A DNA stretch of 64,000 bases from Marixanthomonas ophiurae (GTDB taxonomy: Bacteria; Bacteroidota; Bacteroidia; Flavobacteriales; Flavobacteriaceae). Location: positions 992,001 to 1,056,000 of the forward strand of contig NZ_QVID01000001.1 in the NCBI RefSeq assembly GCF_003413745.1. Reading direction: 5' to 3'. The notes under the pieces were generated by a model. It made no database searches. It was not told where the DNA came from and saw only the letters and a list, made by a program, of their open reading frames with translations. Positions 1 through 64,000 of this stretch are shown here, piece after piece (positions within the stretch are counted from its first letter, which is position 1; the number at the start of each line of letters is the position of its first letter). Made by a program: the position numbers and the translations under genes.

Positions 1-60
1 CTCCTGTCCATTCATAAATGTATAAAAGAACATGGTTAGAAATAGAAATAATTGTTTCAT
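1..60 (-). CDS. Partial CDS: N-terminus of an exported protein
   Basis: A reading frame opens with ATG at 60 on the minus strand and runs off the left edge of the window. The 20 visible residues begin MKQLFLFLTMFFYTF and continue into NGQE, which looks like a signal peptide: a lysine, a hydrophobic core, then a short polar stretch. The start lies 6 bp downstream of the metG stop, so the gene is probably co-transcribed with metG. Nothing can be said about the mature protein. Confidence 0.6.
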   Translation of the reverse strand, partial: MKQLFLFLTMFFYTFMNGQE

Positions 61-66
61 AAAGTA

Positions 67-2157
67 TTAATTTATCGATGCTCCGTTTTCAACTCCAGCT
101 CCTGTACTGAGCGGAGTCGAAGTGTCTGGGTTTACAAAAGATAACTTCCCTTCAGCTGTTTCGGTCATTAAAATCATGCCTTGGCTTTCTACACCGCGTA
201 ATTTTCTAGGCGCTAAATTAACGAGTACCGTCACTTTTTTACCAATAACTTCTTCTGCTTTAAAACTTTCAGCAATTCCTGAAACGATGGTGCGTACATC
301 GATACCCGTATCCACTTTTAATACCAGTAATTTTTTCGTTTTTGGCATTTTATCGGCTTCGATAATGGTTCCCACGCGCATATCGAGTTTGGTGAAATCT
401 TCAAACTGAATGGTTTCTTTTTCAGGCTCTACGGTTTTGTTCATGGCTTCATTGGCTTTTTTACTGGCTTCTAGCTTATCTAACTGCTTTTGTATTTGCT
501 CGTCCTCAATTTTACTGAACAACAAACTTCCCTTTCCTGTTTGGTGACTAGGCTTTATAAGTTCAGTTTTTGAAGTGACATCACTCCAAATAAGTTCATT
601 TTCACCTTTTTCAAGATGAAGCATTTCTCTTAATTTTTCTGAAGTAAATGGCAAAAACGGTTCGCTCAAGACTGATAAAGCAGAGGCGATTTGCAATGCG
701 ACATACATCACCGTTTTGGTTCGTGTTTCATCGGTTTTAAACGTTTTCCAAGGTTCTTCGTCTGCTAAATATTTGTTACCTAATCGCGCGACATTCATCA
801 ATTCTTGCTGCGCTTCTCTAAAACGATACCGCTCTATCGAACTCGCAATAACAGCTGGATAGGCCTGTAACTCTTTTAATGTTTGTTTGTCAACTTCAGA
901 AAAATCTGAAGCCTCTGGAACAATACCATCGTAATATTTATTGGTTAAAACCACCACTCGATTTATGAAATTTCCGAAGATAGCAACCAACTCATTATTG
1001 TTTCTAGCTTGAAAATCGGACCAAGTAAAGTCGTTGTCTTTTGTTTCTGGAGCGTTTGCTGTTAATACATAGCGCAACACATCTTGTTGATTTGGAAACT
1101 CCTCCAAATACTCGTGCAACCAAACCGCCCAGTTTTTACTAGTGGATATTTTATTGCCTTCCAGGTTTAAAAATTCATTCGCAGGAACGTTATCTGGTAA
1201 AATATAACTTCCGTCAGCTTTTAGCATACTCGGGAAGATAATACAGTGAAAAACAATGTTGTCTTTCCCAATAAAATGAAGCAGTTTAGAATCTTCATCT
1301 TTCCAATATGGTTCCCAGTCTTTACCTTCGCGTTCGGCCCATTCTTTGGTTGCCGAAATATACCCTATCGGCGCATCAAACCAAACATATAAAACCTTGC
1401 CTTCACCTCCTTCAACAGGTACGGGAATTCCCCACTCCAGATCGCGGGTTACCGCTCGTGCTCGTAAGCCGTCGTCAATCCAAGATTTGCATTGGCCGTA
1501 CACATTGCTTTTCCAATCTTTTTTATGGTCTTTTAAAATCCATTCTTTTAAAAAGCCTTCGTATTGGTCTAAAGGTAAAAACCAATGGCGTGTTTCTTTT
1601 AAAACAGGCTTGTTACCCGTAATGGCACTTTTTGGATTGATTAAATCGGTTGCGTTGTGTGAGGTTCCGCAGTTTTCGCACTGGTCGCCGTAGCTTTCTT
1701 CAAAACCACATTTTGGGCAGGTTCCTAAAATAAACCGATCGGCCAGAAATTGGTCGGCTTCGGCATCGTACAATTGCTCGGTAACTTCTTCAATAAACTT
1801 TCCGTCTTCATACAATTTTTTGAAAAATGCTGAAGCAGTATCGTGATGAACTTTTGCTGAGGTGCGGGAATAGTTATCAAAGGAAATTCCGAAATCTTCA
1901 AACGATTTTTTAATGATTCCGTGGTATTTATCCACTACTTCTTGAGGCGTGATGCCTTCTTTTTTGGCCTTAATGGTAATAGGCACGCCGTGTTCGTCAC
2001 TTCCGCAGACAAATGCTACATCTTTATTTTGTAAGCGTTGGTAGCGCGCGTAAATATCTGCTGGCACATATACCCCAGCTAAATGCCCGATATGAACAGG
2101 GCCATTGGTGTACGGTAAAGCGGCGGTAATAGTATATCTTTTTGGTGTCGTTTGCAT
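67..2157 (-). CDS. metG: Methionine--tRNA ligase (long form with C-terminal tRNA-binding domain)
   Basis: Charges tRNA-Met with methionine in the cytoplasm. The 696 residues show the class I signature HIGH at 22-25, a zinc knuckle with CPKC at 147-150 and CENC at 160-163, and the KMSKS loop in the form KISTSK at 336-341. The last ~110 residues form an EMAP/Trbp111-type OB-fold tRNA-binding domain (LDMRVGTI through [12 protein letters not shown]). A TAATTTTG promoter element lies at 2189-2196 on the minus strand, about 30 bp ahead of the start. The extreme C-terminus (about D678-T685) is encoded by a dispersed repeat, described separately; otherwise the length is normal for the Bacteroidetes form. 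Confidence 0.97.
105..125. repeat. Dispersed repeat, copy 1 (inside the metG 3' end)
   Basis: The + strand reads TACTGAGCGGAGTCGAAGTGT here. A near-identical copy sits at 59968-59988, with 17 of 21 positions the same and the differences mostly transitions. The outer bases CACT/AGTG are complementary in copy 2. Sequences of this kind (the TTCGACTCCGCTCAGT family) recur in Flavobacteriia genomes as far as I know. Here it is translated as the peptide DTSTPLST near the MetG C-terminus. Confidence 0.55.
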
Positions 2158-2247
2158 AATTGAATCCTTCGTTTTCTTGATGGAGGTGCAAAATTACGGA
2201 TAAATGTGTTAATTTGGGTGCTATACTATTTTAGATTACCACTACTT

Positions 2248-3147
2248 ATGATTACACCTGAATTTTTACAAAAAGGCGATACCGTCGCAATTGTTTCCAC
2301 TGCTCGAAAAATTTCAAAAACAGAATTAAAACCCGGTTTAGACTTGTTAGAAGGATGGGGCTTGAAAGTAATTTTAGGAAAAACAATCGAAGCCGAACAA
2401 AACCAGTTTGCAGGAGATGATGGATTACGAACAGCTGATTTTCAAGAGATGTTAGATAACCCAAAGGTAAAAGCCATTTGGTGTGCGCGAGGTGGTTATG
2501 GAACGGTTCGGATGGTGGATGGACTGAATTTTTCAGAATTCAAAAAAAATCCGAAGTGGGTTATTGGGTATAGCGATATTACGGTGCTGCATTCGCACAT
2601 TCATAATTTGGATGTAGAAACGATGCACGCTGATATGCCAGCAGATATTAAGAAGAGAACAGTAGAAGCAGCAACTTCCATAAAAAAAGTTCTATTTGGA
2701 GAAGAATATAAAATTTCATTTCCTTCCGAAGAAAAAGAATTAATCCGAACCGGAAAAGTAACAGGGCAATTGGTGGGCGGTAACCTTTCGGTTTTGTATT
2801 CTATTTTAGGAAGTACTTCGTCAGTAAATACCGATGGAAAAATACTTTTCATAGAAGATTTGGATGAATACCTATATCACATTGACCGAATGATGCAAAA
2901 CCTTAAACGCAGCGGATTTCTGAAAAACCTTTCTGGATTGGTAGTAGGTGGTTTGAGCGATATGAATGATAATACGATTCCTTTTGGAAAAACGGCTGAG
3001 AAAATTATTGCTGAAGTTGTTTCAGAATATGAGTACCCGGTTTGTTTTAATGCTCCGGCAGGTCATATAAAAGACAATCGCGCATTGATAATGGGACGAA
3101 ACGTTACGTTGGAAGTGACTGAAAAGGAAGCGAAACTTACTTTTTAA
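2248..3147 (+). CDS. LD-carboxypeptidase (peptidase family S66)
   Basis: Cytoplasmic serine peptidase that removes the terminal D-alanine from muropeptide tetrapeptides during peptidoglycan recycling. The 299 residues show the family triad: Ser109 in GYSDIT, Glu203 in FIEDLDE and His273 in GHIKDNRAL. The ARGGYGTVR motif near residue 81 is also typical of the family. I place the start at 2248 (MITPEFLQKGD), not at the in-frame ATG at 2206: family members begin just before the GDxVAIVS strand, and the extra 14 residues look like untranslated leader. The gene stands alone, divergent from metG. There is no export signal, as expected for the cytoplasmic LdcA type. Confidence 0.92.
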   Translation: MITPEFLQKGDTVAIVSTARKISKTELKPGLDLLEGWGLKVILGKTIEAEQNQFAGDDGLRTADFQEMLDNPKVKAIWCARGGYGTVRMVDGLNFSEFKKNPKWVIGYSDITVLHSHIHNLDVETMHADMPADIKKRTVEAATSIKKVLFGEEYKISFPSEEKELIRTGKVTGQLVGGNLSVLYSILGSTSSVNTDGKILFIEDLDEYLYHIDRMMQNLKRSGFLKNLSGLVVGGLSDMNDNTIPFGKTAEKIIAEVVSEYEYPVCFNAPAGHIKDNRALIMGRNVTLEVTEKEAKLTF

Positions 3148-3150
3148 ATG

Positions 3151-3459
3151 CTATTTGTCAATCGTATATTTTTTGGAATTAGATCGAATCAATAAATAGG
3201 GAATCCCTATGATTAATGCCCCAAAGAAAGCGATGTTTTCAATTTCGGGATTCGCAAACCATGTAGCGGCAAAATAACCGATTATCATTATAAAAGCCAT
3301 GCCAAACATGGCGTTTCTAAAGACTGTTGCAATTCCATCGACATCTACTTTGGCTTTTTCTTCTTTTGGAATGGTATTATAGCCTGCTATTAAAAAATAT
3401 AGTTTACCGTATTTAATCAGTATGCCAAGGATAATAAAGAGGATTGCTATTGCTATCAT
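3151..3459 (-). CDS. DUF3784 family membrane protein
   Basis: A 102-residue protein with three probable membrane segments (about residues 2-20, 50-70 and 77-95). It contains LIAGYNTIPKEEK, which matches the hallmark LIAGYNTM-KEEK of DUF3784 proteins. Their function is unknown. I chose the ATG at 3459, 4 bp past the stop of the upstream gene and preceded by an A-rich TAAAATA stretch. An in-frame ATG at 3495 would add 12 residues but overlap the upstream gene. It is probably the second gene of a two-gene unit with the zinc-ribbon protein at 3464-3907. Confidence 0.7.
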   Translation of the reverse strand: MIAIAILFIILGILIKYGKLYFLIAGYNTIPKEEKAKVDVDGIATVFRNAMFGMAFIMIIGYFAATWFANPEIENIAFFGALIIGIPYLLIRSNSKKYTIDK

Positions 3460-3463
3460 TATT

Positions 3464-3907
3464 TTAAGTGGTAAATATGTGAAAAACGGTATCATAGATA
3501 TGATACCACAATGATTTGTTTGTTTTTTCAGAATTAGGGTCTTCAATCCAATATTCACAAACATTACAAATTACCTGATTTTTGGAAGTTACTTTTACTG
3601 TTAATCCATCCATTGAGGCAATTTCATCCTCATAACCAATTTTATTTGTAGTATCTGTCCATTCAACTTTCTCGGTTCGAATTTTATCCGATGAACATCT
3701 GGGGCATCGCATTTTTCCTTTTTTTTCTTCTTTTTTTGGGTTGATAGCGATTAGTTGATTAATCCTCTCTTCCGTGAAACCTTGTTTTAAAAGATGCTTT
3801 TTAATCTTTAATTGAGTTTCTGGCATATAGGTTTGAAGTTTGAATTTTGCAAAATATGCTAATTCATAATCATCCAATTCATTCAGAAATCTTATTATTC
3901 GACTCAT
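3464..3907 (-). CDS. Hypothetical zinc-ribbon protein
   Basis: Not a family I can name. The 147-residue product begins MSRIIRFLNELDDYELAYF, a helical region of about 65 residues that is charged and Lys-rich. It continues with a four-cysteine zinc ribbon, CPRC near residue 68 and CNVC about 45 residues later. An ATG two codons further upstream is possible. The C-terminal tail is aromatic and may contact the membrane. The DUF3784 membrane protein follows within 4 bp, suggesting a shared transcript and perhaps a shared job; nothing shows what that job is. Confidence 0.6.
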   Translation of the reverse strand: MSRIIRFLNELDDYELAYFAKFKLQTYMPETQLKIKKHLLKQGFTEERINQLIAINPKKEEKKGKMRCPRCSSDKIRTEKVEWTDTTNKIGYEDEIASMDGLTVKVTSKNQVICNVCEYWIEDPNSEKTNKSLWYHIYDTVFHIFTT

Positions 3908-3927
3908 TATCAAATAAAAATATAAAA

Positions 3928-3957
3928 AAATCCCCTTTTCAAGTGAAAAGGGGATTT
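3928..3957 (-). terminator. Rho-independent terminator of the S9 peptidase gene
   Basis: A perfect inverted repeat AAATCCCCTTTTC / GAAAAGGGGATTT with loop AAGT. Read on the minus strand, the stem is followed by a T-rich run (GGGGATTTTTTTATA). It lies just past the stop codon at 3963. Confidence 0.85.
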
Positions 3958-3962
3958 GAAAA

Positions 3963-5870
3963 TTAAAGCGTTTCTTTTAGCCATTTAAAAAATTCGTTTT
4001 GCCAAACCAACGCGTTTTGCGGGGTTAGGATCCAGTGGTTTTCTTCTGGAAAATAAAGCAATTTACTCTTTATTCCTAACAATTGTGCAGCTTGATAGGC
4101 GCTTAAACCTTGTTCAATCGGCACACGATAATCTTTTCCTCCTTGAATAATTAAAATAGGCGTGTCCCAATTTGATACTTTGGTAATTGGGTTGAACTCG
4201 TTGTAAACTTTTTGGGTTGTTTTATTGTTTTTGTCCCAATACGGTCCGCCAAAATCATGGTTTACAAAGAACAATTCTTCGGTGGTGCCATACATACTTC
4301 TAGTATCAAATACACCATCGTGAGCGATAAACGACTTAAAACGGTTGTTATGGATTCCAGCTAAGTAAAACACTGAATATCCGCCATAACTAGCGCCAAC
4401 AGCTCCTAATCTATCATTATCAACGTACGGCTCTTTAGCGATTTCATCGATGGCCGAAAGATAATCGTCCATTACTTGTCCGCCCCAATCTTTGCTAATG
4501 GCTTCGTTCCATTCTACACCGTGACCGGGCATACCGCGACGGTTAGGCGCCACGACAATATATCCTTGCGATGCCATTAATTGGAAATTCCAACGGTAGG
4601 AATAAAATTGTGATAGCGGCGATTGTGGACCACCTTGGGCGTATAATAAGGTTGGATATTTTTTGGAAGCGTCAAAATTTGGAGGTAGAATTACCCAAAC
4701 CAACATTTCTTTGCCGTCGGTAGTAGTTACCGTCCGCTTTTCAACTTTTGGCAAGTCGATACTATTGTATAACTCTAAATTGATATTCGTCAATTGCTTA
4801 AACGTGTTGTCTTTTAAATTAAAACTAAAAATTTCAGCAGCATGATTCATATCGGTTCGAGTAACTAACAGCGTATTGTCTTTTTGTGCAATAATACTTG
4901 TTACATCAAATTGGCCTTTGGAAAGTTGTTTTACTACCGGCGCAATTCGTTTTTTACCTGGATAGTTCACCTTAAAAAGTTGAATGGTTCCATCAACGGC
5001 AGCGGTAAAATAAACATCGGTTCCGTCGTTATTCCATAAAAAGCTACGTACTGTACCATCCCATTGTGCAGTAAGATTTTGCTTTACATCATTTTGTAAA
5101 ACAACGATATCGTTTTTATCAGCTTCATACCCATCGGTTTTCATCTGCAACCACGCCAAAGCTCCTTTTGACGAAAAAGCTGGATTAGTATCGTAACCTT
5201 TATTGTCCTTGGTAATATTTTCGGTGGTTTTAGAATCCAGATTGTACTTGTAAATATCAGTATTAGTACTAGTAGCATACTCTTTACCTTTTAACTTCTT
5301 GCTTACATAGTAAATGTCTTTGCTGTCTGGCGACCAAATATAATCTTCGTCACCACCAAAAGGACGTTGTGGTGTATGATACGGTTGTTTGGGCATAATA
5401 TCGGTGCCAGTCGCATTTTCGTTATCAGTAGGTTTGTAAAAAACATGGTTGTAGCTACCATCTTGCCACGTGTCCCAGTGACGGATATCTAAATCGGAAA
5501 AAATATAGGCGTTAGACTCTTCCAGATTTTTATATACATCTTTTCCTTTAATGGCTTCAACATGCACTTCTTCATTAAACAATTTATACGTGCCGTCGGG
5601 TGAAATATTTTTGTCTTTTGCGTTAGCATCGTCTTCATTAATTTCGACTATAGTTCCTCCCGAAACTGGCATTTTATAGTACTTGGTGTTAAAATCATTT
5701 TCTTCAATATTCGGTGTTTTTACCTTGAAAAAGATTGTCGCACCATCTTGATCCAACCCCATTACGCTTAAGCGTTTTACTTGCCATAGCAGTTCGGGGG
5801 TCATTGTTTGTTGTCCAACCATTAAACTACTGCTTAGCATTACACTTAGAATTAGAATTATTTTTTTCAT
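3963..5870 (-). CDS. S9 family peptidase (prolyl oligopeptidase/DPP type), exported
   Basis: Serine peptidase of 635 residues with a signal peptide (MKKIILILSVMLSSSLMVG). An N-terminal beta-propeller covers roughly residues 30-370, with WSPDSKDIYYVSKK-like blades, and a C-terminal alpha/beta hydrolase covers 390-635. The triad is Ser494 in GASYGGYS, Asp580 in QGGKDYRVP and His612 in EENHW. Enzymes of this architecture cleave short peptides, usually after proline or removing blocked N-terminal residues; the exact specificity cannot be read here. It is probably periplasmic or surface-associated, and there is no T9SS sorting tail. It is monocistronic with its own terminator. Confidence 0.92.
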   Translation of the reverse strand: MKKIILILSVMLSSSLMVGQQTMTPELLWQVKRLSVMGLDQDGATIFFKVKTPNIEENDFNTKYYKMPVSGGTIVEINEDDANAKDKNISPDGTYKLFNEEVHVEAIKGKDVYKNLEESNAYIFSDLDIRHWDTWQDGSYNHVFYKPTDNENATGTDIMPKQPYHTPQRPFGGDEDYIWSPDSKDIYYVSKKLKGKEYATSTNTDIYKYNLDSKTTENITKDNKGYDTNPAFSSKGALAWLQMKTDGYEADKNDIVVLQNDVKQNLTAQWDGTVRSFLWNNDGTDVYFTAAVDGTIQLFKVNYPGKKRIAPVVKQLSKGQFDVTSIIAQKDNTLLVTRTDMNHAAEIFSFNLKDNTFKQLTNINLELYNSIDLPKVEKRTVTTTDGKEMLVWVILPPNFDASKKYPTLLYAQGGPQSPLSQFYSYRWNFQLMASQGYIVVAPNRRGMPGHGVEWNEAISKDWGGQVMDDYLSAIDEIAKEPYVDNDRLGAVGASYGGYSVFYLAGIHNNRFKSFIAHDGVFDTRSMYGTTEELFFVNHDFGGPYWDKNNKTTQKVYNEFNPITKVSNWDTPILIIQGGKDYRVPIEQGLSAYQAAQLLGIKSKLLYFPEENHWILTPQNALVWQNEFFKWLKETL

Positions 5871-6030
5871 ACCTGTTCTTTTTTATACTAGAATTATTTT
5901 TTTCTGAAATGTTATAGGATATAATCATACAAAACAAAGTTAACCATAAGTAACGTTATTTGCCTGGGGTTTCAAAGGTTATTCTTTTCAACTTTAATGG
6001 TTATCTTGTAAGGTGTAATCCTAAATTGGC

Positions 6031-6393
6031 ATGGCACACCACAACGAACTTGGAAAAATAGGCGAGCAATTGGCAGCAGACTATCTTCTGAAAAACGGCT
6101 ATGAAATTTTAGAACGAAATTTTTTCTTCGACAAGGCCGAAATAGACATCATAGCCCAAAAAGATGAAGACACTATTGTAATTGTAGAAGTAAAAACCCG
6201 AAATAGTTCTTTTTTTGGGGATCCACAAAGCTTTGTTACTAGAGGAAAAGTAAAACTATTGGTAAAAGCTGCCAATGAGTATATGATTGATAACAACCTT
6301 GACAAAGAAGTTCAGTTTGATATTATTGCCGTGTTGAAAAACAAAACTACCGAACAGATTGAACATTTTGAAAATGCATTTTATCATTTTTAA
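6031..6393 (+). CDS. yraN: YraN/UPF0102 family nuclease-fold protein
   Basis: A 120-residue protein of the UPF0102 family, which has a restriction-endonuclease-like fold. The core motif is visible as IDIIAQKD, then IVIVEVKTRN (Asp...Glu-x-Lys), with the conserved N-terminal GKIGEQLAADYL. Its cellular role is not settled; a link to DNA processing or repair is assumed from the fold. It stands 75 bp ahead of cysE on the same strand, without a clear terminator between them. Confidence 0.9.
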   Translation: MAHHNELGKIGEQLAADYLLKNGYEILERNFFFDKAEIDIIAQKDEDTIVIVEVKTRNSSFFGDPQSFVTRGKVKLLVKAANEYMIDNNLDKEVQFDIIAVLKNKTTEQIEHFENAFYHF

Positions 6394-6468
6394 AAAAACC
6401 CTTATTCTATTGGTATTTCTGTAATTTTGAAATAAGGCAATCGACTCACTCAATCTTAGTTTCAACTT

Positions 6469-7266
6469 ATGAATTTTACCAAAAAAGATATTATTCAAGC
6501 CATTCAGCAACAGAAAGAAAACCCTAATTTAAAGTATCGTTTAAAAGAGCGTACCGAAGAGTTTACAAGGTTGTTATTCCATACCTTATTCGATTCGGAA
6601 ACATCCGTTTCAGAAAATTTTGATACGTTAGAAACACTTTTTGAAGAATTAGTAGATATTGCGTGTTGGACACCAGAAAAACCGTGTAAAAAGCTGTGGA
6701 AATCATACTTACAAAAACTTCCAGGAATTTTAGAAAAATTAAATAAAGATGCGAAGGCATTTGTTGAAAACGATCCTGCAGCAAATTCTATCGAAGAAGT
6801 ATATCTTTCGTATCCAGGATTTTACGCTATTGTAATCTATCGATTAAGTCACGAATTATATGAAGTGGGAATGCCTTTAGTGCCCAGGCTTATGAGTGAA
6901 TATGCACACCGTATTTCAGGAGCTGATATCAATCCCGGGGCGAAAATAGGCGAGTCCTTTTTTCTAGACCATGCAACAGGTACGGTAATTGGAGAGACTA
7001 CAATTATTAAAAATAATGTAAAAATTTACCAAGGGGTTACCTTAGGAGCGCTTTCAGTAGCAAGAAATTTACGAAATATAAAACGGCATCCAACTGTTGA
7101 AAACAATGTGGTTATTTATGCAAATGCAACTATTTTGGGCGGAAAAACAATCATTGGTGAAAATAGCGTAATAGGAGGAAATACGTGGATTACCAATTCT
7201 ATTCCGCGGAACTCTATTGTTTCAAACACCAATGAAGTGAAAATTAAAACAACAGAAAATGTTTAA
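6469..7266 (+). CDS. cysE: Serine O-acetyltransferase
   Basis: Makes O-acetyl-L-serine from serine and acetyl-CoA, the first step of cysteine synthesis. The 265 residues comprise an alpha-helical N-terminal domain of about 140 residues and a left-handed beta-helix of hexapeptide repeats (GADINPGAKIGESFFLDH onward). The catalytic DHATG and the GVTLGALS segment are both present. The N-terminal part is of the longer EpsC-like type. The gene overlaps the cysteine synthase gene by 8 bp, so the two products are probably made together and may form the usual synthase complex. Confidence 0.93.
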   Translation: MNFTKKDIIQAIQQQKENPNLKYRLKERTEEFTRLLFHTLFDSETSVSENFDTLETLFEELVDIACWTPEKPCKKLWKSYLQKLPGILEKLNKDAKAFVENDPAANSIEEVYLSYPGFYAIVIYRLSHELYEVGMPLVPRLMSEYAHRISGADINPGAKIGESFFLDHATGTVIGETTIIKNNVKIYQGVTLGALSVARNLRNIKRHPTVENNVVIYANATILGGKTIIGENSVIGGNTWITNSIPRNSIVSNTNEVKIKTTENV

Positions 7267-8143
7267 AAATATAACCGATTTTATAGGTAAGACTCCTTTA
7301 ATTGAAGCACAAACCTTAATTAAGAACCCGAAGATCACCTTACTCTTAAAAATGGAAGGTCATAACCCAGGCGGAAGCGTAAAAGATCGGGCGGCTTATA
7401 ACATGATTAGATCTGCTTTAGATCGAGGCGAAATTGATAAAAGTACGAAGCTAATTGAAGCCACAAGCGGAAATACCGGTATTGCATTAGCGATGATTGC
7501 CGGAATTTTTAAGCTTAACATTGAACTCGTGATGCCCGAAAATTCAACTAAAGAGCGTGTGCAAACCATGCGAGCGTATGGTGCGAAAGTTACGTTAACG
7601 TCATCCGATATCGGTATTGAAGGTGCAAGAGATTATGCCGAACAAAAAGTAGCTGAAGAGGGATATTATTCCTTTAATCAGTTTGCAAATGATGATAACT
7701 GGAAAGCCCATTATAAAACCACAGGCCCTGAAATTTGGAAGGATACAGAAGGGAAAATAACGCACTTTGTTTCAGCAATGGGAACTACGGGAACCATTAT
7801 GGGCACCTCTACTTATTTGAAAGAACAAAATAAAAACATTCAAATTGTAGGTGCGCAACCAACAGACGGTTCTAAAATTCCTGGAATTCGAAAATGGGAG
7901 AAAGCATATTTACCTAAAATATTCAATCCTAAAAAAGTGGATCAAGTAATTGAAGTAAGCGAAACGGAAGCTACCGAAATGGCAAAACGCTTAGCAGAGG
8001 AAGAAGGTGTATTCTCTGGGATGAGCAGCGGCGGCAGTGTTACAGCAGCGTTGAAATTAGCCGAAACATTAGAAAGTGGTGTAATCGTAGCAGTAATCTG
8101 TGATCGAGGCGATCGGTATTTGTCTTCTCTCTTGTTTGAGTAA
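7259..8143 (+). CDS. cysM: Cysteine synthase (CysM type)
   Basis: PLP-dependent enzyme that combines O-acetylserine with sulfide or thiosulfate to give cysteine. Residues 1-294 show the cofactor lysine at K42 in GGSVKDRAAYNM, the substrate loop TSGNTG at 69-74, and a C-terminal glycine-rich phosphate loop (GMSSGGSV). The length of 294 and the early lysine favour CysM over CysK. It is translationally coupled to cysE. The stop lies 4 bp from the mfd stop on the other strand, with no obvious terminator between them. Confidence 0.93.
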   Translation: MFKNITDFIGKTPLIEAQTLIKNPKITLLLKMEGHNPGGSVKDRAAYNMIRSALDRGEIDKSTKLIEATSGNTGIALAMIAGIFKLNIELVMPENSTKERVQTMRAYGAKVTLTSSDIGIEGARDYAEQKVAEEGYYSFNQFANDDNWKAHYKTTGPEIWKDTEGKITHFVSAMGTTGTIMGTSTYLKEQNKNIQIVGAQPTDGSKIPGIRKWEKAYLPKIFNPKKVDQVIEVSETEATEMAKRLAEEEGVFSGMSSGGSVTAALKLAETLESGVIVAVICDRGDRYLSSLLFE

Positions 8144-8147
8144 ATTG

Positions 8148-11100
8148 TTACGTCGCTTCTGAAAAACTACTTGAAAAAGGCGCTAGCGCTTCCAATGCTC
8201 TATCTACTGAAGTAATTCTATCAAAAGTCAATAACAACCGCAGTCCGTTGCGGGTTTTCTTTTCTTTCATCGTTACGCGCTGCGGATGGTTTTGAACGTA
8301 TTGCAATACTTTTGTAAACGCCGGACTCTGATAATACGCACTTGCTTGATCGCTCACAAAATAACCAACCAATTTGTTTTTCTTCATAATCACGCGTTCC
8401 AGTCCCATTTTAATCGCAATCCATTTAATACGAACACTGTTCAATAAATCAATTGCTTCGTCAGGAAGTTCCCCAAAGCGGTCTATTAATTCTTTTTCAA
8501 ATTGTTGGAGTTCTTCCTCAGTTTTTAACTGATTTAACTTGGTGTACAGATTAAGCCGTTCCGTAATGTTATTGATGTAATCATCAGGGAAAAGCAATTC
8601 AAAATCGGTATCGAGCACGGTTTCTTTTACAAAATCCTTTTTCTCATGTTCGGTACCTTCATACAGATCTTTAAATTCTTTCTCTTTAAGTTCATCAATC
8701 GCTTCGGAAAGAATTTTTTGATAGGTTTCAAACCCAATTTCATTGATAAACCCGCTTTGTTCGCCGCCTAATAAATCTCCCGCACCACGAATTTCCAAAT
8801 CTTTCATTGCAATGTTTAACCCGCTACCTAATTCTGAAAATTGCTCCAAAGCTGTAATTCGTTTTCGCGCTTCGTCGGTCATGGCTGAATAGGGAGGTGT
8901 GATAAAATAACAGAACGCTTTTTTATTACTTCTACCCACACGCCCGCGCATTTGGTGTAAATCGGACAATCCGAAATTATTGGCATTGTTGATAAAAATA
9001 GTGTTGGCGTTTGGAACGTCCAGTCCGCTTTCAATAATAGTGGTTGAAACCAATACATCAAACTCATTGTTCATAAAACCGAGCATGAGTTTTTCCAGTT
9101 TTTTACCGTCCATCTGGCCGTGACCAATTCCTATTTTGGCATCTGGAACTAAGCGCTGAATCATTCCGGCTACTTCTTTAATGTTTTCAATACGGTTATG
9201 AACAAAAAATACTTGTCCGCCACGTGATATTTCATACCGAACGGCATCGCGAATACTTTCTTCCCCAAAACGAATCACGTGGGTTTCTACCGGATAGCGA
9301 TTGGGTGGCGGCGTGGTGATTACCGATAAATCCCGTGCGGCCATTAAACTAAACTGTAACGTTCTCGGGATAGGTGTAGCGGTCAATGTCAAGGTGTCTA
9401 CGTTTTCCTTTATGGTTTTTAGTTTGTCTTTTACCGCAACACCAAATTTTTGTTCTTCGTCAATTATTAATAATCCAAGATCTTTAAATTCAACCGATTT
9501 GTTTACCAATTGGTGCGTCCCAATCACAATATCAAGTGCTCCATCTTTTAAACCTTCTAGTACAGCACGACGTTCTTTGGCAGTTCGAAAACGGTTGAGG
9601 TAATCTACGTTTACAGGCATTTCGGCCAATCGCTCCGTAAATGTTTTGTAATGCTGAAATGCCAAAATGGTGGTGGGCACCAAAATAGCAACCTGTTTGT
9701 TGTTATCAACCGCTTTAAAAGCGGCACGAACGGCTACCTCCGTTTTTCCGAAACCTACATCGCCACAGATTAAGCGGTCCATTGGTCGCTCGTTTTCCAT
9801 GTCGCGTTTTACATCTTCGGTAGCGGTAGATTGATCGGGCGTGTCTTCAAACATAAAAGACGACTCCAATTCAGCTTGTAAATACGAATCGGGATCATAC
9901 GCAAACCCTTTTTGCAAACGACGTTTGGCGTAGAGCTCAATTAAGTTGAAAGCAATTTCCTTAACTCGTTTCTTGGTTTTCTGTTTTAATTTTTTCCAAG
10001 CAGCACTTCCCAGTTTGTATATTTTGGGTTCTTTTCCATCTTTGCCGTTGTACTTGGTGATTTTATGAAGCGAATGAATGCTGAGGTATAAAATATCGCG
10101 TTCGCCATAAATCAATTTGATGGCTTCTTGTTGTTTTCCTTCCACATCAATTTTCTGAAGTCCGCCAAATTTCCCAATTCCGTGATCAATGTGGGTAACG
10201 TAATCGCCTACTTCAAGGTTGGTCAATTCTTTTAAGGTAATTGCCTGCTTTTTGGCGTAGCCGTTTTTAAGCTGAAATTTATGATAACGCTCAAAAATTT
10301 GATGATCGGTATAACACACGTTTTTTTGAGTGTCATCGATAAATCCTTGAAACAATGGAAATACGACCGTTTGGTATTCTTTTACATGTTGTTCAGCATC
10401 TTCAAAAATGTCGTGAAAACGTTTTGCTTGCTGTTCGCTACTGCAGAAAATGTAGTTTTTATAGCCATTTTCAACGTTCTCGTTCAAGTTTTCAATTAAC
10501 AAATTGAACTGCTTGTTAAACGACGGTTGCGGTTTTGTATTAAAATGAATTGCCTCGCTACTGGTTTTACTGTCTAGCGTTACGGTTGTAAATTCAGAGA
10601 GTTGGCTTTTTAATAATTCTGAAGTGCAAAATAAATCTTGTGGTTCGCTTTGTTTTACTTCGCCAGAAGCTTCATTAAAAGCGTGGGTTGCTTTTTCAAA
10701 TAATTTTGTGATACTGCTGCTTAATAGTTCTTCATTTTTCAGAAAAACCACAGTTTTGGAAGCGATATATTTTAAGAAACTTTCACGGGTTTCTTCCATC
10801 ATTTTATTCTCCACATTGGGAATGATGGATATTTTCTTTAATTGCTCGTCTGAAAGTTGTGTTTCTACATCGAAGGTACGGATGCTATCTACTTCATCGC
10901 CAAAAAATTCAATACGATATGGCTCGTCATTACTAAAACTGAAGACATCTAAAATCCCACCACGGACTGAAAACTCACCAGGTTCAGTTACAAAATCGGT
11001 ACGTTTGAATTTATATTCAAATAACACTTCATTTACAAAATCGATAGACACTTCTTCGCCTACTTTTAGCTTTAAGGTGTTTTTTTCAAGTTCTTTTCGA

Positions 11101-11501
11101 GTTACTACCTTTTCGAATAAGGCTTCGGGATAAGTAACAATAATAGCCGGCTTTCTGCGGGAATTAATACGATTTAATACCTCACTCCTCAGCAACACAT
11201 TCGCATTGTCGGTTTCTTCAATTTGGTAGGGTCTGCGATAACTTCCTGGATAAAACAACACGTTATCGTCGCCGTGCAATTGTTCTAAATCGTTTAAGTG
11301 ATAAGCAGCTTCTTCTTTATCATTTAAAATAAGAAGGAATGGTTTTTCTGAAGCTTTAAACACTTCAGAAATAACAATAGAAGTAGCAGAGCCAACTAAG
11401 CCTGAAACCGAAATTTTTGGTTGCGAATCGAATATAGCTTCCCCTAGCTTTAGGGTTTCTTCAGCCTTTGCAAAAAGCGTATTAACAAGAGTCTTGCTCA
11501 T
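8148..11501 (-). CDS. mfd: Transcription-repair coupling factor
   Basis: Large ATP-dependent translocase that dislodges stalled RNA polymerase at DNA lesions and recruits UvrA. The 1117 residues contain an N-terminal UvrB-like part and an RNA-polymerase-interacting domain (LEVGDYVTHIDHGIGKFGGL). The SF2 helicase domains follow, with Walker A GDVGFGKTEVA, the box LLIIDEEQ, and TATPIPRTLQFS. A C-terminal TRCF domain completes the protein. The length is normal. A TATCTTTG -7 element at 11509-11516 (minus) predicts a leader of only about 4 nt. Confidence 0.97.
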   Translation of the reverse strand: MSKTLVNTLFAKAEETLKLGEAIFDSQPKISVSGLVGSATSIVISEVFKASEKPFLLILNDKEEAAYHLNDLEQLHGDDNVLFYPGSYRRPYQIEETDNANVLLRSEVLNRINSRRKPAIIVTYPEALFEKVVTRKELEKNTLKLKVGEEVSIDFVNEVLFEYKFKRTDFVTEPGEFSVRGGILDVFSFSNDEPYRIEFFGDEVDSIRTFDVETQLSDEQLKKISIIPNVENKMMEETRESFLKYIASKTVVFLKNEELLSSSITKLFEKATHAFNEASGEVKQSEPQDLFCTSELLKSQLSEFTTVTLDSKTSSEAIHFNTKPQPSFNKQFNLLIENLNENVENGYKNYIFCSSEQQAKRFHDIFEDAEQHVKEYQTVVFPLFQGFIDDTQKNVCYTDHQIFERYHKFQLKNGYAKKQAITLKELTNLEVGDYVTHIDHGIGKFGGLQKIDVEGKQQEAIKLIYGERDILYLSIHSLHKITKYNGKDGKEPKIYKLGSAAWKKLKQKTKKRVKEIAFNLIELYAKRRLQKGFAYDPDSYLQAELESSFMFEDTPDQSTATEDVKRDMENERPMDRLICGDVGFGKTEVAVRAAFKAVDNNKQVAILVPTTILAFQHYKTFTERLAEMPVNVDYLNRFRTAKERRAVLEGLKDGALDIVIGTHQLVNKSVEFKDLGLLIIDEEQKFGVAVKDKLKTIKENVDTLTLTATPIPRTLQFSLMAARDLSVITTPPPNRYPVETHVIRFGEESIRDAVRYEISRGGQVFFVHNRIENIKEVAGMIQRLVPDAKIGIGHGQMDGKKLEKLMLGFMNNEFDVLVSTTIIESGLDVPNANTIFINNANNFGLSDLHQMRGRVGRSNKKAFCYFITPPYSAMTDEARKRITALEQFSELGSGLNIAMKDLEIRGAGDLLGGEQSGFINEIGFETYQKILSEAIDELKEKEFKDLYEGTEHEKKDFVKETVLDTDFELLFPDDYINNITERLNLYTKLNQLKTEEELQQFEKELIDRFGELPDEAIDLLNSVRIKWIAIKMGLERVIMKKNKLVGYFVSDQASAYYQSPAFTKVLQYVQNHPQRVTMKEKKTRNGLRLLLTFDRITSVDRALEALAPFSSSFSEAT

Positions 11502-11508
11502 AAAGGCG

Positions 11509-11516
11509 CAAAGATA
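11509..11516 (-). promoter_or_regulatory. Bacteroidetes-type -7 element for mfd
   Basis: TATCTTTG on the minus strand fits TAnnTTTG exactly and ends 7 bp before the mfd start. Using the published geometry of Bacteroidetes promoters, the transcript would start about 4 nt upstream of ATG. Confidence 0.45.
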
Positions 11517-11606
11517 GTATCTTATCTTCTTATTTTAAGCTGCCTTATTGAGTTTTATCATTTTCATAACACAATTAGGGTAATGCATTGAGTAATTTTA
11601 ATACTT

Positions 11607-12041
11607 ATGAAAAAGATTAGTAATAACCAGTTAGCGTTTTTTGTAGCTCGACTCACTATTGGGATTAATTTATTGGTTCACGGATTGGTTCGAATACCTA
11701 AATTAGACGCTTTTGCAAATGGAATAGTAAAAGGTTTTTCTGAAACCTACTTGCCTGAAATTTTAGTAAGCCCATTTGCATATTCCTTACCTTTTATCGA
11801 ATTTACAATCGGAGCCCTGTTATTACTAGGTTGGAAAACTAAATATGCAGCAGCTGCGGGCGGACTTTTAATCGCCTTGTTGATTTTAGGCTCTGCTTTT
11901 AAAGAAGATTGGGCAGCGGTAGGAACACAAATGGTATATGCAATCTTTTTCTTTTTACTAATTAAAAATCTAGACCATAATTATTGGTCTATTGATACAA
12001 ATGCAAGAAAAAAAGTAGATGGATTTAAAACTGAAAGATAA
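11607..12041 (+). CDS. DoxX family membrane protein
   Basis: A 144-residue integral membrane protein with four hydrophobic segments. The first carries the DoxX hallmark FFVARLTIGINLLVHGLVR, and a central IEFTIGALLLLGW follows. DoxX relatives are associated with redox or quinone-linked functions, but the biochemical role is mostly unknown. The gene overlaps the downstream dehydrogenase by 23 bp and is the first of a three-gene unit with an SDR and an FAD oxidoreductase. Confidence 0.85.
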   Translation: MKKISNNQLAFFVARLTIGINLLVHGLVRIPKLDAFANGIVKGFSETYLPEILVSPFAYSLPFIEFTIGALLLLGWKTKYAAAAGGLLIALLILGSAFKEDWAAVGTQMVYAIFFFLLIKNLDHNYWSIDTNARKKVDGFKTER

Positions 12042-12804
12042 ACGAGTTCTCATTACAGGATCAACGAAAGGAATTGGTTATGCAACCGCAAAACTATTTG
12101 CCGAAGAAGGCGCTCACGTTATTTTAAACGGACGTAGTGAGCAATCTGTGAAAAGCGCAGCAAGTTCTTTGAAGAAAAGTGTAAAAGGTGCAATGGTTAC
12201 AGGAATTCCCTGTGATTTTTCCAATGCTGTTGAGGTGGGAAAACTTATAGAAGAAGTACAAGAAGTAGATATTTTAGTGAATAACGTAGGAATTTTTGAT
12301 CCGACAGAATTTCTAGATATTCCAGATGAAGATTGGCAACGTTTTTACGATGTCAATGTTATGAGTGGCATACGTCTATCCCGTGCGTTTTTACCTAAGA
12401 TGATGAAAAAAGATTGGGGACGTATTATTTTTATTTCAAGTGAAAGCGCGATAAATATACCTGTTGAAATGATTCACTACGGAATGACGAAAACAGCACA
12501 ATTAGCTATTTCTCGTGGTCTTGCAGAAACCACTAAAGGTACTAATGTTACCGTAAACAGTGTGCTACCTGGGCCCACATTTTCAAATGGCGTAAAAGAT
12601 ATGACAGGGGTAAGTGATGGAAAATCTAAAAAAGAAGTAGAAAATGGTTTTTTTAAGACCGAACGCCCCACTTCCCTTATTCAGCGGTTTGCAGATCCTG
12701 AAGAAGTAGCTTCGATGATTGCTTATGTTGCGAGTCCGTTAGCGTCTGCGACAAATGGAGCCGCACTTCGTGTAGATGGCGGTGTAATTAAAACAATATA
12801 TTAA
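12019..12804 (+). CDS. SDR family oxidoreductase
   Basis: Short-chain dehydrogenase/reductase of 261 residues. The NAD(P)-binding TGSTKGIG occupies 13-20, the NNVG motif is near residue 88, and the catalytic set is Ser141, Tyr154 and Lys158 (YGMTK). The substrate cannot be read from the sequence. The start overlaps DoxX by 23 bp and the stop lies 1 bp before the ATG of the next flavoprotein, so the three genes are clearly one operon. Confidence 0.92.
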   Translation: MDLKLKDKRVLITGSTKGIGYATAKLFAEEGAHVILNGRSEQSVKSAASSLKKSVKGAMVTGIPCDFSNAVEVGKLIEEVQEVDILVNNVGIFDPTEFLDIPDEDWQRFYDVNVMSGIRLSRAFLPKMMKKDWGRIIFISSESAINIPVEMIHYGMTKTAQLAISRGLAETTKGTNVTVNSVLPGPTFSNGVKDMTGVSDGKSKKEVENGFFKTERPTSLIQRFADPEEVASMIAYVASPLASATNGAALRVDGGVIKTIY

Positions 12805-12805
12805 G

Positions 12806-14158
12806 ATGGCAATAGAAAAATTTGATGTTTTTGTAATAGGAACCGGAACAGCTGGAAAAAGTGTAGCGTACGATTGTATAGAAGCCGGAATGAGCGTTGC
12901 CATTGCCGATAATAGAGAATTTGGCGGTACATGTGCCAATCGTGGATGTGACCCAAAAAAAGTATTAGTAGGGTTTACCGAAGCCATACAATTAGCTGAA
13001 AACTTAAAAGGAAAAGGAATTACGGCTGCCCCTGAAATAAATTGGAAAGACATACAAAAATTCAAATCTAATTTTACTGAAGCGGTTCCCGCGGCAACGG
13101 AACGCGATTTAAAAGAAGCTGGGATTGCAATGTACCACCAATCACCGCAGTTTTTGGATGAAAACACCCTTACGGTGGAAGGAAAAACCGTAAAAGCTAA
13201 AAAAATAGTAATCGCTACGGGCCAAAAACCGATGGAGTTAAAAATTCCTGGAAGAGAACATTTAAAATTAAGTGACGATTTTTTAGACTTGCCAGAATTA
13301 CCCGAAAGCATCGTCTTTGTTGGAGCGGGTTATATTGGGATGGAATTTGCACACATCGCCGCTCGCTGTGGCGCCAAAGTTACCGTAGTGGAATTTGCTC
13401 CACGACCGTTAACACCATTTGATGAAGATATTGTGAGTCATATTACAAAAGCTTCAGAGGAATTAGGAATTGATTTTATTTTTAACGCCCAAGTAACCGA
13501 AGTGGAAGAGCTTCAGAAAAACTACCGAGTTATTTTTCAGAAAGACGGAAAAAAGAATTCTGTAAAAGGACGGGCTGTTTTTAATACGGCAGGCCGTGTA
13601 CCTTCGATAGACGCATTGGATTTAGAAAAAGGAAACGTTGCCTTTGAAAAAGGAGGTATTTCGGTGAATGAATTTCTTCAAAATACTACCAATCCGTCGG
13701 TGTATGCTTGTGGTGATGTTTCGGCAAGTGGTTCTTTACCATTAACACCTACTTCGTCTCAAGAAGCGAGGGTTGTTTCAAAAAATATTCGAAAAAACAA
13801 TATCTTGAAAATGGATTTTCCGCCGGTTCCTTCCGTGGTATTTACATTGCCGCAAGTCGCTGCTATTGGTTTAACCGAAGAGCAAGCTAAAAAACAAGGC
13901 TATGATATTGTGGTGGAGTATAAAAGTGTGCCTTCTTGGTTCAATGCAAAACGTATAAATGAAAAGACCTACGCTTATAAAACCATAGTCGATAAAGAAC
14001 GAAATTTGATTTTAGGTGCGCATATTATTGCGCCTCATGCAGGCGAAATGATTAATTTATTTGTACTCGCCATGTGCGGTAAATTGAAATGTGAAGATTT
14101 AAAAGCCATGATTTTTGCCTACCCAACGTGGGGTAATGATATTAAGGGGATGGTTTAA
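12806..14158 (+). CDS. FAD/NAD-dependent pyridine nucleotide-disulfide oxidoreductase (class I-like)
   Basis: A 450-residue flavoprotein of the glutathione/mercuric reductase and dihydrolipoyl dehydrogenase superfamily. It has the N-terminal FAD-binding VIGTGTAGKSVA, the redox-active pair C43 and C48 in GGTCANRGC, the second dinucleotide fold VFVGAGYIGMEFA, the FAD motif YACGDVSASG, and a C-terminal dimerisation domain. The end reads FAYPTWGNDI where glutathione reductase and lipoamide dehydrogenase carry HPTxxE, so the usual acid-base histidine is missing and neither name is safe. It is the last gene of the DoxX-SDR operon. Confidence 0.9.
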   Translation: MAIEKFDVFVIGTGTAGKSVAYDCIEAGMSVAIADNREFGGTCANRGCDPKKVLVGFTEAIQLAENLKGKGITAAPEINWKDIQKFKSNFTEAVPAATERDLKEAGIAMYHQSPQFLDENTLTVEGKTVKAKKIVIATGQKPMELKIPGREHLKLSDDFLDLPELPESIVFVGAGYIGMEFAHIAARCGAKVTVVEFAPRPLTPFDEDIVSHITKASEELGIDFIFNAQVTEVEELQKNYRVIFQKDGKKNSVKGRAVFNTAGRVPSIDALDLEKGNVAFEKGGISVNEFLQNTTNPSVYACGDVSASGSLPLTPTSSQEARVVSKNIRKNNILKMDFPPVPSVVFTLPQVAAIGLTEEQAKKQGYDIVVEYKSVPSWFNAKRINEKTYAYKTIVDKERNLILGAHIIAPHAGEMINLFVLAMCGKLKCEDLKAMIFAYPTWGNDIKGMV

Positions 14159-14159
14159 G

Positions 14160-14195
14160 GAAGTCGAAATTGAAATCGAAACTGAAATCAAATCT
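14160..14195. repeat. Three degenerate 12-bp tandem units between convergent genes
   Basis: The 54-bp gap after the flavoprotein gene contains GAAGTCGAAATT, GAAATCGAAACT and GAAATCAAATCT in direct succession, followed by a weaker fourth unit. The array is non-coding and purine-rich; no function is apparent. Confidence 0.5.
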
Positions 14196-14214
14196 GAAAA
14201 ATTGAAAATCAGAG

Positions 14215-15012
14215 CTATTTACCAAAATGCTCTTTGCATTTTTGCACCGGGCTAGTATCCTTGTTTTGAAAGGAATGAACGGCACTACTTATAAATAACA
14301 CAGCAGCAGTTATCAAGGTTGCGTAAACGACAGCTTGGTTGCTGTCCCAATTGGCTACGGCAATTGCGATTAACGCCCAAACGCCTACTAATGCAAACTC
14401 GCGCATATTGCGTTTCCAGGTGACGGCTAGATTGATGATTCCGGCAATGATAACCATTATCACCGTCCAAGAAGTTTCAGAAAAACCCCAACCATCCCAT
14501 CCGGTACTGCTTAAATAAGCAGCAATATTGGCAATACTTGCGACGGTTATCCATCCGCTATAAAAAACAAACGGCCACCATAAAAATGTAATGACTGAAA
14601 TAGGGGCGTCCCACAATTCCATACGATTGTTCATGACAATTTTCAGTAGTGAAAATAGTAATACGAACATTACTAGTATAGAAAAACTAATATATCCGTA
14701 AAGCCAAAAGGTAACCCATAACATATTAGCCACGCACGATAACACGAACCACCAACCCGTTTTCAGCACAAAAGCATCATCCCTAACGGAGGTAAAAAGA
14801 CTTCGGCTTTGGTAGATTATAAACCCTAATAATAATAAATAGATAAACCCCCAAATGGAGAAAGCATAGCCTGCTGGAGTAAACAAGTTTGGCATGGAGG
14901 CCGAAACTTCACCGATTGTGGTGTTGTTCATCGCGCCAGTGTTTGAGAGGTAGTTCACAAAAATAGTGGCCAAAAAGGCAAGAATATTAGCAATTTGTAG
15001 TGTTTTTTTCAT
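14215..15012 (-). CDS. TspO/MBR-related tryptophan-rich membrane protein
   Basis: A 265-residue membrane protein with about seven hydrophobic segments and many tryptophans. Its N-terminal region (LFTPAGYAFSIWGFIYLLL) is characteristic of the long tryptophan-rich TspO/MBR relatives of Bacteroidetes. Classical TspO has five segments and about 160 residues, so this is the extended variant. Tetrapyrrole binding is known for TspO but is only a guess here. It is a single gene, convergent with the flavoprotein and divergent from the TerB-like gene. Confidence 0.75.
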   Translation of the reverse strand: MKKTLQIANILAFLATIFVNYLSNTGAMNNTTIGEVSASMPNLFTPAGYAFSIWGFIYLLLLGFIIYQSRSLFTSVRDDAFVLKTGWWFVLSCVANMLWVTFWLYGYISFSILVMFVLLFSLLKIVMNNRMELWDAPISVITFLWWPFVFYSGWITVASIANIAAYLSSTGWDGWGFSETSWTVIMVIIAGIINLAVTWKRNMREFALVGVWALIAIAVANWDSNQAVVYATLITAAVLFISSAVHSFQNKDTSPVQKCKEHFGK

Positions 15013-15133
15013 AGTCCTTTAAAGTTAAAAGTTTAAAAGATGACTTCTTTTTAAATTAAGAAAAATTTAGCGAACGGTATTTTTATTGAAAAATAAAAAA
15101 GTCTAGTTTGCTAAACTTGATTTGTAAATATTT

Positions 15134-15141
15134 TATATTTG
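15134..15141 (+). promoter_or_regulatory. Bacteroidetes-type -7 element for the TerB-like gene
   Basis: TATATTTG fits TAnnTTTG exactly. A TTTG at 15107-15110 is a possible -33 element, though its spacing of 23 bp is at the long end. The predicted leader is about 14 nt. Confidence 0.45.
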
Positions 15142-15158
15142 TAGCTTAATACGATACT

Positions 15159-15587
15159 ATGTCATTTACAGATCTTTTTGAAAGAGGAGAACACTCCAGA
15201 AATTTGAGCCACTTTGCTTCTATAGCGAACATTGCAGCCATTGATGGTGAATTGAACGAAGAAGAAGAAAAGCTATTGAAGCGTTTTGCACGAAAGTTGG
15301 ATATCGATGAAGATGAATACAAAGAAGTGATTAAAAACCCTTCAAAATATCCGATAAACCCTCCTAATAGTGCTGATAGGCGTTTGGAGCGTATGCACGA
15401 TCTTTTTGAAATGATCTTTGCCGATCACGAAATAGACGATCATGAGCGTTTTTTAATTGAGCGCTATGCAATAGGGTTAGGTTATACGGCAGAATTAGCT
15501 CAAAAACTAATTAAACGCTCTATCGAAATCTACGATGGGGGATTAAACCTTGAAGATTATCGTTATTTATTGAACAGAGATAAGTAA
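15159..15587 (+). CDS. TerB family protein
   Basis: A 142-residue soluble, acidic, helical protein. It carries the TerB-like pattern of paired acidic helices: ANIAAIDGELNEEEEKLLKR, then an equivalent FADHEIDDHERFLIERYA. TerB domains bind metal and occur in tellurite-resistance clusters, but many stand alone, as here, with no known role. No other ter genes are nearby. It has its own promoter and a strong terminator. Confidence 0.8.
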   Translation: MSFTDLFERGEHSRNLSHFASIANIAAIDGELNEEEEKLLKRFARKLDIDEDEYKEVIKNPSKYPINPPNSADRRLERMHDLFEMIFADHEIDDHERFLIERYAIGLGYTAELAQKLIKRSIEIYDGGLNLEDYRYLLNRDK

Positions 15588-15612
15588 CTAAAAATCACAG
15601 AAATATAATGGG

Positions 15613-15649
15613 AACACCCAAGGCTTAAACTAGCTTTGGGTGTTTTTTT
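15613..15649 (+). terminator. Rho-independent terminator of the TerB-like gene
   Basis: The 12-bp stem AACACCCAAGGC / GCTTTGGGTGTT (one G-T pair) has an 8-base loop and is followed by seven T residues. Confidence 0.88.
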
Positions 15650-15695
15650 GTATGTTTGAATTATACAACTTAACCAATAATTTAGATATTCTGTT

Positions 15696-17378
15696 ATGAA
15701 AACCATACCGCCTATTAAAAAAATAAGCACTTTTTTGTTATGTATTTCAATTTTCTCCTCCTCGTTTGCGCAAACATTGGAAATTGTGGAGAACCAGCCT
15801 GAATATGATTATGCTGAAGCTTTTGAAACTGAGGATAATATTGTTTTTACTGATTATTATGGGGGAACAAACCCTGCTATGTATAATTTTGATGGGATTA
15901 ATTTTCAATCTATTCCTTTTGAAGATTATGCTAATGTTCAATACTTAGATAAATATAATAACAAATATTATTTTGCTCAATATGACCCTATAGCGAGCTT
16001 AATGGAATATGACGGATCTCAAGTAATATCCTACAATCTCCCAGAGGGTTATGAAAACCCTGTATTTCTAGGTAACTTTAATAATAGATTATTTATAGTA
16101 GGACAAAATTATCTGGAGGGTGATATAATTCTTGGTTTTAATGGTAATGAACTTGAAGAATTTGAAGTTCCAAACCAAAGAGAAATAATAGGTTATTATT
16201 TCTCTGAAAACAACCAGTCTTTATACCTTATTCTTAGAGATAATCAACAAAATAATCCTACATCAGCTTGGGTTTTTGACGGAGAAAATTATACCGTGAT
16301 ACCAAACCCCCAAGAAAAGGAAATAGTATCTATTCAAGGTGAAATAGATGGTGTATTGACTTTGGCCTGTATAGATGTCGTAAATACGGATATCTTTTCA
16401 CTGTATTCTTTTGATGGGACAAATCTTACAGCCCTTCCGACCTCTGGAAATACTTCACTATCCTACAAATTAGGTTCAAATAATCAACAGATATTTTTTC
16501 GGTATAAAAATTTAGCCTCTGAAAAAGGAGAGTTGTATGGCTTTGATGGTAATGGGTTAAACCCGATTTACACAAATTTGGATAAAGACGCATATTTGTA
16601 TGGAGGTAATTTTAATAATGAAGATTATTTTATCTTTTCTATGTATAATAGTTCCTCTCAATCTCATTTTTACAAATATGATGGGGTATCTTTTACAGCT
16701 ATCGGAGTGCCAGAAAATTTAAGTGCGGTGGGATATGCTACGTCAACAGATGAAAAATTATATATGGTCTATGAGGATACCGAAGAAAATTATTCATTGA
16801 CCGAACTGACATTAGGAGAAACAACAGCCACGTTGGTGTCAAACCCTCCTGAAAATTACAGCTTCTCTGATTTTCTAACTAGCTATGGAAACACATTATT
16901 TTATAGTTATGAATCGGATTCAGAACAATATCTCTATAAGCTTTATGCTGTAGATCAATCAGGGTTTGTTGAAGTTGTAGTGCCAGAAAATGCAGCCTTA
17001 GTTGATTACGAATTTACTTTAGACCAAGATTTGTATTTTAATTATTTAAATCAACAAACCAACACTACGCAACTATATAAAATAAATGGCAATGACTTAG
17101 GAAGGTTAGAAGCAGTAGAAACCAATCAAAATATCATCGTATCCCCAAACCCCGCAAACGGATATTTTAAAGTTCACTTTACGGATGCTACAATAGCAGG
17201 AGAAGTGAAAGTAAACCTATTCTCCATTTCTGGAAAGTTGATCAACGCTCAAGATTTTACGGTTTCAGGTTCAAATCCTGAAATTTTTTACCCAACTGAA
17301 AGTTTAACTTCCGGTGTTTATGTCATGGAAGTTATTTCATCTTCAGGTAGGGCTATTGAAAGAGTAGTTGTGCAATAA
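15696..17378 (+). CDS. T9SS-exported repeat protein (probable beta-propeller)
   Basis: A 560-residue secreted protein with a signal peptide (about residues 1-26, ending SSSFAQ) and a C-terminal type A sorting domain from about residue 478 (VSPNPANGYF through GVYVMEV), which directs export by the type IX system. Between them lie units of about 44 residues marked by [YF]x[FY][DN]G at about residues 63, 104, 147, 193, 237, 281 and 326, with weaker marks near 370, 415 and 461. This is most easily read as propeller blades. The function is unknown. No enzyme motif is visible. Confidence 0.8.
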   Translation: MKTIPPIKKISTFLLCISIFSSSFAQTLEIVENQPEYDYAEAFETEDNIVFTDYYGGTNPAMYNFDGINFQSIPFEDYANVQYLDKYNNKYYFAQYDPIASLMEYDGSQVISYNLPEGYENPVFLGNFNNRLFIVGQNYLEGDIILGFNGNELEEFEVPNQREIIGYYFSENNQSLYLILRDNQQNNPTSAWVFDGENYTVIPNPQEKEIVSIQGEIDGVLTLACIDVVNTDIFSLYSFDGTNLTALPTSGNTSLSYKLGSNNQQIFFRYKNLASEKGELYGFDGNGLNPIYTNLDKDAYLYGGNFNNEDYFIFSMYNSSSQSHFYKYDGVSFTAIGVPENLSAVGYATSTDEKLYMVYEDTEENYSLTELTLGETTATLVSNPPENYSFSDFLTSYGNTLFYSYESDSEQYLYKLYAVDQSGFVEVVVPENAALVDYEFTLDQDLYFNYLNQQTNTTQLYKINGNDLGRLEAVETNQNIIVSPNPANGYFKVHFTDATIAGEVKVNLFSISGKLINAQDFTVSGSNPEIFYPTESLTSGVYVMEVISSSGRAIERVVVQ

Positions 17379-17403
17379 TTTTTTGATGTGAATGAAAGAC
17401 AAT

Positions 17404-18414
17404 TTATTTGTCCGCATTCCTCATAAACTCTTCAGCCTTGTTCATCATTTTTATGCTTCCGCAGAAAAAAGGAACGCGTTGATGTAGTTTAGTAGGTTGA
17501 ATATCTAAAATACGAGTATAGCCATCACTGGCTTTTCCACCAGCTTGTTCGGTTAAATAAGCCATCGGGTTGCATTCATACAACAAGCGAAGTTTGCCTT
17601 CAGGGTTTTTTGAAGTACTTGGGTAAATGTAAATTCCACCTTTTATTAGATTTCTATGAAAATCTGAAACCATCGAACCAATATATCGTGCCGTATAAGG
17701 ACGATCCTCCTCTTCTTTTTGGCAATATTTTATGTAATCCTTTACGCCTTGCGGAAATTGAATATAATTTCCTTCATTTACAGAATAGATGTTACCATCT
17801 TTTGGGAATTTCATATTTGGATGCGATAAATAATACGTTCCAATTGCTGGATTTAATGTAAAACCGTTAACACCATGGCCTGTAGAATATACAATCATCG
17901 TTGAGGTGCCATATACTATATAACCTGCTGCCACTTGGCGGTTACCAGGTTGTAAAAAGTCGTCTAAAGTAACAGGCGAACCAGAGGGAGTTACCCGTCT
18001 ATAAATAGAAAAAATAGTCCCTACCGAAACATTTACGTCGATATTTGAAGAACCATCCAACGGATCAATCAACACCACATATTTATTGTCGTTTTTTTCG
18101 TTCCGACCTTGAATGTTGATAAAATCATCTTCTTCTTCACTGGCAATACCACAAACAATCTCTCTATTGGTTAAGGTATTAATAAAAGCTTCATTGGCAT
18201 AAACATCCAATTTTTGCTGATCTTCACCTTGTATATTTTGGTCGCCAGCTGTACCTAGAATATCTACTAAACCCGCTTTGTTTACTTCGTGATTGACCAC
18301 CTTTGCTGCTAAGCGAATGGAATTAATTAACCGCGATAATTCGCCCGAAGAATACTTAAATTCCTCTTGATTTTCAATAATAAACTCGCCTAACGTTTTG
18401 TTTTTGTTTGCCAT
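17404..18414 (-). CDS. fbp: Fructose-1,6-bisphosphatase class I
   Basis: Hydrolyses fructose 1,6-bisphosphate to fructose 6-phosphate in gluconeogenesis. The 336 residues include the metal and substrate site [19 protein letters not shown], an upstream EEEDD acidic cluster, and the C-terminal GGKASDG. These are diagnostic for class I enzymes, and the length is standard. It is monocistronic and divergent from the GNAT gene, with about 80 bp shared between the two starts. Confidence 0.96.
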
Positions 18415-18452
18415 TTTTATCTTAATAGGTGGATTTTAGTCGCAAATATCGA

Positions 18453-18460
18453 TATTTTTG
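18453..18460 (+). promoter_or_regulatory. Bacteroidetes-type -7 element for the GNAT-aspartate kinase unit
   Basis: TATTTTTG fits TAnnTTTG and lies 33 bp ahead of the GNAT start. On the opposite strand a one-mismatch element GATATTTG faces fbp, so the two promoters probably overlap back to back. Confidence 0.35.
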
Positions 18461-18493
18461 TCCAAAGCGTATTTTAATTAAACCAAAAATAAG

Positions 18494-18976
18494 ATGGATT
18501 TCAACATTCGCAAAAGTACTAAAGAAGACATGCCTGCCGTATTGCACTTGATAAAGGAGCTAGCAGATTACGAAAAAATGGAACACGAAGTAGAAATAAC
18601 TTCAGAAGACTTAGTGAAAGAAGGTTTTGGGGATGATCCATTGTTCGATTGTTTTATTGCTGAAAAGGAAGATGGCGAAGTAGTGGGAATGGCATTGGTT
18701 TATTTTCGATTTTCTACGTGGAAAGGTAAAACACTCCACTTAGAAGATTTAATGGTTAAAAAAGAATACCGTGGAGAAGGTTTGGGTATTGCTATCTATT
18801 CTGAAGTGATAAAATTTGGCGCTTCACACGGCGTAAAACGTATAGAATGGATTGTACTCGACTGGAATAAAAACGCTATTAAGTTTTATGAAGATACAGG
18901 AGCTTCGCTTCAAAAACAATGGTACACAGTACAAATGGATGAAGAAGGAATTAAAAACTTTGTTGAAAATTTATAG
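18494..18976 (+). CDS. GNAT family N-acetyltransferase
   Basis: A 160-residue acetyltransferase of the diamine acetyltransferase-like branch. The acetyl-CoA site is visible in LEDLMVKKEYRGEGLGIAIY (the R-G-x-G-x-A/G pattern), followed by VLDWNKNAIKFYEDTGA. The substrate is not evident; spermidine/diamine or amino-acid-like amines are typical of the closest relatives. It abuts the aspartate kinase gene with no intergenic bases, so the two are co-expressed. Confidence 0.9.
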   Translation: MDFNIRKSTKEDMPAVLHLIKELADYEKMEHEVEITSEDLVKEGFGDDPLFDCFIAEKEDGEVVGMALVYFRFSTWKGKTLHLEDLMVKKEYRGEGLGIAIYSEVIKFGASHGVKRIEWIVLDWNKNAIKFYEDTGASLQKQWYTVQMDEEGIKNFVENL

Positions 18977-20233
18977 ATGAAAGTATTTAAGTTTGGAGGG
19001 GCATCGGTTAAAGATGCTCAGGGAGTTCAAAATGTAACAACCGTACTTAAAAAAACCGGAGAAAAAGATTTAGTAGTTGTAGTTTCGGCAATGGGCAAAA
19101 TGACCAATGCGTTGGAAGAAGTAGTTACCGCACACTTAGCAAAAAGTGATACGTTAAAAGACCATCTTTTAACTATTGAAACATATCATTACGATATTTT
19201 AAAAGAGTTATTCCCTAATCAGGAACACGTTATTTATAAAGCCATATCAGGCCTTCTTAATCAATTAAAAGGGTTTTTAGTCTCTTCAAAATCGAAAAAT
19301 CACGCTTTTGTTTATGATCAAATAGTAAGCTACGGTGAGTTGATATCTACAACAATTGTTTCGACATATCTTTCTGAAGAAAACATTAAAAACACTTGGT
19401 TAGATGTTCGCGGCTGTATTAAAACCGACGCTAATTATCGTGATGCCAAAGTAGATTGGGAAGTGACACAAAAACGAATTATCGATAATGTGTCCCCTAC
19501 CGGAATTACAGTGACACAAGGATTTTTAGGTGCTGAACACGAAAATAACTTCACAACTACACTAGGGCGGGAAGGGAGTGATTACACCGCAGCAATTTTT
19601 GCCTATTGCTTAAATGGCGAATCCGTTACTATCTGGAAAGATGTACCGGGTGTGTTAAATGCCGACCCGAGATATTTCAGTAAAACGCAGTTGTTGAATA
19701 AAATATCGTATCGTGAAGCGATTGAGCTTGCTTTTTACGGCGCTTCTGTAATTCACCCGAAAACCTTGCAGCCTTTACAACGAAAAGAGATTCCGTTGTA
19801 TGTAAAATCATTTTATAATCCCCAAGATGAAGGGACTTGCGTAGGTAAAGGCGTCACCTTAGACCCTCAAACGTCTTGTTTTATTTTAAAAAATAACCAA
19901 GTACTTATTTCACTTTCATCGTTGGATTTCAGTTTTATGATGGAAGACAATATAGGCGATGTTTTTAAATGGTTACACGAGTATAAAATGAAGGTGGAAT
20001 TAATTCAAAATTCGGCCATAAGTTTTTCGGTTTGCGTTGATAATAAGTACGATAAGTTAGATGAATTATTAGTGAAACTTCGCGAAAAGTTTAAAGTTAA
20101 ATGGAATGAAGGGGTAACATTATACACCGTTAGGCATTCTGTTCCCTCTGAAATTAAAGCGTTGATCGAAAACAGAAACGTATTATTAAAACAAGAAAGT
20201 AGGGACACCGTTCAAATTATTGTTGAAAATTAG
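18977..20233 (+). CDS. lysC: Aspartate kinase
   Basis: Phosphorylates aspartate to open the lysine/threonine/methionine pathway. The 418 residues begin with the family signature VFKFGGASV and contain GREGSDYTAAIFAYCL. The catalytic domain covers about 1-280, and the C-terminal ACT-type regulatory region is comparatively short and divergent. It is monofunctional: no homoserine dehydrogenase domain is fused. The start codon directly follows the GNAT stop. The symbol is by family; other aspartate kinase genes may exist elsewhere in the genome. Confidence 0.9.
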   Translation: MKVFKFGGASVKDAQGVQNVTTVLKKTGEKDLVVVVSAMGKMTNALEEVVTAHLAKSDTLKDHLLTIETYHYDILKELFPNQEHVIYKAISGLLNQLKGFLVSSKSKNHAFVYDQIVSYGELISTTIVSTYLSEENIKNTWLDVRGCIKTDANYRDAKVDWEVTQKRIIDNVSPTGITVTQGFLGAEHENNFTTTLGREGSDYTAAIFAYCLNGESVTIWKDVPGVLNADPRYFSKTQLLNKISYREAIELAFYGASVIHPKTLQPLQRKEIPLYVKSFYNPQDEGTCVGKGVTLDPQTSCFILKNNQVLISLSSLDFSFMMEDNIGDVFKWLHEYKMKVELIQNSAISFSVCVDNKYDKLDELLVKLREKFKVKWNEGVTLYTVRHSVPSEIKALIENRNVLLKQESRDTVQIIVEN

Positions 20234-20248
20234 TTGAATTGCTTTCGC

Positions 20249-20256
20249 TATATTTG
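20249..20256 (+). promoter_or_regulatory. Bacteroidetes-type -7 element for the OlsF-like gene
   Basis: TATATTTG fits TAnnTTTG and lies 41 bp before the start at 20298. Confidence 0.4.
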
Positions 20257-20297
20257 TGTAAGGTATAAACCATACTAGATTCAAAATTAAAAATTCT

Positions 20298-22115
20298 ATG
20301 GGATTAGTGAATGCTAAAGAAGTGGCCAAAGCCATTAATGTCGATAACCTCGGCTTTTTGGGCACTTTTATGGGCTGGTCCTTAATGAAGGTACTGAACA
20401 TTTCTACCCTCAACAAAATTTATGATCGTAACAAACACCTAAGCGATCTTGAATTTATAAATGCCCTTTTAGAAGAATTTGAAATTAATTTTGAAATCCC
20501 AGAAGAAGATTTAAAAAGAATTCCAAAAACAGGTCCTTTTATAACGATATCTAATCACCCATTGGGAGGTATAGACGGCATTCTTTTGCTGAAGTTGTTA
20601 TTAGAGCATCGTCCCGACTTTAAAATTATTGCAAACTTTTTACTACATAGAATTGAACCGCTAAAACCATATGTGATGCCCGTAAATCCTTTTGAAGACA
20701 GAAAGGATGTGAAATCAAGTTTAATGGGCTTTAAACACGCTTTGGCTCATATAAAGGAAGGTCACCCCTTGGGCATATTTCCTGCTGGGGAAGTTTCAAC
20801 GTATAGAGATGATAAGTTGGTAGTAGATAAGCCTTGGGAACCAGCCGCTATGAAATTGATAAAAAAGGCAGAGGTTCCAGTGGTTCCTATCTATTTTCAT
20901 GCCAAGAATAGTAAGATGTTTTATAGAATGGCGAAGCTGAACGATACGTTACGGACAGCTAAATTACCTTCTGAATTACTAACCCAAAAAGAACGCGTTA
21001 TTAAAGTGCGTATTGGGAACGCAATTTCAGTAAAAGATCAAACTGAGCTTGAATCGTTGGAAGACTTCACAAACTTTTTAAGAAGAAAAACGTATGTTCT
21101 TGCCAATCCATTTCAGAAGAAAAAATTACTGGATACCATTCCAAAATCTTTAAAAATACCAAAATTGCCCAAAAAAATTGCAGGACCTATTCCTTTAGAA
21201 GCCTTGGAGCCCGAAATTGAAAAGCTACGTAAAAATGATAAAAGGTTACTAATTAGTAAAAATTACGAGGTGTTTTTGGCTCAAGCCGAAACGATACCCA
21301 ATATACTTCGTGAAATAGGGCGTTTACGAGAAATTACGTTCCGGGAAGTAGGAGAAGGAACCAATAATGCTGTCGATCTTGATAAATTTGATGCCTATTA
21401 TCACCATATGTTTTTATGGGATAATGATGCCAAAAAGCTAGCTGGAGCCTACCGTATGGGCCTTGGCGAACAAATTTTTAAGCAATTTGGTATCGATGGT
21501 TTCTATTTACAAGATTTATTTAGGTTCGATCAAGAATTATATCCTATGATGAGTAAAAGCATCGAAATGGGACGCGCTTTTATCATTAAAGAATATCAGT
21601 TAAGACCGATGCCACTTTTCTTATTATGGAAAGGAATTGTACATACTACGCTTAGATTTCCAAACCATCGATATTTAATCGGTGGAGTAAGTATTAGTAA
21701 TAAGTTTTCCGATTTCAGTAAAAGTTTAATGATTGAATTTATGAAATCAAACTACTACGATCCGTATGTGGCGCAATATATTAAACCTAAAAAGGAATAT
21801 AAGGTAACGTTGAAAGATGCCGATAAAGACTTTATTTTTGATGAAAGTGAAGCCGATCTTAACAAATTTGATAAAATAATTGATGAAGTAGAACCAGGCG
21901 ATTTGCGACTTCCCGTTTTGATAAAAAAATACATTAAGCAAAATGCAAAAGTAGTAGCTTTTAATGTAGACCCGCTGTTCAATAATGCGGTAGATGGTTT
22001 AATGTATATTCGAATAGCTGACTTACCTGAAAGTACCGTTAAACCCGTTATGGAAGAATTTCAAGAAGAGTTGGAAAAAAAGTATGCCAACGGAAAAACC
22101 AAAGAAGAAGAATAG
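20298..22115 (+). CDS. Bifunctional acyltransferase, OlsF-like (amino-acid lipid synthesis)
   Basis: A 605-residue protein with two acyltransferase halves. The N-terminal half (about 60-270) is PlsC/LPLAT-like with ISNHPLGGIDG at 85-94 and FPAGEVS. The C-terminal half (about 310-560) is OlsB-like GNAT (REITFREVGEG, then YRMGLGEQIF). OlsF of Flavobacterium johnsoniae and Serratia, with this order, makes ornithine lipid from ornithine by N- and then O-acylation, and glycine lipids use related enzymes. The head group here is therefore ornithine, glycine or similar. The catalytic His and Asp are H87 and D93, five residues apart where canonical PlsC has four. No signal peptide is seen. Confidence 0.8.
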   Translation: MGLVNAKEVAKAINVDNLGFLGTFMGWSLMKVLNISTLNKIYDRNKHLSDLEFINALLEEFEINFEIPEEDLKRIPKTGPFITISNHPLGGIDGILLLKLLLEHRPDFKIIANFLLHRIEPLKPYVMPVNPFEDRKDVKSSLMGFKHALAHIKEGHPLGIFPAGEVSTYRDDKLVVDKPWEPAAMKLIKKAEVPVVPIYFHAKNSKMFYRMAKLNDTLRTAKLPSELLTQKERVIKVRIGNAISVKDQTELESLEDFTNFLRRKTYVLANPFQKKKLLDTIPKSLKIPKLPKKIAGPIPLEALEPEIEKLRKNDKRLLISKNYEVFLAQAETIPNILREIGRLREITFREVGEGTNNAVDLDKFDAYYHHMFLWDNDAKKLAGAYRMGLGEQIFKQFGIDGFYLQDLFRFDQELYPMMSKSIEMGRAFIIKEYQLRPMPLFLLWKGIVHTTLRFPNHRYLIGGVSISNKFSDFSKSLMIEFMKSNYYDPYVAQYIKPKKEYKVTLKDADKDFIFDESEADLNKFDKIIDEVEPGDLRLPVLIKKYIKQNAKVVAFNVDPLFNNAVDGLMYIRIADLPESTVKPVMEEFQEELEKKYANGKTKEEE

Positions 22116-22116
22116 A

Positions 22117-22884
22117 TTAATCTACACTCAAACTACTGTATTTGGCTTTAATAAACATAAACACCCCGTAAGCAATTAAACCAAGAGCAATTATTCCCAG
22201 TACCAAAGATCCAAATTCATTTTGAAGAAAGTCAAAAGCTTGTGTTTTATCGACCTTTTCACCAGAAGTTGAAAAAGCGGCTCTGAACATTAAAAAAGCC
22301 ATAATCCCTACAACAATACCACGGGCGGTAAAACCAATTTTTCCAGCATGTATAACCCCTTTTTTTGCTTTATGACCCAATCCAGACTCATCAACTTCTT
22401 CCCGGAATTTCCCAGAATAGGCTTGATAAAACTCATAAATCGATTTTCCTACTAATGCTAAACCAATTATAATTACAATTACTGTATAGTCAAATAATTT
22501 TATTAGAAAGCTACTGCTTCCACCTCCAGAGCTGTTACCTATTATTTGTTTAACCGCTGAAAAAGCTAAAAGACCATAAAAAGTACCACTTATAAAATAA
22601 CTTACTCGCTTAACTATTGCCTTGAAATCTGTTCCTGCACCTTTTGGATCGGCAAATGCTTGATACCACCTCCAAAACACATAGCCAATAAGCCCAACAG
22701 CTGTAATTATGAGTAAAATTTTTCCAAAAACTTGTTGCGAAATAAAATCCAATGCATTGCTACTGCCAGATTTTTCTCCACCAAGTCCAAAAGCTCCCAA
22801 AGCGGTAAGGCCTCCAATTAAAAAATAGACTAATCCTTTAGTTGCAACTCCGAAACGGGCAAAGTTTTGTTTTTTGTTTCCCAT
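22117..22884 (-). CDS. DUF1206 family membrane protein
   Basis: A 255-residue membrane protein with six hydrophobic segments in three similar pairs. This is the internal repeat of DUF1206, recognisable from FARFGVATKGLVYFLIGGL and the similar GKIGFTARGIVVGIMAF. The function is unknown. The stop lies 1 bp from the stop of the OlsF-like gene on the opposite strand. Confidence 0.85.
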   Translation of the reverse strand: MGNKKQNFARFGVATKGLVYFLIGGLTALGAFGLGGEKSGSSNALDFISQQVFGKILLIITAVGLIGYVFWRWYQAFADPKGAGTDFKAIVKRVSYFISGTFYGLLAFSAVKQIIGNSSGGGSSSFLIKLFDYTVIVIIIGLALVGKSIYEFYQAYSGKFREEVDESGLGHKAKKGVIHAGKIGFTARGIVVGIMAFLMFRAAFSTSGEKVDKTQAFDFLQNEFGSLVLGIIALGLIAYGVFMFIKAKYSSLSVD

Positions 22885-22942
22885 CCATTGATTTTTACAT
22901 TAGTAATGTACTTATAAAGAATAATATATGAAAGGAAAGAAA

Positions 22943-23659
22943 TTAACGATACTCTGGATTTTCAAAATTCCATCGAGTGCCGTCATCCCAATCACCACGT
23001 GAGTTTCCATAAGCGGGATATCCTCCTTGGTCTTTTAGCATTTTAGCTAAATGTAAAAGATTATAGGTCATAAAAGTGGTGTTCCGATTGGTAAAACTGT
23101 TGTTTTTTGCATCACTTTCTTCGTCCATATAACTTGGGCCGGGGCCTGCTTCGCCAATCCAGCCACAATCAGCTTGAGGGGGAATACTATAGCCAACGTG
23201 TTGTAAGGAATATAAAATATTCATCGAGCAATGTTTTATACCGTCTTCATTACCGGTAATAATGCAACCACCTACTTTTCCATAAAAATAATACTGTCCT
23301 TTTTCATTCTGTTTGCTACTCATAGCATAGAGCCTTTCAATAAGTTTGGTGGCTTCGGAAGACTTTTCACCTAACCAAATTGGGGTGCCAATTATTAAAA
23401 TATCGGCAGCATCCACTTTTTTCCAGAGTTCGGGCCACGCATCTTTTTTAGCACCGTGTTCGGTCATATCAAAATAAACGCCGGGAGCTACTTCATAATC
23501 TACAAAGCGGATAATTTCTACTGAAACCCCTTCGGCCTCCATAATATTTGCCGAAACATCTATTAAACCACGGGTGTGGCTCATTCTAGGAGATTGCTTT
23601 AGTGTGCAATTAATGTATAGTACTTTAAGATTGCTGAAATCTGGTTTTTTTGTAGCCAT
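22943..23659 (-). CDS. Flavodoxin-like NAD(P)H-dependent FMN reductase family protein
   Basis: A 238-residue protein with the flavodoxin-type fold. The N-terminal strand and phosphate loop read LKVLYINCTLKQSPRMSHT, the FMN loop reads ILIIGTPIWLGEKSSEA, and a later loop reads GGCIITGNEDG. This pattern suits iron-sulfur flavoproteins and NADPH-dependent FMN reductases, but the cysteines for an iron-sulfur cluster are absent. The partner and substrate are unknown. It is a single gene with about 60-90 bp of AT-rich DNA on each side. Confidence 0.85.
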   Translation of the reverse strand: MATKKPDFSNLKVLYINCTLKQSPRMSHTRGLIDVSANIMEAEGVSVEIIRFVDYEVAPGVYFDMTEHGAKKDAWPELWKKVDAADILIIGTPIWLGEKSSEATKLIERLYAMSSKQNEKGQYYFYGKVGGCIITGNEDGIKHCSMNILYSLQHVGYSIPPQADCGWIGEAGPGPSYMDEESDAKNNSFTNRNTTFMTYNLLHLAKMLKDQGGYPAYGNSRGDWDDGTRWNFENPEYR

Positions 23660-23753
23660 AGAAGTAGTTTTTTTGTTATACGTATGTCGAAGAGGCTATG
23701 AAAACCTTTCAAAACAAACGTATTAAAACTACTGAAAAGATATAAGAAAGAAA

Positions 23754-24161
23754 CTATTCTGAAGTCAAATCTTCCATAATGAATTTAATTTTATCTTCAG
23801 AAATAGGTTTGATGACAAAGTTTTTAACTTGCGAATATTTTTGTGATTTTTTAAAATCTGCAGGATCTATGGAAGAGCTGACGATATAAATTATAACTTT
23901 TTTTGTGGTTTTTATTTTAATGAATTCATCTAAAAATTGCCATCCGTCCATAACTGGCATGTTCAAATCTAATAGAATTATATCAGGGAGGATCTCTTTA
24001 GAGTTTCCTACCATGATTGGGGTAAGATGGTTAAGGGCATCTTTTCCATTGTTAAAAATAAGAAAGCCATTGCAAAAATTAGATAGTTGCATCATTCGCT
24101 TAGCCCCAAAAACAAAAATGGGGTCGTCGTCAACTATGCAGGCTAGATCAATTTTTTTCAT
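23754..24161 (-). CDS. Stand-alone response regulator receiver protein
   Basis: A single receiver domain of 135 residues with no output domain. The acidic pocket is IVDDDP at 9-14, the phosphoacceptor is D65 in ILLDLNMPVMDGW, and the conserved lysine is in FVIKPIS. The start overlaps the end of the upstream histidine kinase gene by 14 bp, so the two form a cognate pair. With no output domain it presumably signals by protein contact or feeds a phosphorelay. Confidence 0.93.
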   Translation of the reverse strand: MKKIDLACIVDDDPIFVFGAKRMMQLSNFCNGFLIFNNGKDALNHLTPIMVGNSKEILPDIILLDLNMPVMDGWQFLDEFIKIKTTKKVIIYIVSSSIDPADFKKSQKYSQVKNFVIKPISEDKIKFIMEDLTSE

Positions 24162-25650
24162 GTTGTAAATATATAATAAATGTAGTTCCCTTGTTTATTT
24201 TGCTTAAAACTTCAATTTTACCGCCGATGGCTTCAACCTGGTTTTTAGTAATAAAAAGGCCTAAACCCCTAGCATCTTTATGTTGATGAAAGGTTTTGTA
24301 CATGCCAAATAGTTTTTCACCATACGTTTTTAGGTCGATGCCCAAACCGTTATCTTCAATTTTTACCTGTACAAATTCGTCCTTAATTTCTGTATTTATT
24401 GTTATTAAGGGAGTACGTTCTGGGCTTTTGTATTTTAAAGCATTTGTGAAGAAGTTTAAAAATATACTATCTAAATATGCGGGTATCCCTTTTATATTAA
24501 TGTTTTTATCTGCGTTATTTTTAAAAGTGGCATTATTCTCCAGAATTTGAGGTTTTATACTGTCAATCGATTTTTCAATATAATGAGACAAACTTAATGT
24601 TGTTAAGTTTTCAGTTGTTTTGGTATTTACAACAGCAACTTCATTTAGATTTTCGATGGTTTCCTGTAAATGATCTACCGCAGTTTTCAGCATAGGGAAA
24701 AATTCATTTTCGGTAGATTCGGGCAGGTCCATTTCCATTAAATTGAGTAGCATCTCTAAGTTACCGGAATGGGAACGTAAATTATGCGAAACGATATGCG
24801 CAAAGTTAAGAAGCCGCATATTCTGGTCTTTGGTAACCTCGAGTAGCGATTTATTTTTTACTTCAGTCTTTTTTCGCTCTGTTATATTGTTTATTTGAGA
24901 TACAAAATACTGTGGTTTTCCTTTGCTGTTTTTAACTAACGAAACCGACAACAACGCCCAAATTATGGAACCGTTTTTATGAAAATATCTTTTTTCAATT
25001 TTATAGCTATCCCTTTCATTAATGAGCATTTCTTGTAATAAAGACACATCAGAATATAAATCGTCAGGGTGAGTAATATCTTGGAAGGTCAATTTTAAAA
25101 ATTCTTCACTTGTGTAGCCAATCATCTCGCATAGCGTGTCATTTACTTGAAGCCACGTACCGTCTAAGTCTACCAATGCCATGCCATTGGCGGCATATTC
25201 AAATATTTTTCTAAAACGCTCTTCGTTAAGGGCTAACTTTTTAGAGGCCTTTGTTTTTTCATGAATGTCTTGAAAAATCCCGTGTACTTTTACACAAGAA
25301 TCATTTTTATCAAAAACCGCTGCGCCGATAGAACGCACCCATTTTTCTTTCCCTTTGGAAGTTATTATTTGAAATTCTCCATCAAATTTTTCACCAGTTT
25401 CTATACAGTTATTAAAGAGTTTGGTTATTCTTTCTCTATTTTCTCCTTCTTTATAAAAGTTTATACCTTCTTCAAGGATTGGCATGTAATCTGATTCAAC
25501 TTCGTGAATTTCTTTTGTGACTTTACTCCAAAAAATCGTATTGTCTATAAGATCTACTTCCCAACTTCCAATTTTTGCAGCTTCCTGCATGAAACTGAAT
25601 ATTAGGTTGTCTTCATTTAATTGTAGGTTGTTTTGGGCATTGGCTTCCAT
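24148..25650 (-). CDS. PAS domain sensor histidine kinase (soluble)
   Basis: A 500-residue kinase without membrane segments, so it senses a cytoplasmic signal. Two PAS/PAC units lie at about 20-135 and 145-260 (NGMALVDLDGTWLQVN). The dimerisation helix follows, with HIVSHNLRSHSGN (phosphoacceptor probably H289) as is usual for Bacteroidetes kinases. The ATPase domain has the N box NFFTNALKYKSPE and the G boxes DNGLGID and GLGLFIT. It is translationally coupled to the receiver protein at 23754. Confidence 0.92.
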   Translation of the reverse strand: MEANAQNNLQLNEDNLIFSFMQEAAKIGSWEVDLIDNTIFWSKVTKEIHEVESDYMPILEEGINFYKEGENRERITKLFNNCIETGEKFDGEFQIITSKGKEKWVRSIGAAVFDKNDSCVKVHGIFQDIHEKTKASKKLALNEERFRKIFEYAANGMALVDLDGTWLQVNDTLCEMIGYTSEEFLKLTFQDITHPDDLYSDVSLLQEMLINERDSYKIEKRYFHKNGSIIWALLSVSLVKNSKGKPQYFVSQINNITERKKTEVKNKSLLEVTKDQNMRLLNFAHIVSHNLRSHSGNLEMLLNLMEMDLPESTENEFFPMLKTAVDHLQETIENLNEVAVVNTKTTENLTTLSLSHYIEKSIDSIKPQILENNATFKNNADKNINIKGIPAYLDSIFLNFFTNALKYKSPERTPLITINTEIKDEFVQVKIEDNGLGIDLKTYGEKLFGMYKTFHQHKDARGLGLFITKNQVEAIGGKIEVLSKINKGTTFIIYLQHEKN

Positions 25651-25882
25651 TAGCTTACTAAATTGGGGAGTTAAAACTAAATTTTATAATATTAACGTGG
25701 TTAACAATTAGCTGTATATTATTGCAGTTTTTTAATGCTTTAAAAAAACGGCAAAGTACATTAAATATACGATTAAAGACCTAAAATAGTTTTAATGAAA
25801 CCTTAAAGTGTAGAATTTTAACGTGTACAGGTTAGTACATGCTATCGAGAAAAGTAAGGATTACTTCATATTGAAATAAAAT

Positions 25883-25917
25883 AAAAAGCTTTCAGTTGAA
25901 AAACTGAAAGCTTTTTT
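25883..25917. terminator. Terminator after the TM2 gene (works in both directions)
   Basis: The inverted repeat AAGCTTTCAGTT / AACTGAAAGCTT has A/T runs on both sides. It lies 10 bp past the TM2 protein stop. The remaining 230 bp up to the kinase start at 25650 are AT-rich, and I see no gene in them. Confidence 0.85.
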
Positions 25918-25926
25918 AAATAGATT

Positions 25927-26325
25927 TTAAAACCAAGGTTTTTGTCCAGCTTGGTACGTGTTGTAAAATTCTTCGTCGCTTTTGGTAAGGTAGATAATAC
26001 CTTCAATAAGACCTACAATTCCTGTAGCCATTAAAATAAAGAATCCTACGCCTAAACAAGAGGTGGCGTATCCAATTAAGGTGGCTACAAGCAGTATAAT
26101 ACCTTCTTTATTATAGCCTAAAATGAATTTGTGGATACCTAAAGAGCCTAAAACAATAGCTAAAATACCTGCCATTAATTTTTTATTGTCGCCGTTATTG
26201 GTTGCTTGGTTCCAGCCTTCTTTAAATTCATTAGCCGAGTTTTTAGCTTCGTTTTCAAAGTTCTCGGCCGTATTGTCGGTGTTTTTTTTAGTGCTATCGT
26301 AGCCTTCGTTTTTATTTTCTTCCAT
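25927..26325 (-). CDS. TM2 domain protein
   Basis: A 132-residue protein. The first ~48 residues are hydrophilic and Asn/Glu/Lys-rich. Two membrane hairpins with the TM2 signature follow (AIVLGSLGIHKFILGYNKEGI), and the tail ends in NTYQAGQKPWF. TM2 proteins are common small membrane proteins without a fixed function. It is monocistronic with its own terminator. Confidence 0.88.
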   Translation of the reverse strand: MEENKNEGYDSTKKNTDNTAENFENEAKNSANEFKEGWNQATNNGDNKKLMAGILAIVLGSLGIHKFILGYNKEGIILLVATLIGYATSCLGVGFFILMATGIVGLIEGIIYLTKSDEEFYNTYQAGQKPWF

Positions 26326-26371
26326 GATTGTAGTTGGTTATTTTTTGTTTACTACGTAAAAGTATGAAAAA

Positions 26372-26761
26372 TTAATCTAAGAAAGCACTATCAATAGGTT
26401 CCCAAAGTTCAACTTTATTTCCTTCAGGGTCAAGGATCCATCCAAATTTTCCATAATCATATTCTTCCATTTCACCTACAATAGTTACGCCTTCCTCTTT
26501 AAGCACTTTTAACAATTCAACTAAGTTTTCAACCCGGAAATTCATCATAAATTCTTTTTCACTGGGTTTAAAGTATTCTGTTTTTTCATCAAAAGGACTC
26601 CATTGAGTTGAGCATTTGTTGCCTTCTTCGTCTTTCCACCAAAACGTACAGCCGTATTCATCGGTGTTTAATCCTAAATGTTCGTTGTACCAGTTTTTTA
26701 CGGTTTTTGGGTTTTTGGTTTTAAAGAAAAATCCACCTAGACCTGTGACTCTTTTTTTCAT
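26372..26761 (-). CDS. VOC family protein (glyoxalase/dioxygenase fold)
   Basis: A 129-residue single-module vicinal-oxygen-chelate protein (GLGGFFFKTKNPKTVKNWY at the start, WILDPEGNKVELWEP at the end). The terminal glutamate E120 in VELWEP is a normal metal ligand, but the first ligand position is not a clear histidine. The substrate is therefore open, and a metal-dependent activity is uncertain. Its start overlaps the end of the dehydrogenase gene by 4 bp. Confidence 0.85.
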   Translation of the reverse strand: MKKRVTGLGGFFFKTKNPKTVKNWYNEHLGLNTDEYGCTFWWKDEEGNKCSTQWSPFDEKTEYFKPSEKEFMMNFRVENLVELLKVLKEEGVTIVGEMEEYDYGKFGWILDPEGNKVELWEPIDSAFLD

Positions 26762-27708
26762 TTTGTTAGTTCTTTAAATTTATCTAATATCTTTTCTACA
26801 ATCGTTTCTGCTAATTTTATTCTACTCTCCACTGTCCAACCAGCAATGTGCGGGCTTAGCAATACGTTTTCAAGCTGCAATAACTGCTGAAGCGGTTGTG
26901 GCATATCTTTATCAGCGAAAAGCGATTCAAAAGATAATTTTTCATATTCAAGCACATCAAGGCCTGCGCCTAAAATTTTTCCATTTTCTAAGGCTGAAAC
27001 CAAATCGGAAGTTACGACGCTTTTCCCTCTTGCAGTATTAATAAACCAAAACGGTTTGCTGAAGTTGTTTATAAAATCTGCATCAATCATTTTATCGGTC
27101 AAAGGTGTCCAAGGGGTGTGAAGGCTTAAAACATCTGCCATTTCTTGAAGTGTCTTAAGCGAAACTTGGGTAGCATGTTTATCACCAACATCGTCCTTAA
27201 TATCGTAACACAGCACGGTACAGTCAAAACCTTGTAGTTTTTTGGCAAACGCTTTGCCCATATTTCCGTAGCCAATAAGCCCAACCGTTTTACCGTCTAA
27301 TTCGGTGCCTCGGTTTGCTTCACGGTTCCATTGTCCGTTTTTTACTTCTGTATTGGCTTTGTTTAAATTGTTAAATAATGACAATAGCATTCCTAAGGCG
27401 TGTTCTCCAACGGCATTTCTATTGCCTTCGGGTGCTGCGATTAAATGAATGTTTTTGCTTTCGGCGTAGTCAATATCGATACTTTCTAGTCCGGCGCCAA
27501 CACGAGCGATAAATTTCAGGTTTTTGGCAGCATCGATAAATTGTTTGTCAATTTTAAAGCGACTTCTAATAACAATACCATTATACTTTCTAATATCTTT
27601 TTCAATTTCTTCTTTTGAAGACGTATAATCTTCTTCATTATTAAAACCAGCTTCTGCTAGGCGCTCCAATAAAAGCGGATGGTTGTTATCTAAGTGAAGA
27701 ATTTTCAT
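26758..27708 (-). CDS. D-isomer-specific 2-hydroxyacid dehydrogenase
   Basis: A 316-residue NAD-dependent dehydrogenase of the 3-phosphoglycerate dehydrogenase branch. Substrate-binding residues lie in ARVGAGLESID and the Rossmann loop is GLIGYGNMGKAF. The catalytic Arg/Glu/His sit in NTARGKSVV, LDVLEYE and LSPHIAGWT. There is no C-terminal ACT domain, so it is a short form. A role in serine synthesis is possible but not proven. It begins 3 bp after the cupin gene stop and overlaps the VOC gene by 4 bp. Confidence 0.9.
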   Translation of the reverse strand: MKILHLDNNHPLLLERLAEAGFNNEEDYTSSKEEIEKDIRKYNGIVIRSRFKIDKQFIDAAKNLKFIARVGAGLESIDIDYAESKNIHLIAAPEGNRNAVGEHALGMLLSLFNNLNKANTEVKNGQWNREANRGTELDGKTVGLIGYGNMGKAFAKKLQGFDCTVLCYDIKDDVGDKHATQVSLKTLQEMADVLSLHTPWTPLTDKMIDADFINNFSKPFWFINTARGKSVVTSDLVSALENGKILGAGLDVLEYEKLSFESLFADKDMPQPLQQLLQLENVLLSPHIAGWTVESRIKLAETIVEKILDKFKELTK

Positions 27709-27711
27709 AGT

Positions 27712-28077
27712 TTAGATTTTTGGATAGTCAGAAACTGTTTTTTTATCGATTACGTTTCCTGTGTGGTTTGTGACCAGTTTTTCAAATAGCAGTACGTGTA
27801 CTTCTTCGTTATTTTGAGTTTTTGGGCAATGTTCCACACCTTTAGGAACAACAATTAGTTCACCTTCTTTTACAATTTCAACGGTATCCCGAAAATGCAT
27901 TTCGAGGGTTCCTTTTTGAACGAAAAATAGCTCGTCTTCCTCTTCGTGTTTGTGCCATACAAATTCATCTTTTAGTTTGGCGAGTAGCACTTGCATATCG
28001 TCCACAACAGCTATTTGATGCGGGTGCCAGTGTTTGCTAAATGATTTGAGTTTTTCCTGAAGGTTTATTGTCTTCAA
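27712..28077 (-). CDS. Cupin domain protein
   Basis: A 121-residue single beta-barrel cupin. Motif 1 is seen as WHKHEEEDELFFVQKGTLEM and motif 2 as VPKGVEHCP, giving His, His, Glu and His metal ligands. Small cupins of this kind have varied enzymatic or binding roles; none can be assigned. It is the first of three tightly spaced genes with the dehydrogenase and VOC protein. Confidence 0.88.
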   Translation of the reverse strand: MKTINLQEKLKSFSKHWHPHQIAVVDDMQVLLAKLKDEFVWHKHEEEDELFFVQKGTLEMHFRDTVEIVKEGELIVVPKGVEHCPKTQNNEEVHVLLFEKLVTNHTGNVIDKKTVSDYPKI

Positions 28078-28088
28078 TTTGTTTCAGT

Positions 28089-28481
28089 TTATAGAAACAA
28101 ATTACGAATTTCTTCTGTAATACGTGTAGGCTTTTGGCTTTTCAGTTCAACAAAACACCAAAGGGTTTTAGCAGTGACCATTACTTTATCGTCACTTTTT
28201 CTGAAAATCTTGTAGTGTCGCTCACTTTTTACGCCTTCGGCAGAAGTTACCCAAGTTTCAATTTGTAATTCTTCACCTTCAAAAGATGGGTTTTTATATT
28301 CAATAAAGTGGTTTAAAACAACCCAAAAGTAGGTGTTGTGTGTTTCTTTAGGAGCTTTTGAAAACCAATGCTTTTCAGCAATATCAAGGCACCATTCTAA
28401 ATAGGTGATATTATTAACGTGACCATTAACATCGATAGCCGATTTTGGTACTTGAAACGTATATGAGAAAACCGAGTTCAA
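28089..28481 (-). CDS. Acyl-CoA thioesterase (4-hydroxybenzoyl-CoA thioesterase family)
   Basis: A 130-residue hotdog-fold protein with the motif VPKSAIDVNGHVNNITYLEW, in which the catalytic Asp and the HVNN turn are typical of the YbgC/FcbC-like thioesterases. It hydrolyses acyl-CoA or acyl-ACP thioesters; the chain length is not evident. Its start overlaps the mgtE end by 4 bp, so it belongs to the rsmA-mgtE transcript. Confidence 0.88.
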   Translation of the reverse strand: MNSVFSYTFQVPKSAIDVNGHVNNITYLEWCLDIAEKHWFSKAPKETHNTYFWVVLNHFIEYKNPSFEGEELQIETWVTSAEGVKSERHYKIFRKSDDKVMVTAKTLWCFVELKSQKPTRITEEIRNLFL

Positions 28482-29830
28482 AATCCTAAAATTAATTTAG
28501 CAATAGTAAAGTAAATCAAGATACCCAAAATATCGTTGCTGGTAGTAATAAAGGGACCTGTTGCCATAGCGGGATCTATACCGCGTTTATCTAAAATAAT
28601 AGGGACAAAAGTTCCTATTAAAGAGGCGCTTATAATTACGGAAATTAAAGAAATGGCAATAGTAAGACCAAATTTAAAATCGAGACCCATGATAAAAATC
28701 CCTCCGGCGATTAATAGCAAGGAAAGCACAAAACCATTAAATAGACTCAAAACAACTTCTTTTAACAATCGTTTTAAAAGGGAATCTTTTAGGCTGTTGT
28801 TTGCCAAGCCTTGCATAACAATAGCAGACGATTGTACACCAACATTACCAGCCATCGCCGCAATAAGCGGAACGAAAAAGAAAAGCGCAGCGTGTTTTGC
28901 CATCGCATCGGAAAAAGTGCCCAAAACGGTAACACTTATAAAACCACCTGCCAACGCTAAAATTAGCCAAGGCAAACGAGCTCGGATGATTTTCCGCATG
29001 CCGTCATCGGCTTCAACATCTTCAGAAATACCGGCTGCCATTTGGTAATCGCGCTCGGCTTCTTCTTTTATAAAATCTACAATATCATCAATGGTAATTC
29101 TACCTACTAATATGCCATTGTCATCGACTACTGGGATAGCTTCCAGGTCGTATTTTTGCATAATACGAGCTACTTCTTCATTTTCAGTATGGACAGTTAC
29201 ATAGTCAACTTTCGGAATAAAAATATCACTTATATGCGCTTTTTCACCAGCGGTCAATAAATCTTTTAATGAAAGTCTTCCAGTTAATTTTCCTTGTTTG
29301 TTTACAACGTAAATAGAGTGAACGCGGGTAACATTTTTGGCTTGTCGGCGCATTTCACGAACACATCCGGCTACCGTCCAAGTTTCTTTTACTCGTACTA
29401 ACTCTTTAGCCATTAGAGCTCCGGCGGTGTCTTCTTCATACTTGAGCAGTTCCACAATATCGGCAACGTGCTCCGTATCTTCAATTTCTTTAATTACTTG
29501 TTTTTGGATATCTTCATCCAATTCGCCCATGACATCCACCGCGTCATCGGTGTCCATTTCTTCAAGTTCGGCGGCAATTTCTTTAGGGGAAAGACGGTCT
29601 AATATTTTTTCTCGAATATCCTCATCTAGCTCGATTAAAGCTTCGGAAGTGATATCACTTTCAAGCAATTTTATAAGATACGTGGCATCGTCAGAGTCTA
29701 ATTCCTCTAAAATTTCGGCGACATCAGCAAAGTGAAACTCTTGCAATAATTCACGCAGCGCACTACCATCTCTAGTGGTAATGAGTTGTTCAACTTGCTC
29801 AAGAAATTCATTAGTGAGTTGAAATTGCAT
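28478..29830 (-). CDS. mgtE: Magnesium transporter MgtE
   Basis: A 450-residue inner-membrane Mg2+ channel. An N-terminal alpha-superhelical domain (about 1-130) is rich in EELDSDDA and EMDTDDA acidic repeats, two CBS domains span about 135-260, and five membrane helices occupy about 285-450 ([24 protein letters not shown]). The acidic and CBS domains gate the pore in response to cytosolic Mg2+ in characterised homologues. The start lies inside the end of rsmA (20-bp overlap). Confidence 0.95.
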
Positions 29831-30602
29831 CGTTTTCTATCTTTTGGGTGAGCGAAATAAATTGAGATACCGAAAGTTGTTCCGGACGCTTGCCAAATAT
29901 ACTATCTTCTTTTAGCTTATTGGAAAGATTAAAGGTTTTTAAACTGTTCCTTAACGTTTTCCTGCGTTGCTGAAACCCTGTTTTAACCACTCTATAAAAT
30001 AATTTTTCATTACAAGGCAGTGAGAAATCTTTTTTCCGCTTTAACCGAAGTACACCGCTATCTACTTTTGGAGGTGGGTTAAAAACACTAGGCTTTACCG
30101 TAAAAAGATATTCGGCATCGTAGAAAGCTTGCGTAAGCACTGAAAGTATTCCGTAGGTTTTATTACCTTCTTTCTCACAAATTCGTTGAGCAACTTCTTT
30201 TTGAAACATTCCTGTAAACTCTGGAATTTGCGCTCTATTTTCTAATGCTTTGAAGACAATTTGTGTTGAAATATTATACGGAAAGTTGCCTGTTATAGCG
30301 AAAGGCTCATCCCCAAAGAAATCACTTAATTCTGTTTTCAGAAAATCCCCTTCTAAAATTTGAAGGTTTTCATTGGGATAATTTGCTTCGAGAAATGTAA
30401 TGGAATCGCTATCCAAATCCATTGCAACTACTTGAATATCCTTTTTAATCAGATATTTTGTGAGCACACCCATTCCAGGACCAATTTCTAACACATTTTT
30501 ATAGCCTTGCAGGGTGAGTGTATCCCCAATTTTTTCAGCAATATTCTCGTCGTGGAGAAAATGCTGACCCAAATGTTTTTTTGCTCGAACTTGTTTGCTC
30601 AT
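29811..30602 (-). CDS. rsmA: 16S rRNA (adenine1518-N6/adenine1519-N6)-dimethyltransferase
   Basis: Dimethylates two adjacent adenines of the 3'-terminal hairpin of 16S rRNA. The 263 residues begin [17 protein letters not shown], the conserved KsgA start. The SAM-binding motif is [14 protein letters not shown] and the catalytic motif is NFPYNIS. The C-terminal domain carries the [10 protein letters not shown] helix. It is the first gene of the rsmA-mgtE-thioesterase unit. Confidence 0.96.
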
Positions 30603-30891
30603 ACTAATTAATGTAATTGGCTAAATATACTGTTATTGAATAAGAAATGGATAGCATTCTACAATTAAAAAAACACCTTAAAATGGTGCTATTTGCGTAG
30701 TTGAACGAAAAAAACATCATTTAAACAAAAACTGATAAAGAATGTTTTAGCATAAATTATTTTGACAGTATATTGCGTTCAGTAATTGAAAATCAGTGCA
30801 TTGTCTTGTTGAGGAGTGAGTGCAATGTACATCTTATAAAGCCCATTAAAACTATTTTAGTTTTTTGGGCTTTGTTGTTTACTATTCAAAA
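30603..30891. other. 289-bp gene-free gap with a possible small RNA on the + strand
   Basis: No convincing reading frame lies here. The second half holds two nested secondary structures on the + strand: GTGCATTG (30796-30803) pairing with CAATGTAC (30823-30830), and a long terminator-like hairpin at 30838-30873. No + strand protein gene ends upstream, so the terminator would belong to an unannotated short transcript. A TATATTGC at about 30769 resembles the -7 element imperfectly. Confidence 0.35.
30838..30880 (+). terminator. Terminator-like hairpin without an annotated upstream gene
   Basis: Outer stem AAAGCCCA / TGGGCTTT and inner stem AAAACTA / TAGTTTT form one long hairpin, followed by GTTGTTT on the + strand. 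On the minus strand the following bases are not T-rich. Confidence 0.55.
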
Positions 30892-31200
30892 TTACTGTTC
30901 ATTAACAACTTGCATCTCTGTTCTAAAAGCTACAAACTTTCCTTCAAATGGTTTGCTCTGTTCTCGCAATGTTTGGGCATCTTCTTCGTAATATTTTTGA
31001 AGCATTTCCTTACTTTCGGTTCGGTATTGTACCGAGTAAGTAATCCCGCCCATTTCTTCTTCTACTTGGACCCGGGTCATTAATGCTTTTTTAAATTTTC
31101 CAGTATCCAACATTGCTGGAATGTGTTTTGTTTTCATCCAATCTAGCCATTCGTCGTGAACGCTATTGTCTATATTTATAGTTACATTATATATGTACAT
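30892..31200 (-). CDS. DUF4286 family protein
   Basis: A 102-residue protein of DUF4286, recognised from MYIYNVTINIDNSVHDEWLD at the start and the following WMKTKHIPAML. The fold is probably a ferredoxin-like alpha/beta module. The function is unknown. It follows the TPR protein gene at 46 bp on the same strand and is probably co-transcribed with it. Confidence 0.85.
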   Translation of the reverse strand: MYIYNVTINIDNSVHDEWLDWMKTKHIPAMLDTGKFKKALMTRVQVEEEMGGITYSVQYRTESKEMLQKYYEEDAQTLREQSKPFEGKFVAFRTEMQVVNEQ

Positions 31201-31246
31201 AGAGGTTTAATTTTTATTAATGCTCCGTCATCTGTGTTTCAACATA

Positions 31247-33031
31247 TTACTCAATAGCATCTCCGCGTAGAGTCCTAAAGCGTTTTCTGGCTTCTACAAA
31301 GTAGATACTGTCTGCAAAGTTATAGATTATTTGTTCGTACAAGTCTTTTGCCTTATCGGGTTGCGCTAGTTTATCCTCGTAAAGTTTTGCCAGTCTATAA
31401 TAGGCATCGTCAGCAACGATTTCGTCTGGATATAATTCTATTAATTTATTGTAATTAGTTTCGGCTTTTTGCAGTTGCTCTGTTTTTTCAAATAATTCAG
31501 CTTGTTTTAATAAGGCTTCATCTTCTATTTTTTCTCCTTTATGGTTGGTAAGGATATCTTCTAGTTTTTGGATGGCTTCAAAATCTTTGTTCTGTAATGC
31601 CAATAAATCTGCGCGAGCATACTTTTTCAAAGCAGTTTGGGTAGAATCTTCCAACGAATTATCACGAATCATTAAACTAAGTTCCATTGCATCGTTGGCG
31701 ATAAGTTGGGAAGCAGATTTTCTTAAAACGTCCAATTGTATTTGCGCCCATTCAAAATCACCTTTATAATAACTCGTTTGGGCTACTTTAAACCTTGCTT
31801 CTTGTGCCAAGACATCATTTTTAACTTTTTTCTGAATTTGTGAATAATAAATTAATGCTTGGTTAAATTTTTCATCGAATACCAAAATATCGGCAAGTTC
31901 CATTTTTACTCGTGCTTCCTGAAACGAAGTGAGTCTGTCTTTTAAAAGTGTTTTTAAATTTAAAATAGCATCTTCTTTTTTTTCAGCGTTGAAAGCCAAG
32001 AAATGATTGTAATCTACTTGAAGCGCATAAGTTTGTGAACCATAACCAAATTCGTCTAATAAAGCTTTAAACTTTTTTTCAATTTCTGGATAGTCGTTTT
32101 TTGTAGTCGTTTTTAAGGCAATTTTCATTAAATATTGATGGCCTTGTAATTTGGCTTCTGGGGTATATGAGTGTTCTATTATAAAAGTGACAATCTCCTT
32201 TGCATTTTCATAATCTTCTTCGGCTATAGTAACCAAAGCAAGATTGGCAATACCACTTAAATCTTCTCCAGTGCGTTTATAAATAGCTTTTTCTTGTGTA
32301 AATGCTTTTTTAAAGTCTTTTTGCTGAATAAATAACCAACTTAATAAATCATTATACAGAACATCAGGATTGCTTTGTAGCTTTTGTAGTAATAATTTTC
32401 TAAAGATTGTATTTCCTTCGTTTGTCGGCTCTTCTTTAATAAAACTACTGAACTTACGCTTTGCACTAGATTTATAAGAAGGATTTTTTTCGATTAAATT
32501 AATATAGCTAGAAAACATTTTCTCCAACTTTCCCTGTTCGCCATAAATTTCAGCCAATTGAATATCGTAGTTTTTATTAGAGTCATTTTCCATTGCTTTT
32601 TCATAGGTAGTGATTGCATAATCAAGCAAACTATATTTCGAAAAAGCTTTTCCAATGGAGTATGAATAATTAGGACTTTCGAGCGTATATTCAATCGCTT
32701 TATTATAATTGGCATTCGCTAAACTATCTTTTTGTTGAAGCGAATAGTTATACCCTAACTCCACATATAATTGTGGATTAATCATGCGGCTATTCAACTT
32801 TTCTTGAAGTAGTTTTTCTGAAGCAGTAAAATTTTCCAACTGTTGGTTCACTTCCACCAAAGCGATAAAAAAGTCTAATCGGTTTGGGGTTTGTTTATAT
32901 AGTTTTTCATAAATAGTTAAAGCCTTTTCATACTCGCCTTGTTCAAAATAATTTTTGGCCAATGCCTCATTTTGAGCAGTCACGGATGTGATTGTTAGAA
33001 TAAAAAGTAGACTAAATATAAAAATACGCAT
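31247..33031 (-). CDS. Exported tetratricopeptide repeat protein
   Basis: A 594-residue protein with a signal peptide (MRIFIFSLLFILTITSVTAQ) followed almost entirely by helical TPR-type repeats, for example YFEQGEYEKALTIYEKLYKQ and the last AYYRLAKLYEDKLAQPDKAKDLY. It is probably periplasmic or outer-membrane-associated and acts by binding other proteins. Repeats at 490-590 resemble the tail-end TPRs of YbgF/BamD-like proteins, but no coiled coil or lipobox is present. Specific partners cannot be read. Confidence 0.82.
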   Translation of the reverse strand: MRIFIFSLLFILTITSVTAQNEALAKNYFEQGEYEKALTIYEKLYKQTPNRLDFFIALVEVNQQLENFTASEKLLQEKLNSRMINPQLYVELGYNYSLQQKDSLANANYNKAIEYTLESPNYSYSIGKAFSKYSLLDYAITTYEKAMENDSNKNYDIQLAEIYGEQGKLEKMFSSYINLIEKNPSYKSSAKRKFSSFIKEEPTNEGNTIFRKLLLQKLQSNPDVLYNDLLSWLFIQQKDFKKAFTQEKAIYKRTGEDLSGIANLALVTIAEEDYENAKEIVTFIIEHSYTPEAKLQGHQYLMKIALKTTTKNDYPEIEKKFKALLDEFGYGSQTYALQVDYNHFLAFNAEKKEDAILNLKTLLKDRLTSFQEARVKMELADILVFDEKFNQALIYYSQIQKKVKNDVLAQEARFKVAQTSYYKGDFEWAQIQLDVLRKSASQLIANDAMELSLMIRDNSLEDSTQTALKKYARADLLALQNKDFEAIQKLEDILTNHKGEKIEDEALLKQAELFEKTEQLQKAETNYNKLIELYPDEIVADDAYYRLAKLYEDKLAQPDKAKDLYEQIIYNFADSIYFVEARKRFRTLRGDAIE

Positions 33032-33147
33032 GGGTTAAAGATACTGAAATGATATGGTACAACCATTGCAAAAATAAAGCCAGTTAATTAGAATATCAAC
33101 TCCGTAATCTTATTGATCTTCCTCCTTTTATAAAGTTGTAATATCTG

Positions 33148-33155
33148 TACCTTTG
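33148..33155 (+). promoter_or_regulatory. Bacteroidetes-type -7 element for the thiamine-binding/PnuC operon
   Basis: TACCTTTG fits TAnnTTTG exactly and lies 20 bp ahead of the start at 33175. No TPP riboswitch motif is present in the 143 bp between this operon and the divergent TPR gene. Confidence 0.45.
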
Positions 33156-33174
33156 GCTATAAACTTATTTTAAT

Positions 33175-33435
33175 ATGAATATTTCAGTAGAGTTAACACT
33201 TACGCCCATTCAAGATGATTACGAGCCGGCTATTATTAATTTTATAAAAAACTTACGAAACTCTGGCCTTACTGTAAAGGAAAATCCGTTGAGCACTCAA
33301 GTATATGGAGAGTATGACGCCGTAATGCAATTGCTCAATAAAGAAATGAAAACAGCCCTAGAAGCTGTTGAAAGAGGGCTGTTGTTCATAAAAATAGTAA
33401 AATCAGACCGAAGCGACTATGAACCCCATTTTTGA
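33175..33435 (+). CDS. Thiamine-binding protein (MTH1187/YkoF-like family)
   Basis: An 86-residue protein of the small cytoplasmic thiamine-binding family (formerly DUF77): SVELTLTPIQDDYEPAIINF, then ENPLSTQVYGEYDAVMQLL. Members have a ferredoxin-like fold, assemble into multimers and bind thiamine or related pyrimidines. It overlaps the next gene by 17 bp. Its position in front of a PnuC-type transporter suggests that the transporter carries thiamine, not nicotinamide riboside. Confidence 0.85.
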   Translation: MNISVELTLTPIQDDYEPAIINFIKNLRNSGLTVKENPLSTQVYGEYDAVMQLLNKEMKTALEAVERGLLFIKIVKSDRSDYEPHF

Positions 33436-34060
33436 GTTTTTATTCGGGCAGTACGAAGGCTATGCCACCCACCAAATAGTACTTGAAATCACAGCTGTTT
33501 TATTTGGGTTAGCCTCTTCATTATTTTCAATGAAAAATAGTATTTGGGTCTATCCTACGGGGATTGTCAGCACATCGATTTTTGTGTATTTGCTATGGCA
33601 ATGGGGTTTGTTGGGTGATTTGATTATAAACGGCTACTATTTTATAATGAGTGTGTACGGCTGGTATATTTGGACCCGAAAAGTTACTCCAACTCGATAT
33701 ACGCCAATCAGTAAAACAACCAAAAAAGAACAGTATATTTCAGCAGGAATTTTTGCGGGCACTTTATTGTTTATCTATGCGGTCTATGATTTTTTTGAAA
33801 AATGGACCAGTTGGACCGCTTATGTAGATACCTTAACCACCGCACTCTTTTTCGTAGGAATGTGGCTCTTAGCAAAACGGAAAATTGAAAATTGGCTTTT
33901 CTTATTAGCAGGAAACATAATAAGTGTCCCATTGTATTTTTACAAGGGGTACACCATTAGCAGTATGCTGTATATTATTTTTGTCTTTATATCAATCGCT
34001 GGTTATTTCGCATGGAAAAAACGCTTAAACAATCCGCAGGAAACGGGGATCATTGCATAA
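33419..34060 (+). CDS. PnuC-family vitamin transporter (candidate PnuT, thiamine)
   Basis: A 213-residue membrane protein with about seven hydrophobic segments and the PnuC-family aromatic core (YPTGIVSTSIFVYLL, MSVYGWYIWTRK, NWLFLLAGN). PnuC carries nicotinamide riboside; the PnuT branch, common in Bacteroidetes, carries thiamine. Sequence alone does not separate them here. The thiamine-binding neighbour argues for thiamine, while the NadR-like kinase behind it would also suit nicotinamide riboside. Such carriers work by facilitated diffusion and need a kinase to trap the substrate. Confidence 0.85.
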   Translation: MNPIFEFLFGQYEGYATHQIVLEITAVLFGLASSLFSMKNSIWVYPTGIVSTSIFVYLLWQWGLLGDLIINGYYFIMSVYGWYIWTRKVTPTRYTPISKTTKKEQYISAGIFAGTLLFIYAVYDFFEKWTSWTAYVDTLTTALFFVGMWLLAKRKIENWLFLLAGNIISVPLYFYKGYTISSMLYIIFVFISIAGYFAWKKRLNNPQETGIIA

Positions 34061-34593
34061 AGATTGTGCTGTATGGCCCTGAATCTACAGGAAAAACAAC
34101 CTTAGCCAAACAATTGGCTACACATTACAACACCAAATGGGTGCCTGAATATATGCGTGGTTATTTAGAGGAAAAGTGGGAAACTAAAAATGAAACCATT
34201 ACCCGTGACGATCTGTTGCCCATTGCAAAAGGGCAGATTGCATTGGAAAATAAAATAACCAAAATAGCCAACACCCTGCTGTTTTGCGACACCAACCTTT
34301 TGGAGCTGAAAGTATATTCAGAATACTATCATACTGGGTTTTGCCCTTCGGAAATAGTAGAAGCTACCGAAGAGAACCAGTATCACCATTATTTTTTAAC
34401 CTATATTGATGTACCGTGGGAAGCAGACAGATTACGAGATCGTCCTAACGATAGGTTAAAAATGTTTACTATTTTTGAGGCAGAACTACGTAAAAAACAA
34501 CTCCCTTATACTGTCTTAAAAGGTTCTGTGGAACAACGGATGAAAACCGCGACTAAAATAATTGAGGGATTGCTCAACAGCCAAGTATGCTAA
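34012..34593 (+). CDS. NadR-like P-loop kinase
   Basis: A 193-residue ATPase resembling the C-terminal ribosylnicotinamide kinase domain of NadR (AAA_28 type). Walker A is GPESTGKT at 22-29. VPEYMRGYLEE matches the NadR WEYGRDYV region and LLFCDTNLLELKVYSEYY matches its second acidic segment. It presumably phosphorylates the vitamin brought in by the adjacent transporter. The start at 34012 overlaps the transporter gene by 49 bp, and no later in-frame start precedes the P-loop. The substrate is nicotinamide riboside or thiamine; undecided. Confidence 0.82.
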   Translation: MEKTLKQSAGNGDHCIKIVLYGPESTGKTTLAKQLATHYNTKWVPEYMRGYLEEKWETKNETITRDDLLPIAKGQIALENKITKIANTLLFCDTNLLELKVYSEYYHTGFCPSEIVEATEENQYHHYFLTYIDVPWEADRLRDRPNDRLKMFTIFEAELRKKQLPYTVLKGSVEQRMKTATKIIEGLLNSQVC

Positions 34594-36116
34594 ACAAAAA
34601 AGACGTAAAACAAATAGAGAAAAGCGGCCATACCGTAGAAAGTGTTGCAAAACAACTGGAAACCTTTGCAAAGGGGATTCCGTATTCAGCTATTGTAACT
34701 ACTGCTTCTATTGGTAATGGAATCGAAGCTATTTCAGAAGAAAAGCAACAACAGCTAATCCATCTTTTTGAAGCCGAAAAGCAGCAAATGGAACTCGTAA
34801 AATTTGTTCCAGCTTCTGGCGCAGCAACGCGTATGTTTAAATTTTTGTATCAGTTTTTAAAAGAATACGATCCTGATGAAGAATCCCTAAATAAATACAT
34901 TAAAAAGGGAAACCATAAAGCACTGGATGTTTTTATAAGTAATGTAAAAGATTTTGCTTTTGTAAACGAAGTGCGGAGCAAAATACGTGAACTATACCCA
35001 GATTATAAAACCAGCAAAAAAGGAAAACGGGCTCATTATTTTGTAAAAGCCATGTTGCAACCAAAAGGTTTGGGATACAGAAACCTTCCAAAAGGATTGA
35101 TACCGTTTCATAAATATAAAAAATACTACACCACAGCTTTTGAAGAGCAATTATACGAAGCCGCTTTCTATGCTTCGGCAAAAGACAATGCGTACTTACA
35201 CTTTACGTTTTCAGAAGCGCATGTTTCGAAATTCAAAGAAGAGTTTGAAGCTGTAAAAAGTAGGTTGACAAAGAGTACCAAGACTAATTTTCATATTTCG
35301 TATTCCTTTCAGAAAAAAGAAACCGATACCATTGCGGTAACCGAAGAAAATCAACCTTTTCGCGACACCAATGGAAACCTTATTTTCCGACCTTCTGGTC
35401 ATGGAGCTTTATTGGAAAATCTCAATGAGGTTAATTCCGATATTGTTTTTATTAAAAACATAGACAATGTAATAATTCGTGAACGCGTGGAGGAGGTTGC
35501 ACAGTATAAAAAAATGTTAGCTGGTAAATTAATTTGGTTGCAGGAAAAAGCTTTTGATTTTCTTGAAAAATTGTCGAGTGATACCATTTCCGAAGAAGAA
35601 ATAAACGACATCCGTTCTTTTCTGTGGAACCATCTTAACTGTAAAGAATTGCCTCAAACCAAAGAAAAACTGTACGAAAAATTGAATAGACCATTGCGTG
35701 TTTGTGGTGTGGTAAAAAACACGGGAGCTCCTGGAGGCGGTCCTTTTTGGGTGAAAAATAATGAGGGGGAAACCACCCTACAGATTGTGGAAACCGCCCA
35801 AATAGACATGGAAGATTCTCATCAAAAAGCAATTGTAAACGAAGCAACACACTTTAACCCAGTAGATTTGGTATGCGGTATCCGAAATTTTAAGGGCGAA
35901 AAATTCGACTTAAAACAATACAGCGATCCTGATACTGGCTTTATATCCTTAAAATCGCAAGATGGAAAACCATTAAAAGCTTTAGAACTTCCTGGACTTT
36001 GGAATGGTGCGATGGCCAAATGGAACTCGGTTTTTGTAGAAGTTCCCTTACTTACCTTTAATCCGGTAAAAACGGTAAACGATTTACTGCAGCCGGAACA
36101 CCGCTCTAATAATTAA
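34587..36116 (+). CDS. DUF4301 family protein
   Basis: A 509-residue protein of DUF4301, with no characterised member known to me. Near the N-terminus, VPASGAATRMFK (74-85) resembles the G-x-x-x-T-R-M-x-K signature of sugar and nucleotide pyrophosphorylases. Later segments include FRPSGHGALLENLNEV and CGVVKNTGAPGGGPFWVK. It is cytoplasmic, without signal or membrane segments. It overlaps the kinase gene by 7 bp and is followed by arfB after 1 bp. A nucleotidyltransferase role is an inference from the short motif only. Confidence 0.8.
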   Translation: MLNKKDVKQIEKSGHTVESVAKQLETFAKGIPYSAIVTTASIGNGIEAISEEKQQQLIHLFEAEKQQMELVKFVPASGAATRMFKFLYQFLKEYDPDEESLNKYIKKGNHKALDVFISNVKDFAFVNEVRSKIRELYPDYKTSKKGKRAHYFVKAMLQPKGLGYRNLPKGLIPFHKYKKYYTTAFEEQLYEAAFYASAKDNAYLHFTFSEAHVSKFKEEFEAVKSRLTKSTKTNFHISYSFQKKETDTIAVTEENQPFRDTNGNLIFRPSGHGALLENLNEVNSDIVFIKNIDNVIIRERVEEVAQYKKMLAGKLIWLQEKAFDFLEKLSSDTISEEEINDIRSFLWNHLNCKELPQTKEKLYEKLNRPLRVCGVVKNTGAPGGGPFWVKNNEGETTLQIVETAQIDMEDSHQKAIVNEATHFNPVDLVCGIRNFKGEKFDLKQYSDPDTGFISLKSQDGKPLKALELPGLWNGAMAKWNSVFVEVPLLTFNPVKTVNDLLQPEHRSNN

Positions 36117-36117
36117 G

Positions 36118-36522
36118 ATGAATACCGAAAAACTAATAAAAGAACTAACCTTTAAAGCCATGCGAAGTAGTGGCCCAGGTGGTCAACATGTAAATAAAAC
36201 GTCCAGTAAAGTTGAGGTGAGTTTTAGTATTGAAACATCACAAGCATTAAGTGATCAAGAAAAGCAGCGGATGCAACAAAAACTGCAAAATAAAATCTCT
36301 TCGGAAGGAATCCTGAGCCTTCAAAGCAGTGAAACTAGAAGCCAGCACCGCAACAAAGCAATCGTGATCGAGCGCTTGATTAATTTGCTGAAATACAGCT
36401 TGAAACCGGTTAAAAAAAGGAAGAAAACAAAAAAACCAAGAAAGGCAATCGAAAAACGGTTGAAGGCAAAAAAGAATACCGCCCTAAAAAAAGCCAACCG
36501 CAAACCTCCCAAAATTGACTAA
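36118..36522 (+). CDS. arfB: Alternative ribosome-rescue factor / peptidyl-tRNA hydrolase ArfB
   Basis: A 134-residue protein with the release-factor GGQ loop at 21-23 in RSSGPGGQHVNKTSSKVEV and a very basic C-terminal tail (KKRKKTKKPRK onward) that inserts into the empty mRNA channel in E. coli YaeJ/ArfB. It hydrolyses peptidyl-tRNA on ribosomes stalled without a stop codon. It starts 1 bp after the DUF4301 stop, so it is the last gene of the transporter operon; the functional link is unclear. Confidence 0.93.
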   Translation: MNTEKLIKELTFKAMRSSGPGGQHVNKTSSKVEVSFSIETSQALSDQEKQRMQQKLQNKISSEGILSLQSSETRSQHRNKAIVIERLINLLKYSLKPVKKRKKTKKPRKAIEKRLKAKKNTALKKANRKPPKID

Positions 36523-36536
36523 TTAAATACAGTTAA

Positions 36537-36574
36537 TGTGTATTTTTTACACAGCTGTACCTGTTTTCTATACA
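36537..36574. promoter_or_regulatory. Two dyads: candidate enhancer site for the first PepSY-like gene
   Basis: Dyad A (36537-36553) is the perfect palindrome TGTGTA-N5-TACACA. Dyad B (36556-36574) is TGTACC-N7-TATACA. Their centres are 20 bp apart. Dyad A ends 109 bp before the -24 element at 36663, a normal upstream activating position for a sigma-54 enhancer-binding protein. The same arrangement recurs before the next two genes. Confidence 0.6.
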
Positions 36575-36662
36575 GTTTTCCGCTTTTTTATAAAAAATCG
36601 AATACCATTTAAAATACTGAAAACAAGTATTTTAGACTGATATTTTATAAAAAATTATTATG

Positions 36663-36678
36663 TGGCACTACTTTTTCA
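36663..36678 (+). promoter_or_regulatory. Sigma-54-like -24/-12 promoter, first PepSY-like gene
   Basis: TGGCAC-TACTT-TTTCA fits the consensus TGGCAC-N5-TTGCW in every fixed position except the -12 G, which is T. It is repeated almost identically at 37312 and 38154. The start codon lies 55 bp downstream. Confidence 0.6.
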
Positions 36679-36732
36679 TTATACAATTTAAATAACAAAA
36701 AAAACAATAACAAACCTATAAACTTAAAAACT

Positions 36733-37062
36733 ATGAAAAAGTCAATATTAGCAATCGCAATCACGCTGGGATCCCTAACAGCAGTACAAGCACAAGACAA
36801 AGCAATCGCACAATCTTCTACCAATGAAGCAAAAGCGACTTTAAGTGCTCAAGCTCCAGCCCAAGATAACTTTAAGCAAATTAAAGCAACCGAATTACCA
36901 AAACCAGTATTGGAAGCCGTAGCCAAAGAATTTGAAGGTGCTACTGTATCTAAAGCTTACAAAAATGAACAAGGCGAATACAAACTGGTACTTGCAACAG
37001 CTGAGAAAGCAGAACAAACCGTTTATGCAAACAGTCAAGGTGAGTGGATTAAGAAGCAGTAA
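36733..37062 (+). CDS. Small exported PepSY-like protein, copy 1
   Basis: A 109-residue protein with a signal peptide ending in QAQ near residue 20. A variable Ala/Gln/Ser-rich stretch follows, then a ~65-residue domain: FKQIKATELPKPVLEAV, ATVSKAYKNEQGEYKLVLAT, TVYANSQGEW. This pattern (LP...V, pGA.v.KAYK, Y.l.l, vy.n..GeW) resembles the PepSY-like/BLIP-like fold of small periplasmic proteins; the function is unknown. Copies 2 and 3 follow directly, each with its own promoter and terminator. It contains no cysteine or catalytic motif. Confidence 0.8.
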   Translation: MKKSILAIAITLGSLTAVQAQDKAIAQSSTNEAKATLSAQAPAQDNFKQIKATELPKPVLEAVAKEFEGATVSKAYKNEQGEYKLVLATAEKAEQTVYANSQGEWIKKQ

Positions 37063-37089
37063 GCTGCAGTAGTTAGATTCAATACTTCT

Positions 37090-37119
37090 GAGGATGTCCA
37101 ATAGGGCATCCTCTTTTTT
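37090..37119 (+). terminator. Terminator of PepSY-like copy 1
   Basis: The 10-bp stem GAGGATGTCC / GGGCATCCTC (one G-T pair), loop AATA, is followed by six T residues. It is related in sequence to the terminators of copies 2 and 3. Confidence 0.88.
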
Positions 37120-37184
37120 ATGCTTTTTCCAGATAATAAGTAGAAGGTTGGCTTTTACAGAATAGATTCTCAATAAACGCTTTT

Positions 37185-37221
37185 TGTGGGAATATTACAC
37201 AATTGTGTAGATGTTTACACA
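37185..37221. promoter_or_regulatory. Two dyads: candidate enhancer site for the second PepSY-like gene
   Basis: Dyad A (37185-37201) is TGTGGG-N5-TACACA and dyad B (37204-37221) is TGTGTA-N6-TACACA, with centres about 20 bp apart. Dyad A ends 110 bp before the -24 element at 37312. Additional overlapping symmetry is present (TACACAATTGTGTA at 37196-37209 and ACACA-N5-TGTGT at 37217-37231). The preceding AAACGCTTTTTGTG is shared with copy 3. Confidence 0.6.
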
Positions 37222-37311
37222 CTTTATGTGTTGAATTAAAAAACAAGTAAAATCTTGTTATCCTAATGATAACAGTACTTTTAAAGGGTTTTAGGTGAGG
37301 TTTTCATTTAA

Positions 37312-37327
37312 TGGCACTACTTTTTCA
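37312..37327 (+). promoter_or_regulatory. Sigma-54-like -24/-12 promoter, second PepSY-like gene
   Basis: TGGCAC-TACTT-TTTCA, identical over 16 bases to the copy 1 element, with the start codon 52 bp downstream. Confidence 0.6.
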
Positions 37328-37378
37328 CTATATAGAATAGAATTAGAAATAATAATAACAACATAAAATTTTAAAACT

Positions 37379-37744
37379 ATGAAAAAGTTAATTTTTGCAA
37401 CCGCACTAGCAATAGGATCATTAACCGCAGTAAATGCACAACAAGATGCCGCAATAGCACAAGCATCGACTGACGAAGCAACGATTACAAAAGCTGTCGA
37501 TACTCAAGAAACCGTTGCACAAGACTTTAAAGAAATTAAAGCGACTGAATTACCAAAACCAGTATTAGAAGCAGTAGCAAGTGATTTTAAAGGCGCTACC
37601 GTATCTAAAGCATATAAAAATGCTAAAGGAGAATATAAAGTTGTTATTGCAACAGCAGATAAAAAACAAAAAACAGTATATGCAAGTGCTGACGGTGAGT
37701 GGATGAAGAAAAAAATGAAAATGAACAAAAAAAGTAGACAATAA
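37379..37744 (+). CDS. Small exported PepSY-like protein, copy 2
   Basis: A 121-residue paralogue of copy 1. The signal peptide reads MKKLIFATALAIGSLTAVNAQ. The core domain is nearly identical to copy 1 (IKATELPKPVLEAV, GATVSKAYKNAKGEYKVVIA, KTVYASADGEW). It differs in a longer linker and an extra basic tail, KKKMKMNKKSRQ, which could bind an acidic partner or envelope polymer. Like its sisters it is a single-gene transcription unit. The function is unknown. Confidence 0.8.
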   Translation: MKKLIFATALAIGSLTAVNAQQDAAIAQASTDEATITKAVDTQETVAQDFKEIKATELPKPVLEAVASDFKGATVSKAYKNAKGEYKVVIATADKKQKTVYASADGEWMKKKMKMNKKSRQ

Positions 37745-37773
37745 TTTGAATTAGCCACATTCAATACTTTTAA

Positions 37774-37802
37774 GGGGTGTCCAAACGGACATCCCTTTTT
37801 TT
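37774..37802 (+). terminator. Terminator of PepSY-like copy 2
   Basis: GGGGTGTCC / GGACATCCC stem with one G-T pair, loop AAAC, then seven T residues. The next 220 bp (37803-38025) are AT-rich, and I see no gene or motif there. Confidence 0.88.
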
Positions 37803-38025
37803 ATGCGCGGTTTTTAAAAAGTAATACTATACGTTCTGAAGTTTGCATCTTTTGTGAAGTGTTTCGATTTGCTTCAACGTTTATATTGAGCAAGGTTATG
37901 TGATTTTTAAAAAGACTTGGCTGTTTTTGTCTAGAATAAAAAGTGTTTTAATAAAAAATAGTTTCGAGTCTACAACTTTCACCTCTTCAAATAAATTAAT
38001 TTCTCTTTTATGATTAAACGCTTTT

Positions 38026-38063
38026 TGTGTGAAAATTATACAGGTGTTTAGTGATTTTACACA
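38026..38063. promoter_or_regulatory. Two dyads: candidate enhancer site for the third PepSY-like gene
   Basis: Dyad A (38026-38042) is TGTGTG-N5-TATACA and dyad B (38045-38063) is TGTTTA-N7-TACACA, with centres 20 bp apart. Dyad A ends 111 bp before the -24 element at 38154. Spacing and order match the sites before copies 1 and 2. Confidence 0.6.
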
Positions 38064-38153
38064 GCTTTAAAATAGCTGTAAAATAAGTAGAATAGTTGTT
38101 GTTTTAGTATTGATAGGGGCTTTGGTTAAGTTAAATCTTCTTCGTAATCTTCG

Positions 38154-38169
38154 TGGCATTACTTTTTCA
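38154..38169 (+). promoter_or_regulatory. Sigma-54-like -24/-12 promoter, third PepSY-like gene
   Basis: TGGCAT-TACTT-TTTCA differs from copies 1 and 2 by one base. The start codon chosen at 38221 lies 51 bp downstream, which supports that start over the upstream in-frame ATG at 38110, since 38110 would precede the promoter. Confidence 0.6.
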
Positions 38170-38220
38170 CTATACAGAACAGATTTAGAAAACGAAATAA
38201 TAATTATAAAATTTAAAATT

Positions 38221-38556
38221 ATGAAAAAGTCAATTTTAGCAATCGCAATCGCAATCGCATTAGGATCATTAACCGCTGTAAACGCACAAGATGGAGCAAT
38301 TGCTCAAGCATCAAGTGATCAAGCAACATTAGCTCAAAAAGCACAGGCTTCAGAAGCGCAAGGATTTACTGAGGTTAAAGCTTCAGAATTACCAAAAGCA
38401 ATTTTAGAAGCTGTATCTACAAAGTATGATGGAGCAACTGTATCTAAAGCATATAAAAATGCTAAAGATCAATATAAATTAATGCTTGCAACAGCTGACA
38501 GTAAAGAGAAAACTGTTTATGTAAATAGTGAAGGACAGTGGTTACAGACTAAGTAA
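38221..38556 (+). CDS. Small exported PepSY-like protein, copy 3
   Basis: A 111-residue paralogue of copies 1 and 2, with signal peptide MKKSILAIAIAIALGSLTAV. The core domain is more divergent (VKASELPKAILEAV, ATVSKAYKNAKDQYKLMLA, KTVYVNSEGQW). The signal peptide contains a small in-phase repeat (AIAIAI), a possible sign of replication slippage. I start at 38221 because this aligns with the sister proteins. An upstream ATG at 38110 would give an implausible N-terminus and lies ahead of the promoter. The last of the triplet lies 117 bp before the regulator gene. Confidence 0.8.
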   Translation: MKKSILAIAIAIALGSLTAVNAQDGAIAQASSDQATLAQKAQASEAQGFTEVKASELPKAILEAVSTKYDGATVSKAYKNAKDQYKLMLATADSKEKTVYVNSEGQWLQTK

Positions 38557-38583
38557 TTTCACTTGATTATATTCGATATATTT

Positions 38584-38612
38584 GGGATGTCCTTCGGGGC
38601 ATCCCTTTTTTT
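38584..38612 (+). terminator. Terminator of PepSY-like copy 3
   Basis: GGGATGTCC / GGGCATCCC stem (one G-T pair) with the stable tetraloop TTCG, then seven T residues. It separates the target genes from the regulator gene. Confidence 0.9.
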
Positions 38613-38647
38613 ATGAAAACTTTAAAAGTTTGCTCCTACCATAGCTG

Positions 38648-38655
38648 TATTTTTG
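38648..38655 (+). promoter_or_regulatory. Bacteroidetes-type -7 element for the sigma-54 activator gene
   Basis: TATTTTTG fits TAnnTTTG; a TTTG at 38629-38632 is a possible -33 element (spacer 15, slightly short). It suggests vegetative expression of the regulator. Perfect inverted arms TTTTGTGTG (38651-38659) and CACACAAAA (38678-38686) surround the start codon. Confidence 0.4.
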
Positions 38656-38673
38656 TGTGGAGACAAAATTAGC

Positions 38674-40080
38674 ATGACACACAAAATTCTTATTGTTGAA
38701 GACGATATCGCTTTCGGAAAAATGCTGGCCACATTTTTAGAGCGTAAAAATTTTTCGGTGACCACAACCAGTACCGGTACAGACGGTAAAGAACACCTTA
38801 AGAAAGAAACGTTCGACTTACTGATTACCGATTTAAAACTACCCGACACCAACGGAATGGCACTGTTGGAGCACGTAAAAGAAACCTACTCCAATACCCG
38901 CGTTATCCTTATGACAGGTTATGCTGAAGTAAACACAGCGGTCGAAGCCATTAAAAAAGGAGCCTTGGATTATATTTCAAAACCTTTCCGTCCAGAAGAA
39001 TTGTTAATGATTATAGAACAAGCTTCTGAAAGTCTTGAAAAGCCTGTTACAGAACATTCAAAGAAATCTTCAAGCCAACAGAAACCTGCCTCCTCCTCAA
39101 GCACAGAACCAAAAGCGGTACAAAAAGAAGAATCGAAACCGAAACCATCGGAAAGCAATTTCGTTACCGGAATTAGTGAATCTTCAAAAAAATTCAATCA
39201 GTATTTAAAGTTGGTAGGTCCTACCGATATGTGTGTACTTATACAAGGCGAAAGCGGTACTGGAAAGGAAGTAGCGGCAAATGCCATTCACAAATTTAGT
39301 AATCGAAGTAATAGACCATTTGTAGCCGTAGATTGTGGTGCTATTCCCAAGGAAATTGCTTCTAGTGAGTTTTTTGGTCATGTAAAAGGAAGTTTTACGG
39401 GTGCTGTAAACGATAAAAAAGGTCATTTTGAAGCAGCAGATACCGGAACGTTATTTTTAGATGAAGTAGGAAACCTCTCCTACGAAAATCAAGTGCAATT
39501 GCTCCGTGCCTTGCAAGAAAGGAAAATAAAGCCAGTTGGGAGTAATACAGAGATACACGTAGATGTACGGATTATTTCCGCTACTAATGAAGATTTAACC
39601 AAAGCAGTTGAAGAAGGAAGGTTTCGGGAAGATTTATATCATCGTTTAAATGAATTTTCAATTCACATCCCTTCGTTGCGTGAACGTAGTGAAGATTTAT
39701 TTTTATTTACCGAATTTTTCTTAGAACAAGCCAACCAATCATTAAATAAAAATGTGATGGGTCTTTCTAAAGAGGTAGAAGCAGCCTTTAAACAATACGC
39801 TTGGCCAGGAAATCTTCGCGAGTTGAAAAATATTATAAAAAGGTCTGTATTGTTAACACCTGGCGAACAAATACCGCTAGATGTAATCCCGCGGGAAGTG
39901 GTGACAGCTAAAGAAACAGAAACAAAAACAACTGATTTTTCAAAAGAAAGTAATGAAAAACAATTGATTTTGAATGCTTTAAAAGAAACAGAAAATAACA
40001 AATCGCGTGCTGCCAAGCTATTAAACATCACCCGGAAAACCCTCTATAATAAATTAGAACAGTACGATATTGAGCTTTAG
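38674..40080 (+). CDS. Sigma-54-dependent response regulator (NtrC family enhancer-binding protein)
   Basis: A 468-residue activator. The receiver domain (1-120) has phosphoacceptor D53 and K103. A Ser/Pro/Lys-rich linker follows (about 125-162). The AAA+ domain (about 163-400) has Walker A GESGTGK at 192-198, the sigma-54 loop GSFTGA at 239-244 (usually GAFTGA), and Walker B TLFLDE at 259-264. The last 40 residues form a Fis-type helix-turn-helix (NNKSRAAKLLNITRKTLYNKL). The start MTHKILIVEDD is preferred to an ATG 21 bp upstream. It sits behind three sigma-54-like promoters and converges on a hybrid kinase, its likely partner. Confidence 0.95.
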   Translation: MTHKILIVEDDIAFGKMLATFLERKNFSVTTTSTGTDGKEHLKKETFDLLITDLKLPDTNGMALLEHVKETYSNTRVILMTGYAEVNTAVEAIKKGALDYISKPFRPEELLMIIEQASESLEKPVTEHSKKSSSQQKPASSSSTEPKAVQKEESKPKPSESNFVTGISESSKKFNQYLKLVGPTDMCVLIQGESGTGKEVAANAIHKFSNRSNRPFVAVDCGAIPKEIASSEFFGHVKGSFTGAVNDKKGHFEAADTGTLFLDEVGNLSYENQVQLLRALQERKIKPVGSNTEIHVDVRIISATNEDLTKAVEEGRFREDLYHRLNEFSIHIPSLRERSEDLFLFTEFFLEQANQSLNKNVMGLSKEVEAAFKQYAWPGNLRELKNIIKRSVLLTPGEQIPLDVIPREVVTAKETETKTTDFSKESNEKQLILNALKETENNKSRAAKLLNITRKTLYNKLEQYDIEL

Positions 40081-42554
40081 TGGTCTTGTTGCAAAGCAGT
40101 AAGCAATTTATTTATTTCAACCTTTAAATCCTCAAAAAGGAAGGGAAGCTCTTTATTTCCCTCTTCTGAAATAACTTCTAAAGTTTCCAAGAGTGGAATT
40201 ACTTTTTTGGCACTAATCTGTCGGCACATGGTCAACATTCTATGTACGGTTTGGCCCACATTTTCTAATTTTTCTCTTTCTACAAACCGCTCCAATTCAG
40301 CTATATCTTTTTTAGTTTGGGTATAAAAAACCTGCAAGACATCATCTAAGGCTTCATCAGTATCTAGAAACGATCGTAATAGGGACAAATCATATAACTC
40401 ACTCTTTTCGTGTCTAACAGTCTGGATGGATTTGTCTTTAAGTGCATCTTCTGAAGGATATGTTTTAATTTTTTTGGATGAATTTGAAACGAAAGAAGGG
40501 AGCACTTTCTCTAAAACCAGTGCTAAGTTTTTTTTGGTAAACGGTTTTTGTAATACTTCAGAGAAACCTTTGTCCAGATAATTTTGTCGGGAGTGTTCTC
40601 GGCTTCCAGTCATCGCAATTATAGGCTGGTTGCTATAATTTTTTATGGCTCCATTTTTTAAGTGTTTTAAAATTTCAAAACCACTAGTTGTTGGCATTTG
40701 TATATCAGTCAATACAAAATCAAAATAGATTTCTTTAGCTTTTTCAAAAGCAGAGAATTTTTCGAAATCATGTACTTCAATGTTCATTTGCCCAAATAAT
40801 TCAGAAAGCATAGTTCGCATTGCGGGATCATCATCAAAAACAACCGCTTTCAATCCTTTAAAGACTGTTTCAGGTTTTTTTGTAAGTTTCCGAACTGCCC
40901 GATCAGATTTTTTTAAAGGAATTTTTAATGTAAACGTACTCCCTTTGTTGGGTTCGCTTTTCACTTTAAGGCTCCCGTCAAGCAGACTAGCTAACTTCTT
41001 TGAAATGGCCAATCCAAGTCCATAACCCCCAAATTTTTTACCCGTATCGGCTTCAGCTTGGGTAAATTCTTTAAAAATGAGTTGTTGTTTTTCTTCTGAA
41101 ATACCAATCCCTGTATCGATTACATCGATTTTAACTCTAACTGATTTTTTTCTGGCTTTTTGTAAAGTGGCTTTTAGTTCAATGCTTCCGGTTTCAGTAA
41201 ATTTAAAAGCGTTCCCAACCAGATTATTTAGAATTTGTTGCATTCGCAATGGATCGCTTTCAAAGACTTTTTCTTGTAATTCAGGAGCTATGGTAACCAA
41301 AAGTTCCACTTTCTTTTCTGAATACATATCCCGATACGTTTCTGTTGTTTGCTGCAATAGATTTTCCAACGAAAATGGTACCGACTCCATTTTTAATTTT
41401 CCTGCTTCTAATTTTGAAAAATCAAGCAAATCATTCACTAATTTCGAAACGTATTCAGATCCTGAATGAATTTGGTTTACATAGTGATGTTGTTTTTCTG
41501 AAAGCGGCGTGTTTTCCATCAAGCCAGTGTAACCCACAATGGTGTTTAAAGGGGTTTTAAGGTCGTGGCTAACGGTAGCTATTAATTGTTCCCGACTTTT
41601 AAGTAAGTCTTCAGCATATTTTTTTGATTTTTCAAGCGATTGTTTAAAACGTTCGGCTCTAAAAAAGTCACTTAAAATAAAATAGGTAAACAATAAAATT
41701 ACTACGAATCCAACCACGGCTGCACCTTGTAAAATAGTGACCGTTCGTGCTACCGAAGCTTCTCTTTTGGTTTTTTCTAGGTTGTTTAGTTTTGTGTTTT
41801 CTGCTTCAAAATTGGTAATGAGGAGTCGTAGCTGAGAAGATAAGGTTAGATCACTTCTAATTAACTCATTTTCTTTTTGTTGAAGCGAGCGCTGGGCTCT
41901 CGAATTTTCACGTTTAGCTTCAGCAACAAGATAACGGGATTGTGCCAACATAGAATCGACCATACGGGCCTGTACTTGGGTGGTATCTACCTCGTTGTTC
42001 TGGTTTATTATATCAATGTAAGAGTTCCAAAACGAACGTTCTTTTGGAGTAAGGGCAGCAGGATTTTCAACAAACGTTTCCAAGGTGAGTTTGCCCATGG
42101 AGTTATCCAGCTTTTTGAACTCATTTAAAATATCGTCTAAAGAAGTGTCTTTACTATTGGTGATTTTTAAAATGCGGAGTTGCTCTATATTTTTTTTCTT
42201 TTCGGTAAGCAGTTCACGCACGCTGTCCAGTTGTCTTTTCTGGCTTTCATCATTGGTGAGTAACTTTATGGTTTCTACCTTTTCAAAGAGCGAGTCACTT
42301 AATGTTATGTATTTTTTGTAATCTTCCTCTTTTTGGGTTAGCAGTGCCAAACGTGAAAAACTATCGGCTTCATAAACCAGATTAACTAGTGATCCTGTAG
42401 CAAAAAACTTTTTTTCCTCGGTTTTTTCGGTAGGATTAATAACATAGTTTTTAAATTCAGAATAGATAAAGTATCCTACTACAACAGCCAATGCTCCTAA
42501 AACCAGATAGCTTAGGATGATTTTAAAGGTAAACCTGTTTTTGGTTTTTGGCAT
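40077..42554 (-). CDS. Hybrid sensor histidine kinase with receiver and Hpt domains
   Basis: An 825-residue inner-membrane kinase. TM1 lies at about 11-31, then a periplasmic helical sensor (about 35-265, coiled-coil-rich), and TM2 at about 271-294. The HisKA domain has phosphoacceptor H330 in ATVSHDLKTPLN, followed by HATPase_c (NNLVGNAFKFTETG, DTGIGI, GYGLGLAIS). The receiver has D617 in LTDIQMP. The C-terminal Hpt domain has H771 in GQTVHRMLT. The order H330-D617-H771 gives a complete phosphorelay whose last step needs an external receiver, most likely the sigma-54 activator next door. The stop codons of the two genes overlap (40077-40080). Confidence 0.94.
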   Translation of the reverse strand: MPKTKNRFTFKIILSYLVLGALAVVVGYFIYSEFKNYVINPTEKTEEKKFFATGSLVNLVYEADSFSRLALLTQKEEDYKKYITLSDSLFEKVETIKLLTNDESQKRQLDSVRELLTEKKKNIEQLRILKITNSKDTSLDDILNEFKKLDNSMGKLTLETFVENPAALTPKERSFWNSYIDIINQNNEVDTTQVQARMVDSMLAQSRYLVAEAKRENSRAQRSLQQKENELIRSDLTLSSQLRLLITNFEAENTKLNNLEKTKREASVARTVTILQGAAVVGFVVILLFTYFILSDFFRAERFKQSLEKSKKYAEDLLKSREQLIATVSHDLKTPLNTIVGYTGLMENTPLSEKQHHYVNQIHSGSEYVSKLVNDLLDFSKLEAGKLKMESVPFSLENLLQQTTETYRDMYSEKKVELLVTIAPELQEKVFESDPLRMQQILNNLVGNAFKFTETGSIELKATLQKARKKSVRVKIDVIDTGIGISEEKQQLIFKEFTQAEADTGKKFGGYGLGLAISKKLASLLDGSLKVKSEPNKGSTFTLKIPLKKSDRAVRKLTKKPETVFKGLKAVVFDDDPAMRTMLSELFGQMNIEVHDFEKFSAFEKAKEIYFDFVLTDIQMPTTSGFEILKHLKNGAIKNYSNQPIIAMTGSREHSRQNYLDKGFSEVLQKPFTKKNLALVLEKVLPSFVSNSSKKIKTYPSEDALKDKSIQTVRHEKSELYDLSLLRSFLDTDEALDDVLQVFYTQTKKDIAELERFVEREKLENVGQTVHRMLTMCRQISAKKVIPLLETLEVISEEGNKELPFLFEDLKVEINKLLTALQQDH

Positions 42555-42663
42555 GGTTCAAAAATACATACAATGTAAACGACAGCATATTAATGATATG
42601 ATAAAAAAGTACGATTACGCTTTTACAATCTTAAAGTCTTGATTACTTTTGCCGCACATCTCA

Positions 42664-42751
42664 AAGGGGTGCCTATTTTAATTTGTTTTTTAAATTATTA
42701 GAAGCTGAGATGATACCCATAGAACCTAGAACAGGTAATGCTGTTTAGGAA
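42664..42751 (+). promoter_or_regulatory. TPP riboswitch (THI element)
   Basis: The conserved blocks of the thiamine pyrophosphate aptamer appear in order: GGGGTGCC (42666-42673), GCTGAGATGATACCC (42704-42718), GAACCT (42722-42727) and ACAGGTAATGCTGTTTAGGA (42731-42750). A variable AT-rich P3 arm separates the first two blocks. It lies 110 bp before the TonB receptor start and is followed by a terminator-like hairpin. TPP binding should switch the receptor off. Confidence 0.92.
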
Positions 42752-42772
42752 AAGAACAACAAGCAGTTGTAG

Positions 42773-42802
42773 CCAGTAAAAATCATTTTTACTGGAATTT
42801 TT
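42773..42802 (+). terminator. Riboswitch expression-platform terminator
   Basis: The perfect stem CCAGTAAAAAT / ATTTTTACTGG with a single-base loop core is followed by AATTTTT. It lies 22 bp past the TPP aptamer and 58 bp before the start codon, consistent with termination when TPP is bound. I did not resolve the alternative antiterminator pairing. Confidence 0.65.
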
Positions 42803-42860
42803 AAACCTTTTATTAACCGAGAATAATGGCCCCTTTTATTCGTAATTAAATTTTTTACGA

Positions 42861-45035
42861 ATGAAATCCTTATTTATTTCGGCTGCTTTACTAACAACAA
42901 CCATAGCAGCCATTGCACAAGAAACACAGCAAGATTCAACCAAAGTTGAAAGCTTGGAAGAAGTTTTTATTCAGGCAGTTCGCGTAGACGCAGACTCACC
43001 AATTACCCACTCTAACCTCGATGAAGAGGAAATTGAAACCCGAAATTTAGGACAAGATGTTCCTTATTTACTTAACTATTTACCGTCTGTAGTGACTACC
43101 AGTGATGCCGGAGCCGGTGTTGGGTATACCTATATTCGTGTAAGAGGTAGTGATGCCTCTCGAGTGAATGTAACACTAAATGGAATCCCCTATAACGATT
43201 CTGAAAGCCAAGGAACTTTTTGGGTAAATATGCCAGATTTTGCTTCTTCTATTCAAAACTTACAGTTACAACGGGGTGTAGGTACATCAAGTAATGGCTC
43301 TGGAGCATTTGGAGCGAGCTTGAATATTTTAACCGACGGAACTTCTGAAGAGGCTTATGGTGAAATTTCAAATTCATTTGGTTCATTCAACACCCGAAAG
43401 CACAATGTGAAATTTAGCACAGGTCTTTTAAAAGATCGCATAGAAATTGCTGGACGGTTATCCAAAATTGAATCAGATGGATATATTGACAGGGCAAGTT
43501 CCGATTTAAAATCCTATTTTTTGCAAGGAGCTTATAAAGACAAAAACACCTTAATAAAAGTATTAACCTTTGGTGGAACCGAAGAAACCTATCAAGCTTG
43601 GAACGGTATCGATGCGGAAACATTGGAAAATGACCGAACGTTTAATCCGTCAGGAATGTACACAGATGAAGATGGAAACACTCGTTTTTATGATAATGAA
43701 GTAGATAATTACGCACAAGATCATTATCAAGTTCTTTGGAACCAGCGTTACGATAACAATTGGAGTAGTAACGTTGCATTAAATTATACCTACGGAAGAG
43801 GTTATTTCGAACAATATAAAGAAGACGAGGATTTTGATACCTACACATTTGACCCTATTGAAATAGGAGGCGATACTATTAACACTACCGATTTAATACG
43901 TCGCCGTTGGTTAGATAATGATTTCTACGCCGTAAATGCCAATGTAAACTACAAAGATGATGCGCTTAATATTTCCGCAGGAGCATTTTTTAGCACTTAC
44001 AAAGGGGATCATTATGGTGAAGTAATTTGGGCACGCTATGCAAGTGATTCTGAAATACGAGATCGATATTATTTTAGCGATGCTACAAAAAACGAATTTA
44101 CAACCTTTGCAAAAGCTACCTATCGATTTAATAATCAATGGCAGGTGTTTGGAGATTTACAAGGACGGTTTTTAAGTTATGAAACTGGAGGAATTACATC
44201 AGATGTTGTGCCAATTGATGTAGATGAAACGTATAGCTTTTTTAACCCCAAAGCGGGTGTTTCATTTCAATTGAACGATGCCAATCAGTTTTATGCTTCC
44301 TACGGAAGAGCACATCGCGAACCTACCCGAAATGATTTTGAAGAAGATATTACCACACCAGAAAAATTAGACGATTTTGAATTAGGGTGGCGTTTTGCTT
44401 CAGAAAAAGTTCAAGTAAATACCAATTTGTTTTATATGGATTACAAAGATCAGTTGGTGCTTTCTGGCGAGTTGAATGATGTAGGCGCACCGCTTCGAAC
44501 TACCAGTGGTGAAAGTTATCGTTTAGGGCTAGAAGTGGATGCCACTATTGCTATTACAGAAAAAATAAGCATTCGTCCTAATGTAGCGCTAAGCTCTAAT
44601 AAGAATGTAGATTTTGTAACCTCTCAAGATGGCGAATTAGTGAATCTTGGAAATACAAATATCTCCTTTTCACCAGAAATTGTAGCTGGAAATATGCTAG
44701 AGTACCGTCCAGTAAAAAATGTACAACTAGCTTTATTGTCTAAGTTCGTGGGCGAACAGTTTATGGGAAATATTGACAGTGAGGTTTCAAAACTGGATAG
44801 TTTCTTTATAAATAACTTCAATATTGCGTATCGTTGGGACAATGTGCCTTTTGTAAATGAAATTCTGTTCACGGGATTAGTGAACAACATTTTTAATGTA
44901 GAATATGTTTCCAACGGATACTTTTTCACGTTTGATGGTGTAAACGACCAAGGAGATGTTACCACATTTGAAGGTGCAGGATATTACCCACAAGCTAAGA
45001 CTAATTTCTTAGTAGGGGCTACGGTTAAGTTTTAA
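42861..45035 (+). CDS. TonB-dependent outer-membrane receptor, probably for thiamine
   Basis: A 724-residue outer-membrane receptor. It has a signal peptide (MKSLFISAALLTTTIAAIAQ), a probable TonB box near SLEEVFIQAVR, and a plug domain (about 50-160: DVPYLLNYLPSV, YIRVRGSDASRVNVTLNGIP, GTSSNGSGAFGASLN). A 22-strand barrel follows, ending in the aromatic terminus NFLVGATVKF. The TPP riboswitch immediately upstream is the evidence for thiamine or a precursor as substrate; such regulated receptors are known in Bacteroidetes. It lacks the N-terminal carboxypeptidase-like extension found in SusC-type receptors. Confidence 0.9.
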   Translation: MKSLFISAALLTTTIAAIAQETQQDSTKVESLEEVFIQAVRVDADSPITHSNLDEEEIETRNLGQDVPYLLNYLPSVVTTSDAGAGVGYTYIRVRGSDASRVNVTLNGIPYNDSESQGTFWVNMPDFASSIQNLQLQRGVGTSSNGSGAFGASLNILTDGTSEEAYGEISNSFGSFNTRKHNVKFSTGLLKDRIEIAGRLSKIESDGYIDRASSDLKSYFLQGAYKDKNTLIKVLTFGGTEETYQAWNGIDAETLENDRTFNPSGMYTDEDGNTRFYDNEVDNYAQDHYQVLWNQRYDNNWSSNVALNYTYGRGYFEQYKEDEDFDTYTFDPIEIGGDTINTTDLIRRRWLDNDFYAVNANVNYKDDALNISAGAFFSTYKGDHYGEVIWARYASDSEIRDRYYFSDATKNEFTTFAKATYRFNNQWQVFGDLQGRFLSYETGGITSDVVPIDVDETYSFFNPKAGVSFQLNDANQFYASYGRAHREPTRNDFEEDITTPEKLDDFELGWRFASEKVQVNTNLFYMDYKDQLVLSGELNDVGAPLRTTSGESYRLGLEVDATIAITEKISIRPNVALSSNKNVDFVTSQDGELVNLGNTNISFSPEIVAGNMLEYRPVKNVQLALLSKFVGEQFMGNIDSEVSKLDSFFINNFNIAYRWDNVPFVNEILFTGLVNNIFNVEYVSNGYFFTFDGVNDQGDVTTFEGAGYYPQAKTNFLVGATVKF

Positions 45036-45057
45036 CACCAATGTAGTAATATAGTAA

Positions 45058-45088
45058 AGAAAGCCTGTTCAATTTGAACAGGCTTTCT
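45058..45088. terminator. Bidirectional terminator between the receptor and lipoprotein genes
   Basis: The perfect inverted repeat AGAAAGCCTGTTCAA / TTGAACAGGCTTTCT, between two convergent genes. The T tracts are short, so efficiency is uncertain. Confidence 0.7.
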
Positions 45089-45093
45089 AATAA

Positions 45094-45522
45094 TTAGTTT
45101 GTAATACGAATAGTATTGCCTGAACGTACAGCACGATAGCGTTGCATAGGGTAACGGCTTGGGTCGGTTATGTTTTGGCCAGTTACAATATTGTATTTAT
45201 TATCATCATCGCAAGGACAAGTAGCTTCAATACCATCAACCTCCATAAGAGAACAATCTGTAGGTACGTGATTAGGGTCGCTTAATTCAAAAGCGTGATA
45301 CGTTGTGTTGTCCACATTATAAATAACAACGCCTCGAATGCCTTGTCGAGTAACGACTAATGAATTACTTGGGAAGTTAAGGGAATTATACTCTGGCAGA
45401 TTTAAATTTAGGTTTAAATTTACCAAAGGGGACGTTAAAAAAGGATTATCGTCTAAATTATCATCATCATTTTTGCAGGCAAATAGCATACTAAGTGATA
45501 AGAGGAAAACAATTTTTTTCAT
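45094..45522 (-). CDS. Putative lipoprotein with a degenerate Rieske-like domain
   Basis: A 142-residue protein with a lipoprotein signal (MKKIVFLLSLSMLFAC, lipidated Cys16) and an Asp/Asn-rich tether. The rest resembles a Rieske domain in layout: RGVVIYNVDNTTYHAFE, DC at 90, CPC at 102-104, a GQN turn and the C-terminal PMQRYRAVRSGNTIRI strand pair. The Rieske ligand motifs C-x-H and C-x-x-H are absent, with no histidine beside the cysteines. It is therefore unlikely to hold a normal 2Fe-2S cluster. Similar short lipoproteins seem common in Flavobacteriaceae; the role is unknown. Confidence 0.72.
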   Translation of the reverse strand: MKKIVFLLSLSMLFACKNDDDNLDDNPFLTSPLVNLNLNLNLPEYNSLNFPSNSLVVTRQGIRGVVIYNVDNTTYHAFELSDPNHVPTDCSLMEVDGIEATCPCDDDNKYNIVTGQNITDPSRYPMQRYRAVRSGNTIRITN

Positions 45523-45578
45523 AGCTTAATTTTTCAATCGCGAAATTACAATTATTTATGCAACAAGTTATTTTTTAG

Positions 45579-45621
45579 TATATTTGTTAGAACAGATCCC
45601 GTCAAGCGCATGGGATTTTTT
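45579..45621 (+). promoter_or_regulatory. greA promoter and leader hairpin
   Basis: TATATTTG (45579-45586) fits the -7 consensus. The predicted transcript starts near 45590 and almost at once forms the stem ATCCCGT / ATGGGAT (45596-45616, one G-T pair, loop CAAGCGC), followed by six T residues. It could act as an early terminator, an attenuator or a 5' protective hairpin for greA, whose start is 86 bp further on. Confidence 0.45.
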
Positions 45622-45706
45622 GTGTTTAATATCTTAACGCCAAAGTAAAAGTGGTGTTCTATATAAAATAAAAGAATAACGTGTTTAGTACACAAACGAT
45701 GAAGTT

Positions 45707-46183
45707 ATGAGTAAAGTATCTTATTATACTGCAGAAGGACTAAAAAAATTGAGGGACGAGCTTAATCAATTAAAGGATGTGGAGCGCCCAAAAGCTTCTC
45801 AAGCTATTGCCGAGGCAAGAGACAAAGGGGATTTAAGTGAAAATGCCGAGTATGATGCTGCCAAAGAAGCGCAAGGAATGCTTGAGATGCGTATTTCAAA
45901 ATTAGAAGAAGTTGTTGCAAATGCTAGAGTTATTAATGAGTCACAATTGGATACATCAAAAGTATTGATACATTCCAATGTGAAAATTAAAAATCAATCT
46001 ACCGGAGCAGAAATGCAATATAAACTGGTGGCACAGAGCGAAGCAGATTTAAAAAGCGGAAAAATTTCCGTAGATTCACCTATTGGAAAAGGACTTTTAG
46101 GAAAAGAAGTAGGTGACACAGCCGAAATAAGTGTTCCTAATGGAACTATGAAATTTGAAATTCTTGAGATAACAAGGGGATAA
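45707..46183 (+). CDS. greA: Transcript cleavage factor GreA
   Basis: A 158-residue factor that stimulates RNA polymerase to cleave back-tracked RNA. The N-terminal coiled coil carries the catalytic acidic tip GDLSENAEYDAAKEAQ, and the C-terminal FKBP-like domain includes VDSPIGKGLLGKEVGD. Length and sequence are typical. It is followed by the HIT gene after 2 bp, so the two are co-transcribed. Confidence 0.96.
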   Translation: MSKVSYYTAEGLKKLRDELNQLKDVERPKASQAIAEARDKGDLSENAEYDAAKEAQGMLEMRISKLEEVVANARVINESQLDTSKVLIHSNVKIKNQSTGAEMQYKLVAQSEADLKSGKISVDSPIGKGLLGKEVGDTAEISVPNGTMKFEILEITRG

Positions 46184-46185
46184 CC

Positions 46186-46578
46186 ATGGCAACACTATTC
46201 ACAAAAATAATAAAGGGTGAAATACCAAGCCACAAAGTGGCCGAAGACGATAGTTTTATCGCTTTTCTTGATGTGAACCCTAATGCAAAAGGACATACTC
46301 TATGTGTTCCAAAGGAAGAGGTGGATAAAATTTTTGAAATGGGCGAGCATAAATACTTGGGATTAATGCAGTTTTCTAGGCGCGTGGCTAGGGCGATCGA
46401 AAAAACAGTCCCTTGTAAACGAGTGGGAATGGCTGCTGTGGGTCTTGAAGTGCCACACGTGCACGTACATTTAATTCCACTTAATGGAATGAGTGATATG
46501 GACTTTTCTAAAAAAGTTGACATGTCGCAAGATGAACTTTCTCAACTTGCTGCCGCTATCCACAAAAACTTGGATTAA
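46186..46578 (+). CDS. HIT family protein
   Basis: A 130-residue nucleotide hydrolase/transferase of the HINT branch. The histidine triad is HVHVH in VPHVHVHLIPL, preceded by the standard KGEIPSHKVAEDD and DVNPNAKGHTLCVPK segments. It probably hydrolyses aminoacyl- or phosphoramidate-linked AMP; the physiological substrate is unknown. It lies in an operon behind greA. Confidence 0.93.
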   Translation: MATLFTKIIKGEIPSHKVAEDDSFIAFLDVNPNAKGHTLCVPKEEVDKIFEMGEHKYLGLMQFSRRVARAIEKTVPCKRVGMAAVGLEVPHVHVHLIPLNGMSDMDFSKKVDMSQDELSQLAAAIHKNLD

Positions 46579-46591
46579 AAGCTTTTTTTAA

Positions 46592-46936
46592 TCAGGCTTG
46601 ATTCAAAAGTAAAAAGGTTGCAGCTCCAATTATCACAATCCCAAACAAAATTAAACCATACGTTAATGGTTTTAATTTTAGATAGGTAGTGTTTGGGTGT
46701 GCTTGTTTTTTATGGTATTGGTAAACTCGTTCAATATCTTCATCCCAATTTACCGGGTAAATAGTATTCTTACACGTATGGCAATATAGTTTTTCATCAA
46801 TTTCCTTATTTGCTTGGGTGTACAGTTTTGTGTGTTTTTCCTCTTGGGTAAAAGTAAACTCCAAACCATCTGTATCGTAACATTCTGGGCAATTGTTGTT
46901 TAGGCGTGCAGTGTGTAATACGTGTCTTGTTGTCAT
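46592..46936 (-). CDS. Hypothetical zinc-ribbon membrane-anchored protein
   Basis: A family I cannot name. The 114 residues hold two CxxC pairs (CPEC near 18 and CHTC near 54), suggesting a zinc ribbon of rubredoxin type, and one C-terminal membrane helix (YGLILFGIVIIGAATFLLL), so the ribbon faces the cytoplasm. It begins 2 bp after the sensor kinase stop at 46939 and is probably co-transcribed with the kinase. Confidence 0.65.
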   Translation of the reverse strand: MTTRHVLHTARLNNNCPECYDTDGLEFTFTQEEKHTKLYTQANKEIDEKLYCHTCKNTIYPVNWDEDIERVYQYHKKQAHPNTTYLKLKPLTYGLILFGIVIIGAATFLLLNQA

Positions 46937-46938
46937 AT

Positions 46939-48090
46939 TTAATTTTGTAAGCGTAATACTATTTCCATTGTGGTTCCTTTACCGGGTGCACTGTTTAAAA
47001 CGTGTATTTTTCCGTTATGGTATGTTTCAATAATGCGTTTTACCAACGAAAGCCCAAGTCCCCAGCCTCTTTTTTTGGTGGTATAACCGGGCAGGAATAC
47101 TGTTTTATATTTTCTTTTTGAAATGCCTTTTCCCGTATCGCTTATGCGCAAGTATACTTTTTTGGTGTTCTTTTCTATGGAAATAGTAATGGTTCCTTTT
47201 CCTTTCATAGCATCGATGCCATTTTTCACTAAGTTTTCTATAGTCCATCCAAAAAGTTGATGATTCAGTAAAACTGGAATAGGCTCTTTTGGAATATTTA
47301 ACTGGAAATCAATTAATTTTGAACTTCTCCTTTTTAAATAATCAAAAGCAGCTTGTGTTTCAACAGCTAAATCTGCTTCTTCCAATTTTGGCACTGAGCC
47401 AATTTTTGAAAACCGTTCGGTAATGGTTTGCAATCGGTCTACATCCTTTTCAATTTCAACAATGTATTCCTGATTTACATTTTCCTCTTTTAAAATTTCG
47501 GTCCAACCAACTAACGAAGATAGCGGGGTTCCTATTTGGTGTGCAGTTTCCTTAGCCATACCGGCCCAGAGTTTGTTTTGTTCGGCAGATTTAGATGTTT
47601 GGTAAAACAGGTAAATAGCCAAAAATATGAGCAGTATGATCACGATTAACATCGCTGGATAATATTTTAGTTTATTGATTAAGGATGAATTTCCGTAGTA
47701 AATAACCTGTAACAATTCATCTTTATAATAAACCTTAATGGGTTTATATTCTGAAGAAAACTGCGCAATGAGCTTTTGTCTTTTTTCAGGTGTGTTAAAT
47801 TGTTTTTCAGGAATATTACGTTCGTTGTAACTATCTGCTTCGGGACTGTAAAGAATCATTGGAGTAGTATTGTTACTCTGTATTACTACCGAAGCTGTTT
47901 CGCTCATGGCATCTTCTGCAGGATTCAGTTTTTGAAGTTCCTCTTGAGCCGCTGCCCAAACCTTCATTTTATTGCGCTCGTCATCTTTTAATTGATTAAA
48001 AAACACAAATGTGTTCCATAAAATAAGACCAATGATTATAATGGAGGCAGCGATGAAAAACCATCGTGTAAAAGCTGTTTTGTTAAACAT
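46939..48090 (-). CDS. Membrane sensor histidine kinase (no adjacent response regulator)
   Basis: A 383-residue kinase. TM1 lies at about 10-30, then an extracytoplasmic sensor of about 110 residues, and TM2 at about 146-168. The H box AKETAHQIGTPLSSLVGW is the HQIGTPL variant typical of Bacteroidetes, and the ATPase domain has VKNGIDAMKG, DTGKGI and GWGLGLSLV. No HAMP domain is evident. No response regulator gene lies next to it, so its partner is elsewhere; the zinc-ribbon protein behind it could be an accessory. Confidence 0.9.
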   Translation of the reverse strand: MFNKTAFTRWFFIAASIIIIGLILWNTFVFFNQLKDDERNKMKVWAAAQEELQKLNPAEDAMSETASVVIQSNNTTPMILYSPEADSYNERNIPEKQFNTPEKRQKLIAQFSSEYKPIKVYYKDELLQVIYYGNSSLINKLKYYPAMLIVIILLIFLAIYLFYQTSKSAEQNKLWAGMAKETAHQIGTPLSSLVGWTEILKEENVNQEYIVEIEKDVDRLQTITERFSKIGSVPKLEEADLAVETQAAFDYLKRRSSKLIDFQLNIPKEPIPVLLNHQLFGWTIENLVKNGIDAMKGKGTITISIEKNTKKVYLRISDTGKGISKRKYKTVFLPGYTTKKRGWGLGLSLVKRIIETYHNGKIHVLNSAPGKGTTMEIVLRLQN

Positions 48091-48205
48091 AAAAAAAATG
48101 TAAAATGTGTTTTACTTCTATAGTTATTTTAAAAGGGGAATAAATATAAAGCAAATATGTTGATATTATTGTACAATCAAATTTTTACAACTTTTTAAGT
48201 TTGGG

Positions 48206-48213
48206 TACATTTG
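48206..48213 (+). promoter_or_regulatory. Bacteroidetes-type -7 element for the flavin reductase gene
   Basis: TACATTTG fits TAnnTTTG exactly and ends 6 bp before ATG at 48220. The transcript would have a leader of about 3 nt or none. Confidence 0.5.
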
Positions 48214-48219
48214 TAGCTT

Positions 48220-49119
48220 ATGATTAGTATTGACCCACAAGAAATTACCACAAAAAAACTGCACGGCTACTTAGTAGGCGCCGTAGCACCACGTCCCATC
48301 TGTTTTGCTAGTACGGTAGATGCAGACGGACATGTAAACTTATCCCCCTTTAGTTTTTTTAATGTATTTGGTGCTAACCCACCTACGATGATTTTTTCAC
48401 CGGCTCGTCGGGTTCGTGGCAATACCACCAAGCACACTTTGGAAAACGTCTTGGAAACCAAAGAAGTGGTTATCAACATTGTAAACCACGCTATGGTACA
48501 ACAAATGAGTTTGTCTTCTACGGAATACGATAAAGGCGTAAACGAGTTTGTAAAAGCGGGCTTTACCGAAGTTACTTCCGATGTTGTAAAACCACCTAGG
48601 GTTGCCGAATCGCCTGTTCAGTTTGAATGTAAGGTGAAAGAAGTTATCGAGACCGGAAAAGAGGGCGGTGCCGGTAATTTGGTAATTTGCGAAGTAGTAA
48701 AAGTACATGTAGATGAAAGTATTTTAGATGATAAAGGGAGTATTGATCCAGACAAATTAGACGCCGTAGCACGTATGGGTGGCAATTGGTACACGCGAGC
48801 AAAAACTGGTATGTTCGAAGTGCCAAAACCGCTAAGAACTTTAGGTATGGGCGTTGATGCCTTGCCAGAGCCAATTAGAACAAGTGATATCCTTACTGGA
48901 AATGACTTAGGAATGCTGGGCAATGTGGAAAACTTACCAACGCAACAGCAAATTCAAACATATATTGAAGATGCTTCGGAAACAGAGCAATACTTAATTG
49001 CATCCGGTACGGAGGAAGAAATTCATACTAGAGCACAAGAGTTGCTTTGCGATGGTAAAGTAGCAGAAGCATGGAATTTATTGTTGGCACGTTCTAATTC
49101 AGAAAAACCCAATAAATAA
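48220..49119 (+). CDS. Flavin reductase family protein (FMN-binding split barrel)
   Basis: A 299-residue flavoprotein. The flavin reductase domain occupies about 1-200 (GYLVGAVAPRPICFASTVD, LSPFSFFNVFGANPP, LENVLETKEVVINIV), and a C-terminal extension of ~90 residues ends in a helical region (EEIHTRAQELLCDGKVAEAW). Members reduce FMN/FAD with NAD(P)H or bind flavin for other oxidoreductases. The long tail is common in Bacteroidetes forms. The DUF3127 gene follows after 54 bp. Confidence 0.9.
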   Translation: MISIDPQEITTKKLHGYLVGAVAPRPICFASTVDADGHVNLSPFSFFNVFGANPPTMIFSPARRVRGNTTKHTLENVLETKEVVINIVNHAMVQQMSLSSTEYDKGVNEFVKAGFTEVTSDVVKPPRVAESPVQFECKVKEVIETGKEGGAGNLVICEVVKVHVDESILDDKGSIDPDKLDAVARMGGNWYTRAKTGMFEVPKPLRTLGMGVDALPEPIRTSDILTGNDLGMLGNVENLPTQQQIQTYIEDASETEQYLIASGTEEEIHTRAQELLCDGKVAEAWNLLLARSNSEKPNK

Positions 49120-49173
49120 AAAGAAAAACTTAATCTTGATAACGAATAAATCAATAACACAATAACGAACACG

Positions 49174-49548
49174 ATGGAAGTACAAGGAAAAATAAAGATG
49201 ATCGATGACACGAAAACCTACGGAAGTAATGGTTTTAGAAAACGTGAGATGGTAGTAACCACAGAAGAGCAGTACCCACAACACATTTTAATAGAGTTTA
49301 TACAAGATAAAACCGATTTGCTAGACAAGTATAACGTTGGGCAAAACGTAAAAGTGAGTATTAACCTTCGTGGTCGCGAATGGACAAACCCACAAGGGGA
49401 AACAAAATATTTCAACTCCTTAAATGGATGGCGTATTGAAAATGTAGATCAGTCGGTGTCGCAAAATATGCCACCAATGCCGCCTGAAGATGCTTTTGAG
49501 CCAGCAAACGATTTAAACGAAGAAGATCACGACGATTTACCGTTTTAA
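49174..49548 (+). CDS. DUF3127 family protein (OB-fold-like)
   Basis: A 124-residue protein of DUF3127: EVQGKIKMIDDTKTYGSNGF, then VTTEEQYPQHILIEFIQDK and VSINLRGREW. The fold and acidic tail (NEEDHDDLPF) recall single-stranded DNA-binding proteins, whose tail ends in DDIPF and recruits repair partners. A nucleic-acid role is an inference from this resemblance. It is a separate gene with its own terminator. Confidence 0.82.
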   Translation: MEVQGKIKMIDDTKTYGSNGFRKREMVVTTEEQYPQHILIEFIQDKTDLLDKYNVGQNVKVSINLRGREWTNPQGETKYFNSLNGWRIENVDQSVSQNMPPMPPEDAFEPANDLNEEDHDDLPF

Positions 49549-49573
49549 ATATAGAAATTATAATAGTAAAAAA

Positions 49574-49603
49574 AACAGCTTCAGAAATGGAGCTGTTTTT
49601 TTT
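49574..49603 (+). terminator. Terminator of the DUF3127 gene
   Basis: AACAGCTTC / GGAGCTGTT stem with one G-T pair, followed by eight T residues. Confidence 0.85.
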
Positions 49604-49722
49604 ATGATAGCGTTTTTTCTTTAGCTGCTTTTATTAAATAAAATTTCATCTCCATTCTTTTTTATTTATTATCTTTTAAAAAAGTTCTCCTTTTCTAAAG
49701 AAAAAAACCATAAACTAATTTT

Positions 49723-50364
49723 ATGCATTTTTTAACCGAAACATTATGGTTTCCACCCGTTACCGATGCTTCAGAAGACGGATTATTAGCCGTTGGTGGC
49801 GATTTGTCTTCAGAACGATTGTTGTTAGCGTATCAATCGGGAATTTTCCCTTGGTATTCAGAAGGACAACCAATATTGTGGTGGAGCCCAGATCCACGAA
49901 TGGTTTTATTTCCGAAGAACTTAAAAGTGTCTAAAAGCTTCCGGAAAACAATTAATTCTGAAAAATTCACGGTTACATTCAATCAAAATTTTATGGATGT
50001 AATTGAAAACTGCGCTTCCATACGAAGAGAAGGGCAAGATGGAACTTGGATTACTTCAGAAATGGAAAAAGCATATATCAATTTACATGAAAAAGGTCAT
50101 GCCGTTTCGGTAGAAGTGTGGCAAGAGAGTGAATTAGTAGGAGGATTATACGGTATCGATTTACCAGAACTGCGGGTGTTTTGTGGTGAAAGTATGTTTA
50201 CGAAAGTAAGCGATGCTTCAAAAGTGGGGTTTTATCATTTGATAGAATTTCTGAAAGGAAAAAATTATAAAATAATCGATTGTCAAGTTTATACAGAACA
50301 TTTAGAGCGCTTAGGGGCTGAAGAAATTTCTAGAAAAGAGTTTTTGCAACACCTTAATTTTTAA
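49723..50364 (+). CDS. aat: Leucyl/phenylalanyl-tRNA--protein transferase
   Basis: Transfers Leu or Phe from tRNA to N-terminal Arg or Lys of proteins, marking them for ClpAP degradation (N-end rule). The 213 residues contain the family start FPPVTDASEDGLLAVGGDL, the GIFPWYSEGQPILWWSPDPR block, and later GLYGIDL and ESMFTKVSDASKVG. The length is normal. Confidence 0.96.
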   Translation: MHFLTETLWFPPVTDASEDGLLAVGGDLSSERLLLAYQSGIFPWYSEGQPILWWSPDPRMVLFPKNLKVSKSFRKTINSEKFTVTFNQNFMDVIENCASIRREGQDGTWITSEMEKAYINLHEKGHAVSVEVWQESELVGGLYGIDLPELRVFCGESMFTKVSDASKVGFYHLIEFLKGKNYKIIDCQVYTEHLERLGAEEISRKEFLQHLNF

Positions 50365-50428
50365 AGACTTAATCGAATTTCTTCCTTAGCATTAAAAAAA
50401 GTATCTTCGTAAGGTTAATTAATTTAGT

Positions 50429-52168
50429 ATGAAAAATCAATACCTTACATTTCTATTACTTACAATATTCTGTTCTAGTGTAGCATTTTCACAGCAAAAA
50501 CCATTACCAAAAGGATTATCCGAAGCTGAGAAAGAAATAATAGCTGATTATCAATTTACATCTAATAGAATTACACCACCACCCAGTACTCCGGTTCGTG
50601 CCGCCGCCGAATGGGAAGAGGTAGAATATTTAGTAGTAAGTTGGGATCCAAGTTTTCCAAACATTTTAAAACAAATAGTAGAAGCAGGAGTTGAGGAGTG
50701 TAAAGTGATTATCACAACTACAAATCAGGCTTCGGTAGCATCGTATTTACAATCTGAAGGAGTAGACTTAACCAATGTTTCTTTTTTAAATGAAGAGTTT
50801 GATACCATTTGGATTCGTGATTATGCTGGAAATACCATTTACAGTAATGATGTAGGAGAAAGAGCTCTTACGGATTGGATTTATAATAGACCAAGACCTA
50901 ATGATGATGTTATGCCAACAGCGCACGCAAACTTAGTAGGTATGCCTATTTATACAACCACTTCAGGTAATAGCGATTTAGTGAATACAGGCGGAAATTA
51001 TATGAGTGACGGAATGGGAAATGCGTTTGCTTCAGAATTGGTTTTAGATGAAAATGCACCCGGTAATCCTTATGGAGTGTCTGTAAAAACTGAAAGTGAA
51101 ATCGATGCTATTATGAATGAGTATATGGGCATAGAAAATTATATTAAGATGGAAACGCTGCCGTATGATGGTATTCATCATATTGATATGCATATGAAGT
51201 TACTGGATGAAGAAACCATTTTAGTAAGCGAATATCCTGAAGGCGTGGCCGATGGTCCTCAAATTGACGAGAATATAAACTATGTGTTAGATAATTTCCA
51301 ATCCCCTTTTGGGACACCCTACAAAATTAAATGGATTCCTGCCCCACCAAGTCCATCTGGCGCATACCCTGATACAGGGGGAAGTTATAGAACCTACAGT
51401 AATATGATTTTTGTAAATAAAACGGTAATGGTACCTACATATAGGCCAGAAGTAGACCAACCAGCTTTGGATTATCTGGAAGAATTATTACCAGGTTATA
51501 CTATTGTACCTATAGATGTAGATAACTCAGGAGAGAATTTAATTTCATTATCAGGCGCTATTCATTGTATTTCACATACTATTGGAGTAGAAAACCCATT
51601 ATGGATTGTTCATAATCCTATTGAAGAAGCGCAAGCAGGTAGCACAGTAGATATCAATGCCATGATAAAGCACAATTCAGGGGTAAATACCGCGGATCTT
51701 TATTGGAGAGAAGTAGGGGCTACAGATTTTACTGAAGCTTCCATGACATTAAGTAGTGACGATAATTGGACAACCAACCTTACTTTGCCTTCAGAAGATG
51801 TAGATATTGAGTATTATATTCACGCTGAAGCAAATTCAGGAAAAACCATAAATAGACCTATTGTTGCACCAGAAGGCTATTGGACAATCGATACCGCTAC
51901 GTTGTCTTCTGAAGAGTGGGCAGAGAACAATATTTCAGGTCCGTATCCTAATCCGGCGACAGATGAAGTGAACTTTAATCTGAATGCTATAGAAGGTCCT
52001 GTTGAACTTTCAGTTTACAATATTTTAGAACAACAATTATACAGTACGATTATTACAGATGCCAACGGAACTATAAACCTAAAATTAAATTCAAGTTGGA
52101 AGGGAACCTTATTTGTATCCTTTCAAGGACGCTTTGGACAGGTAAATAAAAAAGTACTTAAGTTGTAG
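50429..52168 (+). CDS. Secreted peptidylarginine/agmatine deiminase family protein with T9SS sorting domain
   Basis: A 579-residue exported enzyme with a signal peptide (about 1-21). The deiminase domain (about 50-390) has catalytic Asp131 in WIRDYAG, His251 and Asp253 in HHIDMH, the GGNYMSDG motif, and the nucleophile Cys380 in GAIHCISH. A beta-rich linker spans about 395-490. A type A sorting domain runs from about 505 (PYPNPATDEVNF). This matches the architecture of Porphyromonas gingivalis PPAD, a T9SS-exported enzyme that turns arginine into citrulline in proteins. The substrate could also be free agmatine or arginine. Confidence 0.85.
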   Translation: MKNQYLTFLLLTIFCSSVAFSQQKPLPKGLSEAEKEIIADYQFTSNRITPPPSTPVRAAAEWEEVEYLVVSWDPSFPNILKQIVEAGVEECKVIITTTNQASVASYLQSEGVDLTNVSFLNEEFDTIWIRDYAGNTIYSNDVGERALTDWIYNRPRPNDDVMPTAHANLVGMPIYTTTSGNSDLVNTGGNYMSDGMGNAFASELVLDENAPGNPYGVSVKTESEIDAIMNEYMGIENYIKMETLPYDGIHHIDMHMKLLDEETILVSEYPEGVADGPQIDENINYVLDNFQSPFGTPYKIKWIPAPPSPSGAYPDTGGSYRTYSNMIFVNKTVMVPTYRPEVDQPALDYLEELLPGYTIVPIDVDNSGENLISLSGAIHCISHTIGVENPLWIVHNPIEEAQAGSTVDINAMIKHNSGVNTADLYWREVGATDFTEASMTLSSDDNWTTNLTLPSEDVDIEYYIHAEANSGKTINRPIVAPEGYWTIDTATLSSEEWAENNISGPYPNPATDEVNFNLNAIEGPVELSVYNILEQQLYSTIITDANGTINLKLNSSWKGTLFVSFQGRFGQVNKKVLKL

Positions 52169-52340
52169 TAAATAAGCTACTTTGTGTTAGAAATACTTTA
52201 ACAAAACAACTGCAATAATTTGCGGTTGTTTTTGTTTTCTTTACAACCTAATTATAACAAACCTGTATTTTATCGAATATATTTGCTTTTTAATCAGTTA
52301 ATTAGCATATTTGACTAAGTAATTTCTTACGCCCCAAATT

Positions 52341-52694
52341 ATGAAACGATTTCCCCTCGCTCTGTTTCTGTTGTTATTTTGTGTTTCATTCACAATAACG
52401 GCACAAAATAGCGCTACTGAAAAAAACATAGATGTCAATAAAGATGTTGATGTTATAAAAGTGTATGAACAAGTAGTAAAGGAAGGCTATGGCACTCCTT
52501 TCATTTATAAAAAACTTGCCAACGCCCATTATTTTAAAAATAATTATGGTGCTGCTAAAAAATGGTTTGAAAAGCTTTTTTCAATTGAAAAGCCAACGGA
52601 CGAAACCCTAAAATATAGATATAAGCAAAGCTTAAAAGCCTTGAGCTCCCGTTCTTCTGAAAACAAAGATGTTACGTATTCAGGTACAAATTAG
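52341..52694 (+). CDS. Small exported TPR-like protein
   Basis: A 117-residue protein with a signal peptide (MKRFPLALFLLLFCVSFTIT) and a single helical pair of TPR character (YKKLANAHYFKNNYGAAKKW followed by FEKLFSIEKPTDETLKY). It looks like the isolated N-terminus of the longer PD40/OmpA-type TPR proteins of Bacteroidetes, and could be a remnant or an independent small protein. Its stop overlaps the tag stop on the other strand by 4 bp. Confidence 0.6.
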   Translation: MKRFPLALFLLLFCVSFTITAQNSATEKNIDVNKDVDVIKVYEQVVKEGYGTPFIYKKLANAHYFKNNYGAAKKWFEKLFSIEKPTDETLKYRYKQSLKALSSRSSENKDVTYSGTN

Positions 52695-53278
52695 GCAGAT
52701 CTCGAAACTTCCTTTTTAATTTCTTGATATCGAAAACAGGAAGTTACATGGTCATTAACCATACCGGTTGCTTGCATATGTGCATACACTACGGTGGAAC
52801 CTACAAATTTGAACCCTCTTTTCTTGAGATCTTTACTTATGGTGTCACTTAAAGGTGTATTTGCGGGTGCTCCATCTAGTGATTTTAATTTATTCTGAAT
52901 AGGTTTTCCGTCTACAAATCCCCAAATATATTTACTGAAGCTACCAAATTCCTCTTGTACTTTCATAAAAGCCTGTGCATTGGTCACAGCCGAATTCACT
53001 TTTAATTTGTTACGGATAATACCAGCATTCTTTAAAAGCGAATCAATTTTTGTTTGATCGTATTTGGCTATTTTTTTATAGTCAAATTCATTAAAGGCTT
53101 CTCTGAAGTTTTCCCGCTTTCGTAAAATGGTAATCCAACTTAACCCAGCTTGAAAGGTTTCTAACAATAAAAATTCAAAGAGGGTTTTGTCATCATAAAC
53201 CGGGACGCCCCATTCGGTATCGTGATAGGCGATATATAAAGGATCCTCTCCACACCAGGAACAGCGTTGTTTTGTCAT
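52691..53278 (-). CDS. tag: DNA-3-methyladenine glycosylase I
   Basis: Removes 3-methyladenine from alkylated DNA, starting base excision repair. The 195 residues begin RCSWCGEDPLYIAYHDTEWG, which includes zinc ligands and the base-recognition region. They continue with LLLETFQAGLSWITILRKR (catalytic Glu) and end with MVNDHVTSCFRY, which carries the other zinc ligands. Confidence 0.95.
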   Translation of the reverse strand: MTKQRCSWCGEDPLYIAYHDTEWGVPVYDDKTLFEFLLLETFQAGLSWITILRKRENFREAFNEFDYKKIAKYDQTKIDSLLKNAGIIRNKLKVNSAVTNAQAFMKVQEEFGSFSKYIWGFVDGKPIQNKLKSLDGAPANTPLSDTISKDLKKRGFKFVGSTVVYAHMQATGMVNDHVTSCFRYQEIKKEVSRSA

Positions 53279-53323
53279 AACACGTAATTTTAAGGGAAAG
53301 ATACTAAGATTTAGGACAACTAA

Positions 53324-54037
53324 TTACTGTCCTGGGAAATTGTACGTAATGGTACCTAATTGCCTTTTTTTACTGGCTTTTGTAGTGAATCGGGCTTGTT
53401 CTGCGTATTCAATAGCGCTGTCTATTAAACAACCGTTTGCGGTAGTTGAAGCACTTTCACTGTAAGAAGTTTTTACTACTTTCCCTAGCGAATCAACGAC
53501 AATGTTAATTACTACTTTCCCGCTTCCTTCACAGGTATAAACGGGGTTGGGTAAATCTAAATCGCTTCTGTTTACCAAACGGTAACTAACTGTGGTATTT
53601 CGATTGGCAGATTTTTTTCCAGAATTTTCCTTAGCAGAATTACTTACAGGTTTTTTGTTTTTATTGGATGCTTTTTCAGCAGCTTTAATGCCATTTCCGT
53701 TATTTGAAGCATTTGAACTTTCAATAGCCGCATCAATTTCATCCATTTTGCTTTGCATCTCATCAGAAGTCTCTAGTTCTTCTTGACTCATTTCAGCAAG
53801 CATTTTTTCAGCTTCATTGTAGGCACGGTTGGTTTCTATGGCTGTTTTTTCTGAAGACATTTTAGCCAACTCTTGTTCTTTGGGTAACAATTCTTCCACT
53901 TCTGCATATTCAATGTCGTAAACCGGTTCTTCTACTTTTTTTACACTGCCTAATTTGATGCTATACAGCAATAGAAAGAGTATCCCAAATAAAAGGGACG
54001 TTACGAGTAGGGATCGGTATGAGTAGTTTAGGTTCAT
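53324..54037 (-). CDS. TonB-family energy transducer-like protein
   Basis: A 237-residue inner-membrane-anchored protein. One N-terminal membrane helix (SLLVTSLLFGILFLLLY) is followed by a Glu-rich spacer (about 35-140, including EAEKMLAEMSQEELETSDEM), a Lys/Asn/Ser stretch, and a C-terminal ~90-residue TonB_C-like domain (GSGKVVINIVVDSLGKVVK, ending NFPGQ). The usual Pro-Lys-rich spacer is replaced by the acidic one. It may transmit energy to outer-membrane receptors or act in another TonB-like system. No ExbB/ExbD genes are adjacent. Confidence 0.82.
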   Translation of the reverse strand: MNLNYSYRSLLVTSLLFGILFLLLYSIKLGSVKKVEEPVYDIEYAEVEELLPKEQELAKMSSEKTAIETNRAYNEAEKMLAEMSQEELETSDEMQSKMDEIDAAIESSNASNNGNGIKAAEKASNKNKKPVSNSAKENSGKKSANRNTTVSYRLVNRSDLDLPNPVYTCEGSGKVVINIVVDSLGKVVKTSYSESASTTANGCLIDSAIEYAEQARFTTKASKKRQLGTITYNFPGQ

Positions 54038-54109
54038 TACTTCGGGGAAAAATTACGTAAAATAAAGCAAAACCGCTTGGTAATTAATAGATTATTAAGA
54101 CTCAGAAGG

Positions 54110-54793
54110 TTATAAGGATTGCTCAAAAGCTTCAATTGTAGTGGCGTTTTCTACGGAAAAATCACCAATTTTAGTTCGTTGTAAGGCAGAAAGATGTGCT
54201 CCGTTATTAAGTGCTTTTCCAAAATCGTGTGCTAATGAGCGGATGTAGGTTCCTTTACTGCATGCTACTCTAAAATCAACTTCCGGAAGTTCAATTCGCG
54301 TAATTTCAAAAGCTGAAATATGTACCGTTCGTGTGGGGATTTCGACTTTTTCTCCTGCTCGAGCATATTCATACAATCGTTTCCCTTCTTTCTTCAACGC
54401 TGAAAAAACGGGCGGTTGCTGTTGAATTTCTCCTGTAAATTGTTCAGTAGCATTCTTAATTTCTTCCGAAGTTATTTCTGAAATATCAAATTGTTGGTCA
54501 ATTTTAGTTTCCAGATCGTAACTAGGGGTTGTAGCGCCTAATGTAAATGTTCCGGTATATTCTTTTTCCTGCGCTTGAAAAGTTTCGATTTTTTTAGTGA
54601 ATTTTCCAGTACACAGAATAAGCAATCCGGTTGCCAATGGGTCTAACGTTCCGGCGTGACCTACTTTTATTTTTTTTAAACCAAAGCGTTGTTTAATGAG
54701 CCAACGGACTTTATTAACCACCTGAAATGAAGTCCAGTTAAGAGGTTTGTCTATTAAAAGTACTTGTCCGTCTTTAAAATCTTGTTCGGTCAT
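54110..54793 (-). CDS. truB: tRNA pseudouridine-55 synthase
   Basis: Makes pseudouridine 55 in the T loop of tRNAs. The 227 residues contain VLLIDKPLNWTSF, the catalytic Asp in VGHAGTLDPLATGLLILC, and ACSKGTYIRSLAHDFGKAL. The C-terminal PUA extension is short or absent, as in many Bacteroidetes. It directly follows uppP (adjacent codons) in the leftward ftsX cluster. Confidence 0.96.
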   Translation of the reverse strand: MTEQDFKDGQVLLIDKPLNWTSFQVVNKVRWLIKQRFGLKKIKVGHAGTLDPLATGLLILCTGKFTKKIETFQAQEKEYTGTFTLGATTPSYDLETKIDQQFDISEITSEEIKNATEQFTGEIQQQPPVFSALKKEGKRLYEYARAGEKVEIPTRTVHISAFEITRIELPEVDFRVACSKGTYIRSLAHDFGKALNNGAHLSALQRTKIGDFSVENATTIEAFEQSL

Positions 54794-55585
54794 TTAGATA
54801 AAGCTTACGATGATGGCTATCAATCCAACGATTACACAATACACAGAGAAATAGCGAAGTTTGCTCTTTTTTACCAATGAAATCATCCACGTGCAAGCAA
54901 TGAGTCCGCAAATAAAAGCAGCGGTAAAGCCCAATCCAAGTGTTGTGAAATTAGTGCTTTCGGCAGAAAGGTCGCCACTTAATAAATCTTTAGCAATTTT
55001 ACCAAATATTAACGGCACGACCATTAAGAAAGAAAAACGAGCGGCCTTACTTTTATCATTTCCTAATAAAACGGAAGTTGAAATAGTCGCCCCACTTCGG
55101 GAAATCCCAGGAAGCATGGCAATGGCTTGCGAAATACCGATAATGAACGAATCTTTAAATGTAACGGGTTTACCAGTGTTTTTGGAACGGTCTGCTAGCC
55201 ACAAAAGTACAGCGGTTACAATAAGCATAGCGCCTACAAAAGCGATGCTTCCGCCGAAAAAGGATTCTAATTGTTCTTCAAATAACAACCCGATAACAAC
55301 TGCGGGTAGCATGGAAACGCCAATTTTTACAATAAACTGGGTTTCTTCATTCCATTGAAATTTCAGCAAAGCGGTTATAATTTCAATAATATCTTTTCTG
55401 AAAACTACAATCGTACTTAAAGCCGTAGCAAAGTGTAAAACGACAGTAAATAAAAGGCTTTCTTCGGCAACCATAGTGTCGCCAAGAATGGCTTTTCCTA
55501 ATTCAAGGTGACCACTAGAAGAAACGGGTAAAAATTCGGTAAACCCTTGGATAATACCCAAGAGAATGGCATCCCAACTATTCAT
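54794..55585 (-). CDS. uppP: Undecaprenyl-diphosphate phosphatase
   Basis: Recycles undecaprenyl pyrophosphate to the monophosphate carrier used for peptidoglycan and surface polymers. The 263-residue membrane protein has eight helices with the active-site segments QGFTEFLPVSSSGHLEL and MLPGISRSGATIS. The length is typical of BacA/UppP. It sits in the order ftsX-DUF3098-uppP-truB with gaps of 0-3 bp between the last three genes. Confidence 0.96.
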   Translation of the reverse strand: MNSWDAILLGIIQGFTEFLPVSSSGHLELGKAILGDTMVAEESLLFTVVLHFATALSTIVVFRKDIIEIITALLKFQWNEETQFIVKIGVSMLPAVVIGLLFEEQLESFFGGSIAFVGAMLIVTAVLLWLADRSKNTGKPVTFKDSFIIGISQAIAMLPGISRSGATISTSVLLGNDKSKAARFSFLMVVPLIFGKIAKDLLSGDLSAESTNFTTLGLGFTAAFICGLIACTWMISLVKKSKLRYFSVYCVIVGLIAIIVSFI

Positions 55586-55588
55586 GGA

Positions 55589-55849
55589 TTATTTTTTCTT
55601 GTGAGGATTCAATAAAATAGCGTACACTTCAATGCCAAAACCAATCAAGATTAAAGCAGGTGCTAAGCGAATGCGTCGCCAACTGTAAATTTCAGGATTA
55701 AAAACATTAGGATCATCGCTACCACCGCCAGACATTAAAATAAAACCTAGGGCGATAAACGCAATACCAATAAGCATAAACTGGTAGTTTTTACGCTCAA
55801 ATATAAAGTATCGTTTTTGGGCTTCTTCTTTTCTTTTCTGTTCTCCCAT
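55589..55849 (-). CDS. DUF3098 family membrane protein
   Basis: An 86-residue protein with two membrane helices (YQFMLIGIAFIALGFILMSG and a second after IYSWRRIRLAPALI). This is the DUF3098 pattern, found in Bacteroidetes between ftsX and uppP. The conserved position suggests a role at the cell envelope or division site; the biochemical function is unknown. Confidence 0.88.
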   Translation of the reverse strand: MGEQKRKEEAQKRYFIFERKNYQFMLIGIAFIALGFILMSGGGSDDPNVFNPEIYSWRRIRLAPALILIGFGIEVYAILLNPHKKK

Positions 55850-55889
55850 ACTAATAATTGTTTCCTGTTTTCGGGTGCAAAGGTACGGT

Positions 55890-56768
55890 TTAATAATATA
55901 ATTCGTCTGTGCGTAAATTTAAGAATCGCTGCGTTGCAAAAAAGGTGCTCAACCAACTTATAAACACGCCTACGAAAAAGACACCTGCAAATAACCCGAC
56001 TAATAATAATTTGTCTTCCAGTAATTGTAATTCAGGGAAGCTTCTGTTGAGATAATATAACACGAAGCCCATTCCTATTAGCGCCAAAACTGCGCCAATC
56101 ATACCTAACCGAACACTTTTCCAGATAAAAGGGCGTCTAATAAATCGTTTGGTGGCACCTACCATTTGCATGGTTTTAATGGTGAAACGTTTCGCATACA
56201 CCGAAAGCCTAATGGAACTATTAATAAGCAATACGGCTATAAATAAAAAGATGCCGCTAATCACTAATACCCAAAAACTGATTTTTTTCACATTGTCATT
56301 CAACAAAGCGATAAGGGGTTTATCGTACACAACTTCATCGATAAAATCTTTGGTCATCAGCTCGTCTGTAATTTCTTCCAACTGAGTAGGCGATACATAA
56401 TCGGCCAATAAATAGACATCAATGCTATTTTGTAGCGGATTGTACCCTAAAAAGTCCATAAAATTTTCACCAATGGTGGCACTGTGGGCTTCGGCGGCTT
56501 GTTCTTTGCTGATGTATTCAGCCGTTTTAGTGTATTCGGCTAATGCCAAACTTTGCTTTAATTGCGTGATTTCAACTTCCTTGGCGGTGTCTTTTAAATA
56601 GACGGTTAAGGCAATTTGCTCTTTAAAATGATCGGCAACTTTCTTGGTGTTTAGCACCAACAACCCTAACAATCCCAGTAAAAATAAGACAAGCGAAATG
56701 CTAATTACTACTGAAAAGTAAGAAGAAATCAACCTGCGTTTTTGATATTTTTCAAAAGATGATGCCAT
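55890..56768 (-). CDS. ftsX: Cell division protein FtsX
   Basis: A 292-residue membrane component of the FtsEX complex, which activates peptidoglycan hydrolases at the division septum. It has an N-terminal helix (about 20-42), an extracytoplasmic domain of ~120 residues (EQIALTVYLKDTAKEVE onward), and three C-terminal helices of the permease type (FTIKTMQMVGATKRFIRRPF). The ftsE ATPase gene is not adjacent, which is common in this phylum. Confidence 0.93.
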   Translation of the reverse strand: MASSFEKYQKRRLISSYFSVVISISLVLFLLGLLGLLVLNTKKVADHFKEQIALTVYLKDTAKEVEITQLKQSLALAEYTKTAEYISKEQAAEAHSATIGENFMDFLGYNPLQNSIDVYLLADYVSPTQLEEITDELMTKDFIDEVVYDKPLIALLNDNVKKISFWVLVISGIFLFIAVLLINSSIRLSVYAKRFTIKTMQMVGATKRFIRRPFIWKSVRLGMIGAVLALIGMGFVLYYLNRSFPELQLLEDKLLLVGLFAGVFFVGVFISWLSTFFATQRFLNLRTDELYY

Positions 56769-56835
56769 AAATATGTTGAATTAGTGTTGTAAAAATACAA
56801 GGAATTTTAAAGCTACGAGTAACTAACGTTTAAAC

Positions 56836-56866
56836 TTTTGTCTTTCGTACAATAGCCGTAAATTTG
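56836..56866 (+). promoter_or_regulatory. leuS promoter with both Bacteroidetes elements
   Basis: TTTTG (56836-56840) and TAAATTTG (56859-56866) are separated by 18 bp, the best -33/-7 pair in the window. The predicted leader is about 20 nt. Confidence 0.6.
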
Positions 56867-56889
56867 CCACCTATTTTCAAACGGTAGCG

Positions 56890-59883
56890 ATGAGCAAATA
56901 CGACTTTAAAAATATTGAAAAAAATTGGCAGAAATATTGGGCGACCAACAAAACCTTCCAAGCTAAAAATAATAGCGAAAAACCTAAATATTATGTATTG
57001 GATATGTTTCCCTATCCTTCTGGTGCAGGGTTACACGTTGGGCATCCACTTGGGTACATAGCCAGTGATATTTATGCGCGTTACAAACGCCATAAAGGGT
57101 TTAATGTATTGCATCCGCAAGGGTACGATAGTTTTGGGTTGCCGGCAGAACAATACGCGATTCAGACTGGGCAACATCCTAAAAAGACTACCAAAGAAAA
57201 TATAGCGCGTTACCGTGAACAACTGGATAAAATCGGTTTTTCATTCGATTGGAGCCGTCAGGTTCGGACTTCAGATCCGGAATATTACAAATGGACGCAG
57301 TGGGTTTTTATGCAGCTTTTTGAAAGTTGGTACGATTATGAAGCGGATAAAGCCAAGCCGATTTCAGAATTAGAAGAAATCTTCACTTCTGAAGGAAATA
57401 CGAAGGTAAATGCAGCTTGCGATAGCGATGTAGAAGCTTTTTCTGCGGATGCATGGAACAAATTTTCTTCTGAAAAACAACAAGAAATATTATTACAATA
57501 CCGATTAACCTATTTAGCCGAAACCGAAGTAAACTGGTGTCCGCAATTAGGAACGGTGTTAGCCAACGATGAAATTGTAAACGGCGTTTCCGAACGTGGT
57601 GGTTATCCCGTTGTTCGTAAAAAAATGAAACAATGGAGTATGCGCATTACTGCGTATGCACAACGTTTGCTGGATGGTTTAGACGACATCGATTGGCCAC
57701 AGCCGCTTAAAGATTCACAAACCAACTGGATTGGTAGAAGTGAAGGGTCAAGTGTGACGTTTGATGTAAAAGATCACAACGAAACCATTGAGGTGTTTAC
57801 AACCCGTCCCGATACTATTTTCGGAGTTAGCTTTATGACGCTAGCGCCAGAGCACGATTTGGTGTCAAAAATAACAACCGAAGCTCAAAAAGCTGCTGTA
57901 GAAGCCTACATTGAAGCGACCGCAAAACGTAGCGAACGCGAACGCATGGCTGATGTAAAAACCATTTCAGGAGTGTTTACAGGTGCGTATGCTGTACATC
58001 CTTTTAGCGGAGAATCGATTCCTATTTGGATTGGCGACTATGTATTGGCAGGCTACGGAACCGGTGCCGTGATGAGCGTTCCGTGTGGCGATCAACGAGA
58101 TTACGATTTTGCACGTCATTTTGATATCCCAATTCCCAATATTTTTGAAGGGGTTGATATTTCTGAAGGCGCTTTTGCTGATAAGGATAAAACGGTAATC
58201 ACCAATAGTGATTTCTTAAACGGATTACAATACAAAGCCGCCACCAACAAAGTAATTGAAGCGTTGGAACAAAAAGACGCGGGAAAAGGAAAAATAAATT
58301 ACCGATTGCGCGATGCGGTTTTTAGCCGTCAGCGGTATTGGGGAGAACCATTTCCAGTGTATTACAAAAATGGATTGCCACAGTTAATTGACGAGAAGCA
58401 TTTGCCACTAACCTTACCCGAAGTATCTGCTTATTTACCGACCGAAGAAGGCGAGCCGCCATTAGGCCGTGCCGATGTTTGGGCGTGGGATACGCAGAAC
58501 AACGAAGTAGTTTCCAATGACAACGTGGATGATGAAACCGTGTTTCCGTTGGAATTAAACACTATGCCGGGTTGGGCAGGAAGTAGTTGTTATATGTTCC
58601 GGTATATGGATCCAAAAAATGACGACGCATTAGCCAGCCAAGAAGCGATGGACTATTGGCAAAACGTCGATTTATATGTTGGTGGAAGCGAACACGCCAC
58701 CGGTCACTTATTATACAGCCGTTTTTGGGTGAAATTTTTACACGATCGTGGGGTTTTACCAGTAGAAGAACCGTTTAAAAAGCTGATTAACCAAGGAATG
58801 ATTTTGGGAGAGAGTGCTTTTTTAAATATTGTTTACTTAGTTTATAGAAATGAAAAAGCACCAGACTCTGTTTTAGGCTTAACATTCGCAATAGATGAAA
58901 AAAATTATCAGAAAATAAAGAATGGTGATATAGAAGGTTTAGATTTAGAAATCTTCAAAAATCATCATCGATATGATAAAGATTTCAATTTCGATAATCT
59001 TGTTATAGAGTCGATTGACAAAGGCAACATTCGGAAAGTTCATATTCCTGTAGAGTTCGTTAATACTTCAAATGAACTTGATATTGAAAAAGCGAAAAAG
59101 TGGGACCCTAACATGGATTTTGTGAGCTTTAAGTTTAATTCAGAAGGAAAATATATTGTTTCTCGCGAAGTCGAAAAAATGTCCAAATCCAAATACAACG
59201 TGGTCAACCCCGATGTTATTTGCGAAGACTACGGCGCCGATACCTTACGAATGTATGAGATGTTTTTGGGGCCGCTAGAGCAAGCGAAACCTTGGAATAC
59301 CGCTGGAATTAGTGGTGTGCACAACTTCCTAAAGAAATTATGGAAATTGTATCATCAAGGTGATTCCCCCCTTGAGGGGGGCACGGGGGGTGTTTTCCAC
59401 GTCACCGACGATTCCGCTTCCAAAGACAGTTTAAAAACCTTGCATAAAACCATCAAAAAAGTAGAAGAAGATATTGAAAACTTCAGTTTTAATACATCGG
59501 TTTCTACGTTTATGATTGCCGTAAATGAGTTGACGGCTCAAAAATGCACCAGTCGGGAAGTGTTAGAGCCATTGGCGGTGTTGATTTCACCGTATGCGCC
59601 GCATATTTCAGAAGAGCTGTGGAGTTTGTTAGGGCATAAGGAAAGTATTGCTACTGCACCGTTTCCGAAGTTTGAAGAAAAACATTTGGTCGAAAGCAGT
59701 AAAGAATATCCAATTTCGTTTAATGGAAAAATGCGATTTACATTGGAGTTGCCGTTAGATATGAGCAAAGATGAAATTGAATCTGCCGTAATGGCACATG
59801 AGAAAACAGCACATTACCTCGAGGGTCGCACGCCTAAGAAGGTGATTGTAGTACCGGGTAAAATTGTAAATATTGTTGGATAA
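56890..59883 (+). CDS. leuS: Leucine--tRNA ligase
   Basis: A 997-residue class I synthetase. HVGH lies at 49-52 in PSGAGLHVGHPLGY, the CP1 editing domain at about 290-480 (TTRPDTIFGVSFM, YGTGAVMSVPCGDQRDYDF), the KMSKS loop at 763-767, and the anticodon-binding domain behind it. Residues 640-760 form the long Bacteroidetes-type insertion. Residues 826-835 (SPLEGGTGGV) are encoded by a G/C-only palindrome that looks like a dispersed repeat inserted in frame; this point is in a surface linker and should not destroy function. Confidence 0.96.
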   Translation: MSKYDFKNIEKNWQKYWATNKTFQAKNNSEKPKYYVLDMFPYPSGAGLHVGHPLGYIASDIYARYKRHKGFNVLHPQGYDSFGLPAEQYAIQTGQHPKKTTKENIARYREQLDKIGFSFDWSRQVRTSDPEYYKWTQWVFMQLFESWYDYEADKAKPISELEEIFTSEGNTKVNAACDSDVEAFSADAWNKFSSEKQQEILLQYRLTYLAETEVNWCPQLGTVLANDEIVNGVSERGGYPVVRKKMKQWSMRITAYAQRLLDGLDDIDWPQPLKDSQTNWIGRSEGSSVTFDVKDHNETIEVFTTRPDTIFGVSFMTLAPEHDLVSKITTEAQKAAVEAYIEATAKRSERERMADVKTISGVFTGAYAVHPFSGESIPIWIGDYVLAGYGTGAVMSVPCGDQRDYDFARHFDIPIPNIFEGVDISEGAFADKDKTVITNSDFLNGLQYKAATNKVIEALEQKDAGKGKINYRLRDAVFSRQRYWGEPFPVYYKNGLPQLIDEKHLPLTLPEVSAYLPTEEGEPPLGRADVWAWDTQNNEVVSNDNVDDETVFPLELNTMPGWAGSSCYMFRYMDPKNDDALASQEAMDYWQNVDLYVGGSEHATGHLLYSRFWVKFLHDRGVLPVEEPFKKLINQGMILGESAFLNIVYLVYRNEKAPDSVLGLTFAIDEKNYQKIKNGDIEGLDLEIFKNHHRYDKDFNFDNLVIESIDKGNIRKVHIPVEFVNTSNELDIEKAKKWDPNMDFVSFKFNSEGKYIVSREVEKMSKSKYNVVNPDVICEDYGADTLRMYEMFLGPLEQAKPWNTAGISGVHNFLKKLWKLYHQGDSPLEGGTGGVFHVTDDSASKDSLKTLHKTIKKVEEDIENFSFNTSVSTFMIAVNELTAQKCTSREVLEPLAVLISPYAPHISEELWSLLGHKESIATAPFPKFEEKHLVESSKEYPISFNGKMRFTLELPLDMSKDEIESAVMAHEKTAHYLEGRTPKKVIVVPGKIVNIVG
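59365..59393. repeat. In-frame palindromic repeat inside leuS
   Basis: CCCCCCTTGAGGGGGG (59366-59381) is a perfect palindrome, followed by CACGGGGGG. It is strikingly G/C-rich in an AT-rich genome. It encodes SPLEGGTGGV without shifting the frame. I recall similar CCCCCTTGAGGGGG elements in intergenic regions of Flavobacteriaceae. Confidence 0.65.
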
Positions 59884-59967
59884 CAATTTGCACAGTATTT
59901 GCTATATTTAGTTTAGAATTTAGGTTTAACAATAAAAAAATCACAGAAGCTTTCGCTACGTTATGGA

Positions 59968-59988
59968 CACTAAGTGGAGCCGAAGTGT
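59968..59988. repeat. Dispersed repeat, copy 2 (before the zinc metallopeptidase)
   Basis: CACTAAGTGGAGCCGAAGTG is followed by T, matching the repeat at 105-125 in 17 of 21 positions. It lies in the 117-bp gap after leuS, 12 bp ahead of the metallopeptidase start at 60001. The weaker AGTTCGAGCGGACTCAA near 60707 may be a third, degraded relative. Confidence 0.5.
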
Positions 59989-60000
59989 AAAACAATAGAA

Positions 60001-60699
60001 ATGATAGGATATTATATATTAGCAGGGATCATCTTTTTGGTGAGTATGTACGTAAGTAACAAGCTGAAAAGTAAGTTTAAAAAATACTCTAAAGTACACC
60101 TGCAAAACGGAATGAGCGGTAAGGAAATTGCCGAAAAAATGCTAGCCGATAATGGTATTACCGATGTTCAGGTAATTTCAACGCCGGGACAACTAACAGA
60201 TCACTACCATCCAGGAAAAAAGACGGTGAATTTAAGTGAGTCTGTGTATATGCAGCGCAATGCTGCTGCAGCTGCGGTTTCGGCACACGAATGTGGTCAC
60301 GCTATTCAGCACGCAAGGGCGTACGGTTGGTTAAAATTTAGATCAGCTATTGTGCCGGCGGTAAGTGTCGCGAGTAAACTGTCTAATTTTGTGATTATGG
60401 CAGGTTTGATATTATCGTTCGCAACCTCTATGACAGGTTTAGGAAACACACTTTTCCTAGTCGGAATCATTTTATTTGCGGCGACCACCGTATTTGCATT
60501 TATCACTTTACCCGTAGAATTTGATGCGAGTAAACGTGCTTTAGCTTGGTTAGAAAATGAAAATATGCTTACGCAACAAGAACACGACGGCGCGGAAGAT
60601 GCTTTAAAATGGGCAGCTAGAACGTACGTAGTAGCCGCATTAGGTTCGTTAGCGACGTTATTATACTTTATAAGTATGTTTTTGGGGGGAAGAGATTAA
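60001..60699 (+). CDS. Zinc metallopeptidase (YugP/DUF2268-like membrane family)
   Basis: A 232-residue membrane protein. An N-terminal helix (MIGYYILAGIIFLVSMYVSN) is followed by a soluble part with the zinc motif HECGH at 96-100 (SAHECGHAIQHA), and three further helices. This is the YugP-type putative neutral zinc metallopeptidase. The substrate is unknown. I start at 60001 because family members begin with this helix; an in-frame ATG at 59974 would add nine residues read from repeat-containing DNA. The gene follows leuS without a terminator. Confidence 0.9.
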   Translation: MIGYYILAGIIFLVSMYVSNKLKSKFKKYSKVHLQNGMSGKEIAEKMLADNGITDVQVISTPGQLTDHYHPGKKTVNLSESVYMQRNAAAAAVSAHECGHAIQHARAYGWLKFRSAIVPAVSVASKLSNFVIMAGLILSFATSMTGLGNTLFLVGIILFAATTVFAFITLPVEFDASKRALAWLENENMLTQQEHDGAEDALKWAARTYVVAALGSLATLLYFISMFLGGRD

Positions 60700-60867
60700 A
60701 AGAGGTAAGTTCGAGCGGACTCAATAACGCTTGTATATACGAAACGGAGTATTTAAAAAGAGGCTAACTTTCAGGATGAATAGAAAGTCGAATTTTTATT
60801 TAAAAGGCAAAAACCTTTTAGAAAGCCTAAATACTTATGTTCAGTAAATATTGTTAAGCACAGTTTT

Positions 60868-62313
60868 TTATTCGAATCTAACAGGATTTAATTTTATTTC
60901 GCTAATATTCAGTTCTTTTCCTTTAAAAAAATTACAGACTAAATCCCCAATGACTGGAGATAACATATATAAATTATGACCTGCATTTTCAATAATTATA
61001 TGTTGCCCGTTTTTAAATGACTTAGCAATTTCAATAGCAGAAGAAAGATAGGTCCGACCATCCATTTTTCCACTTAAAAGTAAAGCGGTAACGTTGTTTT
61101 CTTTGAGTTTTCTGAATTCTTCTGGACGATGAAAATAATTAAGCTCTTCTATCCAATCTAGCATCAAATAATTAATGCCATCACCGAGCAATGAAGTTTT
61201 CTGTTCATTCCTAATTTCTTTTCTTCTTGATTCTGATGCACCGCTTTGCATATCCATGGCAAAAGACATAGGGTTTTCAGGTTCTGAAATAGATTGTTTA
61301 ATCAGTTTTATCATGGGTGCGATTTCAGAAAAATCGTTTTTGTACATTGCGGAATATAATTTCGGTATCTGTTTCGACATTGATGGGTCTCTTAAATAAA
61401 TAGCTGTAATTGCAAGCTGCAATTCAAATTCTGAGATTCCTACTTTCGTTTTTCCCCCATTTTCATTTTTTATTTCAACGACAATAGGCTGCGCCTTTAA
61501 CTTCTTATGTACTTCCGTTATCTTATTCTTGAGATTTGGATACTTGGGGCTCTGACCGTAATTGTCTTTCGCTCGTTCACATATTTGGTTTAAAAAAAAG
61601 TCTGTTTTTGAAGGAAGTCTTAAAGTTTCATTTGGACCCTCTAAACTTGCTAAGACCAGTTTATCGATATTTTCTTCAAAAAGTCTTATGTATTCAAAAC
61701 CCAAGTGCGAACCGTAGCTAATTCCCCAAAGAGATATTTTCTTTGCACCTAATACTTTTCTTAACACATCTAGATCTTTTGCATTTTCTGTAGTATTGTA
61801 GGCAGACAAATCCACATCATTAGAATCCCAGAATGACTTGCATTTTTTTAGATTCTTGGTTGTTATTTTTAAATAGTCCTCTTTTGTTAACGGTTTATCT
61901 AAGGGAACGTTCAATTTATAGGGACAATCAATTAATTTGTCTGACATTCCAGTTCCTCTTTGGTCGAAAGCTATTACATCAGCAACTTCGCTCAATTTCA
62001 TAAATAATTCAAATCGTTCGTGCTTGGCAGTTTCAGAACCGGAACCGCCTGGCCCACCAGATAAATAAACAATTGGACTGGATGGACTTGGGTTTGTGCT
62101 TTTAAACCTTATAAAGGATAGTTGAATAGAATCAGAGAAAGCTTTTTCTCTATTTTCTTTAACTTTAAACGTTCCCCTTTCTGCTTGTACTGTATCATTT
62201 GAAGTGGTTATGAATTCGTAAGGTTTAATTTCAAGTTGTTGGCTGAAAATAAGATTTTGATTTAAAAACAAAATGAATGCTATAGACAGTTGTAAGATGT
62301 TCTTTTTTGACAT
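60868..62313 (-). CDS. Exported alpha/beta hydrolase (S33, tripeptidyl/prolyl aminopeptidase-like)
   Basis: A 481-residue serine hydrolase with a signal peptide (MSKKNILQLSIAFILFLNQN). The oxyanion loop is VYLSGGPGGSGSE, then IAFDQRGTGMSD, the nucleophile is in GISYGS, the acid is in SGKMDGRT, and the histidine is in IENAGHNLY. A long lid region lies between. Peptidases of this architecture release N-terminal residues or tripeptides in the periplasm. It is monocistronic. The 168-bp gap before its stop contains only AT-rich DNA. Confidence 0.87.
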   Translation of the reverse strand: MSKKNILQLSIAFILFLNQNLIFSQQLEIKPYEFITTSNDTVQAERGTFKVKENREKAFSDSIQLSFIRFKSTNPSPSSPIVYLSGGPGGSGSETAKHERFELFMKLSEVADVIAFDQRGTGMSDKLIDCPYKLNVPLDKPLTKEDYLKITTKNLKKCKSFWDSNDVDLSAYNTTENAKDLDVLRKVLGAKKISLWGISYGSHLGFEYIRLFEENIDKLVLASLEGPNETLRLPSKTDFFLNQICERAKDNYGQSPKYPNLKNKITEVHKKLKAQPIVVEIKNENGGKTKVGISEFELQLAITAIYLRDPSMSKQIPKLYSAMYKNDFSEIAPMIKLIKQSISEPENPMSFAMDMQSGASESRRKEIRNEQKTSLLGDGINYLMLDWIEELNYFHRPEEFRKLKENNVTALLLSGKMDGRTYLSSAIEIAKSFKNGQHIIIENAGHNLYMLSPVIGDLVCNFFKGKELNISEIKLNPVRFE

Positions 62314-62385
62314 ATTTGATTGTTTGCTATAATGACGACTGCAAAAGCCGAAATGTTACATTAAATTCTGCCTAAAGCATAATAA

Positions 62386-62417
62386 AAAAAGCCCGATTCA
62401 TTAGAATCGGGCTTTTT
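62386..62417 (-). terminator. Terminator of the saccharopine dehydrogenase-like gene
   Basis: The perfect stem AAAAAGCCCGATTC / GAATCGGGCTTTTT, loop ATTA, lies 4 bp past the stop at 62421, with a T run on the minus strand. Confidence 0.9.
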
Positions 62418-62420
62418 AGT

Positions 62421-63794
62421 TTAATAACCTTGAACGTTATCAGGATTGTATCCTAGGTATTTGGTGAAGTTTTCTTTAAAGGTAATTCCGTGTTTTTCCA
62501 TTTCTTCTAGAATAGGTTCGTATACCTCTTTTTTAATTGGGCGTTGTACACCTGGAGTGGTAATTTCTTTATTCAGAATTTTAATGGCGGCCATGGCTAC
62601 TGGAAGTCCAACGGTTTTTGCCATTGCGGTGTAGGTTTGGTCTTCGCCTGTTAACACCATATGGCTGTCAATCTGTTTCTTTTCGCCATTTAGCTCGTAC
62701 CCAAATTTGTGGTACATAATAATCATGTCCTTATCTTCAGGTTGAAGCGTCCATTTATCTTCTAATATTTTCTGAAGTGCCTTCGCCGGGGTTGCATCTT
62801 TAATCCCGATCTTTTTGTTAGGGTTGAAAATATCAAGCTCTTCCAATTTTCCCCACATTAGATCGTCTTGATCTATTTTAAGGCTGTGGCGCATTTTTAA
62901 CTCTACTGAATCGGTTGGGGAATACGGTAAAAATAGGTTTACAAAATCACGATACGATAAGTTTTCTGAATCTGGAATCGTATATCCATCATCGGTCATT
63001 CCTAATTGCACAAACATGTTCCACGCTTTACTAAACCCAACACGACGGATGGTTCCGCGGTAAAGCGTAAGGACATCTTCCAAGCCATAAACTCCTCTAT
63101 ATTTAAGGGAATTTCGGTTAGCAAGTCCTTCAAAACGGCCGTGGCCTTCAATGTTTAAAAATTCAGTTCTTCTAAACAAACGGTGATATGGAATGTATTT
63201 ATACGTGCCTTCTTGTATAAATTCGGCAGCGCCACCTTGACCAGCAACCACTACATTTCTTGGGTTCCAAGTAAATTTATAATGCCAAAGGTTGTCATCA
63301 CTTTCTGGAGCTACTAATCCGCCAGTGAAGGATTCAAACAACAGCATTTTTCCGCCGTTATCACGAATGCGATCAATCACTTGCATGGCACTCATATGGT
63401 CAATACCTGGATCGAGACCAATTTCGTTCATAAAAACCAGTCCCTTTTTTTCTACGTCACTACTTAAAGCTTGCATTTCATCACTTACATACGAAGCGGT
63501 GACCATATGTTTGTCAAACTCTAGGCAGTCTTTTGCCACTTCAATATGAAAACGGGCTGGCAGCATGGAAATTACCAAATCGGCTGCTTTTACAGTTTTT
63601 CTTCTTTCTTCTTCGTTGAAAATATCTAATTTAATAGCGGTTGCATTGGGATGCTCACTCGCTAATTTTTGAGCATTTTCCAAAGAAAGGTCACCAATAG
63701 TAAGAGCTAATTTTTCAGCTTCAGACTTTTCTAGTAAATATTGAATTAAACTCGTTGCAGATCGGCCAGCGCCGATTATTAAAATGTTTCGCAT
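62421..63794 (-). CDS. Saccharopine dehydrogenase family protein
   Basis: A 457-residue NAD(P)-dependent oxidoreductase. The N-terminal Rossmann fold starts ILIIGAGRSATSLIQYLL. The catalytic and substrate region includes FMNEIGLDPGIDHMSAMQV and YRGTIRRVGF, as in saccharopine reductases (LYS9 type). The natural reaction could be saccharopine oxidation in lysine turnover, or a related carboxyalkyl-amine such as carboxynorspermidine; the neighbours do not decide. It is a single gene with its own terminator. Confidence 0.87.
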   Translation of the reverse strand: MRNILIIGAGRSATSLIQYLLEKSEAEKLALTIGDLSLENAQKLASEHPNATAIKLDIFNEEERRKTVKAADLVISMLPARFHIEVAKDCLEFDKHMVTASYVSDEMQALSSDVEKKGLVFMNEIGLDPGIDHMSAMQVIDRIRDNGGKMLLFESFTGGLVAPESDDNLWHYKFTWNPRNVVVAGQGGAAEFIQEGTYKYIPYHRLFRRTEFLNIEGHGRFEGLANRNSLKYRGVYGLEDVLTLYRGTIRRVGFSKAWNMFVQLGMTDDGYTIPDSENLSYRDFVNLFLPYSPTDSVELKMRHSLKIDQDDLMWGKLEELDIFNPNKKIGIKDATPAKALQKILEDKWTLQPEDKDMIIMYHKFGYELNGEKKQIDSHMVLTGEDQTYTAMAKTVGLPVAMAAIKILNKEITTPGVQRPIKKEVYEPILEEMEKHGITFKENFTKYLGYNPDNVQGY

Positions 63795-63864
63795 CGGTAG
63801 GTTTTTTCGTAATTTTGAAATTGATTTTTCAGATTGACGAATTTACTAAAATCCATTTGGACAA

Positions 63865-64000
63865 ATGCGAGATTATAATAAAAATATAGTGGTTATGGCT
63901 TCTATTTTAACGGCAATTACCATTGCTATTGGAGCTTTCGGCGCTCACGGATTAAAACAATTAGTTGATGCAGAATCAGTTGCTACTTTTGAAACGGGGG
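63865..64000 (+). CDS. Partial CDS: DUF423 family membrane protein
   Basis: A reading frame opens at 63865 and is cut by the window end after 45 residues. The visible part, MRDYNKNIVVMASILTAITI followed by AIGAFGAHGLKQLVD, matches the start of DUF423 membrane proteins: a first helix with GAFGAHGL. The function is unknown. A one-mismatch -7 element, TCCATTTG, ends just before the start, so the leader is probably very short. Confidence 0.85.
   Translation, partial: MRDYNKNIVVMASILTAITIAIGAFGAHGLKQLVDAESVATFETG

Follow-up and report, generated by a model that had tools for sequence, protein, structure and literature searches.

ZraPSR of the Enterobacteriaceae, a system linked to envelope stress, combines a kinase and a sigma-54 response regulator with a small periplasmic protein gene that has a sigma-54 promoter (PMC4987338). 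QseE/QseG/QseF includes an accessory envelope protein, and one of its outputs is a small RNA, GlmY; QseG is not named among the sigma-54 targets in the abstract of that paper (PMC6075780). In Vibrio cholerae, dbfQ is predicted to be co-transcribed with dbfRS, and the term 'Bacteroid' does not occur in the main text of the study (PMC12714742). In Flavobacterium psychrophilum, 5'-end sequencing located sigma-54 promoters, one of which was also tested by mutagenesis; one precedes a putative regulatory RNA, and PepSY does not appear in the main text (PMC9723704). For the small PepSY-like exported proteins of Bacteroidota, we found no established function in the literature.

Here, we analysed a locus in a 64,000-nucleotide stretch of the Marixanthomonas ophiurae genome (the window). 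We computed genes, domains, relay residues, sites, gene order and co-occurrence, and infer activator binding, phosphotransfer and sigma-54 dependence. With a probability of roughly 0.8, the locus is a dedicated sigma-54 phosphorelay module, predicted to run from kinase to activator, to palindrome and promoter, and to small exported proteins. It would link a flavobacterial sigma-54 activator to its promoters, and small PepSY-like exported proteins to a regulator.

Locus layout and protein domains

Three small exported-protein genes lie in tandem, followed by an activator gene on the same strand and a convergent hybrid kinase gene overlapping the latter by 4 bp (Table 1); open reading frames and Pfam domains confirm this layout, first proposed in a preliminary description of the DNA. 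Absent from that description is a terminator-like hairpin 3' of every small gene (3/3), and the locus comprises three promoter-gene-terminator units. For small gene 3, a 148-aa ORF starting at TTG is mechanical, and the ATG start was taken instead.

Table 1. Coordinates of genes and predicted sites in the window.
Feature	Position	Strand	Remarks
predicted enhancer (UAS), small gene 1	36538-36552		GTGTAT-TTT-TTACAC; 1 mismatch to GTGTAA-N3-TTACAC; centre -118 from TGG
-24/-12 element, small gene 1	36663-36678	+	TGGCAC-TACTT-TTTCA
small exported PepSY-like protein 1	36733-37062	+	109 aa
terminator-like hairpin and T run after small gene 1	37090-37113	+
predicted UAS, small gene 2	37186-37200		GTGGGA-ATA-TTACAC; 2 mismatches; centre -119
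-24/-12 element, small gene 2	37312-37327	+
small exported PepSY-like protein 2	37379-37744	+	121 aa
terminator-like hairpin after small gene 2	37772-37797	+
predicted UAS, small gene 3	38027-38041		GTGTGA-AAA-TTATAC; 2 mismatches; centre -120
-24/-12 element, small gene 3	38154-38169	+	TGGCAT-TACTT-TTTCA
small exported PepSY-like protein 3	38221-38556	+	111 aa, ATG start
terminator-like hairpin after small gene 3	38584-38605	+	separates small gene 3 from activator gene
TAnnTTTG box before activator gene	38648-38655	+	TATTTTTG; read by eye
NtrC-type sigma-54 activator	38674-40080	+	receiver D53, AAA+ GSFTGA, Fis-type HTH
hybrid histidine kinase	40077-42554	-	helical N-terminal sensor region, HisKA H330, receiver D617, Hpt-like H771

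The NtrC-type identity of the activator was borne out by three Pfam domains, all above cut-off (PF00072, Response_reg; PF00158, Sigma54_activat; PF02954, Fis-type HTH), which provide the receiver Asp, AAA+ domain and Fis-type HTH of this class of sigma-54 activators. Its sigma-54 contact loop reads GSFTGA, an acceptable variant of GAFTGA. Across 34 aligned activators, D53, the HTH residues R454-N459, G239 and F241-A244 were invariant, and S240 nearly so. rpoN is present once in the genome, which encodes five strong sigma-54 activator domains. The protein was rejected both as a ZraR equivalog (355.2 vs 760 bits required, NF007689) and as a GlrR/QseF equivalog (344.7 vs 763 bits required, NF011695 GlrR). 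The box before its gene matches TAnnTTTG, the sigma-A -7 consensus (PMC9723704), which suggests that the activator gene itself is not sigma-54-driven.

The kinase has HisKA, HATPase and receiver domains and an Hpt-like end, together with an all-helical N-terminal sensor region that may read an envelope signal. The relay proposed earlier stood as to its residues, since H330 (HisKA), D617 (receiver) and H771 (Hpt-like) were invariant in 35 aligned kinases, but not as to its Hpt domain, which fell under the Pfam cut-off (17.6 vs 24.6 bits).

Small proteins 2 and 3 are 65% and 59% identical to small protein 1, and all three N-termini resemble signal peptides by eye. Calling them PepSY-like, as had been done, was not upheld by Pfam scores: the match to PepSY_like (PF11396) was at best weak and confined to small protein 3 (E 0.067; 13.9 vs 28.3 bits at the gathering threshold), with no match listed for small proteins 1 and 2. 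At family level, 29/63 members matched PF11396 at E<=0.01 and the family profile showed weak similarity to the PF11396 (DUF2874) BLIP/PepSY-like structures BVU2987, BT0923 and BDI_1975 (PDB E-values ~1e-5). A structure model (core pLDDT about 90) gives the C-terminal domain a fold that may be similar to theirs, with VIA-align Z-scores of 8.3 (3u1w, 1.7 A over 59), 7.9 (4hbr) and 5.8 (3db7), and a best Foldseek E of 0.041. BVU2987 is described as having tandem structural repeats (PMC2954215), whereas each small protein contains a single alpha/beta unit of roughly 65 residues.

Promoter elements and upstream palindromes

A near-identical TGGCAY-TACTT-TTTCA does precede each small gene, and the 'same distance' from ATG reported for it was right within 3 bases (TGG to ATG: 70, 67 and 67 bases for small genes 1, 2 and 3). 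Scanning the genome gave a divided answer. Three of the five exact matches to TGGCAYNNNNTTTTCA in 3.3 Mb were the small-gene elements, the other two lying inside ORFs; with <=1 mismatch, however, the pattern alone was barely above its reversed control genome-wide (77 vs 57), and TGGCAYN5TTTCA with one mismatch gave 8 matches vs 3.5 expected in the window. The significance of the element derives from position, repetition and conservation, not from the pattern match alone. It occurred upstream of 46/74 family small genes (shuffles: mean 0.3 of 74, largest 3) and before 2/369 control ORFs. All 46 belonged to the 62 stand-alone small genes, with none at the 12 that closely follow another. Within 150 bp of activator (0/42) and kinase genes (0/41) it was absent, which makes transcriptional autoregulation of these genes through the element unlikely.

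The element has sigma-54 geometry, with GG at -24, C at -12 and 10 bases between GG and the -13/-12 pair. The classical G at -13 (TTGC) is missing from all three window elements, which have T-C instead of G-C, and among the 46 elements this base was T in 37, C in seven and G in two. As T at -13 is unlike the classical GC, the sigma-54 label draws on the geometry, on groES of the same genome, which has GG-N10-GC (GC at -13/-12), and on the GC versions found in two outgroups (L133 and L138). This variant bears on the search patterns used for sigma-54 sites in Bacteroidota.

Upstream of the -24 box, mostly at ~104, 116 or 128 bp, we found a palindrome, GTGTAA-N3-TTACAC, that the preliminary description did not contain. 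With <=2 mismatches it was present at 41/46 element-bearing small genes (shuffles: 0.6), its consensus having been read by eye from the very sequences scored with it. The position of the copy at small gene 1 is conserved in relatives, and an extra TTACAC lies ~20 bp downstream of that at small gene 2. The palindrome is the expected enhancer of a sigma-54 activator, and its distance from the promoter suits such a role. A strict enhancer-plus-promoter grammar, which would miss degenerate sites, gave eight matches in the M. ophiurae genome, four at the three small genes and four inside ORFs; the description of the regulon as self-contained thus fits as far as this search reaches. Against a reversed control the grammar scored 8:0 in M. 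ophiurae and 7:1 in a congener (G054), but was not specific in every relative (3:3 in G027, 2:1 in G090, 7:5 in G063).

The three small genes are paralogues whose number varies within the genus (two in G054, one in G274), and the similarity of their promoters might be a mere trace of recent tandem duplication, free of functional constraint. This is very improbable indeed, given that both sites persist across divergent genera and that 12/12 close-following copies lack the element.

Conservation, co-occurrence and displaced copies

Small gene(s), activator and convergent kinase were found together in 33/40 family loci fetched, one with about 2 kb between activator and kinase (L088), and in 17/59 among the activator loci listed in a named collection. 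These 17 comprised six in Flavobacteriaceae, nine in named genera outside the family and two in unplaced Bacteroidetes MAGs; Cyclobacterium is a weak case among the nine. The neighbourhood is conserved in related genomes, and its gene order recurs outside Flavobacteriaceae as well. Of 397 family genomes, 114 had both small gene and activator, seven the small gene only, five the activator only and 271 neither.

For presence and absence the element was relaxed to the looser form [N]GG[CTA]A[CT]-N7-[TCG]C, which was kept in 37/43 activator-positive vs 0/6 activator-negative sampled genomes. Element and palindrome jointly were present in 30/43 vs 0/6 (Fisher p 0.002, uncorrected for kinship); among activator-positive genomes, 6/43 lacked the looser element and 13/43 failed the joint test. 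Both sites were also kept at 6/9 displaced small-gene loci (L082, L109, L100, L246, L111, L255), one about 245 kb from the activator (L082) and two passing only with the looser element (L111, L255), and the joint test failed at three (L244, L247, L096). Activator-less genomes and displaced target genes amount to a natural experiment.

These data bear on two further readings. The palindrome could instead be bound by a repressor or some other regulator, as it is tied to the activator by sequence conservation only; its enhancer-like distance, the absence of both sites in 6/6 activator-less genomes and their retention at displaced loci with the activator elsewhere render this improbable. Alternatively, another sigma factor or regulator could bind the element while the neighbouring activator acts elsewhere. 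The -12 box does depart from the classical GC, and seven ECF sigma factors besides sigma-54 are reported in F. psychrophilum (PMC9723704), so that others are likely in M. ophiurae too. We consider this quite improbable in view of the GG-N10-[T/C]C spacing, the outgroup GC versions, the near-fixed palindrome distance and, again, the six activator-less genomes. Conserved gene order, relay residues, the positioned palindrome, activator/target co-occurrence and sites kept at most displaced copies and absent from six activator-less genomes together support the reading, proposed earlier as an inference, that the adjacent activator, with the kinase relay as its input, drives the predicted sigma-54 promoters found at the three small genes.

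Proposed mechanism and comparison with known systems

In the proposed module, a membrane hybrid kinase would sense a condition via its helical N-terminal region and pass phosphate from H330 to D617, H771 and then D53 of the activator. The latter would bind the palindrome, whose consensus is GTGTAA-N3-TTACAC and which mostly precedes the -24 box by 104-128 bp, and open sigma-54 polymerase at TGGYAY-N7-[T/C]C. The output would be a small exported PepSY-like protein, encoded in one to seven copies per genome. These proteins may act in the periplasm as stress effectors and, like accessory proteins of other systems, also exert feedback on the kinase, the least certain step and one to which we give slightly less than even odds.

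Alternatively, they could primarily be kinase feedback regulators, with the physiological output elsewhere in the genome. The periplasmic DbfQ, itself a small PepSY protein, binds its kinase's sensor domain and promotes phosphatase activity (PMC12714742), QseG binds and stimulates QseE (PMC6075780), and small gene and activator co-occur. We regard this as unlikely, though far from negligible: the strict grammar, which would miss degenerate sites, gave no other intergenic target, and one genome (G086) has a small gene and no activator orthologue, although a protein serving feedback alone would have no use there.

In two genomes, Capnocytophaga leadbetteri and one other of the family (L125, L249), a similar promoter is followed by a conserved stretch without an ORF, a candidate RNA of a few hundred nucleotides that might be made from the same kind of promoter, as QseF drives GlmY. 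A core of activator and promoter might be fixed phylum-wide with an exchangeable output, usually amplified PepSY-like periplasmic proteins and in these two genomes an ORF-less RNA. This is unlikely, the poor fit of the palindromes at both RNA candidates having lowered its odds somewhat; if true, it would amount to a general, as yet unnamed envelope-response system of Bacteroidota.

The F. psychrophilum sigma-54 regulon (motif SM4) is likewise tied to exported proteins without a known function, to protein quality control and to stress of the envelope; activators are left unassigned to promoters in the available part of that study (PMC9723704), whereas the module would pair an activator with its promoters. 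DbfQRS resembles the module in having a small exported PepSY protein gene beside a kinase/regulator pair, but the accessible text mentions neither a hybrid relay nor an enhancer with a sigma-54 activator (PMC12714742), all three of which are predicted here. QseE/QseG/QseF shares a sigma-54 activator with upstream activating sequences and a lack of transcriptional autoregulation, as far as the source extends; QseG, unlike the small proteins, is a lipoprotein of the outer membrane whose gene belongs to the qseEGF operon (PMC6075780). An RNA output, GlmY in that system, is suggested here in two relatives. ZraPSR has in common with the module a sensor kinase, a sigma-54 activator and a small exported or periplasmic protein gene under a sigma-54-type promoter. 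It differs in that ZraP is described as a zinc-binding periplasmic chaperone, whereas the module's output is PepSY-like, and in that zraSR and zraP are each preceded by a sigma-54 promoter, the two being divergent (PMC4987338), whereas the module's regulator genes lack the element; the module's kinase is a hybrid with receiver and Hpt-like end. By analogy, the module, though not containing a ZraR equivalog, would operate in the manner of ZraPSR or QseEGF, its output being PepSY-like.

Promoters of the small exported proteins

The module lies in the window, which spans bases 992001-1056000 of contig 1 of the 3.3 Mb genome of Marixanthomonas ophiurae. According to the preliminary description, the three tandem genes for small PepSY-like proteins each carry a near-identical -24/-12 element (TGGCAY-TACTT-TTTCA) at the same distance from the start codon, and this is borne out to within 3 bases by TGG-to-ATG distances of 70, 67 and 67 bases. 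Because each also has a hairpin and T run at its 3' side, each looks like a separate transcription unit. The activator and convergent kinase genes overlap by 4 bp. There is a single rpoN in the genome, together with five strong sigma-54 activator domains, and a search with the small protein returned the three genes and, as weak hits at E 0.002 and 0.05, two others.

Coordinates of the module and of other features discussed in the text (window positions unless a locus or contig is named)
Feature	Position	Strand	Description
Small gene 1	36733-37062	+	109 aa; signal-peptide-like start
Small gene 2	37379-37744	+	121 aa; signal-peptide-like start; 65% identity to small protein 1
Small gene 3	38221-38556	+	111 aa; signal-peptide-like start; 59% identity to small protein 1
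Activator gene	38674-40080	+	receiver, sigma-54 interaction and Fis-type HTH domains
Kinase gene	40077-42554	-	HisKA, HATPase, receiver; Hpt match below threshold
TPP riboswitch-like aptamer	42655-42768	+	E 1.5e-5
groES (L228)	G000:C1:1393491-1393754		upstream TGGCATAGTTTCTGC
ORF-less conserved stretch	L125:8531-8905		directly 3' of element; ends in terminator-like hairpin
ORF-less conserved stretch	L249:2299-2690		directly 3' of element; ends in terminator-like hairpin
Seemingly decayed target (G089)	L252: ~2670-3080	-	element and palindrome before gene remnant
Possible further promoter (L200)	G000:C2:359819-359834		canonical TGGCATACACCTTGCT

Beyond the kinase, the TPP riboswitch-like aptamer (35.4 bits, below the gathering score of 54.3) precedes a TonB-dependent receptor gene at 42861, which suggests that this receptor imports thiamine or a precursor. 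No match in an Rfam scan of the window from 34 to 46 kb reached its gathering score.

By itself, the -24/-12 pattern was set aside as evidence, since its 77 genome-wide matches at up to one mismatch stand against 57 for the reversed pattern; alone it is not beyond chance, and judged by genomic context it is. In a set of 74 relatives of the small genes, drawn from family genomes, TGGYAY-N7-[TCG]C at -100 to -28 precedes 46 (shuffles: mean 0.3, maximum 3), and it stands before 2 of 369 other ORFs of at least 150 aa. It is found at 46 of the 62 small genes that come first or are well separated, and at none of the 12 that follow another small gene within 150 bp. Before the activator and kinase genes the element was not found (0/42 and 0/41); a TAnnTTTG box, the sigma-A -7 consensus according to PMC9723704, occurs within 150 bp of 17/42 and 16/41 of these genes, and within 100 bp of 3/74 small genes. 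Loci L080 and L116 are apparently one contig (equal length and upstream sequence), so one locus is counted twice in the element, palindrome and regulator-gene tallies.

The window elements have T at -13. Since two outgroup promoters (L133 and L138) carry the classical GC at -13/-12, and groES of the same genome is preceded by TGGCATAGTTTCTGC (GG-N10-GC), this T is best read as a variant of an otherwise recognisable sigma-54 geometry. The groES site agrees with the sigma-54-type promoter given for Flavobacterium psychrophilum groES-groEL in the promoter listing of PMC9723704.

An upstream palindrome and its probable link to the activator

A feature that the preliminary description did not mention is a palindrome, GTGTAA-N3-TTACAC, on the 5' side of the -24 box. 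Such an arrangement of palindrome and promoter is expected where sigma-54 polymerase is driven by a distant activator. Allowing up to two mismatches, the palindrome is present in 41 of the 46 promoters (shuffles 0.6), a count that is partly circular because the consensus was read from the same 46 sequences. Its near-fixed position, with centres mostly near -104, -116 or -128 from TGG (-118, -119 and -120 in the window), and the activator/target tests described below are free of this circularity. By eye, extra TTACAC-like half-sites often lie between palindrome and promoter, and the outgroup palindromes seem to drift towards GTGGAA-N3-TTCCAC-like forms.

The neighbourhood proves to be conserved: in 33 of 40 fetched family loci the activator and the convergent kinase lie together with one or more small genes. 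The residues previously assigned to the phosphorelay, H330, D617 and H771, are invariant in 35 aligned kinases, as is D53 in 34 aligned activators. Of 397 family genomes, a small-gene relative (E<=1e-6) was found in 121, with one to seven matches each, and an activator orthologue (E<=1e-110) in 119; both are present in 114, the small gene alone in 7, the activator alone in 5 and neither in 271.

With a pattern slightly looser than in the 74-gene test, the element was found at one or more small genes in 37 of 43 activator-positive genomes (those of the 114 with fetched loci, not a random draw) and together with the palindrome in 30, against 0/6 for both in activator-negative genomes; the seventh, G119 (L241), did not enter this test, as the contig ends too close to its small gene to provide usable upstream sequence. 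The clearest activator-less case is G086, where the small gene remains between its usual DUF4301 and TonB-receptor neighbours, the locus has lost activator and kinase, and neither element nor palindrome is present; the best activator matches in this genome look like paralogues (38% over the full length, 44-45% over part of it). Orphan small genes kept near DUF4301 and TonB-receptor genes, with neither regulatory site, were seen at L107/L237 (G086) and at L238 of G176, another genome without an activator orthologue. Conversely, six of nine small-gene loci separated from the activator, by distance or by lying on a different contig, keep both element and palindrome (L082, ~245 kb away, L109, L100 and L246, and with a looser element L111 and L255); the three that fail (L244, L247 and L096) each still have an upstream palindrome at <=2 mismatches. 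The counts for co-occurrence, site retention and displaced loci are not corrected for kinship.

Possible targets without a small gene and the extent of the regulon

In activator-positive G023 (L249), a genome without a small-gene match, and in Capnocytophaga leadbetteri (L125), a -24/-12 element 5' of the activator is followed by an ORF-less stretch, with a longest stop-free run of 34 and 39 codons, respectively. The two stretches are 83% identical (237/285), against 59% upstream (80/135) and 52% beyond the terminator (68/130), and a 37-base block just 5' of the terminator is fully conserved. The stretch is a candidate for a sigma-54-dependent non-coding RNA replacing the small gene; Rfam gave no match at E<=1 for the L125 copy. 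The enhancer is less convincing here, the palindrome having three mismatches at L249 and amounting at L125 to GTGTAATTACAC lacking the 3-base spacer, a form that the scan rejected. In F. psychrophilum, a sigma-54 promoter precedes a putative regulatory RNA, according to PMC9723704.

Two further loci were noted. At L252 of G089, the element and a palindrome with 2 mismatches stand before what looks like a C-terminal small-gene remnant (GEWIKA) and a terminator, and this seems to be a decayed target gene. In G309 (L250), TGGTACAATTTTTC, whose spacing is wrong for the strict pattern, is followed by a terminator-like hairpin, with no ORF seen between them by eye.

A wider regulon, sought through a strict combined grammar of enhancer and promoter, was not borne out: of eight matches in the window genome, four belong to the three small genes and the others lie inside ORFs of 120-1034 codons on either strand (one, L208, 129 bp before another ORF). 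Four relatives gave 7, 3, 2 and 7 matches versus 1, 3, 1 and 5 for the reversed control, and all nine non-small-gene matches checked there, with those of G063 covered in part, fall in ORFs (L201, L202, L204, L207, L209, L211, L219, L222 and L225). The canonical TGGCAYN5TTGCW gave five matches in the window genome versus four in the control, all five overlapping ORFs. One of them, L200, covers the 3' end of one ORF and is followed after 62 bp by the start of a 217-aa protein that looks exported; it is a possible further sigma-54 promoter. Predicted sigma-54 regulons have been surveyed across phyla (PMC12316311).

A scan of named genomes with the activator alignment gave 80 loci, the closest activator being that of the flavobacterium Aequorivita aquimaris (73%). 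Of the 59 loci whose gene order was compared, 17 share that of the window: six from Flavobacteriaceae, two from unplaced Bacteroidetes MAGs and nine from outside (Pontibacter, Nafulsella, Dyadobacter, Cyclobacterium (weak), Algoriphagus, Pelobium, two Pedobacter and Segetibacter). Activator relatives of 40-42% in Phocaeicola, Parabacteroides, Bacteroidales and Prevotella (L161, L163, L164, L166 and L168) are immediately preceded, on their own strand, by a kinase-like ORF, with a tblastn match spanning ~2 kb, which we read as a different arrangement in Bacteroidales.

Protein folds, proposed mechanism and known counterparts

The small proteins score below the Pfam PepSY_like cut-off; 29 of 63 family members match that family at E<=0.01, and a PDB search with the family profile reaches chains annotated as PepSY_like periplasmic proteins at ~1e-5. 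The C-terminal domain, predicted to consist of one helix and a small sheet (pLDDT ~90), can be aligned to 3u1w (Z 8.3, 1.7 A over 59), 4hbr (Z 7.9) and 3db7 (Z 5.8), the weak matches of L137 and L156 having been omitted from the alignment for structure work. A Z near 8 is middling; taken together with the sequence match, it makes a PepSY/BLIP-like fold probable, and such a fold implies no function. Foldseek gave nothing at E<=0.001 for the small protein (best E 0.041) and was uninformative for the kinase N-terminal region (best E 0.013 with TM 0.27), which is predicted to be all-helical (mean pLDDT 78.5).

In the mechanism that we propose, a signal reaching the kinase would be passed through the phosphorelay to D53 of the activator, which, at the palindromes, would act on sigma-54 polymerase at the three small-gene promoters, the output being export of the PepSY-like proteins. 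As the regulator genes lack the element, amplification would come through target copy number rather than autoregulation. For the small proteins themselves we favour the role of a periplasmic stress effector with feedback, at slightly less than even odds.

In the literature searched, which missed most subscription papers, we found no published description of the module. Its activator is, by the tests made, neither a ZraR nor a GlrR/QseF equivalog. The nearest precedents for the small-protein role are DbfQ, which binds its own kinase and shifts it towards phosphatase activity (PMC12714742), ZraP, a periplasmic chaperone controlled by ZraR (PMC4987338) that represses ZraSR according to the title of a reference cited there, and QseG, which activates QseE (PMC6075780). 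The module is of a known kind, a two-component switch that works through sigma-54 and includes a small periplasmic protein.
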